Program-made: the position numbers and the translations under genes
The notes under the pieces: model-generated
The model's input: the letters and a program-made list of their open reading frames with translations, nothing else
What the model was told of the DNA's origin: nothing
Database searches by the model: none
Shown here: piece by piece, positions 1 to 64,000 of the stretch
Layout of the letters: the number at the start of each line of letters is the position of its first letter
Position numbering within the stretch: position 1 is the stretch's first letter
From: an uncultured Williamsia sp.
GTDB taxonomy: Bacteria; Actinomycetota; Actinomycetes; Mycobacteriales; Mycobacteriaceae
Direction: 5' to 3'
DNA length: 64,000 nt
Assembly: GCF_947494875.1 (NCBI RefSeq)
Contig: NZ_CANLWM010000001.1
Span: forward strand, 124,001-188,000

Positions 1-1
1 G

Positions 2-946
2 TTCATCGCGTCTGCCATCGACAACAGCGCCGAGAACGGCGTCGACCGCCGCAGGTTCATGCGCGCCGCCGGCCTGACCGGGCTCGGCGCGACCGCCGCG
101 ATGGTCGCCGGCACCGCCGTCGCCCAGGCGGGTGGCCCGCCCATCCCGCCGCAGGCCGGCGACTTCGTCCCGCCGCCCGTCGGGCCGATCACCGACGGCG
201 CGATCCTCAACTTCGCGCTGAATCTCGAGTACCTGGAGGCGGAGTTCTACCACCGCGCGGTGTTCGGTACCGGCATCCCCGCCAACCTGCTGCCGGGCAA
301 GGGCCGTTTCGGTCAGGTGACGGGTGGTCGCAAGGTGTCATTCGCGACGCCGGCGGTTGCCGCGTACGCGAAGGAGATCGCCCAGGACGAGCTCGCGCAC
401 GTCGCGTTCCTGCGCAAGGCGCTCGGCAGCGCGGCCGTCGCGCGTCCGGCGATCGATCTGGATGCCAGCTTCACCGCAGCCGCGAAGGCGGCGGGACTGG
501 TCAGTGGCAACCAGCGGTTCGACGCCTTCGCCAACGAGGACAATTTTCTGCTGGCATCCTTCGTCTTCGAGGACGTGGGGGTCACCGCGTACAAGGGTGC
601 TGCGCCGCTGGTGCAGAACAAGACGTACCTCGATGCCGCGGCGGGCATCCTCGCCGTCGAGGCCTACCACGCAGGGATCATCCGGACCAGCCTGTACAAC
701 AAGGGACTGATCTCCGAGGCCAACGCCATCTCGACTGCCCGCGACAGCCTCGACGGACCGCAGGACGACGACCAGGGGATCACCCAGAACGGCGTGGCCA
801 ATCTGGTTCCGACGGATGCCAACGCGCTCGCGTTCGGCCGCACTCCGTTCCAAGTGCTCAACGTCGTGTACCTCAACCCGAAGCCGGCGAACCGCGGCGG
901 CTTCTTCCCTGTCGGCGTGAACGGTGCGTTGAACTTCAGCCTCTGA
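2..946 (+). CDS. Tat-exported ferritin-like domain protein, 5' end outside window
   Basis: The frame is open from the window edge, so the true start lies upstream; the first in-frame ATG (59) would cut into the export signal. The visible N-terminus has a twin-arginine motif ([10 protein letters not shown]) followed by a hydrophobic stretch rich in Gly/Ala and an AQA cleavage-like site, so export by Tat is likely. The mature part begins with a four-helix segment containing [17 protein letters not shown] and later [13 protein letters not shown] and AVEAYHAG, the Glu/His pattern of the exported ferritin-like family (PF13668 type). Such proteins are predicted di-iron or metal-binding helical bundles; no enzymatic role is established. 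Family assignment is confident, biochemical role unknown. Confidence 0.85.
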
Positions 947-1380
947 CGGGGATCGCGACACACGGACCCGCTCCACGCCGTCGAAGGATCACAGATCGGC
1001 GTTCCGCCAGACCAATCCGCAAGCAGGTCGGGGACGAACCACATCTGTATCGGGCGAGGTCGAGGACGCTGTCCCGCTCCCGCAACGCAGCACCTCCGAG
1101 TTCGATGCGTCGGCAACGCTTTTCGTCTCTTTCGTGCGTTGGTTCAATACTGCGGGCCGCTGTTCCGTTGGGGAATGGTCGCGGTCCGCACGTGGGTGGC
1201 CCGGCGGACCCGGGCCACCCACACCCGGTGAGGCCTACGAAAAGAAGTTCTCCCCTTCACCAAGCCGCAACACATCGTGCTCCGAATGACTCATCAACGC
1301 CTCGCCGAGACATTCCCGGCGAGCGCGGACGATCAGTGGCGGTCCGCGTCACAAGAACCCAACGCAAGGACACTCATCCC
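947..1380. other. 434-nt intergenic region
   Basis: No convincing coding sequence is seen here. It holds one strong hairpin (1192-1222) and, just before the next gene, a Shine-Dalgarno-like AAGGA at 1366-1370. An open frame runs through the region into the lipoprotein gene, but its translation is low-complexity and lacks a plausible signal, so I treat it as non-coding. Confidence 0.5.
1192..1222 (+). terminator. Strong GC hairpin, probable intrinsic terminator
   Basis: A perfect 12-bp stem (GTGGGTGGCCCG / CGGGCCACCCAC) closes a 7-nt loop. There is no T-tract, as is usual in high-GC actinobacteria. It lies about 245 nt after the ferritin-like gene and 160 nt before the next gene. Confidence 0.5.
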
Positions 1381-2082
1381 ATGAAGATCTCGTATCGCAA
1401 GACCGTGGTCGCCGCGGCCATCGCCGCCGTCGCCATCCTCCCCGCCGCCGCCTGCTCCAGCGACGACTCGTCCTCGGGCAGCTCGTCGTCCACCGCCGCG
1501 TCGGCCTCCGCCCCGGAATCGTCTGCCGCACAGAGCACCCCGGCACCGGTGGCCACCGTCCCGGCCCTCACCGGTCGCGACACCGCCGTCGCCCTGGACA
1601 CCGGCTTCACCGACGCCCTCACCGCCCTCAAGCTCACCCCCGGCGTGGTCGGCGGCGCCAAGCTCGAGAACGGCTCGCTGGTCTTCCCGATCACCGGCGG
1701 CAACGTCACCTACTACACGCCCGGATCGATCCAGCCCTACGTGCAGGGCATCATCAACCACCAGGGCGCCGGGTTCTCCCTCACCGGTGGCGGCAAGACC
1801 GTCGACATCACCAACCTGACCATCGACCCGGGCACCTCCAAGCTCATGGCCGACGTCAGCGTCGACGGCACCGTCGCCGCCACCCAGGCGATCGTGTTCG
1901 ACCTCGACGGCAGCACCCTCAAGCCGCTGCAGACCAACCCCGACGGCACCGCCGTCCTCGAGGGCACCCGCGTGCTGATCTCCGAGACAGCAGCCGGCCT
2001 GCTCAACCAGACCTTCGCGACCGACGCCGTCAAGGCCGGCCTGCTCGTGGGCATCGCGAAGATCACCATCAACACCAAGTGA
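1381..2082 (+). CDS. Secreted lipoprotein of unknown function
   Basis: The start is ATG at 1381 with AAGGA ten nt upstream. Residues 1-20 form a lipoprotein signal ending in a lipobox (LPAAAC), so Cys is predicted to be lipidated and the protein anchored outside the membrane. A Ser/Ala/Pro-rich linker of about 40 residues follows. The remaining roughly 170 residues look like a beta-rich globular domain (e.g. GGKTVDITNLTIDP, VDGTVAATQAIVFDLDG) with a regular strand-turn pattern. I do not recognise a named family with certainty; similar short lipoproteins are common in Gordonia and Rhodococcus. It stands alone, with a hairpin behind it. Confidence 0.8.
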   Translation: MKISYRKTVVAAAIAAVAILPAAACSSDDSSSGSSSSTAASASAPESSAAQSTPAPVATVPALTGRDTAVALDTGFTDALTALKLTPGVVGGAKLENGSLVFPITGGNVTYYTPGSIQPYVQGIINHQGAGFSLTGGGKTVDITNLTIDPGTSKLMADVSVDGTVAATQAIVFDLDGSTLKPLQTNPDGTAVLEGTRVLISETAAGLLNQTFATDAVKAGLLVGIAKITINTK

Positions 2083-2116
2083 CACACACCGACTCCGGTC
2101 GGTGAACGCACCAGTT

Positions 2117-2142
2117 CGGCGGCCACGTTCTCGTGGCCGCCG
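2117..2142 (+). terminator. Intrinsic terminator-like hairpin after the lipoprotein gene
   Basis: A perfect 11-bp inverted repeat (CGGCGGCCACG / CGTGGCCGCCG) has a TTCT loop and starts 35 nt after the stop codon. A weaker 6-bp hairpin (2087-2104) precedes it. There is no T-tract. Confidence 0.65.
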
Positions 2143-2212
2143 GATTGCGTTCCGACGTGTGTGAGACCCCGCCCTAGACTCGACGGGGTTGTCGCGACGA
2201 GGAGGACGCAGA

Positions 2213-3853
2213 GTGCAGCACCCGTGGCGCCCGGCGTTGCGCTCCGCGTCCGGCGCGGTCGCGCTGGAGTGGTGGACCCCGAACGACGCCCGGACCGCCG
2301 ACTGGTGGGTGGAGGCGTACGCCCAACGGATCGCGCGCATCGCCGATGCCGACGAGGTGGCGGTCCATCACCTCGAGGGTGGACTGGTCCTGGCCGAGGT
2401 GGTCGCGCCGTCGCGTGTAGGTCCGGACCCCACCGACCTCGCCCGTGGCCCGTACGAGACCCGCGTGCCCATGGCCGGCCAGGTGACCTCCCGAGGCGAC
2501 GTGCTGACGACGATGTCTGAGGCGACGGTGCACGGACGCGCGATTCTGGTGACAGCCCACGACCCCCGCGGCGCCGCCGCGCGGCGCTCGACTCTCTGCG
2601 ACCGGGTGCTCCCCGCTCTGCATGCCGCACCCGGTGTCCGCGGTGTGCGGGCGCACCTCACCGACGGCCGGCAGGGAGAGTCGATCCTGGGCGACGTGGT
2701 GGTCGTCGAGGCTCGCGACACCGACTGCGCGCTGGCCGCCGTGCACGCAGCCGTCGACGCGTTCGGCGCCGACCTCGCAGACCCCCGCACCCACCGTGTC
2801 GTGACGACGCAGATCCTCCGCGAAGGTGGGCGGCCGCTCCTACCCGCCGAGCGGCCGGTGGACAAGCCCCGACTCGATCCCCGACGCCGCCCGGCTCCCC
2901 CGCCCTCACCGGTGTCGACGACGAGAGCGCTGCCGCCCGCACGGACCATCGAACTCCCCGCCGGTTTCGCCGAGGACGTGGTCGTCGACGGTGCGGGGCA
3001 GCTGCTGTGCGGCGTCGACGGCGGCGCGATCCTGCGGATCGATCCCGAGACGCACACCGCCACCACGGTGGCGTCGACCGGCGGACGGCCCCTCGGACTC
3101 GAACACCGTTCCGACGACACGCTTCTCGTCTGTGACGCGCACCTCGGCCTACTGCACCTCGATCTCACCACAGGCGAGATCGCCACCCTCACCCGATTCG
3201 TCGACTCACGCCCCCTGCGGTTCTGCTCGAACGCGACGACCCTGCCCGACGGCACCATCTGGTTCACCGAGTCGACGACACGCTTCGACTTCGAACACCA
3301 CCGCGGGTCGATGATGGAGAACCGCCCATCCGGTCGCCTGCTGCGCCGCAGCCCGGACGGCAGCGTCACCGTGATCCGCGACGACCTCTGGTTCGCGAAC
3401 GGCATCACCGCGACCCCCGACGGCACCGGCCTCATGGTGGTCGAGACCGCCGGCCACCGCGTGAACCGCTTCGCGCTGACGGGAACCCGTGCCGGCGCTG
3501 TGGACGTGGTGACCGCCGGGCTGCCCGGCTTCCCCGACAACATGTCCGACTTCCGCACCGGCCGGTCGTGGATCCCGCTGACGAACCCGCGGATGCGCGC
3601 ACTCGAGATGCTCGGCACCAAACCGCGATGGGTCTCCGAGGTGGCCTGGCGCATCCCCGATCGCCTCCGCCCCGAGCCCGAGCACACCGTCTGGGCGGTG
3701 GCGATCGACGACCACGGCGACATCGTCGACGAGGTGCACGGAGCCCACCCCGACTTCCACACCGCCACCGGAGCCGTCGAGGTGGGTGGAAAACTGTTCC
3801 TGTCCAGCGTGTTCTGTGCGCCGATGCTCGAGATCGACCTGGAGGCACGATGA
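2213..3853 (+). CDS. SMP-30 / strictosidine-synthase-like beta-propeller protein with extra N-terminal domain
   Basis: The start is placed at GTG 2213 because GGAGGA sits 6-8 nt upstream; an open frame continues 24 nt further 5' without a ribosome site. The 546-residue protein has two parts. Residues 1-220 are unassigned, with an alpha/beta pattern reminiscent of repeated small ferredoxin-like domains, and end in a Pro/Arg linker. Residues about 240-545 form a six-bladed-propeller sequence of the SMP-30/gluconolactonase/strictosidine synthase superfamily, with DGTIWFTE, ANGITATPDG and GLPGFPDNMSD as landmarks. Family members are metal-dependent lactonases or hydrolases; the substrate here is unknown. 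Its stop overlaps the gluQ start (ATGA), so the two are probably co-translated. Confidence 0.8.
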   Translation: MQHPWRPALRSASGAVALEWWTPNDARTADWWVEAYAQRIARIADADEVAVHHLEGGLVLAEVVAPSRVGPDPTDLARGPYETRVPMAGQVTSRGDVLTTMSEATVHGRAILVTAHDPRGAAARRSTLCDRVLPALHAAPGVRGVRAHLTDGRQGESILGDVVVVEARDTDCALAAVHAAVDAFGADLADPRTHRVVTTQILREGGRPLLPAERPVDKPRLDPRRRPAPPPSPVSTTRALPPARTIELPAGFAEDVVVDGAGQLLCGVDGGAILRIDPETHTATTVASTGGRPLGLEHRSDDTLLVCDAHLGLLHLDLTTGEIATLTRFVDSRPLRFCSNATTLPDGTIWFTESTTRFDFEHHRGSMMENRPSGRLLRRSPDGSVTVIRDDLWFANGITATPDGTGLMVVETAGHRVNRFALTGTRAGAVDVVTAGLPGFPDNMSDFRTGRSWIPLTNPRMRALEMLGTKPRWVSEVAWRIPDRLRPEPEHTVWAVAIDDHGDIVDEVHGAHPDFHTATGAVEVGGKLFLSSVFCAPMLEIDLEAR

Positions 3854-4758
3854 CCGGTGCGGGACGTTTCGCCCCCTCCCCCTCGGGCGACCTGCACATC
3901 GGCAACCTGCGCACAGCGCTGCTCGCCTGGCTGTTCGCCCGGTCGTCGGGGCGGGATTTCCTTCTGCGCATCGAGGACCTCGACGACCGGACCTCGAGCG
4001 ACGTCGCACAGCGACAGATCGCCGACCTCACCGCGATCGGCCTCGACTTCGACGGCGAACCCGTCGTGCAGTCGCAACGCCGCGACCGCTACGACGCGGT
4101 GATCGAGGAACTCACCGCCGCGGGGATGACGTTCGAGTGCTTCTGCACCCGCAAGGAGATCCTGTCCGCACCGCGGGCACCGCACTCGCCGCCGGGCGCC
4201 TACCCCGGGACCTGCCGCGACCTGACCGAGGACGAGCTGCGCGAGCGTCGCGCCTCCGAACGGCCACCGGCGATCCGATTGCGCTCCGACGTCACCCAGT
4301 TCACGATCCGTGACGACCTGTGCGGCGAGTTCACCGGCGTCGTGGACGATTTCGTCCTCCGTCGCGGCGACGGTGTGGCGGCCTACAACCTCGCGGTCGT
4401 CGTCGACGATGCCGACAGCGAGATCGACCAGGTGGTCCGTGCCGACGACCTGCTCAGCTCCACGCCCCGTCAGGCGTATCTGGCGCAGGTCCTCGACCGA
4501 CCGATCCCCACCTACGCCCACGTCCCGTTGGTGCTCAACACCTTCGGGACGCGCTTGGCGAAACGTGACGGGGCCGTCACCCTCGCCAGCCTCACCTCGA
4601 TCGGGGTCTCGTCCGATCGCGTCCGCGCCCAGCTGGCGGGGTCGCTCGGCCTCGGCGACGGATCCGAGACCCCCGACCCGGCGACCCTTCTCGCGAGGTT
4701 CGACCCGGCGAGGATCCCGGCCGGACCGTGGATCCTCGACCCGGTCGACCTCCTCTAG
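3850..4758 (+). CDS. gluQ: Glutamyl-queuosine tRNA(Asp) synthetase
   Basis: This is a 302-residue truncated GluRS paralogue lacking the anticodon-binding domain. It shows the class I signature near the N-terminus (FAPSPSGDLHIGNLRTA) and a KMSKS-like loop (RLAKRDGAVT) near residue 240. The zinc site of GluQRS is present as C-x-C followed by Y-x3-C (FECFCTRK ... AYPGTC). The family activates glutamate without tRNA and attaches it to the queuosine base at position 34 of tRNA(Asp), in the cytoplasm. The ATG overlaps the stop of the upstream propeller gene by 4 nt. A tgt gene, needed to place the queuine precursor, lies 1.9 kb downstream. Confident. Confidence 0.95.
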   Translation: MTGAGRFAPSPSGDLHIGNLRTALLAWLFARSSGRDFLLRIEDLDDRTSSDVAQRQIADLTAIGLDFDGEPVVQSQRRDRYDAVIEELTAAGMTFECFCTRKEILSAPRAPHSPPGAYPGTCRDLTEDELRERRASERPPAIRLRSDVTQFTIRDDLCGEFTGVVDDFVLRRGDGVAAYNLAVVVDDADSEIDQVVRADDLLSSTPRQAYLAQVLDRPIPTYAHVPLVLNTFGTRLAKRDGAVTLASLTSIGVSSDRVRAQLAGSLGLGDGSETPDPATLLARFDPARIPAGPWILDPVDLL

Positions 4759-4762
4759 GCCC

Positions 4763-5668
4763 TCAGCCGAGCCTGACCGGCGCCACCGGCTTGTCGGTGA
4801 AGCGACGGAAGCCATAGGCCTGGGCGATCCCGGCGATCGGTGCGGTGATGACGGCTCCGATGTAGCAGAGGATGGCCCCGATCCCGCCGACGATCCCGCT
4901 GAGCAGCAACAGCACGAACGTGTCCGCGAACCGTGATGTCGTCAGGCGGAAACTCGCCGCAACCGCCTGCGTGGGCGACATGTCGTCGTCGATGGCGAAG
5001 GGGAGGGCGAACGCGAGCAGGAAGGCGGCGATGATCCCGGGCAGGTAGAAGAGCGCCAACCCGATGCCCACGATCACACCGACCAGCAGCGCCGTCAGCA
5101 AGACGCCGCCGGTGTTCCGGAATCGGAACATCGCGCCGAGCTGCGCCGGGGTACCGGCCACCTCCGACAGCGCACCGTTGACGCCCGCGGCCTGGAACGC
5201 GAAGAAGCCGAACACCGCGATCGCGAAGAACACGATGCTGACGAGCGTCACGAGAACCTGCGAGTCAGACGCGACGGACGCGAGGAGGACGAAAAAGTAC
5301 AGGACGAACGCGATTGCGATGTACAGGAACTGCAGCACGTAGAAGCCGATCCATGTACCCGGGTTGGACTTGAACCGCTCCCAACCGACCGAGATCGCGT
5401 CACCGACGGTGTACGGCGGCGGGAACGCCGGCGCACCGGGCGCGCCGTAGGGGTTCGGCTGCCCGTAGGCGCCGGTGTAGGGCGGCGGGAAGGCTCCGGG
5501 CGGCTGTTGCCCGTACTGCGGCGGGGGATACGAACCCTGCGGCGGGGGATACGCACCAGGCGGAGGCGGGTACGAGCCCGGTGGCGGGTAGGAACCGGGA
5601 GGCGGCGGAGACCCGGCCGATCCCTCGTCGGACTGCTTGCGCAGCGGATCCTCGGGTGGCTGGGTCAT
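4763..5668 (-). CDS. Proline-rich multi-spanning membrane protein
   Basis: The ATG at 5668 has a GAGGAGAGC purine stretch upstream, so a longer frame to 5695 is not used. The first ~85 residues are a low-complexity cytoplasmic tail built of GSYPPP/GAYPPP repeats. They are followed by about five hydrophobic segments with an internal helix-hairpin pattern (LLSGIVGGIGAILCYIGAVI near the end). It resembles the actinobacterial family of Pro-rich N-terminal, integral-membrane-domain proteins of unknown function. It converges on gluQ with a 4-nt gap and is divergent from the RDD gene, which carries the same kind of Pro-rich tail. Function unknown. Confidence 0.8.
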   Translation of the reverse strand: MTQPPEDPLRKQSDEGSAGSPPPPGSYPPPGSYPPPPGAYPPPQGSYPPPQYGQQPPGAFPPPYTGAYGQPNPYGAPGAPAFPPPYTVGDAISVGWERFKSNPGTWIGFYVLQFLYIAIAFVLYFFVLLASVASDSQVLVTLVSIVFFAIAVFGFFAFQAAGVNGALSEVAGTPAQLGAMFRFRNTGGVLLTALLVGVIVGIGLALFYLPGIIAAFLLAFALPFAIDDDMSPTQAVAASFRLTTSRFADTFVLLLLSGIVGGIGAILCYIGAVITAPIAGIAQAYGFRRFTDKPVAPVRLG

Positions 5669-5856
5669 CGTCGCTCTCCTCGACAGGTGGTCCATCCGGT
5701 CAGCTCAGAAGCGTAGAGCGTCGATGCCACGACCGCCGGTACACGACGGCCTTGTGTCCGCCGGACAGCGCGGGAAGAGCCGCTGCGCCCGATCCGTCTG
5801 ATTTACCCTGGGACGGCAACCGCCACAACTGTGGCGCGCACACGAGAGGACCCGAC

Positions 5857-6594
5857 ATGACCGGACCGCAGCAGTACCCGGGCCAGCCCGAGGGACAGGA
5901 CCCCGGGCACGGGCAGTCCCCCCAGTACGGCCAGGCACCCCAGTACGGGCAGGGCCCCGATCTGGGCAAGGGCGGGCAGCAGGCGAGCTACCCGCCGCCG
6001 GGCGCCTACCCGCCCCCGCAGGGCAGTTACCCGCCACCGGCCCAGGGCAACTATCCGCCCCAGCAGGGCAGCTTCCCGCCGCCCCCGCCGCCCGGGCAGT
6101 ACGGCGCCCCCACCGAGCAGGGCATCTACTCGACCACCGGCCAGCCGGCGGGTGCCGGCCTGCGTCTGGTGGCCCGCATCCTCGACGGCCTGATCGTGGG
6201 CATCCCTGTCGCCATCGTCGAGTCGATCGCCGCCGTCGCAGGCGGGGCGGTCGTCGGCTACATCGTCGGCCTCATCCTCAGCGTCGCGGGCTTCGCCTAC
6301 TTCGTCCTGCTGGAGTCGCGCAACGGCGCCACGCTGGGCAAGCGCATCCTGTCGCTGCGCACCGTCGGCCCCGACGGTGGTCTGCCGTCGCAGCAGGTGG
6401 CCATGCGCCGCAACGCGTTCATGCTGCTCGGCGTCATCTCCGCGCTGCTGAACTTCACGTTCATCCTGTCCGGACTCGTCGGCCTGGTGACCCTCGCGGT
6501 GTTCATCGCGCTCGGCGTCACCATCGCCAACGACCCCAACAAGCAGGGCTTCCACGACAAGTTCGCCGGCGGGACGCGCGTCGTCCGGGCCTGA
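5857..6594 (+). CDS. RDD family membrane protein with Pro/Gln-rich N-terminus
   Basis: The ATG at 5857 has GAGAGGA 7 nt upstream. Residues 1-95 are a disordered Pro/Gly/Gln/Tyr tail with repeats such as PPQGSYPPP. The rest is an RDD domain: the diagnostic Arg and two Asp occur in RLVARILDGLIV and NDPNKQGFHDKFAGG, with GATLGKRILSLR between transmembrane helices. Three to four membrane segments are visible. RDD proteins are integral membrane proteins; some act in ion exchange or in assembling secretion or cell-wall factors, but most are uncharacterised. The shared tail type with the divergent neighbour suggests related roles. Confidence 0.88.
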   Translation: MTGPQQYPGQPEGQDPGHGQSPQYGQAPQYGQGPDLGKGGQQASYPPPGAYPPPQGSYPPPAQGNYPPQQGSFPPPPPPGQYGAPTEQGIYSTTGQPAGAGLRLVARILDGLIVGIPVAIVESIAAVAGGAVVGYIVGLILSVAGFAYFVLLESRNGATLGKRILSLRTVGPDGGLPSQQVAMRRNAFMLLGVISALLNFTFILSGLVGLVTLAVFIALGVTIANDPNKQGFHDKFAGGTRVVRA

Positions 6595-6616
6595 ACCCAC
6601 CGCACCGCACGAACAC

Positions 6617-6647
6617 CCGGCCGGTCCGCCTCAGGCGGGCCGGCCGG
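6617..6647. terminator. Bidirectional terminator hairpin between RDD gene and tgt
   Basis: A 14-bp stem with a single T-G wobble (CCGGCCGGTCCGCC / GGCGGGCCGGCCGG) closes a 3-nt loop made of the tgt stop codon (minus strand, 6631-6633). It sits between two convergent genes and can serve both. Confidence 0.7.
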
Positions 6648-7872
6648 CGTAGTACCGGGCCAGGAACGCGTCGCGGAAGTCGGTGTAGGTGCCGTCCTCG
6701 ATGGCAGCTCTCGCCCGGTCGACGAGGGTGACCACGAAGTGCTCGTTGTGGATCGTGCAGAGGGTGGAGGCCAACCCCTCCTTCGCACGGAACAGGTGAT
6801 GGATGTACGCGCGGGTGTACGAGCTGGTGTAGTTCTCCAACTCGGGCTCGATGGGCCGGAAGTCGCGCTTGAACCGGCTGTTCGTGATGTTCACCCGTCC
6901 GTCGAACGTGTAGACGGCGCCATTGCGCGCGACCCGCGACGGGGAGACACAGTCGAAGGTGTCGGCGCCGTTCTCGATCGCGGTGAAGATGTCGTCGGGT
7001 TCGCTGATGCCCAGCAGGTGGCGCGGGAGGTCGTCGGGGAGCTCGTCGACGACCCACCCCACGATGGTGCCGAGGTTCGACTTCTCCAGGGCACCACCGA
7101 TGCCATACCCGCCGAAACCCCGCCCCCCGTCGGCGATGTCGCGACGATGGAGCTCGACGAGACCGCGGGTCGCTTGTCGTCGCAGGTCCTCGTACTGCGC
7201 GCCCTGCACCACACCCCAGAGCGCCTGCGCCGGCCGGTGGGAGCGTTCGCGCGACTGCCGATTGTGTTCGGCCAGACAGCGTTCCGCCCACAGGCGGGTG
7301 CGCTCGACCGACGTCTCCTGGTAGCCACGGGTGTTCATCAGGGTGGTGAGCTCGTCGAACGCGAAGATGATGTCCGCGCCGAGCTGGTGCTGGATCTGCA
7401 TCGACACCTCGGGCGTGAACCGGTGTGTCGTGCCGTCGAGATGCGACTTGAACGTCACGCCGTCGTCGTCGACCCGTGCCAGCCGCTCCTTACCCGGCGC
7501 GATGACGGCGTCGTCCTCCTGCCCGGAGACGTCCATCGCGATGACCTTCTTGAACCCGACACCCAGCGACATGACCTGGAACCCGCCGCTGTCGGTGAAG
7601 GTGGGGCCGGGCCAGTTCATGAACGCGCCCAGGCCGCCGGCCGCGTCGACGATGTCGGGCCCCGGCTGGAGGTAGAGGTGGTAGGCGTTGGCCAGCACCG
7701 CCTGCGCGCCGAGGTCCGCGACGGATTCCGGGAGGACGGTCTTCACCGTCGCCTTCGTCCCGACGGGCACGAATGCGGGCGTGCGGATGTCCCCGTGCGC
7801 GGTGTGGATGACGCCGGTGCGGCCGCGCGTCCCCGGCAGAGCGATGCCCGGGGTGAAAGGGGTGGACGTCAC
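6631..7872 (-). CDS. tgt: tRNA-guanine transglycosylase (Tgt) lacking the zinc cysteines
   Basis: This 413-residue TIM-barrel enzyme exchanges guanine-34 for a queuosine precursor in tRNAs with a GUN anticodon. Catalytic residues are visible: D94 in TDSGGFQ, D173 in FAFDEL, Q223 in VVQG and the nucleophile D307 in DTFDCVSPSR. Two features are unusual. The C-x-C-x2-C zinc motif expected just before YTRAY is replaced by ELENYTSS (residues about 344-351), although the fourth ligand His (H375, TIHNEH) is kept. The substrate loop normally reading GGLAVGE is GGALEKSN (259-266). The start is GTG 7872. Its pathway partner gluQ lies nearby. The Tgt fold is certain; exact substrate and metal status are open. 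Confidence 0.9.
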   Translation of the reverse strand: MTSTPFTPGIALPGTRGRTGVIHTAHGDIRTPAFVPVGTKATVKTVLPESVADLGAQAVLANAYHLYLQPGPDIVDAAGGLGAFMNWPGPTFTDSGGFQVMSLGVGFKKVIAMDVSGQEDDAVIAPGKERLARVDDDGVTFKSHLDGTTHRFTPEVSMQIQHQLGADIIFAFDELTTLMNTRGYQETSVERTRLWAERCLAEHNRQSRERSHRPAQALWGVVQGAQYEDLRRQATRGLVELHRRDIADGGRGFGGYGIGGALEKSNLGTIVGWVVDELPDDLPRHLLGISEPDDIFTAIENGADTFDCVSPSRVARNGAVYTFDGRVNITNSRFKRDFRPIEPELENYTSSYTRAYIHHLFRAKEGLASTLCTIHNEHFVVTLVDRARAAIEDGTYTDFRDAFLARYYAGRPA

Positions 7873-7924
7873 CCCAGGATCCTCCCAGGCCGACGGCTGC
7901 GAGGTCGGGACGGGTGAGTCGATC

Positions 7925-8416
7925 TCAGCGGTCGCAGGGCGGCGCGGGCGCGTCCTCGAAGAACGGCGCGCCCTTCGGCAGCAGATAGACGACGTCGAGC
8001 ACGACCGGGGTGGTCGTGAGGTTCTGCCCGCGGTGGGTGTTCGCCCTGCCCTCGGGTTCGAGGATGACCTGGCCCGTTCGATAGGTCACGGGCTTGCAGT
8101 CGGCGCCGGGGTGGGTGAGGGTGCCCGACTCGACGATCCCGACGATCCGACCGTCGTGGAAGTGCCATCCGGTCGTCCCACCGGGCGCGATCGTGATGCG
8201 CCGCGCGGTCGCGACACCGGGACCGCTGATGAACGGCAGGAGGCCCGCGGGCAGATCGGCGGTGGCGATGGTCGTCGCGGTGACGCCGGAGCTCGGCGTC
8301 GCCGATGCCGTGGTCACGGTGGTGGTGGCTGCGGTGGCGACGAGTCCCACGGCACATGCCGCCACGCCGAGAGCACGTCGTGCGCGATGGTGAACCGACG
8401 GATGAAGCAGGTGCAT
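7925..8416 (-). CDS. Secreted cupin-domain protein
   Basis: The 163-residue protein starts with a basic N-terminus and a hydrophobic segment typical of a Sec signal peptide (to about residue 40). A single cupin domain follows: GWHFHDGRIVGIVESG carries the first metal-binding motif (H-x-H) and GRANTHRGQN the second His. Cupins bind a divalent metal and cover many activities, so no reaction is proposed. The ATG at 8416 is preceded by TACGCT six nt upstream, fitting a leaderless transcript. Divergent from the lipoprotein gene at 8492, with only 75 nt between. Confidence 0.82.
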   Translation of the reverse strand: MHLLHPSVHHRARRALGVAACAVGLVATAATTTVTTASATPSSGVTATTIATADLPAGLLPFISGPGVATARRITIAPGGTTGWHFHDGRIVGIVESGTLTHPGADCKPVTYRTGQVILEPEGRANTHRGQNLTTTPVVLDVVYLLPKGAPFFEDAPAPPCDR

Positions 8417-8422
8417 CGGCGC

Positions 8423-8428
8423 AGCGTA
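8423..8428 (-). promoter_or_regulatory. -10 element TACGCT, leaderless start of the cupin gene
   Basis: TACGCT lies 6 nt upstream of the ATG on the minus strand. No -35 element is obvious. Transcription would begin at or next to the start codon. Confidence 0.45.
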
Positions 8429-8479
8429 CGTCCGAATCGTCCGTCCTCGACGGCGATCGGTGAGACCGGCCGTGTTCGC

Positions 8480-8485
8480 TACGGT
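8480..8485 (+). promoter_or_regulatory. -10 element TACGGT, leaderless start of the lipoprotein gene
   Basis: TACGGT lies 6 nt before ATG 8492, and no Shine-Dalgarno sequence is visible. Together with the element at 8423 it makes a compact back-to-back promoter pair. Confidence 0.45.
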
Positions 8486-8491
8486 GGCGAC

Positions 8492-8983
8492 ATGGTTGCG
8501 ATGCGTACCTGGCCCCTTGCCGTCGCCGTGGTCGGTGGGGCGCTGCTGCTGGGTGGATGCGGGGCGGACTCGGGCGACGTCGCCGGGACCGTCTCGTCGA
8601 CCGCCGGGACGGCTACCACCGCGGCGACGTCACCGTCATCTGTCTCGGATGCACCGACCAGCACCGATCCGAGCGCCACCGCCGTCCCGGGGCCACGTCT
8701 GCCGGCTGCGACGTCAGTACCGGCGTCGAAGGAGGGACCCGCCATCGCGGGCACCCGCTGCGACACCGCGAACGGGCCGGAGGGTGCCCTGCGGGTCGTG
8801 ATCTTCCCGGGCGGATCGGCCGACTGCGGCGCGGTCATGCCGGTGGCGCGTACCTTCGGTCCACTCATCGCGACCGGACGCGACCAGGACGTCGACGGCT
8901 GGAGCTGCGGCCCGTCGCAGACCACCGGCGTGCTCGCGAAGTGCACGAAAGGCTCCGACTCTTTCGGCTTCCTCCCCCAGTAG
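8492..8983 (+). CDS. Small lipoprotein, unknown function
   Basis: The 163-residue protein has a short signal ending in a lipobox (LLGGC), a Thr/Ser/Ala-rich spacer to about residue 70, and a compact C-terminal domain with four Cys (TRCDTAN, SADCGAVM, GWSCGPSQ, AKCTKGS) that could form two disulfides outside the membrane. I do not recognise a characterised family, though the layout resembles other short actinobacterial extracellular lipoproteins. The start at 8492 is supported by the TACGGT element; a second ATG nine nt later is possible. A strong terminator follows. Confidence 0.78.
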   Translation: MVAMRTWPLAVAVVGGALLLGGCGADSGDVAGTVSSTAGTATTAATSPSSVSDAPTSTDPSATAVPGPRLPAATSVPASKEGPAIAGTRCDTANGPEGALRVVIFPGGSADCGAVMPVARTFGPLIATGRDQDVDGWSCGPSQTTGVLAKCTKGSDSFGFLPQ

Positions 8984-9002
8984 CGCCGACCCCGAACGAC
9001 GA

Positions 9003-9032
9003 ATCCCCGTCCCGGAGACCCGGGACGGGGAT
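9003..9032. terminator. Strong hairpin between lipoprotein gene and tRNA-Ser
   Basis: A perfect 13-bp stem (ATCCCCGTCCCGG / CCGGGACGGGGAT) with an AGAC loop. It can end transcription of the plus-strand lipoprotein gene and of the minus-strand tRNA. Confidence 0.75.
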
Positions 9033-9040
9033 GCGTTCTG

Positions 9041-9128
9041 CGGTGGCGGGGGGATTCGAACCCCCGGTACGGGGTTACCGCACACAGCATTTCGAGTGCT
9101 GCACCTTCGGCCGCTCGGACACGCCACC
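9041..9128 (-). tRNA. tRNA-Ser(CGA)
   Basis: On the minus strand a class II tRNA with a long variable arm can be folded: the acceptor stem GGTGGCG pairs with CGCCACC and the discriminator is G. The anticodon stem CAGCA/TGCTG encloses CTCGAAA, giving anticodon CGA (reads UCG), and the T-arm is GGGGGTTCGAATCCCCC. No CCA is encoded. 88 nt. Confidence 0.95.
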
Positions 9129-9193
9129 GTCGGTGACTGTACCGGAGGCGGCCTGGCCCCCTAAATCGGCAGCTCAGCGCGCACTCGGACCGA

Positions 9194-9403
9194 TCAGCGA
9201 CCGGTCAGCTTGTCCTTGACGTCGTCGATCTTGCCCTTGACGGCGTCGGCGGCGTCGGCCGCCTTCTCCTTGATGTTGGCGCTGGCCTGGTCGCTCTTGC
9301 CCTCGGCCTTGAGGTCGTCGTCTCCGGCGACACTGCCGGCGGCTTCCTTGCCACGGCCCTTCAGTTCCTCGGCCTTGTTCTTGGCATCGTCAGCGAGACC
9401 CAT
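9194..9403 (-). CDS. CsbD family small stress-type protein
   Basis: This is a 69-residue, highly charged, Ala/Lys/Glu/Asp-rich helical protein. The ATG at 9403 follows a GGGAG ribosome site. The sequence MGLADDAKNKAEELKGRGKEAAG and two further K-x-E/D-A repeats match the CsbD family, soluble proteins often induced by general stress. The molecular function of the family is not known. Confidence 0.9.
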   Translation of the reverse strand: MGLADDAKNKAEELKGRGKEAAGSVAGDDDLKAEGKSDQASANIKEKAADAADAVKGKIDDVKDKLTGR

Positions 9404-9500
9404 GGTGAACTCCCTCGGTCGTTGTTCGTGCAGACGTCGGCGACGCCCATGACCCCACAGTGTCACCGCATCGGACGACTTCCCACCGGATGCACTCATC

Positions 9501-9977
9501 TCAACCCGATCGTTGTCCCCGGAAGAATTGGGTAACGAGTTCGACACAGTCCGCCTCCCGCACGCCGCCGACGACCTCGGGACGGTGGTTGAGACGCCGG
9601 TCACGGACGAGATCCCACTGCGATCCGACCGCGCCGGTCTTCGGCTCCCAGGCGCCGAACGCGACGCGGGCCACACGCGCGGCGACGATCGCGCCGGCGC
9701 ACATCACGCAGGGCTCCAGCGTCACGACCAGTGTGCAGCCCTCGAGCCGCCATCCGTCGCCGTGGACGCGGGCCGCGGCTCGCAGAGCGGTGATCTCGGC
9801 GTGGGCTGTGGGATCGTCGTCGCGCTCGCGGGTGTTCCCCGCCCGGGACAACTCGCGCCCGTCCGGCCCCAGCACGACGGCACCGACCGGGACATCCTGC
9901 GGCCCAGACGATCTCGCGGCGTCCAGTGCTGCCCCCATCGCCGCGGCCAGCCCGGCGGGCCCGACGTCGAGGGTCAT
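9501..9977 (-). CDS. tadA: tRNA-specific adenosine deaminase
   Basis: The 158-residue cytidine-deaminase fold protein has the zinc and proton-shuttle motif HAE (H59, E61) and the P-C-x2-C motif (C90, C93). TadA converts A34 to inosine in tRNA-Arg(ACG); that substrate tRNA is encoded in this window at 37006-37078. The gene follows the associated-protein gene by 9 nt on the minus strand, so they form one transcript, as in other actinobacteria. Expected to be essential. Confidence 0.95.
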   Translation of the reverse strand: MTLDVGPAGLAAAMGAALDAARSSGPQDVPVGAVVLGPDGRELSRAGNTRERDDDPTAHAEITALRAAARVHGDGWRLEGCTLVVTLEPCVMCAGAIVAARVARVAFGAWEPKTGAVGSQWDLVRDRRLNHRPEVVGGVREADCVELVTQFFRGQRSG

Positions 9978-9986
9978 GGCGCGAGG

Positions 9987-10496
9987 TCAGTGACCGAGAC
10001 GGTCCAGCACGGTGGACAGCTCGTCGGCGAAGCCGAGTCGCGCGGCGATCATCCCGATCTGCTCGTCGGCGTACAGATCGGTGTCGCCGACGATCACGCT
10101 CATCACCGACTCGGGCAGGCCCAGGTCCGAGAGCACGCCGAGGTCGCCCTCCTCCCACGGCTCGACGTCGTCGAGGTCGTCGGAGTCGATGTCCGGGACG
10201 TCGACGTTGAGAGAGTCGAGGACATCGGCCGCGATGTCGTAATCGATGGCGGCCGTCGCGTCCGAGAGCAGGAGCCGGGAGCGCGAGGGCGCGGGACGGA
10301 TCACGACGAAGAACTCGTCGTCGACGTCCAGCAGACCGAAAACCGCGCCGGCGCTGCGCATGTCACGCAGTTGCTTCTCGGCGTCGTCCAGTCCGGTGAG
10401 CGCGGCGGAGTCCATGGCCGTCACCGACCACTTCCCCTCTTCGCGCACCACCGCGACGGCGAACCCGTCGAGGTCGTCGCTGTCCGCTGCCGCCAT
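9987..10496 (-). CDS. tRNA adenosine deaminase-associated protein
   Basis: The 169-residue acidic protein matches the actinobacterial family found directly upstream of tadA (TIGR03941 type). Landmarks are FAVAVVREEGKW near the N-terminus, the acidic PDIDSDDLDDVEPWEEGD segment, and a C-terminal helix ending LDRLGH. No catalytic motif is seen; the role is inferred only from constant adjacency to tadA. The ATG at 10496 is chosen because TACGGT stands 7 nt upstream; the longer frame to 10637 is low-complexity and lacks a start signal. Confidence 0.88.
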   Translation of the reverse strand: MAAADSDDLDGFAVAVVREEGKWSVTAMDSAALTGLDDAEKQLRDMRSAGAVFGLLDVDDEFFVVIRPAPSRSRLLLSDATAAIDYDIAADVLDSLNVDVPDIDSDDLDDVEPWEEGDLGVLSDLGLPESVMSVIVGDTDLYADEQIGMIAARLGFADELSTVLDRLGH

Positions 10497-10503
10497 GTGC
10501 GAC

Positions 10504-10509
10504 ACCGTA
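10504..10509 (-). promoter_or_regulatory. -10 element TACGGT for the tadA operon (leaderless)
   Basis: TACGGT is followed by 7 nt (GTCGCAC) and then ATG on the minus strand. It marks a leaderless start for the tadA-associated gene and hence the tadA operon. Confidence 0.5.
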
Positions 10510-10613
10510 GTCCCCCGCCCGGTGTTGTCCCAACTGCGACGACCACGACGACACCCCGTGAGGACCTGCCCGCCGAACCCCCTGCCCTGCGACGATGTGC
10601 GACGCTGACCGAT

Positions 10614-11579
10614 GTGACCGCCCCGATCGCCGACCATGTCGCGCTGCCGGTGTGCGTGCTGGGACTCGGGCTGATCGGCGGCTCGCTGCTGCGCGCCCTC
10701 GACCGCGCGGGACGGCCCTGCTTCGGCTGGAACCGCTCACCGGCGACCGTCGTCGCCGCCACCGCCGCAGGACACGACGCCGACACCGACCTGACCGCTG
10801 TCCTGACGCGGGCGCGCCGCGACCACGCACTCCTCGTCGTGGCGACCCCGACGCCGACCGTGGGGGCGATCCTGGACCAGGTCGCGCGACACGCAGCCGA
10901 CTGCGCCCTGACCGACGTGGTGAGCGTGAAGCAGGCAGTCGCCGACGCCGTCGCCGAGCACGGACTGTCGGCGAGGTTCGTCGGTGGCCATCCGATGGCG
11001 GGGACGTCGCAGTCGGGGTGGGATGCCACCGACCCCGACCTGTTCGTCGGGGCACCCTGGGTCGTCTGCGCCGACGACGACGCCGACCCGACGGTCTGGA
11101 CCGCCGTGGCGGACGTCGCGCTCGCGGTCGGGGCCCGCGTGGTCCCGGTCGCCACGGAGGAGCACGACCCGCTGGTGGCGGCCATCTCGCACGTCCCGCA
11201 CCTGACGGCGGCTGTCACCGCCGTGGTCGGTGCCGGTCCCGGGGACCTCGCCCTCCGACTGGCCGCGGGCAGCTTCCGCGACGGCACCCGTGTGGCCGCC
11301 ACCGCCGTCGACCTGCAGCGGGCGATGATCGAGGCCAACGGACCCGCGGTCCTGACGATGCTGTCGGAGGCGATCGACCGGTTGACCGCCGCCCGCGACG
11401 AGCTCCGCGATGCCGGCACCGTCCACACCGTCGTCGAGGACGGCCACCGCGCGCGGACACGGTGGGATGCGATGCGCAACGCGGACCCCGAACCGATCAC
11501 CGACGTGACCGTCGGGGCGCCGGGATGGGCAGCCGAGCTACGCCGGCAGGCGCACCTGGGACGGGTGTGGACCGGGTGA
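10614..11579 (+). CDS. tyrA: Prephenate dehydrogenase
   Basis: This 321-residue enzyme catalyses NAD(P)-dependent oxidative decarboxylation of prephenate to 4-hydroxyphenylpyruvate in tyrosine synthesis. The Rossmann motif is at the N-terminus (LGLGLIGGSLLRAL), followed by VVATPTP, the prephenate-binding GGHPMAGTSQSGW and an all-helical C-terminal dimerisation domain with HVPHLTAAV. The GTG at 10614 (VTAPIADH) gives the usual family length; a much longer open frame extends upstream but would overlap the divergent tadA operon. Position beside the tadA genes matches mycobacteria. Confidence 0.93.
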   Translation: MTAPIADHVALPVCVLGLGLIGGSLLRALDRAGRPCFGWNRSPATVVAATAAGHDADTDLTAVLTRARRDHALLVVATPTPTVGAILDQVARHAADCALTDVVSVKQAVADAVAEHGLSARFVGGHPMAGTSQSGWDATDPDLFVGAPWVVCADDDADPTVWTAVADVALAVGARVVPVATEEHDPLVAAISHVPHLTAAVTAVVGAGPGDLALRLAAGSFRDGTRVAATAVDLQRAMIEANGPAVLTMLSEAIDRLTAARDELRDAGTVHTVVEDGHRARTRWDAMRNADPEPITDVTVGAPGWAAELRRQAHLGRVWTG

Positions 11580-11582
11580 GGA

Positions 11583-12182
11583 TCAGACCCGGCGAGCCAA
11601 CCCGGGGTAGTCGACGACGAACCCGGCCGCGTCGGTGGTCAGGGTGACGTCGCCGACGGGCGACTGCACCGCGACCGACGACCCGTCCGACGAGTACCGG
11701 GTGGTGACGGGCTCCACCGTCCCCTCGGGTAGGCGGAGATAGACCAGAGGGACGTCAACGGGGTCGGACGCCTCCTTGTGCAGGTCGAGGCGACGGATCG
11801 GCAACGCGTTGAACAGCGGGCTGAGCACCAGGTCCACGTCCTGGGCGCCACCGAAGTCACCGCGCTCGGTGCCCCCGGCGGACTGGATGAGCCAGGTGCT
11901 CTCACCGTCGCGGGTGATCGAGACGTGCGACTCACCGGTCTCACGGATCATGTGGACCGCCAGCCGCCGCGTCACGCCGCCGTCGTCGGTCACCAGGTCG
12001 TAGTTGGCGCCGAACGCCGGGTGGTCGTCGGTGGCTGCCGCGATGATCTGGCCGTATGCCTTCACCCGGAGTCCCGACACCTGGACCCGCGCCTGCTCGA
12101 GTCGGGTCGAACCGTCACCCGACCAGGTGAGAACGGTTTTCAGGTCGTCAGAGGCCGCTTGCGTCGCCTGTGGACTGGTCAC
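11583..12182 (-). CDS. Putative glycolipid-binding protein (DUF1089 type)
   Basis: The 199-residue protein resembles the putative glycolipid-binding family (PF06475), predicted beta-barrel proteins with alternating strands, e.g. TVLTWSGDGSTRLEQARV, YDLVTDDGGVTRRLAVHM and DLVLSPLFNALPIRRL. Function is not established. The GTG start at 12182 is supported by TACCGT six nt upstream; this places its start 35 nt inside the 3' end of the racemase gene on the same strand. It converges on tyrA with a 3-nt gap. Confidence 0.8.
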   Translation of the reverse strand: MTSPQATQAASDDLKTVLTWSGDGSTRLEQARVQVSGLRVKAYGQIIAAATDDHPAFGANYDLVTDDGGVTRRLAVHMIRETGESHVSITRDGESTWLIQSAGGTERGDFGGAQDVDLVLSPLFNALPIRRLDLHKEASDPVDVPLVYLRLPEGTVEPVTTRYSSDGSSVAVQSPVGDVTLTTDAAGFVVDYPGLARRV

Positions 12183-12981
12183 CCGACAACGGTAAGCGAA
12201 CGCCCGGGTCGGCGGGCAATCGATCCGCCGATCCGTCCGCTCCAGCTGTCGGCGGCACCGAGAAGTCCGCGAGGAGTCCGGTGTACCGCTTGGGCAACGG
12301 TGTCGCGAACTCACCGAGCTTGCCCGTCGCCAGACCCATCGTCACCAGCGACTGCACCGTCAGGGTCGCGGCGCACACCCCGTCGATCACGGGGACGCCG
12401 AGGTCGGCGGTGAGGTTCGCGCACATGGCCGCCATCCCGGCGCAGCCGAGGACGACGGCGTCGGACTCGTCCTGGGTGATCGCCATCCGACAGGCGTCGG
12501 CGATGCGTTGGTAGGCGGCCGGGTCGGTGTCGAGGTCCAGGACGGGTATCTCGCAGGCGTGGATCCCTCGGCAGAACCGCCCCACGCCGTAGTGCTCGGC
12601 GAGATCGGCGGCGCGGCCGCGGGTTCGGCCGAGTGTCGTGACGACGCTGAACCCGCGACCGAGGTACGCCGCGGTCCGCATCGCGGCCTCGGCGATCCCG
12701 ACGACGGGACCCGACGCGACCTCGCGAGCCGCGTCGAGACCCGGGTCGCCGAAGCAGGAGACGACGTACCCGTCGACGCCGCGTCGCTCCCCGTCGGCGA
12801 TGGCGGCCAACAGTCCCGGCACGGACATCGCCTCGTCGTAGTGGCTCTCGATGGAGACCGGACCGGTGGTCGAGGTGATCGCCTCGATCTCGACGCCCGG
12901 CGCGGCGACCGACCGCGCCGCGGCCGCCGCGACCTCCGTCATCGCGACGGTGGTGTTGGGGTTGACGACCGCGATGCGCAT
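12148..12981 (-). CDS. Asp/Glu/hydantoin racemase family protein, probable allantoin racemase
   Basis: The 277-residue two-domain racemase has the cofactor-independent Cys pair: C76 in VVSCFGDPG and C180 in VVLGCAGM. The N-terminus MRIAVVNPNTT is typical of the hydantoin/allantoin racemase branch. The gene starts 5 nt after the NCS1 permease stop, and allantoinase and allantoicase genes lie close by, so allantoin racemase (HpxA-like) is the most economical role: it would supply the (S)-allantoin used by PuuE. Hydantoin racemase is the alternative. The last ~35 residues are low-complexity and overlap the next gene. Confidence 0.85.
   Translation of the reverse strand: MRIAVVNPNTTVAMTEVAAAAARSVAAPGVEIEAITSTTGPVSIESHYDEAMSVPGLLAAIADGERRGVDGYVVSCFGDPGLDAAREVASGPVVGIAEAAMRTAAYLGRGFSVVTTLGRTRGRAADLAEHYGVGRFCRGIHACEIPVLDLDTDPAAYQRIADACRMAITQDESDAVVLGCAGMAAMCANLTADLGVPVIDGVCAATLTVQSLVTMGLATGKLGEFATPLPKRYTGLLADFSVPPTAGADGSADRLPADPGVRLPLSGDQSTGDASGL
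12189..12194 (-). promoter_or_regulatory. -10 element TACCGT for the DUF1089-type gene (leaderless)
   Basis: TACCGT is followed by TGTCGG and GTG. It lies within the racemase coding region, so the downstream gene can be transcribed independently of the allantoin operon. Confidence 0.45.
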
Positions 12982-12986
12982 GCCGT

Positions 12987-14489
12987 TCAGCGTGCCACCG
13001 CGGCGTACTGGCGCCGCAGAGCGCCCGTCATCGCGAGGTAGAGGCCGAATCCGATCGCGACACCGATGAACCAGGAGTACTGCGAGGCGCCGGCCATGCC
13101 CCAGATGTGCATCCCGAACGGGTGCGCCTTCGTGATGACCGGGAACATCGCGATGATCGCGGCGACGAACGTCGCGATGACGGCGGGCGGGTTGACGCCG
13201 TTGCGGTACCAGTACGGCTTGCCCTCCTCCATGGAGAACAGGGCGTCGACGTCGACACGCTGCTTGCGCACGAAGTAGTAGTCGGCGATCAGCACACCGA
13301 ACAACGGACCGATGAACGCGCCCAGCGTCTCCAGCGTGTAGTGGATGACGTCGGGGTTGTTGTACAGGTTCCACGGCGTGATCAGGACGGACCCGACGGC
13401 GGCGATCATGCCGCCCGCACGCCAGCTGATCCGCTGCGGGCTCACGTTCGAGAAATCGAAGGCGGGCGAGACGAAGTTCGCGACGATGTTGATGCCGATG
13501 GTGGCGACGATGAACGTCAGCAGACCGAGGACGACGGCGGTCACGCTGTCCATCTGGGCCACCGTCTCGACGGGGTCGGTGATGAGCTTGCCGTACACCG
13601 GCAGCGTCGCCGATGCCGTGATGACCGTCAGCACCGAGAAGAACAGGAAGTTGATCGGCAGGCCGAGGAAGTTGCCGGTGCGGACCGCCGACATCGACTT
13701 GGCGTAGCGGGAGAAGTCACCGAAGTTGAGCATCGGTCCCGAGAAGTAGGAGACGACGAGGGCGATCGCTCCGAGCATCACCGGCACCGACGACCACCCG
13801 GAGTACTGGACCGAGCCGAGGTTGAGGCTGATGTTCGACCAGCCCGCCTTGGTGACGAGGTAGATGGCCAGCACCAGCATGACGAGATAGACGGCGGGAC
13901 CGCAGAAGTCGATGAACTTGCGGATCGCCTCCATCCCGCGCCAGAACACCACGGCCTGCAGGACCCACATGATGGCGAACGCACCCCAGCCGAGGGCCGA
14001 CAACCCGAGGAAGCCGTGCTGATCGACGTCGGCCCACGGCGCCAGCGACGGCCACAACTTCAGGCCGAGGACGACGAACGCGTTCGACGCGAGGTAGGTC
14101 TGGATCCCGTACCAGGCCACGGCGATCAGGCCGCGGATGATGGCGGGGACGTTCGCGCCGAGGACACCGAACGGCGCACGACAGATGACCGGGTAGGGCA
14201 CCCCGGACACCTGAGAGGGCTTCGCCACGAGGTTGGCGAAGATGTTCACGATGATGATGCCGACGACCAGCGCCACCAGCACCTGCCAGCTGGTGAGGCC
14301 GAGAGCGAACAGGCTGCCGGCGGTGACGTATCCGCCGACGCTGTGCACGTCGGACATCCAGAAGGCGAAGATGTTGTAGCCGGACCAGGTCTGCGGGACC
14401 AGGGGCTTCAGATCGTCGTTCGTGAGCCGGGCGTGATACCCGAGCTCGGCGTCATACATCGCTGACGCGGGCGCCGGTGTTGTCGTCAT
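12987..14489 (-). CDS. NCS1 family nucleobase/allantoin permease
   Basis: The 500-residue protein has about 12 transmembrane helices and the NCS1 signatures LVPQTWSGYNIFAFWMSDVHS in TM1 and FGDFSRYAKS in the middle. NCS1 members are sodium- or proton-coupled importers of purines, pyrimidines, hydantoin or allantoin (PucI, Mhp1). Context with a racemase, allantoinase and allantoicase favours allantoin. The start at 14489 is supported by TATTTT six nt upstream; an in-frame extension 5' has no signal. It is divergent from the VOC gene across an 82-nt, unusually AT-rich gap. Confidence 0.9.
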   Translation of the reverse strand: MTTTPAPASAMYDAELGYHARLTNDDLKPLVPQTWSGYNIFAFWMSDVHSVGGYVTAGSLFALGLTSWQVLVALVVGIIIVNIFANLVAKPSQVSGVPYPVICRAPFGVLGANVPAIIRGLIAVAWYGIQTYLASNAFVVLGLKLWPSLAPWADVDQHGFLGLSALGWGAFAIMWVLQAVVFWRGMEAIRKFIDFCGPAVYLVMLVLAIYLVTKAGWSNISLNLGSVQYSGWSSVPVMLGAIALVVSYFSGPMLNFGDFSRYAKSMSAVRTGNFLGLPINFLFFSVLTVITASATLPVYGKLITDPVETVAQMDSVTAVVLGLLTFIVATIGINIVANFVSPAFDFSNVSPQRISWRAGGMIAAVGSVLITPWNLYNNPDVIHYTLETLGAFIGPLFGVLIADYYFVRKQRVDVDALFSMEEGKPYWYRNGVNPPAVIATFVAAIIAMFPVITKAHPFGMHIWGMAGASQYSWFIGVAIGFGLYLAMTGALRRQYAAVAR

Positions 14490-14495
14490 GCAAGG

Positions 14496-14501
14496 AAAAT
14501 A
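14496..14501 (-). promoter_or_regulatory. -10 element TATTTT for the permease-racemase operon
   Basis: On the minus strand TATTTT is followed by CCTTGC and ATG, giving a leaderless start. It sits in the partly symmetric AT-rich GGAAAATATTCC, a possible regulator site. Confidence 0.5.
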
Positions 14502-14571
14502 TTCCCCGTCTGTTTCCGCACCGTTGCTCGGACAATATATCTTCGCCGGCCCTGCGGAAGAGGAGATCATC

Positions 14572-14952
14572 ATGGCCTGTCGGTTGAGCGAACTCGTCCT
14601 CGAGTGCCGCGATCCGCGCTCGCTCGCCCGTTTCTGGTGCGACGTCCTCGACTGGGTGGTGCTCGACGAGCCCGGGGACGGGTCCCTCGAGATCGGGTCC
14701 CGAGCCGGGTTCGGCGGACTGCAGCCGACGATGATCCTCAGTCCGCACCCGTCACCCGAGCAGGCGAAGCCCCGCCTCCACCTCGACGTGAACCCCACCG
14801 ACCGCGACCAGGACGCCGAGCTGGAGAGGTTGCTGGCCCTCGGCGCGCGTACGGCCGACGTCGGTCAGACCGGCGAGGAGTCCTGGCACGTCCTCGCCGA
14901 CCCCGAGGGCAACGAGTTCTGCCTCCTGCGCGCCCGCATCCCGGAACTCTGA
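14572..14952 (+). CDS. VOC / glyoxalase-like domain protein
   Basis: The 126-residue protein follows an AGAGGAGA ribosome site. It is built of two beta-alpha-beta-beta-beta modules of the vicinal oxygen chelate fold: the N-terminal SELVLECRDPRSLARFWCDVL and C-terminal WHVLADPEGNEFCLL are typical of the glyoxalase-like group. Probable metal-ligand positions are partly conserved, but the group includes many proteins without enzymatic activity. It is divergent from the allantoin permease; a role with that pathway is possible but unsupported. Confidence 0.85.
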   Translation: MACRLSELVLECRDPRSLARFWCDVLDWVVLDEPGDGSLEIGSRAGFGGLQPTMILSPHPSPEQAKPRLHLDVNPTDRDQDAELERLLALGARTADVGQTGEESWHVLADPEGNEFCLLRARIPEL

Positions 14953-14957
14953 CCCGT

Positions 14958-15030
14958 GGTCACAAACGTCCGACATAGGCGAGCTGAGGGCGATATCCCC
15001 TCCGCACACCTATGTCGGACGTTTCTGACC
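14958..15030. repeat. 73-bp long imperfect palindrome
   Basis: Two 22-nt arms, GGTCAnAAACGTCCGACATAGG (14958-14979) and its reverse complement (15009-15030), match at 21 of 22 positions. The 29-nt centre contains a second symmetric core around GAGGGCGATATCCCCTC. It lies between the VOC gene and the convergent GntR gene, so it could act as a bidirectional terminator; its length and arm precision also resemble a REP or MITE-like element. A further 7-bp hairpin lies at 15128-15151. Confidence 0.7.
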
Positions 15031-15180
15031 GCAAATAGGCTCAGTCGTGTCCGAATTCCGCATCCTCACCCGGTACGGCGGTCACAATGACCACGACATG
15101 AGCCCAGGACGCGGATTTCGACACCTTCCGGCGGTGATCTGGTTCCGCCGGTGGCGATGACATGCATCGCTGCGACTGAG

Positions 15181-15870
15181 TCAGTCGGATCCCTGGGACT
15201 GCGCGATCGCGGCGCGGAGGCGGTCGTTGTGGTCGGTGGTGGCGGCGGTGAGGGCGTCACCGTCGCGGGCGAGGAAGGCGCGCAACATCTCCGCGTGGTC
15301 GAGGTGCAGGGCGACGCGTTCGGTGGTCGGTATCTGCCACATCGGGCGGCCCGGTTCGGTGATGTTCCAGGTCGACTCCAGGACGTGCAGCAGCCGACGC
15401 ATCCGGCACGGCGTCACCAGAGCCAGGTGGAACGCGCGGCTCTCCTGGTGATAGCCCACGACGTCGTCGGCGAGGACCGCCCGGTCGAGCGCGGCATAGG
15501 CGGCGCCGGCGCGCTCGTCGTCGGCGGCGGTCGCGGCCGGTAACGCGACACCGTGGGCGGCGGTCTCCAGCGCGCCGCGCACGAGATACAGCTCGACGAG
15601 TTCGGCACCGGTCAGCCGCGCGATCGAGTACCCACCGTTCGCGCGATGGTCGACGATGCCCTCCCCGACCAGCGTCTTCAGCGCCTCCCGCACCGGGATA
15701 CGGCTCACCCCGAAGTGCGCGGCGACGGTGTCGACGGGGATCGGCGTGCCCGGTGGGGCGACGCCGTCGAGGATCACCGTGCGCAGCGCCTCGAGGATGA
15801 TCGCCTGCGACGCCCCGTCGTCGGTGCGGGGCAGCGCGGCGACCAGTCGCTCCTGCGGTGGTCCCAGCAT
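15181..15870 (-). CDS. GntR (FadR/FCD) transcriptional regulator
   Basis: This 229-residue regulator has an N-terminal winged helix (PIPVDTVAAHFGVSRIPVREALKTLVGEGIV) and an all-helical FCD ligand domain with the metal-binding His/Asp pattern (ESRAFHLAL, HLDHAEMLRA, TDHNDRL). FCD regulators usually bind a small carboxylate and relieve repression. It is the last gene of the allantoicase-allantoinase run, 7 nt after puuE, so it is the likely local regulator of allantoin use. The start is ATG 15870. Confidence 0.9.
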   Translation of the reverse strand: MLGPPQERLVAALPRTDDGASQAIILEALRTVILDGVAPPGTPIPVDTVAAHFGVSRIPVREALKTLVGEGIVDHRANGGYSIARLTGAELVELYLVRGALETAAHGVALPAATAADDERAGAAYAALDRAVLADDVVGYHQESRAFHLALVTPCRMRRLLHVLESTWNITEPGRPMWQIPTTERVALHLDHAEMLRAFLARDGDALTAATTDHNDRLRAAIAQSQGSD

Positions 15871-15877
15871 CGAGCCA

Positions 15878-16831
15878 TCATCCCGCCGGGAGATGATCCC
15901 CGCTCGCTGTCGGTGGGCGTGTCGCCCGCCAATGACGAGCGATGTCGACGCGACGCGCCACCCAGACTCCGTCGTGCGCGGCGATGTGATCGCAGAACCG
16001 TTCCAGCGCAGCAGTTCTTGCCGGCCGACCAGCCAATCGACAGTGGAGACCGATCGACAGCATCTTCGGGGACCCGGCCTCACCCTCGGCGTACAGGACA
16101 TCGAATGCGTCCCGCAGGTGAGCGAAGAACTGGTCGCCGATGGTGAAGCCGCCCGCCGACGCGAATCGCATGTCGTTGGTGTCGAGCGTGTACGGCACGA
16201 CGAGGTGGTCCTTCGTGCCGTCGACGGTGTCCACCCTCGTCCAGTACGGCAGGTCGTCGGCGTAGGAGTCCGCGTCGTACTCGAACCCGCCGTGCTCGAC
16301 GACGAGCCTCCGCGTGTTCGCCGAGTCCCGTCCGGTGTACCAGCCGACCGGCACGGAACCCGTGATCTCGCTGAGCATCTCGACCGCGGCGGCCATGTCG
16401 GCGCGCTCGGTGTCCTCGTCGACGAGCTGGTAGGACTTCCACCACAGTCCGTGGCAGGCGATCTCGTGTCCGAGTTCGGCGAACGCCGCGACGGCCTCGG
16501 GGTTGCGGCGCATCGCCTGCGCGACAGCGAAGATCGTCAGCGGCCAGCCCCGCCGCTCGAACACACGCAGCACCCGCCACAGCCCGGCGCGAGATCCGTA
16601 CTCGTACAACGACTCCATCGACATGTGCCGGTTCGGGAATGCCTGCGCACCGATCATCTCCGACAGGAACGTCTCGCTCGCCGGGTCACCGTGCAACGGG
16701 TTGTTCTCCGCGCCCTCCTCGTAGTTGAGGACGAACTGCACGGCGATCCGGGCCCCACCGGGCCACTGCGGATCCGGCGGCGTGGGTCCGTACCCGATCA
16801 TGTCGCGCGGGTAGTCGGCGGTTCCGGTCAT
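15878..16831 (-). CDS. puuE: PuuE-type allantoinase (polysaccharide deacetylase fold)
   Basis: The 317-residue NodB-fold protein hydrolyses (S)-allantoin to allantoate. It has landmarks of the PuuE group: ARIAVQFVLNYEEGAE, the ENNPLHGD segment, GHEIACHGLWW and the C-terminal LHCRLAGRPAR. This type is unrelated to the amidohydrolase-fold allantoinases. Its ATG overlaps the allantoicase stop by 4 nt (ATGA). With the upstream allantoicase it performs two successive steps of purine ring breakdown. Confidence 0.93.
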   Translation of the reverse strand: MTGTADYPRDMIGYGPTPPDPQWPGGARIAVQFVLNYEEGAENNPLHGDPASETFLSEMIGAQAFPNRHMSMESLYEYGSRAGLWRVLRVFERRGWPLTIFAVAQAMRRNPEAVAAFAELGHEIACHGLWWKSYQLVDEDTERADMAAAVEMLSEITGSVPVGWYTGRDSANTRRLVVEHGGFEYDADSYADDLPYWTRVDTVDGTKDHLVVPYTLDTNDMRFASAGGFTIGDQFFAHLRDAFDVLYAEGEAGSPKMLSIGLHCRLAGRPARTAALERFCDHIAAHDGVWVARRVDIARHWRATRPPTASGDHLPAG

Positions 16832-17811
16832 GACGCGAGAGTCTGCCGCCCCGCGTCGGTGAGCGCACCCCAGGCGCGAACGCGCGCCATCCCACCGTCG
16901 GGGAACACGTCGACGCGCAGCGCCGTGACCGCCGGTGCGTCGCGCACGACGAAACGGTGTCGTGTGTCGGGATGCAGGCCGACGCGGGGGAGGATCTCGT
17001 TCCAGGACCCGTCGGCGACGCGCCCGCGCACGCTCGCGGCGCCCGGCGCATTGCCCAGAAAATACGACGTGTCCAGCTCGATCATCTGCGGCACACCCTC
17101 TGCGGCGAGGGCGATCTCGACCCAGTCGTTGCCGTCGTCGCGACGGCGCGCGGTCTCCCACCCGTCGCCCATCGAGCGCGCGACGCCGGGCAGCAGCATG
17201 TTCTGCGGCGAACCGTAGAACATGTTGGAGCAGTCGGTGACCCGTCCGCCGTTCTCGATCGCCGCGAGGTCGACGGGGCCCGCATCCAGATAGGTCACGT
17301 CGGGACGGGCGACGCCGTGCACGCGGAGGCGGGCGACCCCACCGTCGGGATGCATCGTCAGCTTCACGTGGGTGACGCGGGGGCCGGGTTCGACGTCGAA
17401 GTCATTCTTCGTGTCACCCCGCACCCGCGACCGCGGGACGAGTGTGGACCAGTCGGCCGCGCGCACCTCGTCGACCGAGGGGTGGCCGTCGACGCATGCA
17501 CCCTCGACCGACACCTCGGGCGGATAGTTGCCCTTGAACCAGGCGGTGTCGACGACGACGCCGTGCACGAACCCGGGCGCACCGAGCCGCACGATCGCCT
17601 CGTCGACCCCCGAGGACCGACGACGTCGCGTCTCCCAGCCGTCGTAGACCTGACCCTTGTGACCGAACGTCGCGGCGGAGTAGCCGGCGGGACCGGGCTT
17701 GATGAGGTTCTCGCGCTCGGCGAAGAACTCGTCGTTCGCCCAGATCACGGCGCCGCCGAGGGAACGCAGGGCGAGGTCGGGCAGGGTGCGGAACACGTGG
17801 TCGTCACTCAT
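16828..17811 (-). CDS. alc: Allantoicase
   Basis: The 327-residue protein has two repeated jelly-roll (allantoicase) domains, each with a DGWETRRRR-type motif: KGQVYDGWETRRRR near residue 60 and MGDGWETARRRDDGNDW near residue 220. It converts allantoate to ureidoglycolate and urea. It overlaps the stop of the upstream HpcH-like gene and the start of puuE by 4 nt each, so the three are tightly co-translated. Length is normal for the bacterial enzyme. Confidence 0.94.
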   Translation of the reverse strand: MSDDHVFRTLPDLALRSLGGAVIWANDEFFAERENLIKPGPAGYSAATFGHKGQVYDGWETRRRRSSGVDEAIVRLGAPGFVHGVVVDTAWFKGNYPPEVSVEGACVDGHPSVDEVRAADWSTLVPRSRVRGDTKNDFDVEPGPRVTHVKLTMHPDGGVARLRVHGVARPDVTYLDAGPVDLAAIENGGRVTDCSNMFYGSPQNMLLPGVARSMGDGWETARRRDDGNDWVEIALAAEGVPQMIELDTSYFLGNAPGAASVRGRVADGSWNEILPRVGLHPDTRHRFVVRDAPAVTALRVDVFPDGGMARVRAWGALTDAGRQTLAS

Positions 17812-19037
17812 GATGTGCCCGAGTATCGCAGCAGCCCGCGCAACGTCGACACGGTGCAACTCGGGGCGAGCGCCAGGATCTCCGACTCGGTCAGAGCACC
17901 GCAATCGACACCACGCAGGACGACGGCGGCGAGGGCCTCCGCGGTGGCCGGCTCGTCGACGACGGATCCGCCGAGCCGCCCGAGGTAGGACTCGAGACGT
18001 CGCGCAGCGGGCGGCAGCGCGCCCCGGAAGAACGCCGTCGTCGCCGCCCAACGGGTGACGAGGTGGCCGGGGTGCATGTCCCAGCCCTGGTAGATCCCGC
18101 GCTGCAGCGAGCGCGTCACCAGCCGGAAGTGGCGTGAGAGCGCCGCGACCACCACGTCGGGATCGCCCTCGGGAACCACCTGCGTGGACCCATCGGAGAC
18201 CCACACCCCGGTCTGGGCCGCCGCGGCCGTCATGACCGCCTTCGCGTGGTCGGCGACGGGGTGGTCCAGCGACTGGTGCCGCGCGGCGATGCCGCATGCC
18301 GCGCTGTAGTCGTAGGTGCCGTAGTGCAGCCCGGTGCACCGGCCCTCCGCGGCGACGATCGCGCGGGCGAGGGTGGCCGTCCCGTCGGCCCCGACAACGG
18401 CTTGCGGACTCTCGATCTGGAGCTCGAAACGCAGGCTGCCCGTGGGCAGTCCGTGTGCGCGTTCGATCTCCTCGCACAGGGCGACGACGCCGTCGACCTG
18501 GCGGACCGATCGCAGTTTGGGGACGGTGAACACGAACCCGTCGGGGATTCCGCCGGCGGCGTCGAGCACCGTCTCCAGCGTGCGGATGCCGCGACGCCGC
18601 TCGGCCGCCCCGAGTCCCTTCGCGCGGATCCCCAGCGAGAACGGGCCGGATGGGTCGGCAGCCCAGGCCGCCAATGTGGCGCCGGCACGACGCGCGTCCT
18701 CGTCCTCGACGTCGTCGCCGCGGTCGCCGTAGCCGTCCTCGAAGTCGATGCGCAGGTCCTGCACCGGGCACTCACCGAGGATTCGGTCGACGAGCGACAC
18801 GTCGACCGCCGCGTCGAGCCCGGCGACGATCATCGTGTGGTCGGTGAGCAGCGCACGCGCCTGGGTCCCCCACGCCTGCGGTGTCTGCGGGACGGCCTTG
18901 TCGGCGGTGACGTAGACGGTGTGGACGGGCTGCCCCGTCCGCCGGTCACCGGGGTACAGGCGGTCGAGTTCGGCGTCCGCCTCGGCCAGGATGGCCTCGA
19001 CCCGATCCAGTCCCTCGGCAGGGATCCGTGCGTGCAT
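17808..19037 (-). CDS. CitE/HpcH aldolase-like (malate-synthase-related) protein
   Basis: The 409-residue TIM-barrel-like protein shows the acidic metal and substrate motifs of the CitE/HpcH/malate synthase superfamily: DLRIDFEDGYGDRG near residue 98, FVFTVPKLRS, and RFELQIESPQAVV near residue 225. Related proteins recur in actinobacterial purine-degradation operons. Because allantoicase and ureidoglycolate breakdown release glyoxylate and urea, a glyoxylate- or ureidoglycolate-processing step is inferred; the true reaction is not known to me. It is the first gene of the operon and overlaps alc by 4 nt. Confidence 0.8.
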   Translation of the reverse strand: MHARIPAEGLDRVEAILAEADAELDRLYPGDRRTGQPVHTVYVTADKAVPQTPQAWGTQARALLTDHTMIVAGLDAAVDVSLVDRILGECPVQDLRIDFEDGYGDRGDDVEDEDARRAGATLAAWAADPSGPFSLGIRAKGLGAAERRRGIRTLETVLDAAGGIPDGFVFTVPKLRSVRQVDGVVALCEEIERAHGLPTGSLRFELQIESPQAVVGADGTATLARAIVAAEGRCTGLHYGTYDYSAACGIAARHQSLDHPVADHAKAVMTAAAAQTGVWVSDGSTQVVPEGDPDVVVAALSRHFRLVTRSLQRGIYQGWDMHPGHLVTRWAATTAFFRGALPPAARRLESYLGRLGGSVVDEPATAEALAAVVLRGVDCGALTESEILALAPSCTVSTLRGLLRYSGTS

Positions 19038-19051
19038 GACAGGTGATCGTG

Positions 19052-19765
19052 TCAGACGCGTGCGGCCGCCCCGTCGAGAGCCGGTGTGGGCCGCAGACGA
19101 CCGGTTCCCGGCGCCGAGACCCAGACCAGCCCGGCGAGGACCACGTCGAGGACCAGGGCCAGCAGCGTGACGAGGATCGACCCAGCGATCATCGGCGCGT
19201 AGTCGTAGGTGGCGAGACCGTCGAAGATGGGGCGCCCCAACCCGCCGAGTCCGGCATATGCGGCGATGGCCGCGGTCGCGACCACCTGGAGGGTGGCGTT
19301 GCGCAGCCCACCGAGGATGAGCGGCAACGCATTCGGCAGTTCGACCCGGAGCAGGATCTGCCACTCCCGCAGCCCCATCGCGCGTGAGGCGTCGACGACG
19401 ACCCGGTCGACGTTCGCCACGCCCGAATAGGCGCCCGCGAGCAGGGGTGGGATGGCCAGGAGGATCAGCGCGATGATCGTGGGCGTCAACCCCAGGCCCA
19501 TCCACAGCACGAACAGCAGGAGCAGACCGAGGGTCGGCAGGGATCTGACCACGTTGACCAGACCCACGACGACGACCTCGCCCCGCCCGGTGTGTCCCAC
19601 GATCAGCCCCAGCGGCACCGCGACTGCGGCGGCGACCGCCACGGCGATGACGGTGTACTGCAGGTGTTGTCCGATCAGCAGACCGAGCCCGTCGACGTCG
19701 GCGGTGCCGGTCCAGTTGCTGCCGGTGGTCAGGTACGACCACGTCTGGGACGCGATGTCGCTCAT
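19052..19765 (-). CDS. proZ: Osmoprotectant ABC transporter permease
   Basis: The 237-residue permease has about six membrane helices and the cytoplasmic EAA loop (DASRAMGLREWQILLRVELPNALPLILGG) that docks on the ATPase. It belongs to the OpuCB/OpuCD group that imports glycine betaine, choline or related solutes. It is the last gene of the proX-proV-proW-proZ operon, overlapping proW by 4 nt, in the same order as mycobacterial proXVWZ. Confidence 0.92.
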   Translation of the reverse strand: MSDIASQTWSYLTTGSNWTGTADVDGLGLLIGQHLQYTVIAVAVAAAVAVPLGLIVGHTGRGEVVVVGLVNVVRSLPTLGLLLLFVLWMGLGLTPTIIALILLAIPPLLAGAYSGVANVDRVVVDASRAMGLREWQILLRVELPNALPLILGGLRNATLQVVATAAIAAYAGLGGLGRPIFDGLATYDYAPMIAGSILVTLLALVLDVVLAGLVWVSAPGTGRLRPTPALDGAAARV

Positions 19766-20481
19766 GCACCCGCCCCCTGGGCCACGACCCGCTGCTCACG
19801 ACGTCGGAGGAACCGTGACGACGAGGACGCACGCGTCCGTGACGACGAGGACGCCCGCGTCCAGGGCGTCGCGAGCCGACCCAGCACCACCAGGATCACG
19901 TCGATGACGAGCGCCAGGACGACGGTCGCGATGATGCCGGCGATGATCTCGTCGGTGTAGTTGCGGCTGTATCCCTCGGTGAACAACTTGCCCAGACCGC
20001 CGAATCCGATGACCGACCCGACGGACACCAACGAGATGTTGGTGACCGACACGACGCGGATCGACGCGACGAGGACCGGGATGGCCAGGGGCAGTTGCAC
20101 CTTGACGACGCGTTCCCACGGCTTGTACCCGATGGCCTCGGCGGCGTCGAGCGATGCGGCCGGCACCGCGTCGAGCGCCTCCGGCACCGACCGGACCAGC
20201 AGCGCGGTCGCGTAGAGCGCCAGCGCGACGATCACGTTGAGGTCGGAGAGGATCCGCGTGTCGATGAGCGACGGCAGCACGATGAACAGCGCGATCGACG
20301 GGACGGTGAAGATGATCGACCCGACGATCACGGTGACGCGCCGGGCCGTCGCGGATCGGTGCACCGCGAGACCGAGGGGGATCGCGATGACGAGGGCGAC
20401 GACGATCGGGATGAGCGCCAGCTTGAGGTGCTCACCGACCAGTCCCCAGACCTTGTCGAAGTGGGTGAACAGGTAGTTCAC
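19762..20481 (-). CDS. proW: Osmoprotectant ABC transporter permease
   Basis: The 239-residue permease starts at GTG 20481, overlapping the proV stop (GTGA). Six helices and an EAA loop (DAAEAIGYKPWERVVKVQLPLAIPVL) mark it as an OpuC-type permease. The cytoplasmic C-terminus carries a tandem duplication (TRASSSSRTRASSSSR) encoded by two 24-bp direct repeats at 19815-19862, absent from the core fold. Confidence 0.92.
   Translation of the reverse strand: MNYLFTHFDKVWGLVGEHLKLALIPIVVALVIAIPLGLAVHRSATARRVTVIVGSIIFTVPSIALFIVLPSLIDTRILSDLNVIVALALYATALLVRSVPEALDAVPAASLDAAEAIGYKPWERVVKVQLPLAIPVLVASIRVVSVTNISLVSVGSVIGFGGLGKLFTEGYSRNYTDEIIAGIIATVVLALVIDVILVVLGRLATPWTRASSSSRTRASSSSRFLRRREQRVVAQGAGA
19815..19862. 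repeat. Two 24-bp tandem repeats inside proW
   Basis: Copies 19815-19838 and 19839-19862 (GTGACGACGAGGACGCnCGCGTCC) differ at one base. They keep frame and duplicate a Ser/Arg-rich 8-residue unit of the permease tail. Confidence 0.9.
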
Positions 20482-21599
20482 GACGAGGTCCGCTCGCGCT
20501 CGATGACCGACAGGACCCCCGCGGCGCGGAGGCCGCCGGTCACCTCGCCGGCGTCGTCGACGACGACCCCGACTCCCGACGGGGACGACAGCGCAGCGTC
20601 GAGCGCCTGCCGCGCGGTGCCACCCTCGACGAAGAGTGATCCTCCGGCAGAACAACTCTCGTACAGGCCCGCACCTCCGCGATGTGCCTGCACGCCGGCG
20701 GCGTCGACCCAACCGAACGGGCGGCGGTCACCGTCGAGTACCAGTCGCCAGTCGTCGTCGCCGAGGGTGAGCCCGTCGATGTCGGACTCGCCGATCGGGG
20801 CCAGCGGTTCCATCGGGATCGACTGGCCGGAGGTGAACTGCAGCAGGCGGTATCCGCGGTCACGCCCGACGAAGCCGGCGACGAAGTCGTCCGACGGCGC
20901 CGCCAGCAGTCGCTCCGGGGTGTCGTACTGGTGGAGCTTCCCACCCGAGCCGAAGATCGCGATCCGATCGGCGAGCTTCACCGCCTCGTCGATGTCGTGG
21001 GTGACGAACACGATCGTCTTGCGCAGTTCGCCCTGCAGACGAAGCATCTCGTTCTGCAGGTCCTCGCGGACCACGGGGTCCACGGCGCTGAACGGCTCGT
21101 CCATGAGCAGGATCGCCGGATCGGCGGCGAGTGCCCGTGCGACGCCGACGCGCTGCTGCTGGCCGCCGGAGAGTTGCGCGGGGTAGCGCGTCGCCAGCAC
21201 TGCGTCGAGACCGACGCGTTCCAGCAGTTCCATCGCCGCGTTCCGCGCCTTCTTGCGCGGGACGCCCTGCAGGACAGGCACTGTCGCGACGTTGTCGACG
21301 ATCCGCTGGTGCGGCATGAGCCCCGCACTCTGGATCACGTAGCCGATCCCGCGGCGCAGCTTCACCGGGTCGACCCCGGCGACGTCGTCGCCGTCGACCC
21401 GCACCACACCGCTGGTGGGCGTGATCATCTTGTTGATCATCCGCATGGAGGTCGTCTTGCCGCAGCCCGACGGACCCACGAACGCGGTGAACGACCCGGC
21501 CTCGATCTCGAGGTCGAGGGTGTCGACCGCCGTGGTCCCGTCGGGATAGGTCTTGGTGACCGACTCGAAGCCGATCATCGTCGATTGAGGACTGGGCAT
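20478..21599 (-). CDS. proV: Osmoprotectant ABC transporter ATP-binding protein
   Basis: The 373-residue ATPase has Walker A GPSGCGKTT (residues 42-50), signature LSGGQQQRVGVARAL, Walker B ILLMDEP and the switch His (FVTHD). Residues about 250-370 form a regulatory extension in the place of the CBS region of OpuCA-like ATPases, but the CBS pattern is degenerate. The ATG at 21599 overlaps the proX stop by one base (TGATG). Confidence 0.93.
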   Translation of the reverse strand: MPSPQSTMIGFESVTKTYPDGTTAVDTLDLEIEAGSFTAFVGPSGCGKTTSMRMINKMITPTSGVVRVDGDDVAGVDPVKLRRGIGYVIQSAGLMPHQRIVDNVATVPVLQGVPRKKARNAAMELLERVGLDAVLATRYPAQLSGGQQQRVGVARALAADPAILLMDEPFSAVDPVVREDLQNEMLRLQGELRKTIVFVTHDIDEAVKLADRIAIFGSGGKLHQYDTPERLLAAPSDDFVAGFVGRDRGYRLLQFTSGQSIPMEPLAPIGESDIDGLTLGDDDWRLVLDGDRRPFGWVDAAGVQAHRGGAGLYESCSAGGSLFVEGGTARQALDAALSSPSGVGVVVDDAGEVTGGLRAAGVLSVIERERTSS

Positions 21600-22597
21600 C
21601 ACTGTCCGATCTTCTCGTTCAGGTTCCACTTGTCGACCCACTCCGACGCCGCCTGTTCGACCTCGAGTTTCCGGGGGCCGGAGACGGCGTAGTTGAGGTC
21701 CCGCAGCTCGGTCACGGTGAGCTTCGCCGACACCGCGTTCAGCACCCCGAGCAACTTCGGTGTCACCTTCGACTTCGCGATGAGGGGGACGACGTTGTTG
21801 GCGGGGAAGTTGTTCTTCGGGTCCTCGAGCACCACGAGGTTCTCGGTCGTGATCGCCGGTGTCGTCGTGTAGATGTCGGCGGCGGTGACCCGGCCGGAGG
21901 TCAGTTCGTTGATGGTGGCCTGGCCGCCGGAGTCGTTGTTGGGACGGAACTCGACCCGCAGGCCATAGTTCTTCTCCAGCCCGGGTACACCGACGGAGCG
22001 GGTCGCGAACTCGCTGTTGGCCATGAACGTGACGGTCTGCCGCTTCGACAGCTCGGCGAGGTCACCGATGGTCCTGAGCCGGTAGCGGTCCGCGGTGGTC
22101 GACGTGACCGTGACGCTGTCGGAGTCGGATCCGGGCGCCGGCTGCCCGATCGCGAGGTCGGGGCCGATGGCCTCCGGCATCGCGGCCTCGATGCCGGGGA
22201 GGTCGGTGATGGTCGAGATCTGTTCTGCGCGTTCGGCCGACACGGACGAGTTGTTCGACGCGAGGTAGTAGAGAAGGTTGCCGATGAAGTCGGGCGTGAG
22301 GTCGATGTCGCCGGCCTTGAGCGCGGGGACGTACCGCTCGCGGGTGCCGGAGTTCAGCTGGTCGGTGACCTGGAAGCCGTTCGCTTTCAGTGCGTCGATG
22401 TAGATCTGACCGATGATCTGCGCCTCCAGCACACCGCCGGACCCCACGACGATGTGGTTGGGGTCGGGATCACGCGATCCGGCGCGGTCGAGCGGGTCGA
22501 AACACCCGGCGAGAAGGACCGCGACGGCGGCGAGCATCACGGCGAGGACGAGTCGACCGCGGCGATGGCGGCTCGTGGGCAGGCGCACCCGTTCCAT
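21599..22597 (-). CDS. proX: Osmoprotectant-binding lipoprotein
   Basis: The 332-residue substrate-binding protein has a signal with lipobox LLAGC. The mature part has the OpuC-type fold: IVVGSGGVLEAQIIGQIYIDALKANGF near the start, DLTPDFIGNLLYYL, and a second lobe ending in VSAKLTVTELRDLN. It captures the osmolyte outside the membrane and delivers it to ProW/ProZ. First gene of the operon; the initiating ATG is at 22597. Confidence 0.92.
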   Translation of the reverse strand: MERVRLPTSRHRRGRLVLAVMLAAVAVLLAGCFDPLDRAGSRDPDPNHIVVGSGGVLEAQIIGQIYIDALKANGFQVTDQLNSGTRERYVPALKAGDIDLTPDFIGNLLYYLASNNSSVSAERAEQISTITDLPGIEAAMPEAIGPDLAIGQPAPGSDSDSVTVTSTTADRYRLRTIGDLAELSKRQTVTFMANSEFATRSVGVPGLEKNYGLRVEFRPNNDSGGQATINELTSGRVTAADIYTTTPAITTENLVVLEDPKNNFPANNVVPLIAKSKVTPKLLGVLNAVSAKLTVTELRDLNYAVSGPRKLEVEQAASEWVDKWNLNEKIGQ

Positions 22598-22651
22598 ACA
22601 ACACCACCGACCGGCGCGACGTGCACCTTCGGCGCGCAGTAGGCGAGACCG

Positions 22652-23422
22652 TCAGCGGACGAGCGCGGTGACGACCACATAGGGCGACTCGAACGCGACG
22701 GTCCCGTCGCTGTCGGTGGTCGCGGTGAGCGCCGCCTCGAATGCCGTGAGCAACCGATCCCGCTGCACCTCGTCGACGCGGGACAACAGATCCACGTGGA
22801 CCGGCGACTCGTGGGCGATGAAGTGCAGAGCGGTGTCGACGGAGTCGAAGCGCCAGGTGTGCACGCGGGGGTCGACCTCGACGGTGTGGAAGGCGTCGGC
22901 CAGGCGGGCGCGCACCGTCTCGGCGTCGCCCCACGCATCCGGGCCGGGCGTGGTGCTCGGCGGGGAGCCGAGGACCTCCACGACCGGATCGTGGAAAGGG
23001 TTGTGCGCGGACCGCGTCCATGCGGTGAAACCGAGCGTCCCGCCGGGGCGGAGAAGTCGGGCGATCTCGTCGAGCACGGTGGCCGGGGTGAAGATGATGC
23101 CCATGCTCGACAGCACCACGTCGGCGCTGCTGTCCGGCAGCCCGGTGTCGGTGGCGTCGGCGACGACCCAGTCGATCGCGTCGGGCGATGCGGCGCGCGC
23201 GATGTCGACGAGTTCGGGGGTGATGTCGACGCCGGTGACCCGCGCTCCCCGGCGCACGGCGGCGCGGGCGACCGAGCCGGTGCCGCAGGCGAGGTCGACG
23301 ACGTCGGTCCCGGTGAGTGGCCGAAGGTCCTCGACGCGGGCGACCAGCTCGTCGGCGACCGGTGCGATGAGCGTGGCGACAGACTCGTACCGACCTCGCG
23401 CCCACGGCGCCTGCTGGGACAT
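22652..23422 (-). CDS. Class I SAM-dependent methyltransferase
   Basis: The 256-residue Rossmann-fold methyltransferase has motif I VVDLACGTGSVARAA, an acidic residue after strand 2 (GVDITPELVDIA), motif post-II VVADATDTGLP and the LLRPGGTLGFTAWT segment. Closest in layout to the UbiE/COQ5-like methyltransferases of actinobacteria; substrate unknown. The ATG at 23422 follows TAGGCT by 6 nt, so it is probably transcribed alone and leaderless. Confidence 0.88.
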   Translation of the reverse strand: MSQQAPWARGRYESVATLIAPVADELVARVEDLRPLTGTDVVDLACGTGSVARAAVRRGARVTGVDITPELVDIARAASPDAIDWVVADATDTGLPDSSADVVLSSMGIIFTPATVLDEIARLLRPGGTLGFTAWTRSAHNPFHDPVVEVLGSPPSTTPGPDAWGDAETVRARLADAFHTVEVDPRVHTWRFDSVDTALHFIAHESPVHVDLLSRVDEVQRDRLLTAFEAALTATTDSDGTVAFESPYVVVTALVR

Positions 23423-23428
23423 GGCCTC

Positions 23429-23434
23429 AGCCTA
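23429..23434 (-). promoter_or_regulatory. -10 element TAGGCT for the methyltransferase gene (leaderless)
   Basis: TAGGCT, six nt (GAGGCC), then ATG on the minus strand. No ribosome site is visible. Confidence 0.45.
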
Positions 23435-23534
23435 GTGCCGCGATCTGCACGGACGGCCGGCTCCGCGAACCCGCGTCGGACCACCGATCCCGCGCCGGGC
23501 ACGACGCGGATCGACGAGGAGCGCGCGGGTCGGT

Positions 23535-23600
23535 GAACCCGCGCCGAAGCGGCCGTTCCGTGTAGAGCACGAGGCGGGTTCGCTCGGTCGGCGCGGGTTC
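23535..23600 (-). terminator. Inverted repeat behind the histidine kinase gene
   Basis: Arms GAACCCGCGCC (23535-23545) and GGCGCGGGTTC (23590-23600) are perfect 11-bp complements just downstream of the kinase stop. Two more copies of the same motif (23465 forward, 23574 inverted) lie in this gap, so other pairings are possible. Terminator or repeat cluster. Confidence 0.4.
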
Positions 23601-23605
23601 AGGGA

Positions 23606-25051
23606 TCAGTCGGGGACCGGGACGGCCTCGGGCGTCGGGGCCTCCAGCGGGATGCGGACCTCGAAGACGGTGTCGCCGGGTTCCGATCGCACCGTGAGGC
23701 TCCCGTGGTGCTTCTTCACGACGATCCGCCACGAGATGTCGAGGCCCAGGCCGGTGCCCTCACCGACGGCTTTCGTCGTGAAGAACGGTTCGAAGATCCG
23801 TGTCCGGATGTCCTCGGGCACACCGGGTCCGGTGTCGGCGATCTCGACGACGGCGTCGTCGTCGTCGCGGCGGGTCCGCACGGTCAGCGTCCCCGACCCG
23901 TCCATCGCGGCGACCGCGTTGTCGATCAGGTTGGTCCACACCTGGTTCAGCTCGGCCGCGTAGACCGGGAGCGCGGGCAGCGCCGGGTCGTACTCGCGGA
24001 CGACGGTGACCCCGTCGCCGATCTTGCGGCCCAGCATCACCAGCGTCGAGTCGATGAGCTCGCGCAGGTCGGCGCGCTGGTGCGGTGCCCGGTCCATCTG
24101 GGAGTACTGCCGCGCGGCGTCGACGAGCGTCGAGACACGGGTGGTCGAGTCGCCGATCTCGTTCATCAGCAGCTCGGTCTCGACGGTGTAGAAGAGCCAG
24201 CGGATGGCGCTCTCGAGAATCGAGACGTCCACGCGGGCGGCGATCTTCTCCAGCCAGTCGGCGTCGATCCCGGCCGCCACGAACGGCGACGCGAGCTCCC
24301 AGCTCTGGGCGATGGCGTGGTCGTCGAGCCAGTCGGCGATCGCGTCCTCGCGGTCCGAGGCCTCGAGCGGTGTGAGCGTCGGCGCCTTGGCGACGAGCTC
24401 GGCCGCCTCGTCCTGCAACCGGATCAGGGTCGCGATGGCCTCGGCGTCGTAGATGCCCGACGCGATCACCTGCAGTTTGCGCCGCATGTGCGATACACGG
24501 TCGCGCAGCGCCGACGTCGCCCGGACCGCGGCCGCCGCCGGGTTGTTCAGCTCGTGCGTGAGCCCGGCCGACAGGGAACCCAGCGCGAGCAGACGCTCCC
24601 GCTGGTCGAGGATCTGCCGCGAGTTCTGGTTGCCGATGAAGAGCCCCTCGAGCAGGTGTACCGCCATCGGGAACCACTCGCGGACAAGACGCCCGAAGAC
24701 GTCGGCGTCGAGGACGAAGAACGTCGACGGGGTGACGGCGCGCATCGACGCGGGATAGGTGTCCGACCCCATGTCGCCCAGATATGCCTGCCAGGCGCCC
24801 GCATACACGCCCTTCTGCGAGGTCCGGGAGATCTGGATGTCCTCCCCCGCCGACATCTTCGACATCACCACCTCGCCGGAGATGAGGACGTAGAAGCACG
24901 TCGCCGGTTCCCCCTCGGTGTAGAGCGGTCCCGGCTCGATCTCGACGACGTGTCCCTCGCGGCAGAGCGTGTCGAGCTGATCGTCGGAGAGGTGCTCGAA
25001 GAGGAACAGCTCGCGCAGTTCCTCGGGTGTGCACATCACGGGTTCTGTCAT
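23606..25051 (-). CDS. Cyclic-nucleotide-binding-domain histidine kinase
   Basis: The 481-residue protein has no membrane segment. Residues about 15-135 are a cNMP-binding-like beta barrel (FEHLSDDQLDTLCREG, CFYVLISGEV). Residues about 155-350 hold a long helical region with an H-box (LTHELNNPAAAAVRA, H166). The C-terminus is a HATPase_c domain with N-box NLIDNAVAAM, G1 ADTGPGVPE and GTGLGLDIS. It is thus a soluble sensor kinase responding to a ligand or redox signal rather than an external cue. It overlaps the upstream fused regulator gene by 4 nt and should phosphorylate it. Confidence 0.9.
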   Translation of the reverse strand: MTEPVMCTPEELRELFLFEHLSDDQLDTLCREGHVVEIEPGPLYTEGEPATCFYVLISGEVVMSKMSAGEDIQISRTSQKGVYAGAWQAYLGDMGSDTYPASMRAVTPSTFFVLDADVFGRLVREWFPMAVHLLEGLFIGNQNSRQILDQRERLLALGSLSAGLTHELNNPAAAAVRATSALRDRVSHMRRKLQVIASGIYDAEAIATLIRLQDEAAELVAKAPTLTPLEASDREDAIADWLDDHAIAQSWELASPFVAAGIDADWLEKIAARVDVSILESAIRWLFYTVETELLMNEIGDSTTRVSTLVDAARQYSQMDRAPHQRADLRELIDSTLVMLGRKIGDGVTVVREYDPALPALPVYAAELNQVWTNLIDNAVAAMDGSGTLTVRTRRDDDDAVVEIADTGPGVPEDIRTRIFEPFFTTKAVGEGTGLGLDISWRIVVKKHHGSLTVRSEPGDTVFEVRIPLEAPTPEAVPVPD

Positions 25052-26718
25052 GACTGCCCCAGATATCGGTGGACGAGCATGACGGCCATCGCCCCCTCGC
25101 CCACGGCGGAGGCGACGCGTTTGGCGGACTGCGATCGGACGTCACCGGCGGCGAACACGCCGGGGACGGTGGTCTCGAGGTGGTGCGGCATCCGGTCGAG
25201 CGACCAGTCGCCGGGCACGGTCCCGTCGGAGACCAGGTCGGGACCGGTGGGGATGAAGCCGTGCTGGTCGCGGGCGATCACCCCGTCGAGCCAGTCGGTG
25301 CGGGGCGCCGCCCCGATGAACAGGAACAGGAAACCGCTCGAGACGGTCTCCTCGTCGCCGGTGGTGCGGTCGCGCAGGGTGATCGTCTCCAGGTGGTCGT
25401 CGCCGGCGACGCCGACGACCTCGGTGCACGTGCGGACGGAGACGTTGGGGGTCTTGTCGATCTGCGCGATGAGGTAGTGCGACATCGACGCCTGCAGCGA
25501 CGGCGCGCGGACCACGATCGTCACCGACCGCGCGCCGCGGGCGAGGTACAGGGCAGCCTGCCCGGCGCTGTTGGCACCGCCGACGATGTAGACGTCCTGA
25601 TCGCCGCAGCGCGCCGCCTCGGTCACCGCCGAGCCGTAGTAGACGCCGCGCCCGGTCAGCTCGTCGAGACCGTCGGCGTCGTGCCGTCGGTAGGAGACGC
25701 CGGTCGCCAGGATCACGGTGTGCGCGTCGATGGTGCTGCCGTCGTCGAAGCGGACCGTCCGTGCCGAACCGTTGACCTCGAGCGCGACCACGTCGCGGGT
25801 GGTGATCAGCTCGGCGCCGAAGCGGATGGCCTGTCGCCGTGCACGATCGGCGAGCTGCGCCCCCGACACCCCGTCGGGGAAACCGAGGTAGTTCTCGATG
25901 CGTGAGCTCTGTCCGGCCTGTCCACCGGTGGCGGTCCGTTCCACCAGGACCGTCCGCAGTCCCTCGCTGGCGCCGTACAGCGCCGATCCGAGCCCGGCCG
26001 GTCCGCCACCGACCACGACGAGGTCGTAGAAGTCGCCGCTCGGGTTGGTCTGCAGACCCAGGTGATCGGCGAGTGCGGTGTCCGTCGGCTCCTGCAGCAC
26101 GGTGCCGTCGGCGCACACGACGACCGGCAGACGCGCGTCGTCGGCGAGACCGGCGGCCGCGAGCAGTCGCGCGCCCTCGGGTTCGTCGGACATGAACCAC
26201 CGGTACGCGAGCTGGTTGCGGGCGAGGAACTCCCGCATCGCCGAACTCCGCGGGTCCCAACGGTGTCCCACGATGCGCGTGTCGTCGGATCGACTGCGAT
26301 CCGACGATCGCCACGCCTCCAGCAGCGCGTCGACAACCGGGTAGAGCTTCTCCTCCGGCGGATCCCACGGCTTGAGGAGGTAGTGGTCGAGGTCGACGAC
26401 GTTGATGGCGTCGATCGCCGCGCCGGTGTCGGCGTAGGCGGTGAGCAACACCCGCTTCGCGGCCGGGACGATGTCCATGGCCTGCTCGAGGAACTCGATG
26501 CCGGTCATGAGCGGCATGCGGTAGTCGGCGAGGATCACCGCGACGTCCTCGCCGCGCAGCGTGATCTCCCGCAGCGTCTCGAGCGCGGAGTCCGGCGACT
26601 CGGCGCGGATGATGCGGTGGTTCTCGCCGTAGCGACGCCGCAGGTCGCGGGCCACGGCACGCGACACCGACGGGTCGTCGTCGACGGTCAGGATGGCGGG
26701 TTTGCTCCCGGATGGCAC
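25048..26718 (-). CDS. Response regulator fused to thioredoxin-reductase-like flavoprotein
   Basis: The 556-residue protein starts with a receiver domain (acidic pocket TVDDDPS, phospho-acceptor D65 in ADYRMP, switch Lys in LLKPWD). Residues about 155-235 look glutaredoxin/thioredoxin-like (RNQLAYRWFM, RLPVVVCADG) but without an active Cys pair. Residues about 240-556 form a TrxR-type FAD/NAD(P) domain (VVVGGGPAGLGSALYG; GQSSRIENYLGF; GVFAAGDVR). The redox-active C-x2-C of thioredoxin reductase is replaced by GSAVTEAARC, so it cannot do classical dithiol exchange. Paired with the downstream cNMP-domain kinase (4-nt overlap). The fusion is known from other actinobacteria; its output reaction is not. 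Confidence 0.9.
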   Translation of the reverse strand: MPSGSKPAILTVDDDPSVSRAVARDLRRRYGENHRIIRAESPDSALETLREITLRGEDVAVILADYRMPLMTGIEFLEQAMDIVPAAKRVLLTAYADTGAAIDAINVVDLDHYLLKPWDPPEEKLYPVVDALLEAWRSSDRSRSDDTRIVGHRWDPRSSAMREFLARNQLAYRWFMSDEPEGARLLAAAGLADDARLPVVVCADGTVLQEPTDTALADHLGLQTNPSGDFYDLVVVGGGPAGLGSALYGASEGLRTVLVERTATGGQAGQSSRIENYLGFPDGVSGAQLADRARRQAIRFGAELITTRDVVALEVNGSARTVRFDDGSTIDAHTVILATGVSYRRHDADGLDELTGRGVYYGSAVTEAARCGDQDVYIVGGANSAGQAALYLARGARSVTIVVRAPSLQASMSHYLIAQIDKTPNVSVRTCTEVVGVAGDDHLETITLRDRTTGDEETVSSGFLFLFIGAAPRTDWLDGVIARDQHGFIPTGPDLVSDGTVPGDWSLDRMPHHLETTVPGVFAAGDVRSQSAKRVASAVGEGAMAVMLVHRYLGQS

Positions 26719-26772
26719 GAGTACTGATTGTCCGCTCCGTCACGCTCCCGTGTCACATGGTGCGGAGGGCGG

Positions 26773-26778
26773 GATACT
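26773..26778 (+). promoter_or_regulatory. Possible promoter GTGTCA-N17-GATACT for the DUF2071 gene
   Basis: GATACT ends 7 nt before ATG 26786, and GTGTCA (26750-26755) lies 17 nt upstream. There is no ribosome site, consistent with a leaderless message. Confidence 0.4.
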
Positions 26779-26785
26779 GGTCGGC

Positions 26786-27517
26786 ATGTCCAGCATCCTG
26801 GGAGCACCGCTCACCGCGCCGAAGCTGCCGCGGCCGATGATCCTCGACCAGCGGTGGGAGAACCTGACTTTCGTCCACTGGCCCGTCGACCCCGCGTCGG
26901 TGGCGCACATGTTCCCGCGCGGCACACGACCGGATGTGTTCGCCGACGGCGTAACCTACGTCGCCCTGGTGCCGTTCGAGATGCACGACATATCCCTCGG
27001 TCGCACCCCGGCCGTCCCGTACCTGGGGTCGTTCGCCGAGACGAACATCCGCCTCTACTCGGTCGACGACAAGGGCCGGCACGGCGTGCTGTTCCGGTCG
27101 CTCGAGACGAGCCGACTGGCGGTGGTCCCACTCACCCGCATCGGTCTGGGCATCCCCTACACATGGGCCGACATGTCGATCCGCCGCATGGGCACCCGCG
27201 TGGAGTACATCAGCAAGCGGCGCTGGCCCGACCGGGGACTGCGCAGCCGCCTCGAGGTGGAGATCGGCGCGCCGGTGGAGCCCACGGATCTGGAGCAGTG
27301 GCTCACCGCCCGCTGGGGGGCGCACACCCGTGTGGCGGGCCGGACGCTGTGGGTGCCGAACCAGCACTCGGCCTGGCCTCTGCACCGGGCGGACATCGTC
27401 CACCTCGACGACGACCTGCTGGACGCGAGCGGCGTCCGTGCGGCCGGTGAGCCGCTGCGCGCGCTGTGGTCGCCGGGCGTGCGGACTCAGTTCGGGAGGC
27501 CGTCGATCGTCGCCTGA
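26786..27517 (+). CDS. YqjF / DUF2071 family protein
   Basis: The 243-residue protein matches the YqjF-like (DUF2071) family: MILDQRWENLTFVHWPVDPASV near the N-terminus, VALVPFEM, SFAETNIRLYS, GVLFRSLETSRL and the C-terminal LTARWGAHTR ... PNQHSAWPLHRADI are all diagnostic. The family adopts an acetoacetate-decarboxylase-like fold, but its biochemical function is unknown. Stands alone; start chosen by the leaderless -10 element. Confidence 0.88.
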   Translation: MSSILGAPLTAPKLPRPMILDQRWENLTFVHWPVDPASVAHMFPRGTRPDVFADGVTYVALVPFEMHDISLGRTPAVPYLGSFAETNIRLYSVDDKGRHGVLFRSLETSRLAVVPLTRIGLGIPYTWADMSIRRMGTRVEYISKRRWPDRGLRSRLEVEIGAPVEPTDLEQWLTARWGAHTRVAGRTLWVPNQHSAWPLHRADIVHLDDDLLDASGVRAAGEPLRALWSPGVRTQFGRPSIVA

Positions 27518-27602
27518 CGGGCCTCGGTTCGTCGTCGGTTGCAGTCGGCGAATGTGTGATGAGATATCGCACAGATCGCCTCTCGCACGCCCAGGAGCAC
27601 CG

Positions 27603-28622
27603 ATGACCCGCCCGACCCTCACCTCGCGCGTGGTGCGGCACTGTGCCCTCGTCGCGCTCGCGACGACGATCGTCGGCGGGTTCGTCACCGCGTGCTCCGA
27701 CGAGAAGGCAGACCCCGCCGCCATGTTCAGCGGCACCTATTCGGTGACTCGGCTGACCGCCTCGATCGACGGGACGCCCGCCACCGGCACCGACGCCGTC
27801 CCACAGACGACGACGTGGGTCGTGCAGACCTCGTGCGCGGGGCCGGGCAACGGGTGTGTCGCCGTCGCGTCGTCCACCGCCGCGGATCCGAGCCTCCCCT
27901 ACGACCAGGACCGCATGGAGTTCGTGCTGGAGAACGGGACCTGGTCGCGTGTGGTGGTGCCGCCGACGCGACCCTGCGTCCCCGAGGGGCTCACGGCTCC
28001 GGTCGACGAACCGTGGGTGGCGTTGGAGAGCGCGTCGATCCGCGCCAACGACTCGGCGAGCCGCCTGTCGGGCACGCTCGCGTCGGTCCAGGGAGGCTCC
28101 TGCGCGATGACGTCGGAGGGGTCGATCACCCTCACCCGCACCGGGGGCCTGCCGTCCGGGACCCGCACGATCGGGGACGTCCGTGTGCCGGCGGCGGTCG
28201 CGTCGCCGGTCGAGGGGTTCCGCGGGGCCTACGAGGAGACGACGAGGATCGTGGCCTGGAATCCCCCGACCCTCATCAGGACACCGACCGTGCAGACCAC
28301 GCGGTTCACGGCGGCACCCACCTGCACCCGTGACGCGACCACCTGCGTGGTCGTCATGAACGGCCAGGACTCCCAGGGTTCACCCACCGTCGCGGGGTTC
28401 ACCGGCGGGCCGTCTCGGATGCTGTCGCAGGTGGAGACCGTCGGACCCCGGCGATGCGCGGACGGACGCAGTTACCGACCCGTCCTGACCTCGACCGCCA
28501 CCCTCCCCGAGGGCGACGCGTCGCCGGTGCAGTCGATCACCAGCACCTCGACGCTGGCGTGGACCGAGGCGTGCCCGGGTCGTGTGACGTTCGAGAACGA
28601 CCTGCGGCGGATCGGCGACTGA
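27603..28622 (+). CDS. Lipoprotein with a duplicated four-Cys domain
   Basis: The ATG at 27603 follows AGGAG by 6 nt. The signal ends in a lipobox (FVTAC, Cys about 31). The 300-residue mature part contains two tandem copies of one domain, each opening with F-x-G-x-Y (MFSGTYSV; GFRGAYEE), then a strand with a Cys pair (QTSCAGPGNGCVAV; PTCTRDATTCVVV), then two more Cys (RPCVPEG, GGSCAM; RRCADG, EACPG). The Cys spacing suggests two disulfides per copy. Family not recognised; the surface location is secure, the role unknown. Confidence 0.82.
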   Translation: MTRPTLTSRVVRHCALVALATTIVGGFVTACSDEKADPAAMFSGTYSVTRLTASIDGTPATGTDAVPQTTTWVVQTSCAGPGNGCVAVASSTAADPSLPYDQDRMEFVLENGTWSRVVVPPTRPCVPEGLTAPVDEPWVALESASIRANDSASRLSGTLASVQGGSCAMTSEGSITLTRTGGLPSGTRTIGDVRVPAAVASPVEGFRGAYEETTRIVAWNPPTLIRTPTVQTTRFTAAPTCTRDATTCVVVMNGQDSQGSPTVAGFTGGPSRMLSQVETVGPRRCADGRSYRPVLTSTATLPEGDASPVQSITSTSTLAWTEACPGRVTFENDLRRIGD

Positions 28623-28710
28623 GGTCACGACGGCGTTACCGAACCGCGACCGCCGACACGGTTGCACCGTCGATTGCCTCCGACGTCTTTCGGGCACGCC
28701 TGCGCCGACC

Positions 28711-28716
28711 TACCGT
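28711..28716 (+). promoter_or_regulatory. -10 element TACCGT for the small 85-residue gene (leaderless)
   Basis: TACCGT, seven nt (CGAAGAC), then GTG at 28724. It supports translation of this short gene. Confidence 0.45.
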
Positions 28717-28723
28717 CGAAGAC

Positions 28724-28981
28724 GTGACGAACCACAAGGCAATCGCAGAACACCTCGCACTCGGATCGTCGCCGGCTCAGGTCGCGACGGCACTCGACGC
28801 GCCCCTGTCCGACGTCGAGCGGTGCGTGGCCGACCTGCAGACGATCCTGCGCGCGACCTCCCTGGACGAGGTCCGCGACCGCCTGGTCCAGATGGGCTAC
28901 GGTGCCGCACCTCTTGCCCCCTGGAGTGCAGCGGCTTTCCGCTCCCCGCGACAGTCGCAGTCGGTGGTTCCGGCCGCCTGA
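28724..28981 (+). CDS. Small helical protein, possible HTH
   Basis: The 85-residue protein begins at GTG 28724 and is predicted helical. The first 55 residues (KAIAEHLALGSSPAQVATALDAPLSDVERCV in two pieces around a turn) have the spacing of a helix-turn-helix with an A-x3-G-type turn; the tail is Ser/Gln/Pro-rich. I do not recognise a family. A short hairpin (28973-28990) overlaps the stop codon. Confidence 0.6.
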   Translation: MTNHKAIAEHLALGSSPAQVATALDAPLSDVERCVADLQTILRATSLDEVRDRLVQMGYGAAPLAPWSAAAFRSPRQSQSVVPAA

Positions 28982-28990
28982 CACGGCGGC
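28973..28990 (+). terminator. Small hairpin over the stop codon
   Basis: GCCGCC and GGCGGC flank the TGA stop of the preceding small gene; a second small stem (CACCC-TCGT-GGGTG) lies about 25 nt further on. No T-tract. The 263 nt from here to the next start contain no other gene I can support. Confidence 0.35.
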
Positions 28991-29244
28991 CACGCACACG
29001 ACGACGGCGCCGACACCCTCGTGGGGTGACGACGCCGCCGGTCGGTGGACGGGGCCGGTGATGCGCCTCTCGGCGAGTGGCCGCTCGTGGCGGCGATGGG
29101 GTGGGGCCCGGGGCATTCGGTCCGGCTCCGTCGGACTCATCAACCGCGGATCGGCCTCGACTATTCCGGCATCGCGTGCGTCTCGCGCGTCACACCCGGG
29201 TCGACCGTCGGAATATGCGTCGAGCGCCGATCCTTCTGCAAGAC

Positions 29245-29916
29245 ATGCGTATCGGGATCATCGGAGCAGGACACATCGGCGGCAGCCTGACGCGGCGGCT
29301 GACCGCCCTCGGACACGAGGTGCACGTCGCGAACTCGCGTGCACCGGAGACGTTGGCCGAGCTCGCCGGCGAGACCGGTGCCACGCCCGTCTGGGCGCGC
29401 GAGGCCGCCCGCGACGCGGACCTCGTGATCCTGTCGATCCCGCAGAAGAACGTCCCGGATCTCGAGCCCGGCATCTTCGCCGCGCGCACGCCGGGCGCGC
29501 CGATCATCGAGACGAACAACTACTACCCGCAGCAGCGCGACGGCCTCATCGCCGCGATCGAGGACGGACAGACCGAGAGCGCGTGGGTGTCGGAGCAGAT
29601 CGGCCAACCGGTCGTGAAGGTGTTCAACGGCATCTTCTGGAAGTTCCTGCTCGAGCGCGGCAAGCCCGCCGGCGAGGAGGGGCGCATCGCGCTCCCGATC
29701 GCCGGTGACGACGCCGCGGCGAAGGTGGTCGTCTCCAACATCGTCGACGAGCTCGGTTTCGACCCCGTCGACGCGGGGACGATCGCCGAGTCGTGGCGCC
29801 AGCAACCCGGCACCCCGGTGTACGGCCAACACGGCACCGCCGACGAGACCCGCGACGCACTCGAGCAGGCATCGCCGGAGCGCACCGCCGATTGGAAGGC
29901 CGCCGCGTCGGCCTGA
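29245..29916 (+). CDS. F420H2:NADP-oxidoreductase-like Rossmann protein
   Basis: The 223-residue protein begins with a dinucleotide-binding motif (MRIGIIGAGHIGGSLTRRL) followed by HVANSRAPETL, which fits NADP preference, and VILSIPQKNV. This is the layout of the NADPH:F420 reductase-like family (PF03807). The C-terminal part (KVFNGIFWKFL ... PIAGDD) agrees with that group. Whether it really uses F420 is not clear from sequence. An upstream in-frame ATG would add only a few residues. Confidence 0.8.
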   Translation: MRIGIIGAGHIGGSLTRRLTALGHEVHVANSRAPETLAELAGETGATPVWAREAARDADLVILSIPQKNVPDLEPGIFAARTPGAPIIETNNYYPQQRDGLIAAIEDGQTESAWVSEQIGQPVVKVFNGIFWKFLLERGKPAGEEGRIALPIAGDDAAAKVVVSNIVDELGFDPVDAGTIAESWRQQPGTPVYGQHGTADETRDALEQASPERTADWKAAASA

Positions 29917-29924
29917 TCCACGAA

Positions 29925-30866
29925 TCAGGACCGCGTGTGTCGGTCCAGCCACGCCAGCACCCGGTCGGGGTGACGCTGGAAATGCAGGTAGCCGTCCCAT
30001 CGGCGTGTCGTTCCGTCGATCCAGAACAGCTCCTTGTCGGAGGTCCCGACGGCGTCGTGAATCGCCTGTACGTCGTCAGGCCTGGTCATCACATCGTCTC
30101 TGACCTGGTACATCAGGGTCGGTGGTCGGACGCTGCGTGCGGCCTCGACAGGTGAGAGGTCTGCCAACGTGAACCCGGCCCGCAGTTGGACCAGTCTGTC
30201 GAGCTCGATCATGTTCTGGATCGGGACACCGCGACGCTCGAGGGTGCGTCGCAGGACCTGTGCGGGAGACAGCGGCTGGCAGGCGACGACGCACCTCACC
30301 TGGTCGAATTCGTCCGGGGCTTGCGACATCGCGAAGAACGCTGCGTTGGCACCGAGGCATCGCGTCACGAGCGCGACGGGGATGGTCGGACGCGGGCTCC
30401 GCGACCGCACGAATCTCAGCGCTCCTCGCACGTCCCGGGCCTCGAACCGTCCGCTGCTCGTCACCCCACCGTTGGCCGCACCGCTCCAGCCGGAGTTCCG
30501 GAGGTCGAAGGCGAGTACTTCGTACCCAGCGTCGTGCAGGACGCGGATGTCAGGCAGGAAGTCAACGGCGATGTCGTTGCCGGTCTCGGCGTGGATCGCC
30601 CGCCACGGTTCTTGATCCGCCGGCAGCCCCGTCCTGCTGAATCCGCGTGGATGGGTGGCGATCACGGTGGCCCTCGGCGAGCTCGCCGGGACGAACCACC
30701 CTTCGAGCGCAACACCGTCGGTCGCCGGGAAGACGACCTCCTCGAACGCGAGGCCCACACTCGCAGGTGAGCCGAGGACCGGTGCGCGCATGGTGGTGGT
30801 GAAGCGCGCGGCGATCTCCCCGAGCAGGGCCGTCGTCGCGGCAGGCGATGCCGGCGGGTCGGTCAT
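29925..30866 (-). CDS. Alpha/beta hydrolase with cysteine nucleophile
   Basis: The 313-residue alpha/beta hydrolase has strand-turn segments GVALEGWFVPAS, VIATHPRGFSR (oxyanion region) and FDLRNSGWSG. The nucleophile elbow, normally G-x-S-x-G, reads TRCLGAN with C170 in the Ser position; the acid is probably D257/D258 (VRDDVM) and the base H295 (YLHFQRH). Cys nucleophiles occur in dienelactone hydrolases and in some acyl-processing enzymes. The gene is divergent from the ATP-grasp/papain-like pair and separated from it by 181 nt. Substrate unknown. Confidence 0.85.
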   Translation of the reverse strand: MTDPPASPAATTALLGEIAARFTTTMRAPVLGSPASVGLAFEEVVFPATDGVALEGWFVPASSPRATVIATHPRGFSRTGLPADQEPWRAIHAETGNDIAVDFLPDIRVLHDAGYEVLAFDLRNSGWSGAANGGVTSSGRFEARDVRGALRFVRSRSPRPTIPVALVTRCLGANAAFFAMSQAPDEFDQVRCVVACQPLSPAQVLRRTLERRGVPIQNMIELDRLVQLRAGFTLADLSPVEAARSVRPPTLMYQVRDDVMTRPDDVQAIHDAVGTSDKELFWIDGTTRRWDGYLHFQRHPDRVLAWLDRHTRS

Positions 30867-31047
30867 ACGACCAGTGTCCCGCGACGCGGGGGGCGAGGGT
30901 GTCGACGCCGGGCGAGTCGTGGCCGCCCGGCAGAACAGGGACCTGCCTGAACAGGCCCTCTGAGCGGTCCGAACTAGGTGCCTGCGTGCGTCATCTGTAC
31001 CGTTGGCGGGGCTCGACCCCCTACCGCTCGACGGGAAGGAGACAGGC

Positions 31048-32337
31048 ATGACACAGACGCAGACCCAGTCGGCGACGCAGTCACAGACACAGGTGCAGAC
31101 CTCGGGACGCAGGGTCCCGAAGAACCCCGACAAGGGATATGTCGCACTCCTCGGATGGAGCCTCGCCGCAGTCGAGGCGCTCGACGCATTCGACCGCCGG
31201 TACGTGGTGGTCGCGCCCGAATGGGCACGCGAGTACTGCGAACAGCACGAGATCCCGTACCTCCCCTGGGACTTCGAACGTCTCAACGACAGGTCACTCG
31301 AGATCGCGGAGACGTTGCGGGACATGGGTGTCGACGTGTCGATCCCGCTCTACGAGGAGACCGTCGAGTGGGCTGGCGCGATCAACTCCGTCCTACTGGA
31401 CAACCCGCGCCTGTTCGGTCAGGCGATGCTGTTGCGCGACAAGGCGTTGATGAAGCGGCGGGCCCAGCTCGGTGGCATCCGCGTCGGCATCTTCGAGGAG
31501 GCGCACGACCGCGAGGACGTCATCCGTTTTCTCCGTCGCGTGAACCAGACGCTGCTCAAGCTCGACGGCGACCCGAACGACCCGATCCACCTGAAGGCGT
31601 TCGACAAGGCCGGTTGCCTCGGCCACCGCGTGATCCGCACTCCCGACGAGGTCGACTCGATCCCGGACGAGGAGTTCCCGGTGCTCATGGAGTCGCACCT
31701 GGACGGGTGGGAGTTCGCCGTCGAAGCGTGGATCCACGACGGGAAGGTCAAGTTCCTCAACATCTCCGAGTACGTGACGCTCGGGTACTCGGTGTTCGTG
31801 CCGGCGACGCCGGAGCTGGAGAAGTACCGGCCGGCGATCACCGCGCAGATCGAGAAGCTCATCAAGGCTTTCGACATCGAGTTCGGGTTCATCCATCCCG
31901 AGTACTTCGTCACCAGTGACGGTGAGATGTACTTCGGCGAGGTCGCCTACCGCCCACCGGGTTTCAAGGTGTTCGAGCTCCTCGAGCGGGCGTACGGGTT
32001 CAACGCCTACCAGGGGCTCGCGTTGGCCTTCGACCCGAAGACCACCACGGAGGAGATCGACGCCTTCTTCCCGAAGGAGGTCGTCGACGCGACGGGCGTC
32101 GCCGGATGCTTCGGCGTGTATCCCCGTCGGCGCGTCGTCAGTTCGCTGGAGATCCCCGCCGAGACGGCCGAACACGACTACTACGAGACGAACGACCTGG
32201 CACCGCCGTTGGAGCAGACGGTGACCAAGCGGACCGCGTTCGGGACGCACTGGGGACTGCTGTACTTCTTCGGTGACGACCCCGTCCGGATGCGAGACCT
32301 GTTGAAGCACCAGGAAGAACTGGACTTCTACGTGTGA
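31048..32337 (+). CDS. ATP-grasp ligase-like protein
   Basis: The 429-residue protein has GGAAGGA ahead of ATG 31048. The first 20 residues are an odd Gln/Thr/Ser repeat tail. The rest is an ATP-grasp fold: an N-terminal domain (VALLGWSLAAVEAL), lid and linker Lys (LLKLDGDPNDPIHLKAF), and the Mg/ATP site residues in FAVEAWIHDGKVKFLNISEY and MYFGEVAYRPPG. Members join a carboxylate to an amine through an acyl-phosphate. Its stop overlaps the next start by 4 nt (GTGA), so it is co-translated with a papain-like protein. Substrate unknown. Confidence 0.85.
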   Translation: MTQTQTQSATQSQTQVQTSGRRVPKNPDKGYVALLGWSLAAVEALDAFDRRYVVVAPEWAREYCEQHEIPYLPWDFERLNDRSLEIAETLRDMGVDVSIPLYEETVEWAGAINSVLLDNPRLFGQAMLLRDKALMKRRAQLGGIRVGIFEEAHDREDVIRFLRRVNQTLLKLDGDPNDPIHLKAFDKAGCLGHRVIRTPDEVDSIPDEEFPVLMESHLDGWEFAVEAWIHDGKVKFLNISEYVTLGYSVFVPATPELEKYRPAITAQIEKLIKAFDIEFGFIHPEYFVTSDGEMYFGEVAYRPPGFKVFELLERAYGFNAYQGLALAFDPKTTTEEIDAFFPKEVVDATGVAGCFGVYPRRRVVSSLEIPAETAEHDYYETNDLAPPLEQTVTKRTAFGTHWGLLYFFGDDPVRMRDLLKHQEELDFYV

Positions 32338-34397
32338 AGCAGGAACTCGGTACGGCCGACCGCGGCCCGACGCAGTCGATGGACCCCGTCGTGGACGAGG
32401 GATCGACTGCGCCCGATCCTGCGCTGACGACGCGTCTCGCCCAGCTCGATCACGCGACCGCTGCACTGCACGACGCACCGGAGTTCTCCAAGAGCACCAA
32501 GGTGCGACGGGTTCTCGACGCGCTCACCCGCGTCCTGACGCAGAAGGGCGGGTGCGCGGCGGTCCGCGAGCGCGCCGGGGCGTTGGAGGAGGCGGGACTG
32601 TTCGCGGGCACCGACTGGGCCCAGCCCGACATCCTGGTCCCCGCGATCGTCGGCTCCAGCCTGCGCAGCGGCCACGCCGACACCGTGGCCCTGGAGGCCG
32701 CGAGCGAGTTGCGGCTCGTCGCCGTGGCAGCCGGTGACATGACGCACCCCGCCGTCGACGCCGACGACGCGCGACGGTTCCTGTCGCAGGTTCTCGCGAT
32801 GAACCTCGAGGTGCTGTTCACGCCGCCGTCGGAGGCCGAGCGCGTTCGCCTCGGACGTACCGCGTACCTCATCCGCGATCTCTTCGGCTACGTCGCCGAG
32901 CAGATCGGCTACGACAGCGTCCTCGACGAACTGGTCGAGGAGATCTGGCGCATCCTGCGACAGCGCCCGATCCAGGTCGAGCAGGTGACCGCGATGGTCA
33001 CCCGCATCGCGATCTACCGCGACGACCCCGACGTCGACCTCGGGTCGTCGGGGCAGGGGCTGGACCGCCTCATCACCGCACTCTTCGGGACCACCGAGGC
33101 GTGTCGGGAGGATCCCGGCGTCGACGTCTACCGGTCGCGGCTGGAGGTGATGGACGCCGGCGGGCTGCAGTTCGAGGCCGGCGGGTTCGCTCGCGCCATG
33201 CACGACACCGGCCTGGTGTCGCCGTACCACGCGACGCTGCTGCGCTACCTGGTCGAGACGAATCCGCATCTGCTGCCCGAGGCGCTCGGCCTGTCGGACG
33301 TGGGTCGTACGTCGCTGCAACGCTTCCCGGATCTCGTCTACCGCCTTGTCGACGTCGCCGTGCACCCGGAGACCGCCCAGTGCATCTATGGTCTCGCCCT
33401 CATGCTCGACCGCGGCATCCTCCACCAGCCGCCGATCGTCCCGTCGCTCTGGCGGCAGATCGCGCTCCCGCTGTCGTCCGCGTCGTCGGAACGGCTGCGG
33501 CTGGCCTTCGGTGACGCCCCCGTCCCGTCGGCACGGCTGCTCGCGGGGATCCTGTCGATGCTGGGCCAGCCGCTGGGCGTCGGGCAGGGCGACAACCCGA
33601 CGTGCCAGTCGGCGCGCGCACTGTCGATGTGGGCCTACAACGATCCCGACTACCTGCTCCAGATGGTGGTGTGGGCGGCCCGCGACGACGAGGTCGTCAT
33701 GCACTTCGAGGGCGCGGCGCTGTCGTCTACGGCGAGCGAGAGCGGCGTCGCCACCAGCGATCCCATCGATCTCGACCCGGTGTCGCTACTGCTGGTACCG
33801 CATCTCGACCGGATCTACGCCGAGATGGTCCGGCGATGCGCCGGGCGTGACGGTGACCCGCACCGCTGGGTGAACCCGGAGTTCCACGGCTGGTGGTCGT
33901 GGCGGGAGTTCCACATCGACGTCGACGTGGAGACCGGCAACCTGATCGACCTCGACGGGTTTCTGCGCCAGTTCCACGCGTCGTACCACCCCGCCTACAA
34001 CGGTGATCAGCCGCTGATCCACCCGCAGCCGGCGGGCGTCGCGGTCACCGACAGCGCCGCCCGGTACGTCGGGTGGCACGCGATCACGATCCTGCGCGTC
34101 GCCGCCGACCCGGACGGCGTCATGCGGGTCTACTTCTTCAACCCCAACAACGACAGCGGGCAGGACTGGGGCGACGGCGTCGTCGTGGGCACCGCGGGCA
34201 ACGGTGAACGCCACGGAGAGGGGTCCCTGCCCTTCGACCAGTTCGCGTCGCGGCTGTACATCTTCCACGCAGACCCGCTGGAGAACGGCCGACCCGACGA
34301 CGTCCCCGCCGAGGACATCGACCGCATCGTCGGCTACATCCGTCGCAGCTGGGGCACCGACCGCATGCCCGACCCCGCTCCGTCGGCGGAGGATTGA
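32334..34397 (+). CDS. Large protein with papain-like (clan CA) catalytic residues
   Basis: The 687-residue protein starts at GTG 32334 inside the ATP-grasp stop. Residues 1-400 are mostly helical and unrecognised. Residues 410-650 carry a papain-like pattern: Q418-x5-C424 (GQGDNPTC) gives the oxyanion Gln and nucleophile, H582 (VGWHAITI) the base, and N603 or N605/N606 (YFFNPNNDSG) the orienting residue. Thus a cysteine peptidase, amidase or transglutaminase-like activity is inferred. No signal peptide, so it acts in the cytoplasm with its ATP-grasp partner. The assignment rests on motifs only. Confidence 0.72.
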   Translation: MKQELGTADRGPTQSMDPVVDEGSTAPDPALTTRLAQLDHATAALHDAPEFSKSTKVRRVLDALTRVLTQKGGCAAVRERAGALEEAGLFAGTDWAQPDILVPAIVGSSLRSGHADTVALEAASELRLVAVAAGDMTHPAVDADDARRFLSQVLAMNLEVLFTPPSEAERVRLGRTAYLIRDLFGYVAEQIGYDSVLDELVEEIWRILRQRPIQVEQVTAMVTRIAIYRDDPDVDLGSSGQGLDRLITALFGTTEACREDPGVDVYRSRLEVMDAGGLQFEAGGFARAMHDTGLVSPYHATLLRYLVETNPHLLPEALGLSDVGRTSLQRFPDLVYRLVDVAVHPETAQCIYGLALMLDRGILHQPPIVPSLWRQIALPLSSASSERLRLAFGDAPVPSARLLAGILSMLGQPLGVGQGDNPTCQSARALSMWAYNDPDYLLQMVVWAARDDEVVMHFEGAALSSTASESGVATSDPIDLDPVSLLLVPHLDRIYAEMVRRCAGRDGDPHRWVNPEFHGWWSWREFHIDVDVETGNLIDLDGFLRQFHASYHPAYNGDQPLIHPQPAGVAVTDSAARYVGWHAITILRVAADPDGVMRVYFFNPNNDSGQDWGDGVVVGTAGNGERHGEGSLPFDQFASRLYIFHADPLENGRPDDVPAEDIDRIVGYIRRSWGTDRMPDPAPSAED

Positions 34398-34429
34398 CGG
34401 GCGACGACCGCGACCGGTAGGACTGCCAC

Positions 34430-34930
34430 GTGACCACCACCGTCGTTGCCGGAAACCCCAAGCCGGCCTCGCGCACTCTCGACGCCGCTACCCGGCTTGC
34501 CCAGGGACTCACGGGCGCTGCGCCGGACCACGTCGTCGACGTCATCACTCTCGGCGCCGGCCTCCTCGGCTGGGGGGACCCGGACGTGACAGCCGCGGTG
34601 ACGACCGTCGCCGAATCGGATCTGGTCGTGTTCGCCAGCCCCACGTTCAAAGCGACGTACACCGGGGTGCTGAAGCTGTTCCTCGACCAGTTCGCCGGTG
34701 ACGAAGGGCTTCGCGACGTGGTGTCGGTGCCGCTGATGCTGGGTGCCGGCCCCGCTCACGCGATGGCGCCGGAGCTTCTCCTGAAGCCCGTCCTGGTCGA
34801 GCTGGGTGCGGTCACGCCGGCACCCGGGCTGTACCTGCTCGACTCGACCTACACGACCGACACCGGTATCACCGATTACTGCGAGCGCTGGGGCCCTGCG
34901 CTGACATCCCGCCTTCCTGCGGAGTCATGA
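34430..34930 (+). CDS. NADPH-dependent FMN reductase-like flavodoxin protein
   Basis: The 166-residue protein begins at GTG 34430 with TAGGAC six nt upstream. The flavodoxin-like fold is shown by VVAGNPKPASRTLDAATR (phosphate-binding loop) and DLVVFASPTFKATYTGVLKLFLDQF, the MsuE/SsuE-type FMN reductase motif. It provides reduced FMN or reduces quinones, in the cytoplasm. Follows the papain-like gene by 32 nt and may share its transcript. Confidence 0.85.
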   Translation: MTTTVVAGNPKPASRTLDAATRLAQGLTGAAPDHVVDVITLGAGLLGWGDPDVTAAVTTVAESDLVVFASPTFKATYTGVLKLFLDQFAGDEGLRDVVSVPLMLGAGPAHAMAPELLLKPVLVELGAVTPAPGLYLLDSTYTTDTGITDYCERWGPALTSRLPAES

Positions 34931-35563
34931 CGTCCGACCGCCGGGCCCGATGACACGATCGGCGCGTGCGGCCGTCGACGCCACCAGTTCGGCGTTGTGG
35001 TCGTCGACGCCTGCGATCCACGCGCGCGCCTCGCTCGGCGTCTTCCCGAACTCGACGTGCCTGGCCAGCAGGCGCTCACGACGTGTCGACTCGTCGGCGG
35101 TCACGAACCACACGGCGTCCATCGCGGCTCTCGCCGGGGACCACTCGGGGTCGTCGAGCAACAGATAGTTGCCCTCGGTGATCACGAGCCGCGCCTGCGG
35201 CAGCACCACCAGCGCGGCGGCCACGGGTTGCTCGAGCGTCCGCTCGAAGCCGGGGGCGTAGACCGGTCGCCCGGTCTCCAGCCGGACCCGCGCGAGCAGG
35301 GCTGCATATCCGGCTGCGTCGAAGGTGTCGGGCGCACCTTTGCGTCCGAGCGCGCCCAGACGTCGAAGTTGATCGTCGGCCAGATGGAAGCCGTCCATCG
35401 GCACGAGCGCAGCCCACCCCGGCCCCCGGAGTTCCTCGATCCGGGCGACCAACGCCTGCGCCAGCGTGGTCTTTCCCGCGCCGGGTGCTCCGGTGATGCC
35501 GAGAACAGCGCGCGCGTCCGCCCCGACCAGGTCGACGGCATCCCGGGCGAGAGAGTCGATCAC
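34925..35563 (-). CDS. Nucleoside/nucleotide kinase family P-loop protein
   Basis: The 212-residue kinase has Walker A GAPGAGKTT near residue 25, VPMDGFHLAD (substrate Asp), LGRKGAPDTFDAAGY and the VITEGNYLLLD Walker B. These match the PanK/uridine-kinase-like group often annotated as nucleoside/nucleotide kinase. GTG 35563 is chosen because upstream sequence is not protein-like. It overlaps the convergent FMN reductase end by 6 nt. Substrate uncertain. Confidence 0.88.
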   Translation of the reverse strand: MIDSLARDAVDLVGADARAVLGITGAPGAGKTTLAQALVARIEELRGPGWAALVPMDGFHLADDQLRRLGALGRKGAPDTFDAAGYAALLARVRLETGRPVYAPGFERTLEQPVAAALVVLPQARLVITEGNYLLLDDPEWSPARAAMDAVWFVTADESTRRERLLARHVEFGKTPSEARAWIAGVDDHNAELVASTAARADRVIGPGGRTS

Positions 35564-35643
35564 CGCACGCTCGGAGCGTGGGGCACGATCTCGGCTGTGG
35601 CGAATCCGTGGCCGACTCGCGTGTACTCCACAGTCACGTCGAG

Positions 35644-36861
35644 TCAGCGCCGGCGTCGACGTTGCCGCACCGGAGGGACGGAGAGCGTCGGCACCGATCG
35701 CTTCATGTACCGGTCGAACTGGGGAACCGTGAACGCGGCGTAACCGTGATTCGGGGTGTAGAGAAGTCCCTTCTCGATCAACACAGAGCGCGTCGGAGCG
35801 CATTGCTGCGACGTCCGATCCAGCAGTCGGGCAACGTCACCCGCGAGCTGGGGCTCGGGGCCGAGTTCAGCCATCGCCCGGAGGTATGCCTGCTCCAGTT
35901 CGGTGGTTCGATCTTTCCGGACACGGAAGAAGCTGCTGTCCAGCTTCTCCTCGTAGACACCTTGCGCTGCCTCCACGTCGTCACGTGTGATCCGGCCGTC
36001 GGACGCGATCAGCCACACGGCATATCCGAGTTCTTGGAGGAAGTAGGGGTACCGCCCTGTGATCTCCCCGGCGAGTTCGAGCGCGTCCGCGTCGAAGATC
36101 GCACCCTCTTCCGAGGCCGGTTCGCGGAGCGCCGTCGCGGCCTCGTCGTGCGAGAGGATCCCGATCTCAGGGAACTTGAACAGGCGTTCGGCGTACGACT
36201 TCGCCTCGCCGGCCAGCTCCGCGATCTGCGGTAGCCCTGCCCCGACCATCGTTATCGGTAGCTCGCGCTGGACTGTCTTGTGGAGCGCGGCCACGAGTGC
36301 TTCCAGCTGCTGCTTGTGCAGGAATTGGATCTCATCGAGCAGCAGCACGAGACCCGCCTCATGCTCGCGCGCCGCCTCACCGAGTGCGACGACGAGGTCC
36401 GTGAGATCCGACGTCAAATCACCCGAGTCGCCGACTCCCTCCTCCGCGCCCACATCCAGACCCGCGGTGATGCGACCGTCGGGGTCGATGTTGATCGTGA
36501 AAGACCGGATGACAGCGGCTGCTCGTCGTGCCCTGTCGGTCCAGCGCGCCTTCGGCGACATCGACAGGAGTGCTGAGCGGAACTCGCGGGCAAGCTGCCG
36601 ACGAAAATCGTCATCGTCGTGTTTGCTGACCTCGATCTCGACGATCGCCCATTTCCGCATCTCGGCCTTTTTGCGAAACTCACGCAACAGCACCGTTTTC
36701 CCGACGCCTCGCAAGCCCGTCACGATCATCGACTGTTCGGTCCGACCGCGCTCCAACCGTGCCAGCAACAGATCGAAGGACTGTTGCTGATCTTCGCGCC
36801 CGACCATCACCGGAGGAGTGGCCCCGGCGTTCGGTGTGTAGGGATTGGACAACGCATCCAT
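35644..36861 (-). CDS. STAND/Orc-like AAA ATPase with C-terminal winged helix
   Basis: The 405-residue ATPase has Walker A GLRGVGKT (residues 49-56), Walker B LVLLLDEIQF (D176, E177) and sensor-like ITMVGAGLPQ, the layout of archaeal-type or Orc1-like AAA proteins. The last 100 residues look like a winged-helix module (LAGDVARLLDRTSQQCAPTR) ending in an Arg-rich tail. No partner gene is adjacent. It is less GC-biased than its neighbours and sits beside tRNA genes, possible signs of acquisition. The promoter is unusual (see 36865-36911). Function unknown; DNA-binding or signalling roles are plausible. Confidence 0.85.
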   Translation of the reverse strand: MDALSNPYTPNAGATPPVMVGREDQQQSFDLLLARLERGRTEQSMIVTGLRGVGKTVLLREFRKKAEMRKWAIVEIEVSKHDDDDFRRQLAREFRSALLSMSPKARWTDRARRAAAVIRSFTINIDPDGRITAGLDVGAEEGVGDSGDLTSDLTDLVVALGEAAREHEAGLVLLLDEIQFLHKQQLEALVAALHKTVQRELPITMVGAGLPQIAELAGEAKSYAERLFKFPEIGILSHDEAATALREPASEEGAIFDADALELAGEITGRYPYFLQELGYAVWLIASDGRITRDDVEAAQGVYEEKLDSSFFRVRKDRTTELEQAYLRAMAELGPEPQLAGDVARLLDRTSQQCAPTRSVLIEKGLLYTPNHGYAAFTVPQFDRYMKRSVPTLSVPPVRQRRRRR

Positions 36862-36864
36862 AGC

Positions 36865-36911
36865 AAGAGTTGTAGAGCTTTATAAGGATCTTGTAAAGCC
36901 TGATAACTCTT
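36865..36911. promoter_or_regulatory. 47-bp nested palindrome over a leaderless promoter
   Basis: The sequence is AAGAGTT-N5-GCTTTATAAG-GAT-CTTGTAAAGC-N5-AACTCTT: outer 7-bp arms perfect, inner 10-bp arms with one mismatch, all symmetric. On the minus strand it contains TTTACA (36892-36897), a 17-nt spacer and TACAAC (36869-36874), ending 7 nt before the ATPase ATG. The AT-rich symmetric block inside a GC-rich genome looks like an operator, perhaps for autoregulation. Confidence 0.7.
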
Positions 36912-36959
36912 ACTACGACTGACGCGAGCCGGTCGTTCATCGTCATCACCCGACGACGA

Positions 36960-37001
36960 GAGATCCCCCGCCCGGTCCGTGTGGACCAGGCGGGGGATCT
37001 C
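36960..37001 (-). terminator. Terminator hairpin behind tRNA-Arg
   Basis: A 13-bp outer stem (GAGATCCCCCGCC-type arms) with an inner 5-bp stem GGTCC/GGACC and loop GTGT. It directly follows the tRNA-Arg 3' end on the minus strand. Confidence 0.75.
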
Positions 37002-37005
37002 GGTG

Positions 37006-37078
37006 TGCGCCCGAAGGGATTCGAACCCCTAACCTTCTGATCCGTAGTCAGATGCTCTATCCGTTGAGCTACGGGCGC
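37006..37078 (-). tRNA. tRNA-Arg(ACG)
   Basis: 73 nt. The acceptor GCGCCCG pairs with CGGGCGC and the discriminator is A. The anticodon stem TCTGA/TCAGA encloses CTACGGA, giving anticodon ACG, which TadA converts to ICG. The T-arm is AGGGGTTCGAATCCCTT. No CCA is encoded. Confidence 0.96.
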
Positions 37079-37111
37079 AGGTATTCAGTTGTCGTAAGGC
37101 CGGTGCCTCGG

Positions 37112-37200
37112 CGGAGGCGAGAGGATTCGAACCTCCGGTCCCGTTTTAGCGGGACAATTCATTAGCAGTGAATCCCATTCGGCCGCTCTGGCACGCCTCC
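37112..37200 (-). tRNA. tRNA-Ser(GCU)
   Basis: 89-nt class II tRNA with a long variable arm. The acceptor GGAGGCG pairs with CGCCTCC and the discriminator is G. The anticodon loop CTGCTAA in stem ATTCA/TGAAT gives anticodon GCU (AGC/AGU codons). It precedes tRNA-Arg by 33 nt on the same strand. Confidence 0.96.
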
Positions 37201-37230
37201 AGTGGAGTTCTCGCGAACTGCCGAACGCAA

Positions 37231-37260
37231 AGATTACACATGCGTTGCGAGCCGGGGCAA
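37231..37260 (-). promoter_or_regulatory. Putative promoter of the tRNA-Ser/tRNA-Arg unit
   Basis: On the minus strand TTGCCC (37255-37260), an 18-nt spacer and TAATCT (37231-37236) precede tRNA-Ser(GCU) by about 30 nt. Confidence 0.5.
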
Positions 37261-37291
37261 ACCAGCATGGAACCGCAGGTCGCGGCACGGT

Positions 37292-37297
37292 TACATT
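37292..37297 (+). promoter_or_regulatory. -10 element TACATT, leaderless start of pat
   Basis: TACATT ends 7 nt before GTG 37305. A partial -35 (TGGAAC, 37268-37273) lies 18 nt upstream. Confidence 0.5.
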
Positions 37298-37304
37298 GGT
37301 CTGC

Positions 37305-38387
37305 GTGACCCCGCGCATCCGCCCCGACCTGGCCTCGGTTCCCGCCTACGTCCCGGGCAGGACGTTCCCGGGCGCGGTCAAACTGGCCAGCAACGAGGTG
37401 ACGTTCGGGCCGCTCCCGAGCGTCGCGAAGGCGATCGCCGATGCTGCCGCCACGCTCAACCGCTACCCCGACAACGGGATGGTCGTCCTCACCGAGGCGC
37501 TGTCGAAGAAGCTCGGTGTCCCGCCGGACGCGATCCAGACCGGGTGCGGGTCGGTGAGCCTCTGCCAGAACCTCATCACCATCACCTGCCGTCCCGGCGA
37601 CGAGGTCCTCTTCGCCTGGCGGTCGTTCGAGACCTACCCACTGGCCACCCGCGTCGTCGGCGCGACACCGGTTCAGGTCCCGCTCACCGGCGACCGCGTC
37701 CACGACCTCACCGCGATGGCCGAGGCGATCACCGAGCGGACGCGACTGATCTTCGTCTGCAACCCCAACAACCCGACCGGGACCGTGGTCGAGGCGCAGG
37801 CCCTCGTCGACTTCCTCGAGAAGGTGCCCTCGGATGTCGTCGTCGCGCTCGACGAGGCATACGTCGAGTACGCACGTCCGAGTGACGAGCAACGGTACGA
37901 CGCGATCGAGCTGCAACGGCGCTTCGCCAACCTGGTGGTGCTCCGGACCTTCTCCAAGGCCTACGGCCTGGCCGGCCTCCGCGTCGGGTACGCCGTCGCC
38001 GACGACGCCGTGATCGACGGACTGCGACGCGTCCACGTCCCGTTCAGCGTGAACTCGCTCGCGCAGGCCGCCGCGACCGCATGCCTCGACGCCGACGACG
38101 AGCTGCTCGCGCGGACCGAGGCCGTCGTGGCCGAGCGTGCCCGCGTGTCCGCTGCACTGCAGGACCTCGACTACTTCGTCCCGGAGTCCCAGGCGAACTT
38201 CGTCTGGCTCGACCTGGGCGACGCGGCAACCGATTTCGCCGCCGCGGCGATCGAGAACAAGGTCGTCATCCGTCCGTTCGCTGGGGACGGCGTGCGGGTG
38301 ACCATCGGCGATCCGGACGAGAACGACCTGTTCCTCGCGTTCGCCGACAACTGGGCTCGCGAGCACAGGGCCGGCGAGCATCGCTGA
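37305..38387 (+). CDS. pat: Histidinol-phosphate / aromatic amino acid aminotransferase
   Basis: The 360-residue fold-type I PLP aminotransferase has KLASNEVTFGPLPSV near the N-terminus, the nucleotide-binding CNPNNPTG, LDEAYVEYA and the PLP lysine in RTFSKAYGLAGLRVGY. It matches the HisC2/Pat type of mycobacteria, which transaminates aromatic 2-oxo acids such as phenylpyruvate (and may act on histidinol phosphate). The GTG at 37305 is supported by the TACATT element. With tyrA in the same window it could complete aromatic amino acid synthesis. Confidence 0.9.
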   Translation: MTPRIRPDLASVPAYVPGRTFPGAVKLASNEVTFGPLPSVAKAIADAAATLNRYPDNGMVVLTEALSKKLGVPPDAIQTGCGSVSLCQNLITITCRPGDEVLFAWRSFETYPLATRVVGATPVQVPLTGDRVHDLTAMAEAITERTRLIFVCNPNNPTGTVVEAQALVDFLEKVPSDVVVALDEAYVEYARPSDEQRYDAIELQRRFANLVVLRTFSKAYGLAGLRVGYAVADDAVIDGLRRVHVPFSVNSLAQAAATACLDADDELLARTEAVVAERARVSAALQDLDYFVPESQANFVWLDLGDAATDFAAAAIENKVVIRPFAGDGVRVTIGDPDENDLFLAFADNWAREHRAGEHR

Positions 38388-38408
38388 CGCACCCCGCACC
38401 GAGGGCCT

Positions 38409-38435
38409 CGGGTTCGCCCAGCGTGCGCGAACCCG
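38409..38435 (+). terminator. Hairpin behind pat
   Basis: Perfect 9-bp stem CGGGTTCGC / GCGAACCCG with a 9-nt loop, 22 nt after the pat stop. The same GAACCCG motif recurs at 23465-23600. Confidence 0.5.
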
Positions 38436-38445
38436 CGGGTGCAAC

Positions 38446-38655
38446 ATGTTCCCGCACTACCTCGAGGTCGTCGGCTGGCTCGCGCTCGCAGTGGTGACGC
38501 TGGCGTGGCTCGCGATGGCCGTCTTCGTCACGTTCGATCTCATCGGCCGCGAGGTGGCATCGCGATCGCGACGACGGCGGCTCGCCCTGATCTGGCTCGT
38601 GCCGATCGTCGGCATCGCACTCCACCTGCTGGCCATCCGCCGCGACGCCCGCTGA
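38446..38655 (+). CDS. Small PLDc_N-type membrane protein
   Basis: The 69-residue protein has two hydrophobic helices (LALAVVTLAWLAMAVFVTFDL and LALIWLVPIVGIALHLLAI) joined by an Arg/Ser-rich loop, the pattern of the phospholipase D N-terminal (PLDc_N) transmembrane unit that is also found as a free-standing short protein. No catalytic domain is attached. Role unknown. No clear ribosome site. Confidence 0.75.
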   Translation: MFPHYLEVVGWLALAVVTLAWLAMAVFVTFDLIGREVASRSRRRRLALIWLVPIVGIALHLLAIRRDAR

Positions 38656-38661
38656 CCATGT

Positions 38662-38696
38662 CACCGCGGTGCTGCCCGGGCACACCGCGGTGCTGC
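38662..38696. repeat. Two 14-bp direct repeats with palindromic core
   Basis: CACCGCGGTGCTGC occurs at 38662-38675 and 38683-38696; each contains the palindrome CACCGCGGTG, spaced 21 bp apart (two helical turns). The location between the ends of two convergent genes makes an operator role unlikely. Confidence 0.75.
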
Positions 38697-38768
38697 GGGA
38701 ACAGCTCTCCGGACCGATGTCGACCGACACTGTCCGCGCGTCGCCGGTGAGCGGGAGCGCGCGTCGGG

Positions 38769-39809
38769 CTAGAGCCCCCGGGCGATCGTCGGCCACAGCT
38801 GTGGGAGGTCCTGCCGCCAGTAGGCCCACGAGTGCGTACCGATCAGCGGGAAGCTCTCCGTCGCCGCGATGTTGCTGGCGCGCAGCGTCAGCGCGAACTC
38901 CAGCGAGCACCGGTAGGCGCCGCTCTCCAGCCCGGACGCCGCGAACGTCTGCTGCTCTCGACTCATCCCGGGGTCCAACGGCTCCTGGAAGTCGAGCGGA
39001 CCGATCGCGCCGGAGGCCGCGGAGATGTAGAGGTTCTTCCCGCGGAGCTTGTCGAGGTGCAGGCTCGGGTCGTGCGCGGCCCACCCGGGCGCCCCGAACG
39101 GACCCCACATGTTGCTCGCGTCGGCGCCGTCGCGACCGACGGTCGCACGGACGTACGCCTCGTTGAGCAGGCCACTGGTGGGCGGGCACCCGCTCAACGA
39201 CGCGGCGCCGGTGTAGAGCTGTGGGTGCCGGAACGTGAGCGCGAGAGCGGCCTGGCCACCCATGGACAGTCCGACGATCGCGTTGCGACCGTTGCCGTTG
39301 TAGTACTTGTCGATCAGTGGCGGCAGTTCCTTCGTCAGGAACGTCTCCCACATCGGTTTGCCGACGACGCGGTCGGTGCGCTCCCAATCGGTGTAGAACG
39401 TGCTCTTGCCGCCCGCGGGAAGGACCACGTTGACGTCCTTGTCGGAGAAGAACTTCACCGCGTCACCCTTGGTGATCCAGTCGCTGACGTTCCCCGTCGC
39501 GCCGGCACCGTCGAGCATGTAGACCGTCGACCTGCTCCGGGACGTGTCCCGCGGCAGGAGCACCGTCACCGACACCGGGCCGCCCATGGCGGGGGACTCG
39601 ACGGTGACCTCGAGCTGGCGCGGACTCACCTTGGTGACCTCGTCCAACGCGGGTTCCCGAGGCGGGGCGGGTGCGGCAGACGCGACCGGGGCCACCGCCC
39701 CGGCGACGGTGAGCACTGCGGCCAGGCACACCAGGGCACGACGGAGCCCGCAGCGTCGATCCCCCACCGGCCTGCCCACGTTCTCAACCCCTCGTCGCGA
39801 CTCGCGCAC
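38769..39809 (-). CDS. Secreted mycolyltransferase-like esterase (antigen 85 family)
   Basis: The 346-residue protein has a signal peptide (basic start, hydrophobic stretch to about residue 45, ASA cleavage) followed by an alpha/beta hydrolase with the antigen 85 layout: TVYMLDGAG, LPPLIDKYY, S182 in GLSMGGQAALAL and H326 in GTHSWAYWRQ. Antigen 85 enzymes transfer mycolic acids between trehalose esters and arabinogalactan outside the membrane. The GTG at 39809 has TACAGC six nt upstream. It belongs with the mycolate cell wall implied by glfT1. Confidence 0.9.
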   Translation of the reverse strand: MRESRRGVENVGRPVGDRRCGLRRALVCLAAVLTVAGAVAPVASAAPAPPREPALDEVTKVSPRQLEVTVESPAMGGPVSVTVLLPRDTSRSRSTVYMLDGAGATGNVSDWITKGDAVKFFSDKDVNVVLPAGGKSTFYTDWERTDRVVGKPMWETFLTKELPPLIDKYYNGNGRNAIVGLSMGGQAALALTFRHPQLYTGAASLSGCPPTSGLLNEAYVRATVGRDGADASNMWGPFGAPGWAAHDPSLHLDKLRGKNLYISAASGAIGPLDFQEPLDPGMSREQQTFAASGLESGAYRCSLEFALTLRASNIAATESFPLIGTHSWAYWRQDLPQLWPTIARGL

Positions 39810-39956
39810 CCCGGCGCTGTACTAACGAGGGGTGCCTGCGCCCACCAACAGTAGCCACCGCACATGTGAGGACCCGACCGTCGACGCGGTCCGTCGGGCA
39901 TCGGGTCAATCACGATTGCGCGTCCGTACCGCAACATCAGCCCCATCCGTCCCACG

Positions 39957-40388
39957 ATGAGCGGCGTCGCCCCCGCCTTCGTCGCGTCGATCCCGGTGCG
40001 GTGGTCCGACGCAGGGGCGTCGGGTCTGCTCGCCACCGCGCAGCTGGTGACCGTGATGGAGGAGGCCCGCGTCGCCTGGCTGCTCAGCGCCGGCGAGGAG
40101 CACCGCCCGCTCATCACCAGCGCGATGATCGTGACCGTCGACCTCACCGCGCACCGACACCTCACCGCCGACGACGGACCGATCCGCGTCGCGATGTGGA
40201 TCGACGGGTTCCGGTCCGTCGACTTCACCATCGGGTACGCGCTCACCGCGGTGTCCGACGACCCCGACGCGCCCCCGGCGTACACGGCCACCACCCAGAT
40301 GGCCGTGGTCGACGTCGAGGCACACACACTGCGCAGACTGACCGACGACGAGAAGGCCACCTTGCGGGCGTGGTCACGCACAGCCTGA
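39957..40388 (+). CDS. Hotdog-fold thioesterase-like protein with degenerate motif
   Basis: The 143-residue protein has the acyl-CoA thioesterase layout: VASIPVRWSDAGASGLL at the N-terminus, VTVMEEARVAWLL helix, LITSAMIVTVDLTAHRHL, and a strand-rich end. The usual catalytic D-x-D-x2-G-H-V-N is changed to SDAGASGLLAT, so the Asp/His pair is missing. It may bind rather than cleave acyl thioesters, or use another residue. No operon partner. Confidence 0.78.
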   Translation: MSGVAPAFVASIPVRWSDAGASGLLATAQLVTVMEEARVAWLLSAGEEHRPLITSAMIVTVDLTAHRHLTADDGPIRVAMWIDGFRSVDFTIGYALTAVSDDPDAPPAYTATTQMAVVDVEAHTLRRLTDDEKATLRAWSRTA

Positions 40389-40454
40389 CGTGGTTCCCAC
40401 TGCCGTCAGACACGCACCCGCGCGCCCCTCGCGCACCCGCGCTGTGCAGGGCGC

Positions 40455-40490
40455 GGACACGCGTGCGCCACGCGGGACGAGCGCGTGTCC
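40455..40490 (+). terminator. Possible hairpin before the esterase gene
   Basis: Arms GGACACGCG (40455-40463) and CGCGTGTCC (40482-40490) are perfect 9-bp complements around an 18-nt loop, 67 nt after the thioesterase stop. Confidence 0.35.
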
Positions 40491-40586
40491 AGACCTGACG
40501 CCCGAATGGTCGACTGCGTCCGGATCCTCCTGTCCTCCCACCGATCACACAGCGACCGGACAGGATCGCTCGGCACACTCGCAGTT

Positions 40587-41975
40587 GTGCCTGTGTCGTC
40601 ACACAACGGGGTGTCCCTGCTCGACGGATGGTTCCCGCTCACCCTGCAGATCGTCTCGGTGGTCCTGCTCGTCGCGGCGATCGGTTGGCGGACCCGCCGC
40701 TGGCGCTTCGTCTGGGTGCCGGTGTCCGTCGTCATCGCTGTGATCGGCGCACTGCTGGTGCACCTCTACTTCGACTCGCAGGGTCTGGCGACCGACCCCG
40801 CGCCCTGGCAGCTCTGGATCTGGGTGGGCGTGACGGTCGGCGCGGTGGCGGTGCTGGTCGTCGGGTTCCGCAGCGCGCGGTGGTGGCGGCGCGGTGTCGC
40901 CGTGCTCGCCGTCGTCGCGGCCGCCCTGACGACAACGGTCGTGCTGAACCAGTGGGTCGGCTACTACCCGACGCTGGCCGCCGCGTGGGGCGGGATCACC
41001 GCCGGGCCACTCCCCGACCAGGTCTCCGCCGACCACCTCGCGGCGATGCGGGACACGAACCGGACGACCGGCGCCGTCGTCCCGATCACCACCACCGACG
41101 ACGTCAGCCATTTCGCGCATCGCACCGAGTACGTCTACCTGCCGCCGGCGTGGTTCCGCGGTGCGACGCCCCCCACCCTCCCGGTGGTGATGATGATCGC
41201 GGGCGAGTTCAACACCCCCGCCGACTGGGTGCGGACGGGCAACGCGATCCCGATCGTCGACAAGTACGCCGCAGCCCACGGCGGCGTCGCGCCCGTGCTC
41301 GTGTTCGTCGACGCCGGAGGGTCGTTCAACAACGACACCGAATGCGTGAACGGGCCCCGCGGCAACGTCGCCACCCACCTCACCGACGAGGTCCGCCCCG
41401 CGGTGATCTCCCGCTTCCACACGTCGTCGGCCGCGGCGAACTGGGGCATCGTCGGGTGGTCGATGGGCGGCACCTGTTCGGTCGACTTGACGGTGATGCA
41501 CCCGGACCTGTTCAGCTCCTACGTCGACATCGCCGGCGACGCGGCACCCGTCGCCGGGACGAAGCAGCAGACGATCGATCGACTCTTCGGTGGGAACGCC
41601 GCTGCCTACGCGTCGTTCGACCCGGCGACGGTGATGCAGAAGCACGGCCCGTACGTCGGTGTGTCCGCGCGGTACGAGGAAGCCGAACAGTCCGGCATGC
41701 CCCGGTGGCACGGGCAGCACGTCGGCGGCCACCACCGCCCGCCGGGCGGGTGGAAACCCCCGTCCCAGGGCGGCGCGGGACTCGGCGGTCGCGGCGACGG
41801 CGGCTCGGCGAACCAGGGGCAGGAGGCCGTCCAATTGTGCGCCGAGAACCGCGCGGTGGGCATCAGCTGCACCATCGACAACCGGCCCGGCCGGCACTCG
41901 TGGCAGTTCGCGTCGACGTCGTTCGAGGACTCGCTGCCCTGGCTGGCGCAGGAGATCGGCATCAGCACGGTCTGA
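40587..41975 (+). CDS. Membrane-anchored antigen-85-like esterase
   Basis: The 462-residue protein begins at GTG 40587 (a second GTG lies two codons on). Residues about 15-120 contain three transmembrane helices, then an alpha/beta hydrolase faces the outside: TEYVYLPPAWF, PVVMMIAGEFN, FVDAGGSFNNDTEC, nucleophile S292 in GWSMGGTCSVD and H437 in RPGRHSWQF. Residues about 370-412 are a His/Gly/Pro-rich insert not usual in the family. Related membrane-tethered esterases occur in mycolata; mycolyl or acyl transfer is possible but unproven. Confidence 0.85.
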   Translation: MPVSSHNGVSLLDGWFPLTLQIVSVVLLVAAIGWRTRRWRFVWVPVSVVIAVIGALLVHLYFDSQGLATDPAPWQLWIWVGVTVGAVAVLVVGFRSARWWRRGVAVLAVVAAALTTTVVLNQWVGYYPTLAAAWGGITAGPLPDQVSADHLAAMRDTNRTTGAVVPITTTDDVSHFAHRTEYVYLPPAWFRGATPPTLPVVMMIAGEFNTPADWVRTGNAIPIVDKYAAAHGGVAPVLVFVDAGGSFNNDTECVNGPRGNVATHLTDEVRPAVISRFHTSSAAANWGIVGWSMGGTCSVDLTVMHPDLFSSYVDIAGDAAPVAGTKQQTIDRLFGGNAAAYASFDPATVMQKHGPYVGVSARYEEAEQSGMPRWHGQHVGGHHRPPGGWKPPSQGGAGLGGRGDGGSANQGQEAVQLCAENRAVGISCTIDNRPGRHSWQFASTSFEDSLPWLAQEIGISTV

Positions 41976-41979
41976 CAGC

Positions 41980-42618
41980 TCACTCTCCGGAGCGGTGCAG
42001 GGTCGCGAGGTGGAGGACGGCACCGCTCATGAACTCCGCCGCCAACCGCGACGCCGCAGTGGGATCCGCCTGCGACACGAGGAGCGCCTCCCGCGCGGAG
42101 TAGACCGACGCGCCGACGAGCATCGCGGCGATCTGTCGCAGCACGGCCGAGGTGGGCTCTACGCCCGTCCGCGCGGCGAGGCGCCCGACGATCCGGTCGA
42201 CCACGGAGTCGGTGAAGCGTTGCGCCGCCTGGCCTCCGGGGCCTCGATGGGTGTCGTCGACGATGAGCCGGAACCCGTGCGGACGCATCCGGGCGTAGTC
42301 GAAGAACGCGACGACGTCGGCCGTCACCTCGTCGGCGATCGAGTCCGACTCCGCCCGCGTGTACGCGTCGAAGAGGAACTCGCGAGCCGCCGCGATCTCG
42401 CGGTCGAGGCAGCTGCGGTAGAGGCCCGCCTTGTCGCCGAAGTGCTTGTAGATGGTCGGCTTGCTGGTGTGCGCGCGGCTCGCGATCTCGACGAGAGGCG
42501 CGCCGTCGTAACCCGACTCGGCGAACACCTCGGCCGCCGCGGTGAGCACCTGCTCGCGGGGGATCGGCGCCGGACCTGGCCTTTTCCGGCGGGACGACGG
42601 CTCGGGCACGGCTGACAC
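41980..42618 (-). CDS. TetR family transcriptional repressor
   Basis: The 212-residue regulator has a TetR N-terminal HTH (REQVLTAAAEVFAESGYDGAPLVEIA ... TSKPTIYKHFGDKAGL) and a helical ligand domain. The GTG at 42618 is 35 nt from the divergent serine hydrolase gene, so it probably controls that gene and itself. Convergent with the esterase, 4 nt apart. Confidence 0.9.
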   Translation of the reverse strand: MSAVPEPSSRRKRPGPAPIPREQVLTAAAEVFAESGYDGAPLVEIASRAHTSKPTIYKHFGDKAGLYRSCLDREIAAAREFLFDAYTRAESDSIADEVTADVVAFFDYARMRPHGFRLIVDDTHRGPGGQAAQRFTDSVVDRIVGRLAARTGVEPTSAVLRQIAAMLVGASVYSAREALLVSQADPTAASRLAAEFMSGAVLHLATLHRSGE

Positions 42619-42653
42619 TGTACGCAGGCAGACTCGTGTGCTAACTGTTTACC

Positions 42654-44066
42654 GTGCGGTCAAGTGTTTCAGGTCACAGCAGGTGGACGACGGTCGTGAT
42701 CGGTGTGCTGTGCGCCTTGGTGGCGGCGCTCGCCGCGCCGGTCGCCTCCGCGGAGCCCACACCGGCACTGCGGTCATGCTCGGTCCCGACCGGGGCCGCG
42801 GACCCGCAGACCGCGACCCCCGCCCAGGTGGGCATCGACGCAGCCACGCTGCGCACCGCCATCGCGTTCGCGTCGTCACGGTTGCGGACCAACATCCAGA
42901 TCTATCGGAACAACTGCCTCGTCGGCCAGGGACCGTTCAACCCGGCGACCGACCGCGTGCCCTGGAACCTGTGGAGCGGCACGAAGTCCGTCGTGTCGAT
43001 GGTCGCGGGCGTCGCCTACAGCGAGGGACGCCTGCGACTCGACGCACCGATCGGCGACTACCTGCCCGCGGGCCTCGGTGACGCCGCGCATCGCGCGATC
43101 ACCGTGCGGGATCTGCTGACCCAGACCTCGGGACTGAAGCAGTCGATCGTCAGCGAGGGGATACCGGCCGCACTCGACCTCGACATCAACGTGGTGAAAC
43201 AGGCTCTGGCACTGCCGATCCTGCACCACCCCGGCACGTTCTTCGAGTACGGCCAACACAACGGTGACCTGCTCGCCTACGTCGTCGGCCGCGCCGTCGG
43301 CGAAGACGTCCAGCGCTACGCCCAGGAGAAGCTGTTCGGACCCGTCGGCATCGGTCCGCACGACTGGTTCTGGAACCGTGACCGCAGCGGGAACACCTAC
43401 GGGTATGCGTTCCTCTACATGCCCCCGGACGATTTCGCCCGACTCGGCCTGTTGATGCTCAACCGCGGGGAATGGAACGGGCGCAGGGTGGTCGCCGCGG
43501 ACTACGTCGACCAGGCGCGCACCCCGACGGCGACGAACCCGTGCTACGGCTACCTGTTCTGGCTCAACCGCGGACCGTGCACGGGACCGTCGATCCCGTC
43601 CCGGCAGACCATCGACGTCGCGCCGTTCCAGGGTCTGCCGTCCGACACCTACGCGATGGTCGGTCTGGCGCAACAGAACAACTTCATCCTGCCGAGCCTG
43701 GGGATCCTGGTGAGTTGGACGGGCGCGTTCGGCGACGTCTCCCCCGACCCGATCACGACGCTCAGCGGAAGCCTGAACAGCGAGCTGTACCACAGCTTCC
43801 TGCGGCTGTTCGCGGCGTCGGTGACGTCCCCGCGCCTCCCCGACCCGGGCCCGTACCGGCCGACGTTCAACCTCACGGTCGATCCCGATCAGTTCGTCGA
43901 CCCGTCGGTCGCCCTCGGTGCGTTCGGTCTCGGCCCGTACGCACCGGCCGGGTGCACCATCACCCGCTGCGGCTCGACACCGCTACGCGCGCCACTCCAG
44001 GGCAACCCGGGATGCTTTGCCCTGGCCTGCCTCCCCGTCCCTGGTGCGCCACAGCGTCCTCGGTGA
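42654..44066 (+). CDS. Secreted serine hydrolase, beta-lactamase/PBP-C-like
   Basis: The 470-residue exported protein has a signal peptide ending near residue 33 (ASA). The catalytic S-x2-K is S108-G-T-K111 in NLWSGTKSVVS. The second motif, usually Y-x-N, reads FEYGQHNG. Further landmarks are TVRDLLTQTSGL, DDFARLGLLMLNRGEW. The family includes esterases, D-aminopeptidases and penicillin-binding proteins; resistance is not implied. It is divergent from a TetR repressor. The tail after residue 400 is Pro-rich with Cys pairs. Confidence 0.88.
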   Translation: MRSSVSGHSRWTTVVIGVLCALVAALAAPVASAEPTPALRSCSVPTGAADPQTATPAQVGIDAATLRTAIAFASSRLRTNIQIYRNNCLVGQGPFNPATDRVPWNLWSGTKSVVSMVAGVAYSEGRLRLDAPIGDYLPAGLGDAAHRAITVRDLLTQTSGLKQSIVSEGIPAALDLDINVVKQALALPILHHPGTFFEYGQHNGDLLAYVVGRAVGEDVQRYAQEKLFGPVGIGPHDWFWNRDRSGNTYGYAFLYMPPDDFARLGLLMLNRGEWNGRRVVAADYVDQARTPTATNPCYGYLFWLNRGPCTGPSIPSRQTIDVAPFQGLPSDTYAMVGLAQQNNFILPSLGILVSWTGAFGDVSPDPITTLSGSLNSELYHSFLRLFAASVTSPRLPDPGPYRPTFNLTVDPDQFVDPSVALGAFGLGPYAPAGCTITRCGSTPLRAPLQGNPGCFALACLPVPGAPQRPR

Positions 44067-44068
44067 CG

Positions 44069-45448
44069 TCAGCCCTGCGCGGCGGCGTCGACCGCGCGCA
44101 GGCTGCGGTCGACGACCGTGAGAACGGCCAGCGCCGCGGCGACGACGAGCATGAACACCGCCAGCTCGTGCACACCGGAGGTGGTCGCCCGGGCACCGAA
44201 GAAGGCCCCGCTCGCAGCCGACGCCAGCATCGCACCGGAGTACATGAACGTGCGCAGCAGACCCGACGACGCACCCATCCGTTCCGGATCGGCCTGGTGG
44301 TACAGCGTGTTCTGTACGGCGAGGTTGATGAGCCCCTGCGGCACGCCGGTGACCGCGGCCGTCACCACCAGGTACCAGAGCGGAGCATCCGTCCACGTCG
44401 AGAGGATCAGTGCGGCGGCGGCCATCTGGGCCACGGCACCGACCAGCAGCTTGCGCCGGATCTGCGGTCGACGACCCGTCGTCACCGACACGACGATCCC
44501 CACGGCGAACGTCGGGAGCAACACGAGACCCGCAGCCGTCGCGGACAGTCCCCGCGTCTCCTGCAGCCACTGCGTGTAGCCGTAGAGATAGCTGTAGGAG
44601 ACCGTCGCCGCCAGGACGGCCCGCACATAGGTCACCACGAGCGGACGGTTGCCGACGAAGACGGCGACGTCGATGAAGGGGTGCGCCACCCTGCGCTCCC
44701 GCATCACGAACGCCGCGCCGACGACGACGGTGACCACGGGCAGCCACAGTCGGTCGACGGACAGGTCCATCAGGAACACCAGGAGCGACAGCACCATCGC
44801 GGTGAACAGGGCCACACCGACCCAGTCCGATCGGGCGCGTGGACCGTCGGGCACCGGGACGGACCGGGGCAGGAACAGCAGCCCGAGGACGAGGATCGCC
44901 AGCCCGAGCGGGATGTTGATCGCGAAGGTCGCACGCCACCCCCCGAGGCCGATGAGGAGTCCACCCAGCGTCGGACCGATCACAGCGATGGTCTGCGTCG
45001 TCACCGACAGGGCCGTCAACACGCCCGCCGGACTCGTCGTCCCGGTGCGCTCCCCCTCCATCCGGATCAGGTACATCGACGCGGGATACGCAGCGCACGT
45101 GCCGATCCCGAGCAGCACACGAGCGAGCACGAGCACCCAGAGGTCGGGGGCCACCACTCCGAGCACCCCCGCGCCGACGGTGCAGAGGGCACCCACGAGA
45201 TAGAGGCGGCGCGGACCGTGCACGTCGATGAGTCGACCCATCACCGGTTGTCCCACCGCGGTGGCCAGGTACAACCCGGACACGAGCCACACCGTCTGCG
45301 AGGCCGGCGCCCCGAGAGCCACGGCGATGGGCACCAGTGCGATCGCGATGATCGACGAGTTGATCGGGTTCAGGATCGACCCGATCATCATCGGTGCCAG
45401 CAGTCGCCGGTCGAATCGTCGCCTCGCCTCGACGGTGTCGGCCGTCAT
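44069..45448 (-). CDS. MFS drug/solute exporter (DHA2-like, 12-14 TM)
   Basis: The 459-residue protein has about 13-14 hydrophobic helices and MFS motif A (GQPVMGRLIDVHGPRRLYL) plus motif C-like PTLGGLLIGLGGWRATFAINIPLG, typical of proton-driven EmrB/DHA2 exporters. The ATG at 45448 overlaps the MarR gene stop by 4 nt, so the two form an operon in which the MarR protein likely represses the pump. Confidence 0.9.
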   Translation of the reverse strand: MTADTVEARRRFDRRLLAPMMIGSILNPINSSIIAIALVPIAVALGAPASQTVWLVSGLYLATAVGQPVMGRLIDVHGPRRLYLVGALCTVGAGVLGVVAPDLWVLVLARVLLGIGTCAAYPASMYLIRMEGERTGTTSPAGVLTALSVTTQTIAVIGPTLGGLLIGLGGWRATFAINIPLGLAILVLGLLFLPRSVPVPDGPRARSDWVGVALFTAMVLSLLVFLMDLSVDRLWLPVVTVVVGAAFVMRERRVAHPFIDVAVFVGNRPLVVTYVRAVLAATVSYSYLYGYTQWLQETRGLSATAAGLVLLPTFAVGIVVSVTTGRRPQIRRKLLVGAVAQMAAAALILSTWTDAPLWYLVVTAAVTGVPQGLINLAVQNTLYHQADPERMGASSGLLRTFMYSGAMLASAASGAFFGARATTSGVHELAVFMLVVAAALAVLTVVDRSLRAVDAAAQG

Positions 45449-45888
45449 CTCGCGACCAGCTTCTCGATCACCCGGGCGGCCTCGATGAGGGTGGCGCACT
45501 CGTCGTCGGACAGCCTCTCGGCGACCGTCTCGGTCAACCACTCCGTCCGGGCGCGGTGGTTGTGGTCGTCGGCGTCGCGCCCGGCCGCGGTCAGCATGAC
45601 GATCTGTCGACGGCCGTCGCCGGGATCGGCGTGTCGCTCCAGCAGACCCACCCGTTCCAGGGCCGCGATCGTCGCGGACATCGACTGCGGCCGGACGTTC
45701 TCCACCTCGGCGAGCCGGGCAGCCGTCGACGCCTCTCCCTTGCCCACCCGGGCCAGCACCGACGCCTGCGCGGGAGTCAGTTCGTCGCCGGTGGACACCT
45801 CCCGCAGACGACGCAGCAACCGACCCACCGCCACGCGGGTGTCCCCCGCGGCACGGAGGGCGAGATCGGAGGCAACAGTGTCGGACAT
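45445..45888 (-). CDS. MarR family transcriptional regulator
   Basis: The 147-residue winged-helix protein has TPAQASVLARVGKGEASTAARLAEVENVRPQSMSAT split by the recognition helix, and the wing GRRQIVMLTAAGRD. The ATG at 45888 has TAGGCT seven nt upstream. It precedes the MFS gene (4-nt overlap) and is divergent from an isochorismatase-like gene. The inverted repeat 45901-45928 is a plausible binding site. Confidence 0.9.
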   Translation of the reverse strand: MSDTVASDLALRAAGDTRVAVGRLLRRLREVSTGDELTPAQASVLARVGKGEASTAARLAEVENVRPQSMSATIAALERVGLLERHADPGDGRRQIVMLTAAGRDADDHNHRARTEWLTETVAERLSDDECATLIEAARVIEKLVAR

Positions 45889-45895
45889 GTTCGAC

Positions 45896-45901
45896 AGCCT
45901 A
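45896..45901 (-). promoter_or_regulatory. -10 element TAGGCT of the MarR-MFS operon (leaderless)
   Basis: TAGGCT, seven nt, then ATG on the minus strand. Confidence 0.45.
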
Positions 45902-45928
45902 GACTGATCAGGTTGTGATGAACAGTCT
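45901..45928. promoter_or_regulatory. Inverted repeat, candidate MarR operator
   Basis: AGACTG and CAGTCT (6-bp perfect arms, 16-nt spacer) lie in the 59-nt divergent gap. They overlap the MarR -10 element and a TTGTGA (45913-45918) that could serve the isochorismatase-like gene. Confidence 0.5.
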
Positions 45929-45947
45929 TGACTGACAAACTGTCCCC

Positions 45948-46505
45948 ATGGCCTCAGCACTCCTCGTCATGGACTTCCAGAACGGCATCGTCGACCGGTT
46001 CGACTCCGCGGCGACACTGGCGAACGCCGTCTCGGCGACGGACGCAGCCCGCGCCGCGGGTGTCCCCGTCGTGTTCGTCCGCGTCGCGTTCCGCCCGGGC
46101 TACCCGGAGGTGGCCGCGACGAATCTGGGCTTCGGCAGGCTGGCGGACGCCGCCGGCGACTCGATGACCGAGTCCGCGCACGGCACGCAGATCCACCCGG
46201 CATTGGCCCCTCGGCCCGACGAGGCGATCGTGACGAAGCGGCGCGTCAGCGCGTTCACCGGCAGCGACCTCGAGGTGCTGCTGCGGGGCCTCGACGCGTC
46301 GGAGATCGTGCTCGCCGGCATCTCCACCAGCGGCGTCGTGCTGTCCACACTCCGACAAGCCGCCGATCTCGACTACCGGATCACGGTGTTGTCCGATGCG
46401 TGCGCCGACACCCAGACCGACGTGCACGAGGTGCTGATGACCTCGGTGTTCCCCCGTCAGGCGACGGTCACGACCACCGCGGACTGGGTGTCGTCACTCT
46501 CCTGA
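45948..46505 (+). CDS. Isochorismatase-like hydrolase, catalytic Cys not conserved
   Basis: The 185-residue cysteine-hydrolase fold protein has the first two triad positions, D9 (LLVMDFQN) and K97 (IVTKRRVSAF). At the third, the usual T-x2-C-V is T127-S-G-V-V, so the nucleophile Cys is absent (Val130). The rest (YRITVLSDACAD, VFPRQATV) fits a recognisable subgroup. Either a non-hydrolytic binding protein or a variant mechanism. It is divergent from MarR. Confidence 0.85.
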   Translation: MASALLVMDFQNGIVDRFDSAATLANAVSATDAARAAGVPVVFVRVAFRPGYPEVAATNLGFGRLADAAGDSMTESAHGTQIHPALAPRPDEAIVTKRRVSAFTGSDLEVLLRGLDASEIVLAGISTSGVVLSTLRQAADLDYRITVLSDACADTQTDVHEVLMTSVFPRQATVTTTADWVSSLS

Positions 46506-47702
46506 CCAGGGCCGGCTCCCGGCCGACAGGCGAAGGATGTTGCCCTGCAGCACATCCCGGTAGATGCGCAGGTTCTCCTCGCCTGCGCGCACCTGCTCGG
46601 TGAGTCGGCGGGTGTTGTCGGCCGAGACCTCGCGCGACCCCGCCCGACCGACGAGCTCGTCGATGCGGTCGTCGATGGTCGCGGTGTGCGCATACTCCTC
46701 GAGCACACGGAGCTCGGCCGCGGCCGACTCGACGACCTCGGCAACGGTCGCCAGAGCCGCCACGCGGTCGACGAGTTCCCGCCACACCGGACGCAGCGAC
46801 TCCTCGCGTCGGGCGATGTGACCGTCGAGGCTGTCGTCGAAGCCCGCGGAGCGGCGCGACGCGTCGAGATCGACACGGATGGCACGCAATGCGATGACAT
46901 CGGCGGCGATCTCGGCCAGCTCAGCGTTCAGGTCGACCTGGCCCCGCTGCAGCGTGAAATGCTCGGAATGCCATGCCGGACACCGCAGCACGCGATCGTA
47001 GAAGCTGCCCGCCGCGAAGAGCATGGTCTCGTACCCGTCGATGAACCGGGAGTCGCTACCGGGTGCAGCGCCCTCGACATCGCCGGCGATCTCGGCGAAC
47101 CACCGTCGGCCTGAGTCCTTTCCGGCTTTCGCGGCGGCGTTCTCGATGGCCCCGGCGACCCGCTCGAGCGCGGCGTTGCCGATGCGACGGACGTACCCGC
47201 CGACATCCGGCGTCGGGGTGTAGGTGAGGCCGATGAACAGGCGCTCCCGGTCGACCGCCTCGAGATGCGTGCCCTCGCGACGCTCGCGCCGGATCGCACG
47301 GACCCCGGTCGCGAACACGCCCTTGCCGCTGACCAGCGTGCGGCGGGCGTCGTCGAGCTTGCGCGCCACGGAGTTCCGGCGTGCCCGGATGACCGCCGCG
47401 ACCACCGACGGTGTCACCGGCGCGTCGGCCTGCTCGTCGAGCGTGGCCACGGTCCGCTGGAGACGACGCAACTCGGCGAACTCGCGCGCGCCCGGCAGCA
47501 TCTGCGACGACGACGGGATCGGGAGGCCTGCCCGCATCCGGGCGAGCACGATCGCTCGGGCGGATGCGTCGAGGTGGCCGGTCGCGATCGCCACGGCCGC
47601 GGCGTCGGACAACTCCGGGTGACGCCCGGGGATCGTCGACCTCTCGCACCAGCGGTGGACGGTGTCCGACGTGACCTGCACGGAGGAGGCGTCGCGGCTC
47701 AT
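46494..47702 (-). CDS. Unknown 402-residue helical protein
   Basis: The first ~60 residues (VTSDTVHRWCERSTIPGRHPELSDAA in two helices) look like a helix-turn-helix or short DNA-binding module; the rest is long, charged and helical with coiled-coil stretches rich in Arg/Glu (e.g. RRERREGTHLEAVDRERLF, AGEENLRIYRDVLQ). No catalytic motif is recognised and no signal peptide. It overlaps the acyltransferase gene upstream by 4 nt and the convergent isochorismatase-like end by 12 nt. A family assignment is not possible for me. Confidence 0.7.
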   Translation of the reverse strand: MSRDASSVQVTSDTVHRWCERSTIPGRHPELSDAAAVAIATGHLDASARAIVLARMRAGLPIPSSSQMLPGAREFAELRRLQRTVATLDEQADAPVTPSVVAAVIRARRNSVARKLDDARRTLVSGKGVFATGVRAIRRERREGTHLEAVDRERLFIGLTYTPTPDVGGYVRRIGNAALERVAGAIENAAAKAGKDSGRRWFAEIAGDVEGAAPGSDSRFIDGYETMLFAAGSFYDRVLRCPAWHSEHFTLQRGQVDLNAELAEIAADVIALRAIRVDLDASRRSAGFDDSLDGHIARREESLRPVWRELVDRVAALATVAEVVESAAAELRVLEEYAHTATIDDRIDELVGRAGSREVSADNTRRLTEQVRAGEENLRIYRDVLQGNILRLSAGSRPWSGE

Positions 47703-48805
47703 CGGGCACTGCTCCTGTCCGGGGTCGGGGTCACCCCCGATGGTACGGATCGGGCCCACCACCAGGCATATGTCGTCCGATGTAGCGCCCATGCGATCGG
47801 GATGGAGACCACAGTCGTGATGATCAGCACCCCGAGCATCGACCCCGTGAACGTCGGATAGCCGAGGAGGTCCATCACCCACACCAGCACGACGAGGTGG
47901 ACCAGGAAGAACTCGTAGGAGATCTCGCCGAGCCACACCGCGACGCGATGGCCGAGCAGTCGGTCGAGGAGGTTCCCCCGCCTCGAGAGCGCCAGTGCAC
48001 CCACGAGGCACGACGCGGTGATCGCGTAGAGCACCGACTTCACGACCGTCGCGCCCGCGGTCGTCGGCGTGATGGTCGGCTCGCCCGCCGCCGACGTCCA
48101 GCTGAGCTGGAACGCCAGCACCGCGACGAGCACCGCCAGCAGCGGATGCACCCGCATGGAGCACTGCGCGGCGACGGCGAGCACCATCCCGCAGGCGAAC
48201 CAGATCACGAAGGCCGGTGGCCACAGGCGGGCGGTCGGGTCGGTGAGTGTGCCGTCGGAGGTGAGAACGGCCCAGATCGGGCTGATCGCACCCACGACCA
48301 CCAACGCCCCGACCACCGCCCACGGTCGCCACCGCCCCCGGCACACGACGCGGACGGTCACCCACGCGATCAGCGGGAGCGCGACGTAGAAGGCGGCCTC
48401 GACCGCCAGACTCCACATCTGTGTGAGACCGACATGCAGGTGACCGAACCCGTAGATCTGGGTCAGCGTCATCGACCGCAGGAAGCCCGACCAGTCGTGT
48501 GCGAGCGTCGCGTCCTGCGTCCGCCACACCGAGAACAGTGCGTAGGTCGCGATCACCGTGACCCAGTACGCGGGCAGGATCCGTCGCACGCGGTGGACCG
48601 CGTAGCGCCGCAGCGACGGACCAGGCCGCCCCTCGGCGAGGGCCCGGACCCACGGCCGGAACAGCAGGAACCCCGACAGCACGAAGAAGATCGCGACACC
48701 GATCTCCAGTCGCGCGGCCATCCGGCCAGGGAGGTCGTCGGTGTAGCCGCCGGTCCAGAACGCGGCGTGCGTCGCGCAGACCGCGAACGCGGCGACCGCA
48801 CGCAA
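47699..48805 (-). CDS. Acyltransferase 3 family membrane protein
   Basis: The protein of at least 368 residues has about ten membrane helices, with FFVLSGFLLFRPW and YAVHRVRRILPAYW, the acyl-acceptor His/Arg region of O-acyltransferases that modify surface sugars or lipids. TTG 48805 is the nearest recognised start. However, the frame continues upstream and encodes the conserved SLTGLRAVAAFAV lead-in, with CTG 48868 overlapping the murF stop as an alternative start. The true start is therefore uncertain. The gene follows murF and precedes the unknown gene. Confidence 0.82.
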   Translation of the reverse strand: MRAVAAFAVCATHAAFWTGGYTDDLPGRMAARLEIGVAIFFVLSGFLLFRPWVRALAEGRPGPSLRRYAVHRVRRILPAYWVTVIATYALFSVWRTQDATLAHDWSGFLRSMTLTQIYGFGHLHVGLTQMWSLAVEAAFYVALPLIAWVTVRVVCRGRWRPWAVVGALVVVGAISPIWAVLTSDGTLTDPTARLWPPAFVIWFACGMVLAVAAQCSMRVHPLLAVLVAVLAFQLSWTSAAGEPTITPTTAGATVVKSVLYAITASCLVGALALSRRGNLLDRLLGHRVAVWLGEISYEFFLVHLVVLVWVMDLLGYPTFTGSMLGVLIITTVVSIPIAWALHRTTYAWWWARSVPSGVTPTPDRSSAR

Positions 48806-48864
48806 CCCGGTGAGCGAGTCCCGGCGGCGTGCGACCGGCGGGTCACGACGGCCTGCGATGGCGG

Positions 48865-50199
48865 TCAGCGCGAGGCCGGGGCCGCCAGCAGAGCTGCCGC
48901 GACGCGTTCGAGCGCGGCGACCCGAGAGCCCTTGACCAGCACCGCGTCACCGGCCGACAGGTCCGACAGCGCGGTGAGTGCCGCGTCGATGTCGGCGACG
49001 TGGCGCGCGTCGGGTCCGTAGTCGGGGGCGTCGACGGCGATGACCTCGACACCGAGTTCCTGCGCCCGCGCGGTGATCGCGAGGTGCTCGGCCTGCGCCG
49101 TGTCGCCGATCTCCGCCATCACACCGACGACGGCGACCTTTCGGCTGTCGGTGAGTCCCGACAGCGCGTCGAGCGCGGCCCGCATGGAGGTCGGGTTCGC
49201 GTTGTAGGAGTCGTTGAGGACGGCGACCCCGTCGTCGGTGCGGGTCAGTTCCATCCGCAGACCGGAGATCGAGGCACCCGAGAGCCCCTCGGCGATCTGA
49301 TCGACCGACAGGCCGAGCCCACCGGCGACGGAGGCCGCGGCGAGGGCGTTGTGCACCTGGTGGCGACCGCGGGCCGCCATCGCGACCTCGATCGATCCCC
49401 ACGGCGAGTGCAGCGTGAAGGTCGGGCGCAGCTCGGCGTCGACGCGGATGTCGGTGGCGTGCACGTCGGCCGTCGGCGACAGGCCGTAGGCGATGACGTC
49501 GGCGGTGGTCCTCGCGGCCATCGCGATGACGGTGTCCTGGTCGACGTTGAGCACCGCGAGTCCGTCGTCGGGCAGGGACGCGATCAGCTCGCCCTTGGCC
49601 TGGGCGATCGCACCGATGGAGCCGAACATCTCGAGGTGCACCCCGTCGACGCGGGTCACCACACCGACCGTCGGGTGGGCGATGTCGCAGAGCATCGCGA
49701 TGTGGCCGATCCCGCGGGCCCCCATCTCGACGACGACAGCCTCGGTGTCGTCGGCGGCACCCATCAGGGTGATGGGGAGGCCCAGTTCGTTGTTGAAGGA
49801 TCGCTCGTTGGCGTGCGTCCGCAGAGCCGTGGAGAGCACCTGCGCGAGCATGTCCTTGGTCGACGTCTTGCCCACCGATCCGGTGACCCCGACGACGGGC
49901 CCGGTGAGGCGGCGGCGCGCTGCCTCACCCACCGCCATCAGGGCGCGAGCGGTGTCGTCGACCTCGATCGCCGCCGCCGACGCGCCCGGCAGCGGCGGCC
50001 GGGCCGTCAGGTAGGCCGCCGCTCCGGCGGACAGGGCCTGGGGGATGAAGTCGTGACCGTCGCGCTCCGCGACGATCGGGACGAAGAGCTGTCCCGACCC
50101 GATCGTGCGGGAGTCGATCCCGGCGCCGTCGATCTGGACATCGGCGCCGGTGAGACTCCCGCCGGTGGCGGACGCGATCTCGCTGGCTGTGAAACGCAC
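48865..50199 (-). CDS. murF: UDP-N-acetylmuramoyl-tripeptide--D-Ala-D-Ala ligase
   Basis: The 444-residue Mur ligase adds the D-Ala-D-Ala dipeptide to UDP-MurNAc-tripeptide in the cytoplasm. It has the N-terminal substrate domain (DSRTIGSGQLFVPI), ATP loop GVTGSVGKTSTKDM, FNNELGLPITLM, and the C-terminal VLNDSYNANPTSM. The GTG start has TAAAAT six nt upstream. It stands outside a division/cell-wall (dcw) cluster and faces a divergent ddl, which makes the dipeptide MurF uses. This may be a relocated single copy or a second murF. Confidence 0.93.
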   Translation of the reverse strand: MRFTASEIASATGGSLTGADVQIDGAGIDSRTIGSGQLFVPIVAERDGHDFIPQALSAGAAAYLTARPPLPGASAAAIEVDDTARALMAVGEAARRRLTGPVVGVTGSVGKTSTKDMLAQVLSTALRTHANERSFNNELGLPITLMGAADDTEAVVVEMGARGIGHIAMLCDIAHPTVGVVTRVDGVHLEMFGSIGAIAQAKGELIASLPDDGLAVLNVDQDTVIAMAARTTADVIAYGLSPTADVHATDIRVDAELRPTFTLHSPWGSIEVAMAARGRHQVHNALAAASVAGGLGLSVDQIAEGLSGASISGLRMELTRTDDGVAVLNDSYNANPTSMRAALDALSGLTDSRKVAVVGVMAEIGDTAQAEHLAITARAQELGVEVIAVDAPDYGPDARHVADIDAALTALSDLSAGDAVLVKGSRVAALERVAAALLAAPASR

Positions 50200-50205
50200 C
50201 CGTCG

Positions 50206-50211
50206 ATTTTA
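50206..50211 (-). promoter_or_regulatory. -10 element TAAAAT of murF (leaderless)
   Basis: TAAAAT, six nt (CGACGG), then GTG on the minus strand; the closest to consensus of such elements here. Confidence 0.55.
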
Positions 50212-50269
50212 CGCGGGCGGTGACCGTGGACAGTCCCACCACGTCGAGCGGGTGTCCGGATCGTGACCG

Positions 50270-50275
50270 TAGGGT
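50270..50275 (+). promoter_or_regulatory. -10 element TAGGGT of ddl (leaderless)
   Basis: TAGGGT ends 7 nt before ATG 50283. Back-to-back with the murF element, so the two genes share an 83-nt control region. Confidence 0.45.
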
Positions 50276-50282
50276 GAGCGCC

Positions 50283-51401
50283 ATGGTCCTCCCGCCCGAC
50301 CCCGACCAGCCCCTGGAGCACGTGCGGCTGGTCGTGCTCTACGGCGGCAAGTCGGCCGAACACGACATCTCCTGCATCACCGCGGCGCACGTCATGGCCG
50401 CCGCGGACCGACGTCGCTACGAGATCGTCCCGGTGGGCATCACCCGCGCCGGCGAGTGGATCCGCAACGACAAGGCGGTCGCCGCGCTCCAGGAGGGACG
50501 AGAACTCCCCTCCAGCCTGCCGATCGAGGGAACCACCGCGGCGTCCACAGAGATCCTGCGCGGCCCCCGCGCGGTCACCACCGGCGACCTCATCCCGACG
50601 ACCGTCGTCCTCCCCCTGTTGCACGGCCCGCACGGCGAGGACGGCACGGTCCAGGGGATGTTGGAGCTCCTCGGGGTCCCGTACGTGGGGAGCGGAGTCC
50701 TGGGGTCCGCGGTCTGCATGGACAAGGCGATGGCGAAAGTGGTGGCGGCACAGAACGACATCCCCCAGTGCCGCTGGCTCGAGTACCGCGACGGCGTCGG
50801 CACGACGGCCGACTTCGCGACGCGGGTGGCCGACGAGCTCGGGTTCCCGGTCTTCGTCAAGCCCGCCAATCTGGGCTCCTCCGTGGGCATCTCGAAGGCG
50901 CACGACGCGGCCGAACTGACCCCCGCGATCGACCTGGCGCTGCGGTACGACGAGGTCGTCATCGTCGAGGAGGGCGTCACCGGGCGCGAGATCGAGGTGG
51001 CAGTCCTCGGCAACGCACAGCCCGAGGCCTCGCTGCCGGGTGAGGTCCTTCCCGGTGCCGAGTTCTACGATTACGCCGACAAGTACCTCAACGGCACCGC
51101 GGGACTGTCGATCCCGGCGCAGCTGTCCGAGGAGGCGACCGCCGAGGTGCGGGAACTCGCCCTGCGCGCGTTCACAGCGATGCGCTGCTCGGGCATGGCT
51201 CGCGCCGACTTCTTCTACGAGGAGGACGGTCGCGGCTGGCTCCTCAACGAGGTCAACACCATTCCCGGTTTCACCCCGTCGTCGATGTACCCGAAGATGT
51301 GGGAGGCGACGGGCCTCTCCTACCCCGATCTCATCGACCGTCTCGTCGACCTCGCCTGGTTCCGGCACGGCCGTCGGTCGACGTTCTCGACCGAGCACTG
51401 A
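50283..51401 (+). CDS. ddl: D-alanine--D-alanine ligase
   Basis: The 372-residue ATP-grasp enzyme joins two D-Ala residues. It has the N-terminal VVLYGGKSAEHDISCITA, the PLLHGPHGEDGTVQGMLE loop, GFPVFVKPANLGSSVGI and the C-terminal Mg site LLNEVNTIPGFT. The length and motifs fit DdlA of mycolata. ATG 50283 is used; a GTG three codons earlier is possible. Divergent from murF, so the two consecutive steps of peptidoglycan precursor synthesis share a promoter region. Confidence 0.95.
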   Translation: MVLPPDPDQPLEHVRLVVLYGGKSAEHDISCITAAHVMAAADRRRYEIVPVGITRAGEWIRNDKAVAALQEGRELPSSLPIEGTTAASTEILRGPRAVTTGDLIPTTVVLPLLHGPHGEDGTVQGMLELLGVPYVGSGVLGSAVCMDKAMAKVVAAQNDIPQCRWLEYRDGVGTTADFATRVADELGFPVFVKPANLGSSVGISKAHDAAELTPAIDLALRYDEVVIVEEGVTGREIEVAVLGNAQPEASLPGEVLPGAEFYDYADKYLNGTAGLSIPAQLSEEATAEVRELALRAFTAMRCSGMARADFFYEEDGRGWLLNEVNTIPGFTPSSMYPKMWEATGLSYPDLIDRLVDLAWFRHGRRSTFSTEH

Positions 51402-51409
51402 CCACCACC

Positions 51410-52435
51410 GTGTCCGACGGGGCGATCACCGGGCAGATCTGGCGCGACGGCGCGCCCGTCGACGGGTTCGACCTCGCGGTGATCTCCGACTGCCTCACCG
51501 AGTCCCACACCCTGGTGTGGGCGGACCTCGAGGACCCCTCCGAGGAGACCATGGGCCGGCTCGCCGAGGAGCTGGACCTCAGCCCGTGGGCGGTGGAGGA
51601 CGCGCTCGCGGCGGCCGAACGCACGAAGGCGACGACCTACGCCCACCACACCTTCGTGACCGTCTATGCCGTCCGCTGCTCCGCCGACGCGGGCGTCCGT
51701 GCGTCCGACACGCCCGTCGGCGCCTCGCAGTCGATCGCCACGCAGCGCATCTCGGTGTTCATCAAGCGCAACGCTCTCATCACGGTCCGACTCACCAGAT
51801 CGGCCGACATCGTCGACATGGCCGAGGTGCGACGGCGATGGGACGAGACGGAGGCCCACGACCGCGGCGTCGAGGCGCTCTTGCACGGACTGCTCGACGT
51901 CGTCGTCGACGGGCACTTCGAGGCCGTGCAGACCCTCGACGACGCGATCGAGGACCTCGAGGGCCTGCTGTTCGACGAGTCCGTCCTGGCACGCACCCTG
52001 CAGCGGAGGACCTACGGCGTGCGCAAGGATCTCGTCGCGCTGCGCCGCGTGGTGCTGCCGATGCGCGAGGTGGTCGCGGTGATCCAGCACCGCCGCGACG
52101 CGCTCGGCGCCGGCGACCGTCTCGATCCCGAGTTCGCCGACCTCTACGACCATGTCCTGCGCGCGGCGGAATGGACCGAGTCGTTGCGCGACATGGTGTC
52201 GACGGTGTTCGAGACGAACCTGTCGTTGCAGGACGCCCGGCTGAACACGGTGATGAAGAAGCTCACCGGCTGGGCCGCCATCATCGCGGTCCCCACGGCG
52301 ATCACCGGGTTCTACGGGCAGAACGTCCCGTTCCCCGGCTTCGACCACACCGTGGGATTCGTCACCAGCTGCGTCTTGCTGCTGACGGCCATGATCGTCC
52401 TGTATGCCCTGTTCAAGCGACGCGACTGGCTCTGA
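51410..52435 (+). CDS. corA: CorA family divalent metal transporter
   Basis: The 341-residue protein has a long cytoplasmic helical domain (residues 1-275) and two C-terminal membrane helices. The signature usually read as Y-G-M-N is FYGQNVPFPG, a Gln-for-Met variant. The acidic segments DDAIEDLEGLLFDE and the willow-helix region are typical. It carries Mg2+ or related ions inward. GTG 51410 starts 9 nt after the ddl stop, so it is probably in the ddl transcript. Confidence 0.9.
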   Translation: MSDGAITGQIWRDGAPVDGFDLAVISDCLTESHTLVWADLEDPSEETMGRLAEELDLSPWAVEDALAAAERTKATTYAHHTFVTVYAVRCSADAGVRASDTPVGASQSIATQRISVFIKRNALITVRLTRSADIVDMAEVRRRWDETEAHDRGVEALLHGLLDVVVDGHFEAVQTLDDAIEDLEGLLFDESVLARTLQRRTYGVRKDLVALRRVVLPMREVVAVIQHRRDALGAGDRLDPEFADLYDHVLRAAEWTESLRDMVSTVFETNLSLQDARLNTVMKKLTGWAAIIAVPTAITGFYGQNVPFPGFDHTVGFVTSCVLLLTAMIVLYALFKRRDWL

Positions 52436-52486
52436 GCGCGTCCTGCCGAGAGCCCCCGTGCCCGGCCCCACCCGGCGAGTTACGCC

Positions 52487-52492
52487 TACCGT
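52487..52492 (+). promoter_or_regulatory. -10 element TACCGT of the SDR-like gene (leaderless)
   Basis: TACCGT, six nt (GGTGGC), then ATG 52499. No ribosome site is visible. Confidence 0.45.
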
Positions 52493-52498
52493 GGTGGC

Positions 52499-53659
52499 AT
52501 GCGCATCCTGGTGACCGGTGCCAGCGGCTACGTCGGGTCACGACTGGTCACGGGCTTGCTCGAGGCGGGGCACGAGGTGATTGCCGCGTCCCGCAAACCC
52601 GACGGCCTCGCCGACTACGGCTGGTACGACGACGTCGTCCCGGTAGCACTCGACGCCTCCGACCGGACGGCCGCCGCGACGGCGTTCGGCGCCGTGGGTC
52701 CGATCGACGTCGTCTACTACCTCGTCCATGGCATCGGCCAGAGCGATTTCCGTGCCAAGGACAACGCCGCCGCTCGCAACGTCGCGGAGGCCGCCCGGGA
52801 CAACGGCGTGTCCCGGATCGTCTACCTCGGCGGGTTCGTGCCCGACGAGGACAAGCTCTCCGAGCATCTCGTCAGCCGCGCCGAGGTCGCCGACCACCTC
52901 CAGGTGCCCGGCGGGCCGGAGCTGGTCTGGTTGCGCGCGGCGGTCGTGCTCGGCGCCGGGTCGACGTCGTTCGAACTCATCCGCTATCTCGCCGATCGCC
53001 TGCCGGTCATCCCGCTGCCCGCGTGGGCCGACAACAAGATGGATCCCATCTCCGTCCGCGACGTCGTGCACTACCTCGTCGCCGCGGCCGACTCGTCGAC
53101 CGTCCCGGCGGGTGCCTACGACGTCGCCGGCGCGGACGAGTCCAGCTACCGCGACGTCCTCATGACCTATCTGTCCGTGGCGCATCGCCGGCGTATCCCG
53201 TTGCCGCTGCGCGGTTTCGGGACCGGTCTGGCGTCGAAGGTGAGCGGCCTGCTGGTGCCCGTGCCCAGCGGTCTCACCGGCGACCTGGTCGCGTCGCTCG
53301 ACTACCCGATGTACGCCTCCGAGCACCGCATCCGAACGCTCGTCCCCGACCCACCCGACGGCCTGCTCACCGTGCGGGCCGCGGTCGAGCGCGCGCTGAG
53401 CGGAGGCGCACCGAAGCCGGTGAACGAACTGTCGGACCCGCACCACCTCGCCGACTCCGATCCGGACTGGGCCGGCGGCGACGTCGCCCACATCCGCAAG
53501 CTCGGCTCGGCTGCGGTCTCCGCCGACGGGTGGGACCAGTTCGAGCGCCTCGGTGCGGCGCTGGTCCTGTCGTTCGGTCCGGCCGCCGGTGCGGTCCGTG
53601 TCGGGTGGGACATCGCGGCCGACGCGGTTGCCCGAGTGAACCATCACCTGGGACGGTGA
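52499..53659 (+). CDS. NAD(P)-binding SDR/NmrA-like protein
   Basis: The 386-residue protein opens with MRILVTGASGYVGSRLV (Rossmann), followed by AASRKPDG and YYLVHGIGQSDF. The C-terminal part is longer than in simple epimerases and predicted mainly helical (YRDVLMTYLSVAHRRRIPLPLRG). The YxxxK catalytic pair of SDR reductases is not obvious, so a sensor or redox-linked binding role (NmrA/ DUF2867-like) is as likely as an enzyme. Five nt before the CPBP gene. Confidence 0.82.
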   Translation: MRILVTGASGYVGSRLVTGLLEAGHEVIAASRKPDGLADYGWYDDVVPVALDASDRTAAATAFGAVGPIDVVYYLVHGIGQSDFRAKDNAAARNVAEAARDNGVSRIVYLGGFVPDEDKLSEHLVSRAEVADHLQVPGGPELVWLRAAVVLGAGSTSFELIRYLADRLPVIPLPAWADNKMDPISVRDVVHYLVAAADSSTVPAGAYDVAGADESSYRDVLMTYLSVAHRRRIPLPLRGFGTGLASKVSGLLVPVPSGLTGDLVASLDYPMYASEHRIRTLVPDPPDGLLTVRAAVERALSGGAPKPVNELSDPHHLADSDPDWAGGDVAHIRKLGSAAVSADGWDQFERLGAALVLSFGPAAGAVRVGWDIAADAVARVNHHLGR

Positions 53660-53663
53660 TCGC

Positions 53664-54377
53664 GTGACCACGTTGGTGACCGAGGGCTGGGACCAGTTGC
53701 GCGGAGCCGTGCTCCACCGGGAACCCGCACATCCGGCGGAGCCGCCGCGCACCGTCAAGCGCCGACGGGTCGTGGTCGTCGTCTTCCTGGTGATCGGTGC
53801 GGTGTTCCTCGGACTGTCGCTCTCGGCCGAGCCCGGCGACGCGATCTTCTACGTCTACACACTCGCCCTCGCCGCCGTGTGGTGCGTGGGGGCGGCGCTG
53901 TCGCGACCACTGCACCTGGGGCGCGTGACGTGGCGCGGCCACCGGCGACGCCCGATCCTCACCGGCATCGGTGTCGGCCTGGCGCTGGGAGCCGTGTTCA
54001 TCGTCGGTGGGCTCGTCGTGCGACTCATCCCGCCGCTCAAGGATCTCGTCACCTCGGTCTTCGAGCACGCGACGGCCGGCAACCTGACCGTCGTCGTACT
54101 GATCGCCTTGATCAACGGCGTCGCCGAGGAACTGTTCTTCCGCGGCGCGCTGTACTCGGCGCTCGGCCGCCACTACCCGGTGATCTTCTCCACGCTCATC
54201 TACATCCTCGTCACGCTGTGCAGCGGCAACCCGATGCTCGGTTTCGCCGCGATCTTCATGGGTTTCGTCGCCGCCGTCGAACGTCGCGCCACCGATGGCG
54301 TGCTCGCCCCGATCCTCACCCACGTCGCCTGGACAGCGGTGGTCCTCCTGGCCCTGCCCCCGCTGTTCGGGGTCTGA
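53664..54377 (+). CDS. CPBP family intramembrane glutamic protease
   Basis: The 237-residue protein has about six to seven helices and the CAAX/bacteriocin-processing motifs: E-E-x3-R in GVAEELFFRG and the His in LTHVAWTAVV. In bacteria such proteins cleave or bind membrane peptides, or act in immunity to bacteriocins. The GTG at 53664 starts 4 nt after the SDR-like stop, so both are probably on one transcript. The substrate is not evident. Confidence 0.88.
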   Translation: MTTLVTEGWDQLRGAVLHREPAHPAEPPRTVKRRRVVVVVFLVIGAVFLGLSLSAEPGDAIFYVYTLALAAVWCVGAALSRPLHLGRVTWRGHRRRPILTGIGVGLALGAVFIVGGLVVRLIPPLKDLVTSVFEHATAGNLTVVVLIALINGVAEELFFRGALYSALGRHYPVIFSTLIYILVTLCSGNPMLGFAAIFMGFVAAVERRATDGVLAPILTHVAWTAVVLLALPPLFGV

Positions 54378-54378
54378 G

Positions 54379-54983
54379 TCAGGGCTTGCGCCACTCGATC
54401 ACGTAGCGCCACATCGGGAGTCGGCGCCACCGGCAGCCCGGCAGTTCGCGCCGCGCGGTGTCCCGTACCTCGCTGTAGGTGTGCGGAGGCGCCCACACCG
54501 TCGGCGCGCTGTGCTCCCAGTAGCCGTGCCGGCGAGTCAGGGTCTGATGCTGGACGAGACCGACGAGGTGGACCACCACGTCACCGATCGTCGACGTCCG
54601 CGCGAGGCCGACCACCACGACGACACCCCCGGGCGCGGTGAGCTCGGCGAGCCGGCGCAGCGCCGCCCCCGGGTCGCCGAGATGATGCAGCGTCGCCACC
54701 GAGGCGACCACGTCGAACGATTCCGCGCGAAGGGATGCGTCATGACGTCGCCGTGAACCCATGTGACCGCAGTGCTTTCCCGACGCGCCGACTCCAGGAC
54801 CTGCCCGTCGGCGTCGATCCCGGTCACCGACCCGACCGCCGTCGCCAGATCCGCCGCGAGCAACCCGTTCCCGGTGCCGACGTCCAGCGCGGTCCGGGCG
54901 CCGGCGGGAACCGCGTCCAGTACGACGCGGTGATGGTGGATGTTGTGGTTCCACCGTCCGTCGATCGGTCCCCGGCCGCTCAC
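54379..54983 (-). pseudogene. SAM-dependent methyltransferase with a single-base frameshift
   Basis: Read from GTG 54983, one frame gives the N-terminal half of a class I methyltransferase (NHNIHHHRVVLDAV, ALDVGTGNGLLAADLA, GIDADGQVLESARR, VTWVHGDVMTHPF). The second half (ESFDVVASVATLHHLGDPGAALRRLAEL, APGGVVVVVGLAR, MWRYVIEWRKP) is in another frame. Adding one base near 54723-54725 (GCGCGGAATCG to GCGCGGGAATCG on the minus strand) restores one continuous protein of about 200 residues. Either a recent inactivation or a sequencing error in a G-run. The gene is otherwise intact, so an error is quite possible. Confidence 0.8.
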
Positions 54984-55101
54984 AGGGCCGACCGTACTGG
55001 ATTTCTGTCCGAGATCCGCACCGACAGCGCGCCCCGTGGACGATGTGACCGCGGTGGGTCCTCTGGATGCCAGATCTCGGACACCGGACCACGAATCCTG
55101 G

Positions 55102-55186
55102 CGGAAGTGGAGGGATTTGAACCCCCGGTGGTTTCACCCACGCTCGCTTTCAAGGCGAGTGCATTCGGCCGCTCTGCCACACTTCC
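55102..55186 (-). tRNA. tRNA-Ser(UGA)
   Basis: 85-nt class II tRNA. The acceptor GGAAGTG pairs with CACTTCC and the discriminator is G. The anticodon loop CTTGAAA in stem CTCGC/GCGAG gives anticodon UGA (UCA codon). The T-arm is GGGGGTTCAAATCCCTC. No CCA is encoded. Confidence 0.95.
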
Positions 55187-55229
55187 CTCGCCGGTCAGGG
55201 TAACGCAGCCGGTCGAGCGGGTTTCCGGG

Positions 55230-55745
55230 CTACTCCAGCCCCTCGCGGATGTCGCGGAAGAACTTGTCCAGGTCGGCGGTGTGGCCCTGCCAGACATGGG
55301 CAAACAGATGACGACGGACGCGGTGCGCGTGACCGTTCGCCGCGCGGCGGAGGTGATCCCGGCCGGCGTCGGTGATCCGGACGAGCCGGTTGCGGGCGTC
55401 GCTGGTGTCGGGGATGCGTTCGACGTCGCCGAGGTCGACCAGTCGCGACACCTGGCGGGAGATGGTGCTCCGTGACGCCAACCCGCCACCGGCCAGATCG
55501 GTCATGCGAAGCACGGGTTGGTCGGCCAGCGCCTCGAGGATCATGTATTCACCCAGGGCGAGGTCGGTCTCGTCCACCAGCTCACGGTCGAGGAACGTCA
55601 GCAGCGCCTGGGTGCCCTCGACGAAGCTCCGCCACGCCTGCTGATCGGCGTCGCTCAGCGGGCCGTCCGGCTCGTTCTCGACCGAGCGGAGCGGGACGAC
55701 GCGGACGTCGGGCTGCGGCTCCAGGTCGTCGCCTCTGCTGAACAT
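55230..55745 (-). CDS. MarR family transcriptional regulator
   Basis: The 171-residue winged-helix protein has LALGEYMILEALADQPVLRMTDLAGG and the recognition helix SRSTISRQVSRLVDLGDVERI, wing SDARNRLVRITDAGR. It is separated by 202 nt from the divergent quinone-oxidoreductase-like gene and may regulate it. Between them the palindrome AACGATCGTT (55902-55911) is a candidate site. Confidence 0.9.
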   Translation of the reverse strand: MFSRGDDLEPQPDVRVVPLRSVENEPDGPLSDADQQAWRSFVEGTQALLTFLDRELVDETDLALGEYMILEALADQPVLRMTDLAGGGLASRSTISRQVSRLVDLGDVERIPDTSDARNRLVRITDAGRDHLRRAANGHAHRVRRHLFAHVWQGHTADLDKFFRDIREGLE

Positions 55746-55901
55746 CGCCCCCCATCTCTCCGCGGCGATTCCGCGCAGCGTTCAACGGAAGGCGCCTTTT
55801 CTCGGCTTCTCGACAGTAGCGTCGGACCGGGCACGTCAGCAGTCGGTCGATCGCATCATTCCCGCTGGTCAAGCATCGTCGATGACTCATGCATGCTATG
55901 T

Positions 55902-55911
55902 AACGATCGTT
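55902..55911. promoter_or_regulatory. Palindrome AACGATCGTT in the divergent gap
   Basis: A perfect 10-bp palindrome, preceded by ATGCATGC and TATGTA (possible -10), 36 nt before ATG 55948. Candidate operator of the MarR protein. Confidence 0.4.
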
Positions 55912-55947
55912 CGGGAATGACGGCTGTCCGCACCGGTTGGAGGAGTT

Positions 55948-56928
55948 ATGCGCGCAATCTCTGTCGAGAACGAGGGACCCGATTCCCGCCTGGTCCCCGC
56001 CACCGCCGACCGCCCGTCACCGGGTCCCGGCGAGGTCGTCATCGCCGTCACGGCCGCCGGCATCAACCGGGCCGACTTCATGCAGCGGCAGGGCTTCTAC
56101 CCGCCGCCCCAGGGCGCGAGTCCGATCCTGGGCCTCGAGGTGTCCGGGGCCGTCGACGAGCTCGGCGAGGGTGTCACCGACCTCTCCGTCGGCGACGAGG
56201 TGTGCGCCCTCCTCGCCGGCGGCGGATACGCGGAGTACGTCGCGGTGCCCGCGGTCCAGGTCCTCCCCATCCCCGACGGCGTCGACCTCGTCGAGGCGGC
56301 GGCACTGCCCGAGGTCGCCGCGACCGTGTGGTCGAACCTCGTCCTCGCGGCGGGTCTGCGGTCCGGTGAGCGGCTGCTGATCCACGGCGGGGCGAGCGGC
56401 ATCGGCACCCACGCCATCCAGCTGGCACGGGCCCTGGGCGTCGAGGTCGCGGTGACCGCGGGGTCGCAGCGCAAGCTCGACATCTGCGCGCAGTTCGGCG
56501 CGACGACGCTCATCGATTACCACCAGGACGACTTCGTCGACACCGTCGAGGACCTCGGCGGCGCCGACGTCATCCTCGACATCATCGGCGCGAAGTACCT
56601 CGCGCGGAACGTCGAGGCGCTGGCGTCCGGTGGGCGTCTCGTGATCATCGGGATGCAGGGCGGCGCGAAGGCCGAGCTCGACATCTCGAAGCTGCTGCCG
56701 AAGCGGGCGTCGGTCACCGCGACCAACCTGCGCGGTCGACCCGTCGACGGACCGACGGGCAAGGGCGCCATCATGGCCGGGGTCCGTGACACCACCTGGC
56801 CGTTCGTCGCCGACGGCAGCATCCGCCCTGTCGTCGACCGCACGTTCCCTCTCGACGAGGCCGACGCGGCACACCGTCACCTCTTCGACGACGGCGCCGC
56901 CGTGGGGAAGGTGCTGTTGACGGTGTGA
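55948..56928 (+). CDS. NAD(P)H-quinone oxidoreductase-like MDR enzyme
   Basis: The 326-residue zinc-independent medium-chain dehydrogenase has GGAGG before ATG 55948. Landmarks: AGINRADFMQRQGFYPPPQGA, GLEVSGAVDELGEG, LIHGGASGIGTHAIQLARALG (NADPH site) and the C-terminal PLDEADAAHRHLFD. It reduces quinones or enals. In M. tuberculosis the equivalent gene (Rv3777) is next to the class V aminotransferase gene, as here. Confidence 0.9.
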   Translation: MRAISVENEGPDSRLVPATADRPSPGPGEVVIAVTAAGINRADFMQRQGFYPPPQGASPILGLEVSGAVDELGEGVTDLSVGDEVCALLAGGGYAEYVAVPAVQVLPIPDGVDLVEAAALPEVAATVWSNLVLAAGLRSGERLLIHGGASGIGTHAIQLARALGVEVAVTAGSQRKLDICAQFGATTLIDYHQDDFVDTVEDLGGADVILDIIGAKYLARNVEALASGGRLVIIGMQGGAKAELDISKLLPKRASVTATNLRGRPVDGPTGKGAIMAGVRDTTWPFVADGSIRPVVDRTFPLDEADAAHRHLFDDGAAVGKVLLTV

Positions 56929-56935
56929 GCCGCAT

Positions 56936-58132
56936 TCAGCCGAGCGAACCGAGGCAGCGGACCAGCTGATCGACTTCGTAGGGCGTCGAGTACTGCCCGA
57001 GCCCGATCGTGATCGCTCCCCCGACGTCGCCGACGCCGATGATGTCGAGCGCCCGACTCGGCCGATCGACGAGCGCGCAGATCCCGTTGTCGGCGAGTCG
57101 TCGAGCGACCTTGTCGGCGGTGACACCGTCGACGGTGAAGCTGGCGGTCGGCACCCGCTCTGCGGCGGAGCCGACCATGTGGACGAAGTCCAGATGGGAC
57201 ACCGACTCGACGAGATAGGCGGTCAGGCGGCGGAGGTAGCCGTTCAGGCTGCCGATCGAGGTGACCAGGCGTTCCCGTCGACTCCCGGTGGCGGCCTCGT
57301 CGAGCGATGCGAGGTGCTCCACGGACGCCGCGAGTCCGGCGAGCAGCGCATGGTGCAGTCCGTCGACCTCCAGACGCGCAGGTCCGCTCGTGGACGTCGA
57401 CAGCCCCGACGGACGCAGCGTCGCGATGCGACCGGGGTCGCGGAAGATCAACGCCGCCACCTGCGGACCGCCCCACCGTTCGGCGGAGACGACGAGGACG
57501 TCGGCGCCCATCGCCTCGATGTCGAGGACGGCGTACGGGGCCGCGGACGTCGCGTCGACGACGAACAGCGCACCGGCGTCGTGTGCCGCGGCACCGATTG
57601 CCGCGATATCGGTGGCCGTCCCGATGGTCGACGATGCTGCGGTGACGGCCACCACGGCCGTCGAGTCGTCGAGGAGGTCGGAGTACTGCCAGGGCGGGAG
57701 CTCGCCGTTCTCGATGTCGACCTCGGCCCACCGCACGCGGGCGCCATAGCGGTCGGCCGCGCGGAGCCAACCGATCACGTTCGGTTCGTCGTCGAGGCGG
57801 CTGACGACGGCGGTCGACCCCAACCAGACCCGTGGCGGCAGCGACTCCGCCAGCGTCGACAGCAGGATGCCGCGGCTGGGACCGAGGACCACCCCGGCGG
57901 GATCGCCACCGACGAGATCGGCGACCGCCTGACGCGCGGCGTCGACGACGGTCTGCGACTGACGGGCCGCCGGATAGACGCCGCCGGGCTGCGACACGAG
58001 CGCGCGGAACGCCTTCGACACCGTCGACGCGACCGAGTCGGGGATCTGGCTCCCGGCCTGCGGATCGAGGTGGATCCACCCGTCGCCGAGCGACGGGAAC
58101 AGCCCGCGCACCCGTGCGACGTCGTAGGTCAT
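56936..58132 (-). CDS. Class V aminotransferase / cysteine-desulfurase-like protein lacking the PLP lysine
   Basis: The 398-residue fold-type I protein has the PLP-phosphate and Asp (D193 in VVDATS) elements. The PLP lysine expected in S-x-H-K is replaced: the motif reads VVSAERWGGPQ (R219). The C-terminal third (VDGVTADKVARRLADNGICALVD) fits the family. TAAGGT lies 7 nt before ATG 58132. Syntenic with mycobacterial Rv3778c. An enzyme without the Schiff-base lysine would be catalytically impaired or do something else. Confidence 0.85.
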   Translation of the reverse strand: MTYDVARVRGLFPSLGDGWIHLDPQAGSQIPDSVASTVSKAFRALVSQPGGVYPAARQSQTVVDAARQAVADLVGGDPAGVVLGPSRGILLSTLAESLPPRVWLGSTAVVSRLDDEPNVIGWLRAADRYGARVRWAEVDIENGELPPWQYSDLLDDSTAVVAVTAASSTIGTATDIAAIGAAAHDAGALFVVDATSAAPYAVLDIEAMGADVLVVSAERWGGPQVAALIFRDPGRIATLRPSGLSTSTSGPARLEVDGLHHALLAGLAASVEHLASLDEAATGSRRERLVTSIGSLNGYLRRLTAYLVESVSHLDFVHMVGSAAERVPTASFTVDGVTADKVARRLADNGICALVDRPSRALDIIGVGDVGGAITIGLGQYSTPYEVDQLVRCLGSLG

Positions 58133-58139
58133 GGCAGAC

Positions 58140-58145
58140 ACCTTA
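58140..58145 (-). promoter_or_regulatory. -10 element TAAGGT of the class V aminotransferase gene (leaderless)
   Basis: TAAGGT, seven nt, then ATG on the minus strand. Confidence 0.45.
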
Positions 58146-58304
58146 GACCCGCGCAGAAGTGCTCTTCCGGGTCGTTCACACGGACGAACTCGGACATGTG
58201 AGTGTGCACGCATGCGTCATCTCCGCAGGTGACGGCGCTCAGGCGGTCGCGCCGCGTGTGACCGGTCGTCGCGCGGCCGTCGGGGCCTGTCGCACAATGG
58301 GGTC

Positions 58305-58859
58305 ATGACGTCACCACTGTTCGGTTCGGGTCCCGACAACCAGTCCGACCGCGACGACATCATCGTCGTCGGCCCCGGGTCGCAGCCGTCGGGCGGCAAG
58401 GGTGAGGAGTCCGAGGAGCAAGGCGGCATCGCCGACATGGTGGAGCAGCCGGCCAAGGTCATGCGGATCGGGACGATGATCAAGCAGCTGTTGGAGGAGG
58501 TTCGCGCCGCTCCTCTCGACGACGCGAGCCGCACCCGCCTGAAGGAGATCCACGCCTCGTCGATCCGCGAGTTGGAGGAGGGTCTCGCCCCGGAGCTCCG
58601 TGAGGAGCTCGAGCGGCTCGCCCTACCGTTCGGCGACGACACGACGCCGTCGGATGCGGAACTGCGGATCGCGCAGGCTCAGCTGGTCGGCTGGCTCGAG
58701 GGCCTGTTCCACGGCATCCAGACCGCGCTGTTCGCCCAGCAGATGGCCGCGCGGGCTCAGCTGGAGCAGATGCGGCAGGGGCAGCTCCCCGGTCCGGGCG
58801 GCCCCGGACACGGTCCGGGCGGCGGCCACGGCGTCACCGGCACGGGGCAATACCTGTAG
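58305..58859 (+). CDS. bpa: Bacterial proteasome activator Bpa (PafE)
   Basis: The 184-residue helical protein ends in GQYL, the C-terminal motif with which ATP-independent activators dock on the 20S proteasome core. The core (VMRIGTMIKQLLEEVRAAPLDDASR and PSDAELRIAQAQLVGWLEGLFHG in its helices) matches the ring-forming mycobacterial Bpa, which feeds unfolded proteins to the proteasome without ATP. A Gly/Pro/His-rich flexible tail precedes the motif. CACAAT lies 6 nt before ATG 58305. This implies the organism has a 20S proteasome. Confidence 0.93.
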   Translation: MTSPLFGSGPDNQSDRDDIIVVGPGSQPSGGKGEESEEQGGIADMVEQPAKVMRIGTMIKQLLEEVRAAPLDDASRTRLKEIHASSIRELEEGLAPELREELERLALPFGDDTTPSDAELRIAQAQLVGWLEGLFHGIQTALFAQQMAARAQLEQMRQGQLPGPGGPGHGPGGGHGVTGTGQYL

Positions 58860-58878
58860 CCCGGTAGTCTCGACCCTC

Positions 58879-59736
58879 GTGTCCACCGTCGCCCCGGGGG
58901 TCGAACCCCCACCCGAAGTCGTCGACTCGCGCACGGTACGTCGTGCCGTCGACGACCTGCGCGAGGGGTTCCGTCAGCACGAGCTGTGGTTGCTGCTCGG
59001 TTGGCAGGACATCAAGCAGCGGTATCGCCGGTCGATGCTCGGCCCGTTGTGGATCACCGTCGCCACGGCCGTCACCGCAGTCGCGATGGGTTTCCTCTAC
59101 GCCGAGCTGTTTCACATCGACATCCAGACGTTCCTGCCGCACGTCACGCTCGGCTTGATCTTCTGGAACTTCATCAGCCAGTCGATCCTCGAGGGCTCGG
59201 TGGTGTTCTCCAGCAACGAAGGGTTGCTCAAGCAGATCCCGGCCCCGCTGAGCGTGCACGTCTACCGGCTCGTGTGGCGGCAGCTGATCATCTTCGCCCA
59301 CAACATCGTCATCTACGTGGTGATGTTCGCGATCTTCCCGCAACCCATCAGCTGGACGATCCTGCTGGTGATCCCCGGCATCATGCTGTTGGCACTGAAT
59401 GCGGTGTGGGTCACCATCGTCTTCGGTGTCATGTCGACCCGCTTCCGCGACATCGGCCAACTGTTGAACACGTTGGTGCAGTTGGTCTTCTTCCTCACCC
59501 CGATCATCTGGACCGCGGACAGCATTCGTCAGAGGACGAACGGAGGCGACTACCGCCTGACGCTCGTCCAGTTGAACCCGATGTACCACTTCCTGGAGAT
59601 CACGCGCGGTCCACTGGTCGGTTCCCCCATCTCATGGCACAGCTGGGTCGTCGTGGTCGGGTGCACCGTCGCAGGGTGGACCTTGGCGATGCTCGTGCTC
59701 CGCAACTACCGCGCCCGCGTGGCGTACTGGGTCTGA
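58879..59736 (+). CDS. wzm: ABC-2 polysaccharide exporter permease
   Basis: The 285-residue permease has a cytoplasmic N-terminus (LLLGWQDIKQRYRRSMLGPLW is the signature of O-antigen-type exporters) and six helices, ending RNYRARVAYWV. With the following ATPase and GlfT1 it moves lipid-linked galactan, or a related cell-wall polysaccharide, across the membrane. GTG 58879 is 20 nt after bpa. In mycobacteria this permease (rfbD) lies after glfT1; here it comes first. Confidence 0.9.
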   Translation: MSTVAPGVEPPPEVVDSRTVRRAVDDLREGFRQHELWLLLGWQDIKQRYRRSMLGPLWITVATAVTAVAMGFLYAELFHIDIQTFLPHVTLGLIFWNFISQSILEGSVVFSSNEGLLKQIPAPLSVHVYRLVWRQLIIFAHNIVIYVVMFAIFPQPISWTILLVIPGIMLLALNAVWVTIVFGVMSTRFRDIGQLLNTLVQLVFFLTPIIWTADSIRQRTNGGDYRLTLVQLNPMYHFLEITRGPLVGSPISWHSWVVVVGCTVAGWTLAMLVLRNYRARVAYWV

Positions 59737-59760
59737 CGACATGGTGAGCGGAGCGGTGCG

Positions 59761-60570
59761 ATGACAGAGGTCCAACTCGACGCGTGGGGTGCCTGCGTCG
59801 ACTTCCCCATCTTCGACGCCAAGACGCGGTCGCTGAAGAAGTCGGTGCTCGGCAAAGCCGGTGGTGTCATCGGCGCCAACGAGTCCGACGTGGTCGTCGT
59901 CGAGGCGTTGAAGAACATCGACCTGCACCTGCATCACGGCGACCGCATCGGCCTCGTCGGGCACAACGGCGCCGGCAAGTCGACGTTGCTGCGTCTGCTG
60001 TCGGGGATCTACGAACCCACCCGCGGCGCCTGCCGCATCCGCGGTCGCGTGGCCCCCGTCTTCGATCTGGGCGTGGGCATGGACCCGGAGATCTCCGGGT
60101 ACGAGAACATCATCATCCGCGGCATGTTCCTGGGGATGAGTCGCCGCGAGATGCTCAAGCGCGTCGACGAGATCGCCGAGTTCACCGAACTGGGCGACTA
60201 CCTGACCATGCCGCTGCGCACCTACTCGACCGGTATGCGCGTGCGCGTGTCCCTCGGTGTGGTCACCAGCATCGACCCCGAGATCCTCATCCTCGACGAG
60301 GGCATCGGCGCCGTCGACGCGGACTTCATGCGCAAAGCGCGTGTGCGGCTCCAGGAGTTGGTGAAGCGCTCGGGCATCCTCGTGTTCGCGAGCCATTCCA
60401 ACGAGTTCCTCGCGCAGCTGTGCGACCGCGCCCTGTGGATCGACCGCGGTGAGATCCGGATGGACGGCGACATCGAGTCGGTCGTCGGCGCCTATGAGGG
60501 CCCCGATGCCGCTCGCCACGTGCGCGAGGTGCTCGCCGAGGTCGCGGGCGACGCCGCTGCTGGGGCGTGA
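59761..60570 (+). CDS. wzt: ABC-2 polysaccharide exporter ATP-binding protein
   Basis: The 269-residue ATPase has Walker A GHNGAGKST (residues 67-75), the polysaccharide-type signature TYSTGMRVRVSLGVVT, Walker B ILILDEGIGA and the switch His FASHSNEF. An N-terminal region about 50 residues long precedes the P-loop domain, as in Wzt/RfbE. Pairs with the preceding permease; ends overlapping glfT1 by 4 nt. Confidence 0.93.
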   Translation: MTEVQLDAWGACVDFPIFDAKTRSLKKSVLGKAGGVIGANESDVVVVEALKNIDLHLHHGDRIGLVGHNGAGKSTLLRLLSGIYEPTRGACRIRGRVAPVFDLGVGMDPEISGYENIIIRGMFLGMSRREMLKRVDEIAEFTELGDYLTMPLRTYSTGMRVRVSLGVVTSIDPEILILDEGIGAVDADFMRKARVRLQELVKRSGILVFASHSNEFLAQLCDRALWIDRGEIRMDGDIESVVGAYEGPDAARHVREVLAEVAGDAAAGA

Positions 60571-61490
60571 GGGTGCCGCAGACCACCGACACCGTCGTGG
60601 CGGTCGTCGTCACGCACCGCCGTCGGGACCTGCTCGCGCAGTCGCTCGAGGTGTTGACGACGCAGAGCCGACCCGTCGACCATCTCGTCGTCGTCGACAA
60701 CGGCGACGAGCAGGATGTCGCCGACCTCGTTGCCGCGCAGTCGATCCCGACTACGTACCTCGGATCGAAGAACAACCTCGGCGGCGCCGGCGGGTTCGCG
60801 CTCGGGATGCTGCACGCGCTCGCGCTCGGCGCCGACTGGGTGTGGTGCGCCGACGACGACGGCCGACCCGAGGGCCCCGAGGTGCTCGCGACACTGTTGC
60901 GTTGCGCCGTCGCCGGCGGGTACGACGAGTTGTCCCCGGTGGTGGTCAACATCGACGACGCCGACACCCTCGCCTTCCCGCTCCGTCGCGGACTCGTCTG
61001 GCGCCGCAAGCGATCCGAGCTGTTCGAGCCCGGTGAGGACACCGCCGCGCAGGAAGTGCTCGACGGCATCGCCTCGCTGATGAACGGCGCGTTGTTCTCG
61101 GCGCGCGCGATCGAGGCGGTCGGGGTGCCAGATCTCCGCCTGTTCGTCCGGGGCGACGAGGTCGAGATGCACCGCCGGCTGGTGCGGTCAGGACTGCGGT
61201 TCGGGACCTGCCTCGTCACCGCATACCTGCATCCCGACGGCACGGCCGAGTTCCGGCCCATCCTCGGCGGTCGCATGCACACGCAGTACCCCGACAACCC
61301 GACCAAGCGCTACTACACCTACCGCAACCGCGGGTGGTTGCTGCACCAGCCGGGACTGCGGCGCCTGATCCCCCAGGAGTACGCCCGGTTCGGGTGGTAC
61401 TTCCTCGTGCAGCAGCGCGACGTCGCGGGCTTTCGCGAGTGGGTCGCGTTGCGGCAGAAGGGGCGTCGGGAGCTGTTCAGTCGGCGCTGA
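60567..61490 (+). CDS. glfT1: Galactofuranosyltransferase GlfT1
   Basis: The 307-residue GT-A glycosyltransferase (GT2) has VAVVVTHRRRDLLAQSLEVL near the start and the metal-binding triad D96-D-D98 in WCADDDGRPEG. It starts the galactan chain of arabinogalactan by adding the first galactofuranose residues to the decaprenyl-linked linker. GTG 60567 overlaps the wzt stop (GTGA). The gene is specific to organisms with the mycobacterial-type cell wall. Confidence 0.92.
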   Translation: MRVPQTTDTVVAVVVTHRRRDLLAQSLEVLTTQSRPVDHLVVVDNGDEQDVADLVAAQSIPTTYLGSKNNLGGAGGFALGMLHALALGADWVWCADDDGRPEGPEVLATLLRCAVAGGYDELSPVVVNIDDADTLAFPLRRGLVWRRKRSELFEPGEDTAAQEVLDGIASLMNGALFSARAIEAVGVPDLRLFVRGDEVEMHRRLVRSGLRFGTCLVTAYLHPDGTAEFRPILGGRMHTQYPDNPTKRYYTYRNRGWLLHQPGLRRLIPQEYARFGWYFLVQQRDVAGFREWVALRQKGRRELFSRR

Positions 61491-61899
61491 CACCGTCCAG
61501 CACTCGCGCGAGCAGGTCACCGAGCTGGTCGAGGTCACGTTGGGACAGGTGTCCGACCGTCGAATCGAGGATGTTCTCGACGACGTGGCGTCCCTCTTCG
61601 AGGAGTTCCCTCCCCGCGTCGGTCATCGTCAGGCGTACAACCCGCCCCGGACCGGCGGTGCGCTCCACGAGGCCGCGGTCCTCCATCCGCCGTGCCAGGG
61701 TCCCGAACGCCTGGTCGCTCTGGAAGGTCCGCAGGGCGAGGTCGTGCAGCGAGGCGTCCGGGTGGTGGGCAAGGTGCCGGAGTGCGTCCCACTGCACGAG
61801 CGTGATCCCGCGCTCCGACAGCGCGCTGTCCAGCAGTCGGTGGTGCGTGCCCTGCACACGCTTGATCAGTTGGGCGACGTCCTGCCGCGATCGTGTCAC
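61477..61899 (-). CDS. MarR family transcriptional regulator
   Basis: The 140-residue winged-helix protein: ITLVQWDALRHLAHHPDASLHDLALRT, recognition helix SDQAFGTLARRMEDRGLVERT, wing GRVVRLTMTDAGRE. GTG 61899 has TATCCT six nt upstream. Divergent from the alpha/beta hydrolase gene across an AT-rich gap. Overlaps the glfT1 3' end by 14 nt in the convergent direction. Confidence 0.9.
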   Translation of the reverse strand: MTRSRQDVAQLIKRVQGTHHRLLDSALSERGITLVQWDALRHLAHHPDASLHDLALRTFQSDQAFGTLARRMEDRGLVERTAGPGRVVRLTMTDAGRELLEEGRHVVENILDSTVGHLSQRDLDQLGDLLARVLDGVSAD

Positions 61900-61905
61900 C
61901 CCGCC

Positions 61906-61911
61906 AGGATA
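61906..61911 (-). promoter_or_regulatory. -10 element TATCCT of the MarR gene (leaderless)
   Basis: TATCCT, six nt (GGCGGG), then GTG on the minus strand. Confidence 0.45.
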
Positions 61912-61926
61912 GGCGGCTGTATCAGG

Positions 61927-61950
61927 TTGCTTATATCAATATGTTGACTT
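61927..61950. promoter_or_regulatory. AT-rich control region, possible MarR site
   Basis: The only AT-rich stretch of this gap contains TTG-N7-CAA (61927-61939) and TTGACT (61944-61949), in the shared region between MarR and the hydrolase gene. Confidence 0.4.
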
Positions 61951-61983
61951 ACCGTGGTGGCACCACACGAGACAGGAGCCGCC

Positions 61984-62796
61984 ATGACGACCACGACGTA
62001 CCCGATCCCTTCCCCGAGCGGCACCGACCTCGTCGACCTGCGGGTCACCGAGACGGGGAGCGGCCATCCCGTCCTCCTGCTGCACGGCGGAGCCGGCCCG
62101 GCCTCGGTCGCCGGTTTCGCCACTCTCCTCGCCGACGCGTTCCCCACGAGGGTCGTCGTCCCGACGCATCCCGGCTTCGACGGCACCGATCGTCCTGCCG
62201 ACCTGACCTCCCCCGCCGACCTGGCAGCGCTCTACGTGACCCTCCTCGACCACCTCGGACTCGTCGACGTCACGGTCGTCGGCAACTCACTCGGCGGCTG
62301 GGTCGCCGCGGAGATCGCACTCGCACACTCCCCGCGCGTCAGCAGTGTCGTGCTCGTCGACGCCGTGGGCCTGACGTCAGACAGCGAGCCGATCGTCGAC
62401 TTCTTCGCGCTCACCATGGACGAGATCGTCGACCTGAACTACCACGCGTCCCACCGCGAGGCGGCCCGCGCGGCGCAACAGGCACTCCCGGACGCCGTGC
62501 GAGAAGCCATGGCGGGCAATCGATCCGCTCTGCTGGCCTACGGCGGCGAGAGCATGGCCGACCCCGGCCTCGCCGGCCGCCTGCCATCGGTCGCGGTGCC
62601 GACCCTCGTGGTCTGGGGCGCGGCCGACCGCATCGTCGCACCGGGCCACGGCCGCGCGTACGCCGACAGCATCCCCGGTGCGACGCTCCGGATCATCGAC
62701 GACGCCGGACATCTCCCGCAGATCGAGACACCCGACGCGCTCGCCGCCACGATCTGGGAGTTCGCCGACCGCCACGCCACCGCACGACCGGTCTGA
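61984..62796 (+). CDS. Alpha/beta hydrolase
   Basis: The 270-residue hydrolase has AGGAG 6-10 nt before ATG 61984. Motifs: HGGAG oxyanion loop, nucleophile S102 in VGNSLGGW, acid D in VVWGAADRIV and base H in DAGHLPQIE. It belongs to the general esterase/lipase/haloperoxidase-like group; the substrate is unknown. Probably controlled by the divergent MarR repressor, in the manner of compound-inducible hydrolases. Confidence 0.9.
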   Translation: MTTTTYPIPSPSGTDLVDLRVTETGSGHPVLLLHGGAGPASVAGFATLLADAFPTRVVVPTHPGFDGTDRPADLTSPADLAALYVTLLDHLGLVDVTVVGNSLGGWVAAEIALAHSPRVSSVVLVDAVGLTSDSEPIVDFFALTMDEIVDLNYHASHREAARAAQQALPDAVREAMAGNRSALLAYGGESMADPGLAGRLPSVAVPTLVVWGAADRIVAPGHGRAYADSIPGATLRIIDDAGHLPQIETPDALAATIWEFADRHATARPV

Positions 62797-62805
62797 GGCC
62801 GTGCG

Positions 62806-63314
62806 TCACAACCGGAGCAGCGCCTCGACCCGATCGGCGATGTGCTCGATCCCCTCACTGCCGTCGACGTCGATCGACGGCAGACCGAGGCGGGCCACCT
62901 CCTCGCGGAGGTGGTCGGTGAAGAGGGCGTCGCGGGCGAGCAGGCGCTCCAACGCCTCGTCGGGATCACTCGTCTGCCCTGCGATGTCCCACGTCGAACC
63001 CCGCTCGTCGAGTGCCTGTCGACGGAACTCCGGTGTCGGCAGGAGCCACACGGCGTGGTCGGACGGCGTCAGCAGCCGCACGACGAGGCGCGGGAGCAGG
63101 CGAAAGCCCTCGGCGATCACACGCGCGCCGGACGCAACGAGCTCGTCCACGTCCTCGACGATGCAGTCGAACGCCTGGCGTGATCGAGCATGGTGGCGTC
63201 GCTGGAGTAGACCGCCAAGCCGTGACGGGCGGCGAGGAGGGCCGCGACGGTGGACTTGCCGCTTGCGCTCCCACCGCCGATCCACCTGACGCTCCGCAGC
63301 GGGCCGCCACTCAT
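62806..63314 (-). pseudogene. P-loop kinase-like gene with frameshift and probable internal deletion
   Basis: ATG 63314 opens a frame with Walker A GGGSASGKST and YSSDATMLDHAR. The continuation expected for this actinobacterial P-loop family (VIAEGFRLLPRLV, AVWLLPTPEFRRQ, LERLLARDALFTDHL, GLPSIDVDGS) is in another frame from about 63180 on. The segment between the two blocks is also much shorter than I would expect. The two together suggest a broken gene; a sequencing error alone would not explain the missing segment. Distance to the family average is from memory, so moderate confidence. Confidence 0.6.
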
Positions 63315-63438
63315 CTGGGTGGAGTAGCGCAACACTCGCTGCCGTCTACAGCCCCATTAGCGAGACCTAATCCCTTCACCAGCTCACCGCGCCCACGACG
63401 AACCTTTTCTTGTGCCGCGGGGGTGAATCGGCGCATTT

Positions 63439-63624
63439 TCATGACAGGACACTATCGGCACCGAGTCGCGTGATGCCGAGTCTCTCAGCCAGTGATGCGA
63501 CGGCCTCCTCATCGGATTCCGCCGAGGCGACGATCGCGAGGAGGTCGTCTCGTTGTGCCCCAGCGCGCAGAGTGGCCTCGAGAATCTCGAGCCGTTCCCG
63601 CAAGTCGTCGGCGTCGTCCATCAC
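63439..63624 (-). CDS. Small acidic protein resembling the GyrA coiled-coil segment
   Basis: The 61-residue helical protein (MMDDADDLRERLEILEATL; DDLLAIVASAESDEEAVASLAERLGIT) has the heptad and the L-A-x-I-V-x-S pattern found in the coiled-coil/tower part of GyrA/ParC, but nothing else of topoisomerase. It starts just inside the stop of the gene upstream (4-nt overlap region 63621-63624), so it is co-translated with it. Role unknown. Confidence 0.6.
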   Translation of the reverse strand: MMDDADDLRERLEILEATLRAGAQRDDLLAIVASAESDEEAVASLAERLGITRLGADSVLS

Positions 63625-64000
63625 GAACCGCCGTCCTCGTCGAACCCTCGGAACACACCATCCGTCGCGGAGCGGGCGAAGTCGTCGAAGTCCACGTTGC
63701 CGAGCGAGAGGTTGCTCTCGACCAACCAGAGCAGGTTCGCCGGCACGCGGAAACTGCTGCCGGGGTCGTCGTCGAGATCGATCGTCAGTACCGCGGCGTC
63801 GTCACCCCCGAGTGTCTCCGAGTCGACGACGAATACGAACCAGGGCGGATCGTCGCCCTCTGCATTCGCCGCGACGACGTCCTCTGGGGTCGCACCGTCG
63901 AAGCGACGGTCGCTGATCGGTCGCACGTCAGCGACAAACTCGGCGCCAGCGATTTCTCGGGCTGGTAGGCGAACCTCCTCGACGAGAGCGAACCATGCCT
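63621..64000 (-). CDS. Small acidic protein, possibly DUF6924-like, 5' end outside window
   Basis: The frame stays open from 63621 to the window edge, so the start lies beyond 64000 (a GTG at 63926 is only internal). The visible 126 residues (WFALVEEVRLPAREI; VADVRPISDRRFDGATPEDVV; FRVPANLLWLVESNLSLGNVDFDDFA) resemble a group of small uncharacterised actinobacterial proteins. The similarity to DUF6924 is from memory and tentative. Paired with the small coiled-coil-like gene. Confidence 0.6.
   Translation of the reverse strand, partial: AWFALVEEVRLPAREIAGAEFVADVRPISDRRFDGATPEDVVAANAEGDDPPWFVFVVDSETLGGDDAAVLTIDLDDDPGSSFRVPANLLWLVESNLSLGNVDFDDFARSATDGVFRGFDEDGGS

Follow-up and report, generated by a model that had tools for sequence, protein, structure and literature searches.

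A conserved gene pair for an ATP-grasp-like ligase and a papain-like protein points to an undescribed two-enzyme system in actinobacteria and halomonads

Introduction

A 64,000-nucleotide stretch of DNA from an uncultured Williamsia sp. (the whole stretch is called the window here) carries two overlapping genes, one for an ATP-grasp-like carboxylate-amine ligase (LIG) and one for a larger protein with papain-like features (PAP). Do these two proteins act as a unit and, if so, what chemistry do they catalyze and under which conditions? A full-text literature search, which was partly aimed at analogues and promoters and covered few subscription journals, found nothing on the LIG-PAP pair in the text accessible to it. 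We characterized the pair computationally, by its conservation, genomic context, upstream regions and predicted folds.

Results

Organization of the locus

LIG (31048..32337, plus strand) encodes 429 amino acids, and its ATG at 31048 is preceded by GGAAGGAG. Residues 1-24 (31048..31119, plus strand) form a Thr/Gln-rich, weakly conserved tail, and conservation begins at about residue 25. The 3' end of LIG reads gac ttc tac gtg tga, and the GTG start codon of PAP (32334..34397, plus strand, 687 amino acids) lies inside it at 32334, the start and stop codons overlapping as GTGA (32334..32337, plus strand). An ATP-grasp gene and a 687-residue partner sharing this GTGA had been reported in the preliminary description, and we confirmed both the coordinates and the overlap at 32334-32337. 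The overlap recurs in Williamsia and Rhodococcus, because in their loci L033-L045 and L090 one and the same base closes the LIG match and opens the PAP match. Translational coupling of LIG and PAP through the GTGA overlap is probable. The genome of the window contains a single PAP match; its closest relatives with species names are Williamsia, and PAP is 93% identical in W. serinedens.

Identification of LIG as an ATP-grasp-like ligase

The assignment of LIG as an ATP-grasp ligase had been made from the sequence, which gives it weakly: the Pfam search returned ATP-grasp_4 (PF13535) with 24.4 bits, short of the gathering score (27). Profile comparison bears this assignment out, and fold comparison tends the same way. 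In the fold search, three of the top four matches were 3vot, 4dim and 4wd3, with a LIG model that is itself poor. The nearest solved relatives of LIG are BL00235 (3vot), RizA (4wd3) and 4dim, and the identity to the L-amino acid ligases BL00235 and RizA is 8-10% in the fold alignment. We know of no papain-like partner of RizA or BL00235.

The conserved ATP- and metal-binding residues of ATP-grasp enzymes are two Lys, a Glu pair and an E-x3-R motif. LIG has such a set: K132, K183, E285, E298 and R302 were unchanged in 29/29 aligned sequences, the E-x3-R end aligning with 3vot and 4wd3 and the two Lys being assigned by eye. The mean column identity of LIG is 87%, and PADLOC had 0 families matching it.

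The papain-like site of PAP

The C-terminal half of PAP had been proposed to be papain-like. In papain, the order of the site is Q, Cys, His and Asn, with Cys at the start of a helix and His and Asn by consecutive strands. The predicted papain-like domain of PAP (residues 385-650; 33486..34283, plus strand) contains Q418, C424, H582 and N603/N605/N606, each of which was identical in 57/57 relatives (65-93% identity) and again in 20/20 sequences of a wider set, consisting of the window and 19 relatives down to about 50% identity. In this wider set 137 of 687 positions were invariant, and of the five cysteines (74, 257, 350, 424 and 502) only C424 was invariant in both sets. In the predicted model, C424 opens the helix 424-436, H582 lies in the strand 579-591, and N603 follows right after the strand 597-602, while 420-422 and 606-609 have low confidence. 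Residue invariance and predicted secondary structure thus give the order of a clan CA site, and the predicted model, with weak fold matches to papain-like proteases, suggests papain topology for this half of the protein, as had been proposed.

By sequence, PAP stands apart from the curated families searched. Pfam gave no family at E ≤ 1 (including clan CA: C1, C39, CHAP, NlpC/P60, BtrH_N and others), NCBIfam gave no match, PADLOC gave 0 families, and the best match to the sequence of a solved structure, at E 0.071, is unconvincing. NlpC/P60 and C39 were missing among the best 50 structural matches of PAP, an observation that carries no weight. Calpain, staphopain and C1B-type proteases differ from PAP in that they show no sequence match to it, and PAP is tied to a ligase partner and probably resides in the cytosol. 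The largest 19-residue Kyte-Doolittle means were 1.29 for LIG and 1.08 for PAP, and this analysis found no membrane-helix-like hydrophobic stretch in either protein, which is why both are probably cytosolic.

The region that precedes the papain-like domain (residues 29-384; 32418..33485, plus strand) is all-helical in the model and has a mean identity of 69% (over 30-384), compared to 83% in the catalytic half. The size of this helical region, together with the fact that PAP activity is a prediction, would fit a papain-like site that serves as a binding scaffold, being neither a hydrolase nor a transferase and leaving catalysis to LIG alone; however, with all six site residues invariant in both sets, we regard a scaffold as very improbable.

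Conservation of the gene pair

In a collection of 84,980 species, relatives of PAP are encoded in at least 577 of at least 595 pattern-matched stretches; the 80 best were retained. LIG adjoined PAP in all of these best 80 loci (in L086 the contig end truncates LIG) and in 32/32 loci of a second set, which includes the window itself as L001 and shares part of its genomes with the 80-locus set. The two genes are thus usually linked, and this supports the functional pair that had been proposed from the window alone. The hosts among the best 80 are Williamsia, Rhodococcus/Rhodococcoides, Gordonia, Nocardia, Antrihabitans, Pseudonocardia, Amycolatopsis, Saccharopolyspora, Actinophytocola, Haloechinothrix, Streptomyces and four halomonads. 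In the loci read, the window included, LIG and PAP are encoded separately, and 129/133 distinct pairs are co-directional. Besides the order LIG-PAP, we observed PAP-LIG (L165, L167, L191, L192) and divergent genes (L154, L157, L160, L163).

Clustering of the called ORFs of at least 90 amino acids recovered PAP in 80 and LIG in 78 of the 80 loci and placed no third gene family in more than 10 of them; a carrier protein shorter than 90 amino acids would escape this analysis. The FMN reductase, hydrolase, kinase and AAA ATPase encoded nearby were accordingly rejected as members of the system. This does not uphold the earlier suggestion that the flanking FMN reductase and Cys-type hydrolase belong to it, and the FMN reductase is also patchy within the genus: among four further genomes it was found beside PAP in one, elsewhere in another (50% identity) and not at all in the remaining two; in one of these the LIG-PAP pair is missing, too. 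Graspetide RiPP systems have a short precursor peptide beside the ligase, and the neighbours of LIG were surveyed here as ORFs of at least 90 amino acids. Lone copies of PAP or LIG are neighboured by genes for an ABC transporter, a TRAP transporter, LrgAB, NYN, TelA, an FtsJ-type methyltransferase, an MscS-type channel, a class-III aminotransferase and others, and none of these recurs often enough to serve as a pathway clue. At gathering scores, the search for riboswitches and other RNAs in the window and eight loci returned only tRNA and SRP RNA.

We also looked for mobile relatives. Phage records contained no relative at E ≤ 1, none was confirmed in viral contigs, and the plasmid collection gave one record, a 1.8-Mb Halomonas replicon that is unannotated in this collection; a phage, viral or plasmid origin was rejected on these grounds. 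The same results bear on a defence or toxin-immunity pair, an idea raised by the papain-like toxins 9l5u and 8ssm, which are among the structural neighbours of PAP. Against it speak the lack of PADLOC matches for both proteins and of relatives in phage records or viral contigs, the flanking genes that loci of one lineage have in common, the high conservation (87% for LIG, as given above) and the covariation of the two genes. With secretion domains covered through Pfam, we consider such a role extremely improbable.

Co-occurrence and evolution

The genome sampling covered the family of the window, which we take to be the Mycobacteriaceae, and that of G538 (the genome of the Litchfieldella xinjiangensis locus L107), presumably the halomonad family. 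PAP was present in 61/251 genomes of the former and 99/151 of the latter, in 3/296 genomes of a sample of the window's phylum (two of them being that of the window and another from its family) and in 8/299 of a sample of the phylum of G538. LIG (E ≤ 1e-60) was found in 61/251 and 98/151 genomes of the two families. Treating the PAP and LIG samplings of each family as the same genomes, as their matching handles indicate, the presence of the two genes agreed in 249/251 genomes of the window's family (60 with both, 189 with neither) and in 150/151 halomonad genomes (98 with both, 52 with neither). The three discordant genomes have partial matches: G199 (PAP, 124 residues), G229 (LIG, 263 positions) and G945 (PAP, 62 positions). 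The two genes are retained together across phyla with intact catalytic residues.

Ectoine synthase was found in 61/61 genomes with PAP and in 154/190 without it (matched by eye; Fisher 3e-5). We rejected this link and do not count it as evidence: 10 of the 20 listed genomes without ectoine synthase are smaller than 3 Mb, so that it is confounded by lineage and genome size, and most genomes without PAP also have the enzyme.

In the halomonad family, both proteins also come in a second type, LIG2 (787-801 bits) and PAP2. PAP1 occurs without LIG1 in eight halomonad genomes (G871, G890, G912, G924, G928, G961, G967 and G977), all of which have LIG2, compared to 11/90 genomes with LIG1 (read by eye; Fisher 5e-7, a value that ignores kinship, as eight related genomes may represent few losses). 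LIG2 adjoins PAP2 in G871, G924 and G977 and has no PAP within its 20-kb stretch in the other five (G890, G912, G928, G961, G967). Linkage can therefore break while co-presence holds.

A strict one-to-one partnership is contradicted by PAP without LIG in 8/20 loci of one locus set and by copy numbers, with three PAP and one LIG in G871 and two LIG and one PAP in eight genomes. The surplus of PAP in some halomonad genomes such as G871 resembles the familiar pattern of many erasers and few writers and could speak for protein tagging, where LIG would attach an amino acid or a short peptide to proteins and PAP would strip it; the helical region of about 350 residues predicted in PAP could then bind proteins. 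But the imbalance also occurs in reverse, in the eight genomes with two LIG, the nearest solved relatives of LIG are ligases of free amino acids, and no carrier or tag protein recurs nearby among the ORFs of at least 90 amino acids in the 80 loci. Protein tagging appears quite improbable to us.

The tree distances of LIG and PAP are correlated (r = 0.92, n = 133 pairs), and PAP evolves 2.2 times faster than LIG. After pruning, the PAP tree groups the halomonad type-1 locus L188 beside the main actinobacterial clade and leaves L170, from the window's own family, outside this clade. These placements suggest a transfer between phyla.

A probable stress-type promoter upstream of LIG in some lineages

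The motif GTTT-N14-19-GGGTA is the SigF consensus of Mycobacterium smegmatis in the available text of PMC4694148, and promoters of SigB homologues in Streptomyces coelicolor are close to it according to that of PMC8346170. It was present within 330 bases upstream of the LIG match in 19/79 loci (the 80 without L086, whose LIG is cut) and in 1/839 other ORFs of the same loci, 'upstream' being measured from the start of the tblastn match and not from a mapped start codon. The corresponding P value of 1e-20 is inflated by relatedness, and five motifs had been tried. In that first comparison of five patterns, the SigB-like one matched 19/79 loci against a shuffle mean of 0.5, and three others had 0-1 matches in the 79 loci. 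The SigE/H-like pattern was slightly raised, with 6 matches against a shuffle mean of 1.4 (maximum in 50 shuffles, 5). A variant of the pattern (GGGTA[CT], spacer 13-17) was found in 16/79 loci and 0/839 other ORFs. Allowing one mismatch per box made the SigB-type pattern too loose (40/79 versus 159/839), and this version was discarded.

The 19 loci belong to Nocardia (9), Amycolatopsis (5), Streptomyces (4) and Antrihabitans (1), that is, to 4 of 11 actinobacterial genera, and in Nocardia the sites differ in both their position (-143 to -220) and their spacer sequence. The motif was found neither in the loci of Williamsia, Rhodococcus and Gordonia nor anywhere in the window, and 47 further loci, 19 of which span the full 330 bases, lack it as well; of the 32 short loci L001-L032, two have it. 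To summarize, a regulatory link to a SigB/SigF-type promoter is well supported in some lineages, the window's own genus not being among them, and control of the pair by a stress sigma factor of the SigB/SigF family is probable in several actinobacterial genera.

Comparison with known systems

The combination of a ligase with a papain-like partner has precedents. In glutathionylspermidine synthetase/amidase (GspSA), as far as the available text of PMC6272389 describes it, a synthetase acting through an acyl phosphate is combined with a cysteine amidase of the CHAP type that reverses the amide formation. Ligase and papain-like amidase form one unit there, and the proposed LIG/PAP cycle would work alike. 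However, GspSA is one fused chain and LIG and PAP are two separate genes, PAP has no CHAP match in Pfam, and LIG is closest to L-amino acid ligases; the pair is not a member of the GspSA family. To our knowledge, glutathione is generally absent from these actinobacteria.

The Anbu operon, with genes for an ATP-grasp protein, alphaE, a transglutaminase-like protein and Anbu, is conserved, and its function is called unresolved in the available part of PMC6376114. It resembles the pair in joining an ATP-grasp protein to a transglutaminase-like enzyme in a conserved operon, but it consists of four genes and includes a proteasome-like subunit, whereas no third gene of at least 90 amino acids recurs beside LIG and PAP in more than 10 of the 80 loci.

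In the butirosin pathway, BtrJ and BtrH act together and require a carrier protein and a large gene cluster. In the accessible parts of the respective papers, BtrJ is described as an ATP-grasp enzyme (PMC4431377) and BtrH as a papain-like acyltransferase (PMC10318531), so this pathway, too, combines an ATP-grasp ligase with a papain-like enzyme. By analogy, LIG could yield an acyl or aminoacyl compound, and PAP, as a papain-like acyltransferase, could pass it to a final acceptor. The BtrH_N family, which is papain-like, belongs to an acyltransferase in the same available text (PMC10318531), neither LIG nor PAP is kept alone at the genome level save for partial matches, as would be the case for two obligatory steps, and a PAP copy that has no LIG next to it could be a transferase using another acceptor. 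On the other side, PAP has no Pfam match to BtrH_N, and the acyl donor of BtrH is a carrier protein, whereas no third gene of at least 90 amino acids occurs in more than 10 of the 80 loci, although carriers are often shorter and may lie elsewhere. We judge such a transfer to be rather unlikely.

Discussion

The data point to an undescribed two-enzyme system. The reading that we prefer, and to which we would give an even chance, is a self-contained, stress-linked amide cycle, in which LIG builds an amide and PAP opens the same amide, most likely by hydrolysis. According to the available text of PMC6376114, ATP-grasp ligases form amides through an acyl phosphate. LIG would use ATP to activate a carboxylate in this way and then join it to an amine; its product may be a small amide or dipeptide made of common metabolites, because no pathway or companion gene travels with the pair. 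For the same reason, and because of its papain-type site, PAP most likely acts on the amide made by LIG. Cys424 would attack this amide to form a Cys-acyl (thioester) intermediate, assisted by His582 and Asn603 or a neighbouring Asn, with Gln418 in the oxyanion hole. The acyl part would most likely be released to water, transfer to a second acceptor being the main rival. In several actinobacterial genera, a stress sigma factor of the SigB/SigF family probably switches the pair on.

A bolder reading, which we put forward as a doubtful but conceivable one, is a bacterial conjugation system that has yet to be described. In stress, LIG would place a new amide mark on proteins or a common metabolite, and a new papain-like family, multiplied in some proteobacteria, would erase this mark or pass it on.

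In the sequence searches, PAP falls outside all curated families examined and LIG below the family threshold. If the proposed cycle is true, PAP represents a new papain-like family whose substrate is hinted at by the system itself, as the partner ligase probably makes it. As no other linked gene seems to be needed, the product of the pair could be found by expressing the two genes and seeking a new mass, and the stress promoter suggests a condition in which to seek it. Soil actinobacteria and halophilic proteobacteria would then have in common a two-gene system whose second enzyme is nameless in the libraries searched.

Sequences flanking the ligase–papain-like pair

Upstream of the gene for the ATP-grasp-like ligase LIG, the window (~30993-31003) and the Williamsia/Rhodococcus loci L033, L036 and L045 have in common the element TCTGTAC[CG]GT, a possible extended -10 promoter box. 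The LIG N-terminus itself is a low-complexity Thr/Gln tail (MTQTQTQSATQSQTQVQTSG, window 31048-31119) that falls outside the conserved LIG region. The alpha/beta hydrolase encoded at 29925-30806 on the (-) strand (Pfam Hydrolase_4) has Cys at the expected position of the nucleophile serine (VTRCLGAN), and it was absent from the gene families recurring with LIG and its papain-like partner PAP when ORFs from 80 loci were clustered. An AAA_16-type ATPase gene, also on the (-) strand (35644-36861), lies near a tRNA-Arg/tRNA-Ser pair (37005-37200); its product weakly resembles BrxD-like ATPases.

Incomplete copies and lineage-specific contexts

In the sampled genomes G969, G950 and G845, some matches to PAP or LIG are split or truncated and look like decaying or ill-assembled copies. 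The 9.7-Mb genome G229 is devoid of PAP and holds a partial LIG-like match covering the N-terminal 263 positions only (G229:C1:819398-820186). Among the sampled genomes of the window's genus, G018 is the one that lacks the pair, and it likewise lacks ectoine synthase. In halomonads, PAP1, the first PAP type of that family, is followed by genes for an FtsJ/S4 methyltransferase and an MscS-type channel in L179, L181, L183, L185, L187, L188 and L189, with both domain assignments taken from L181. This combination of PAP1, methyltransferase and channel is a lineage-specific context.
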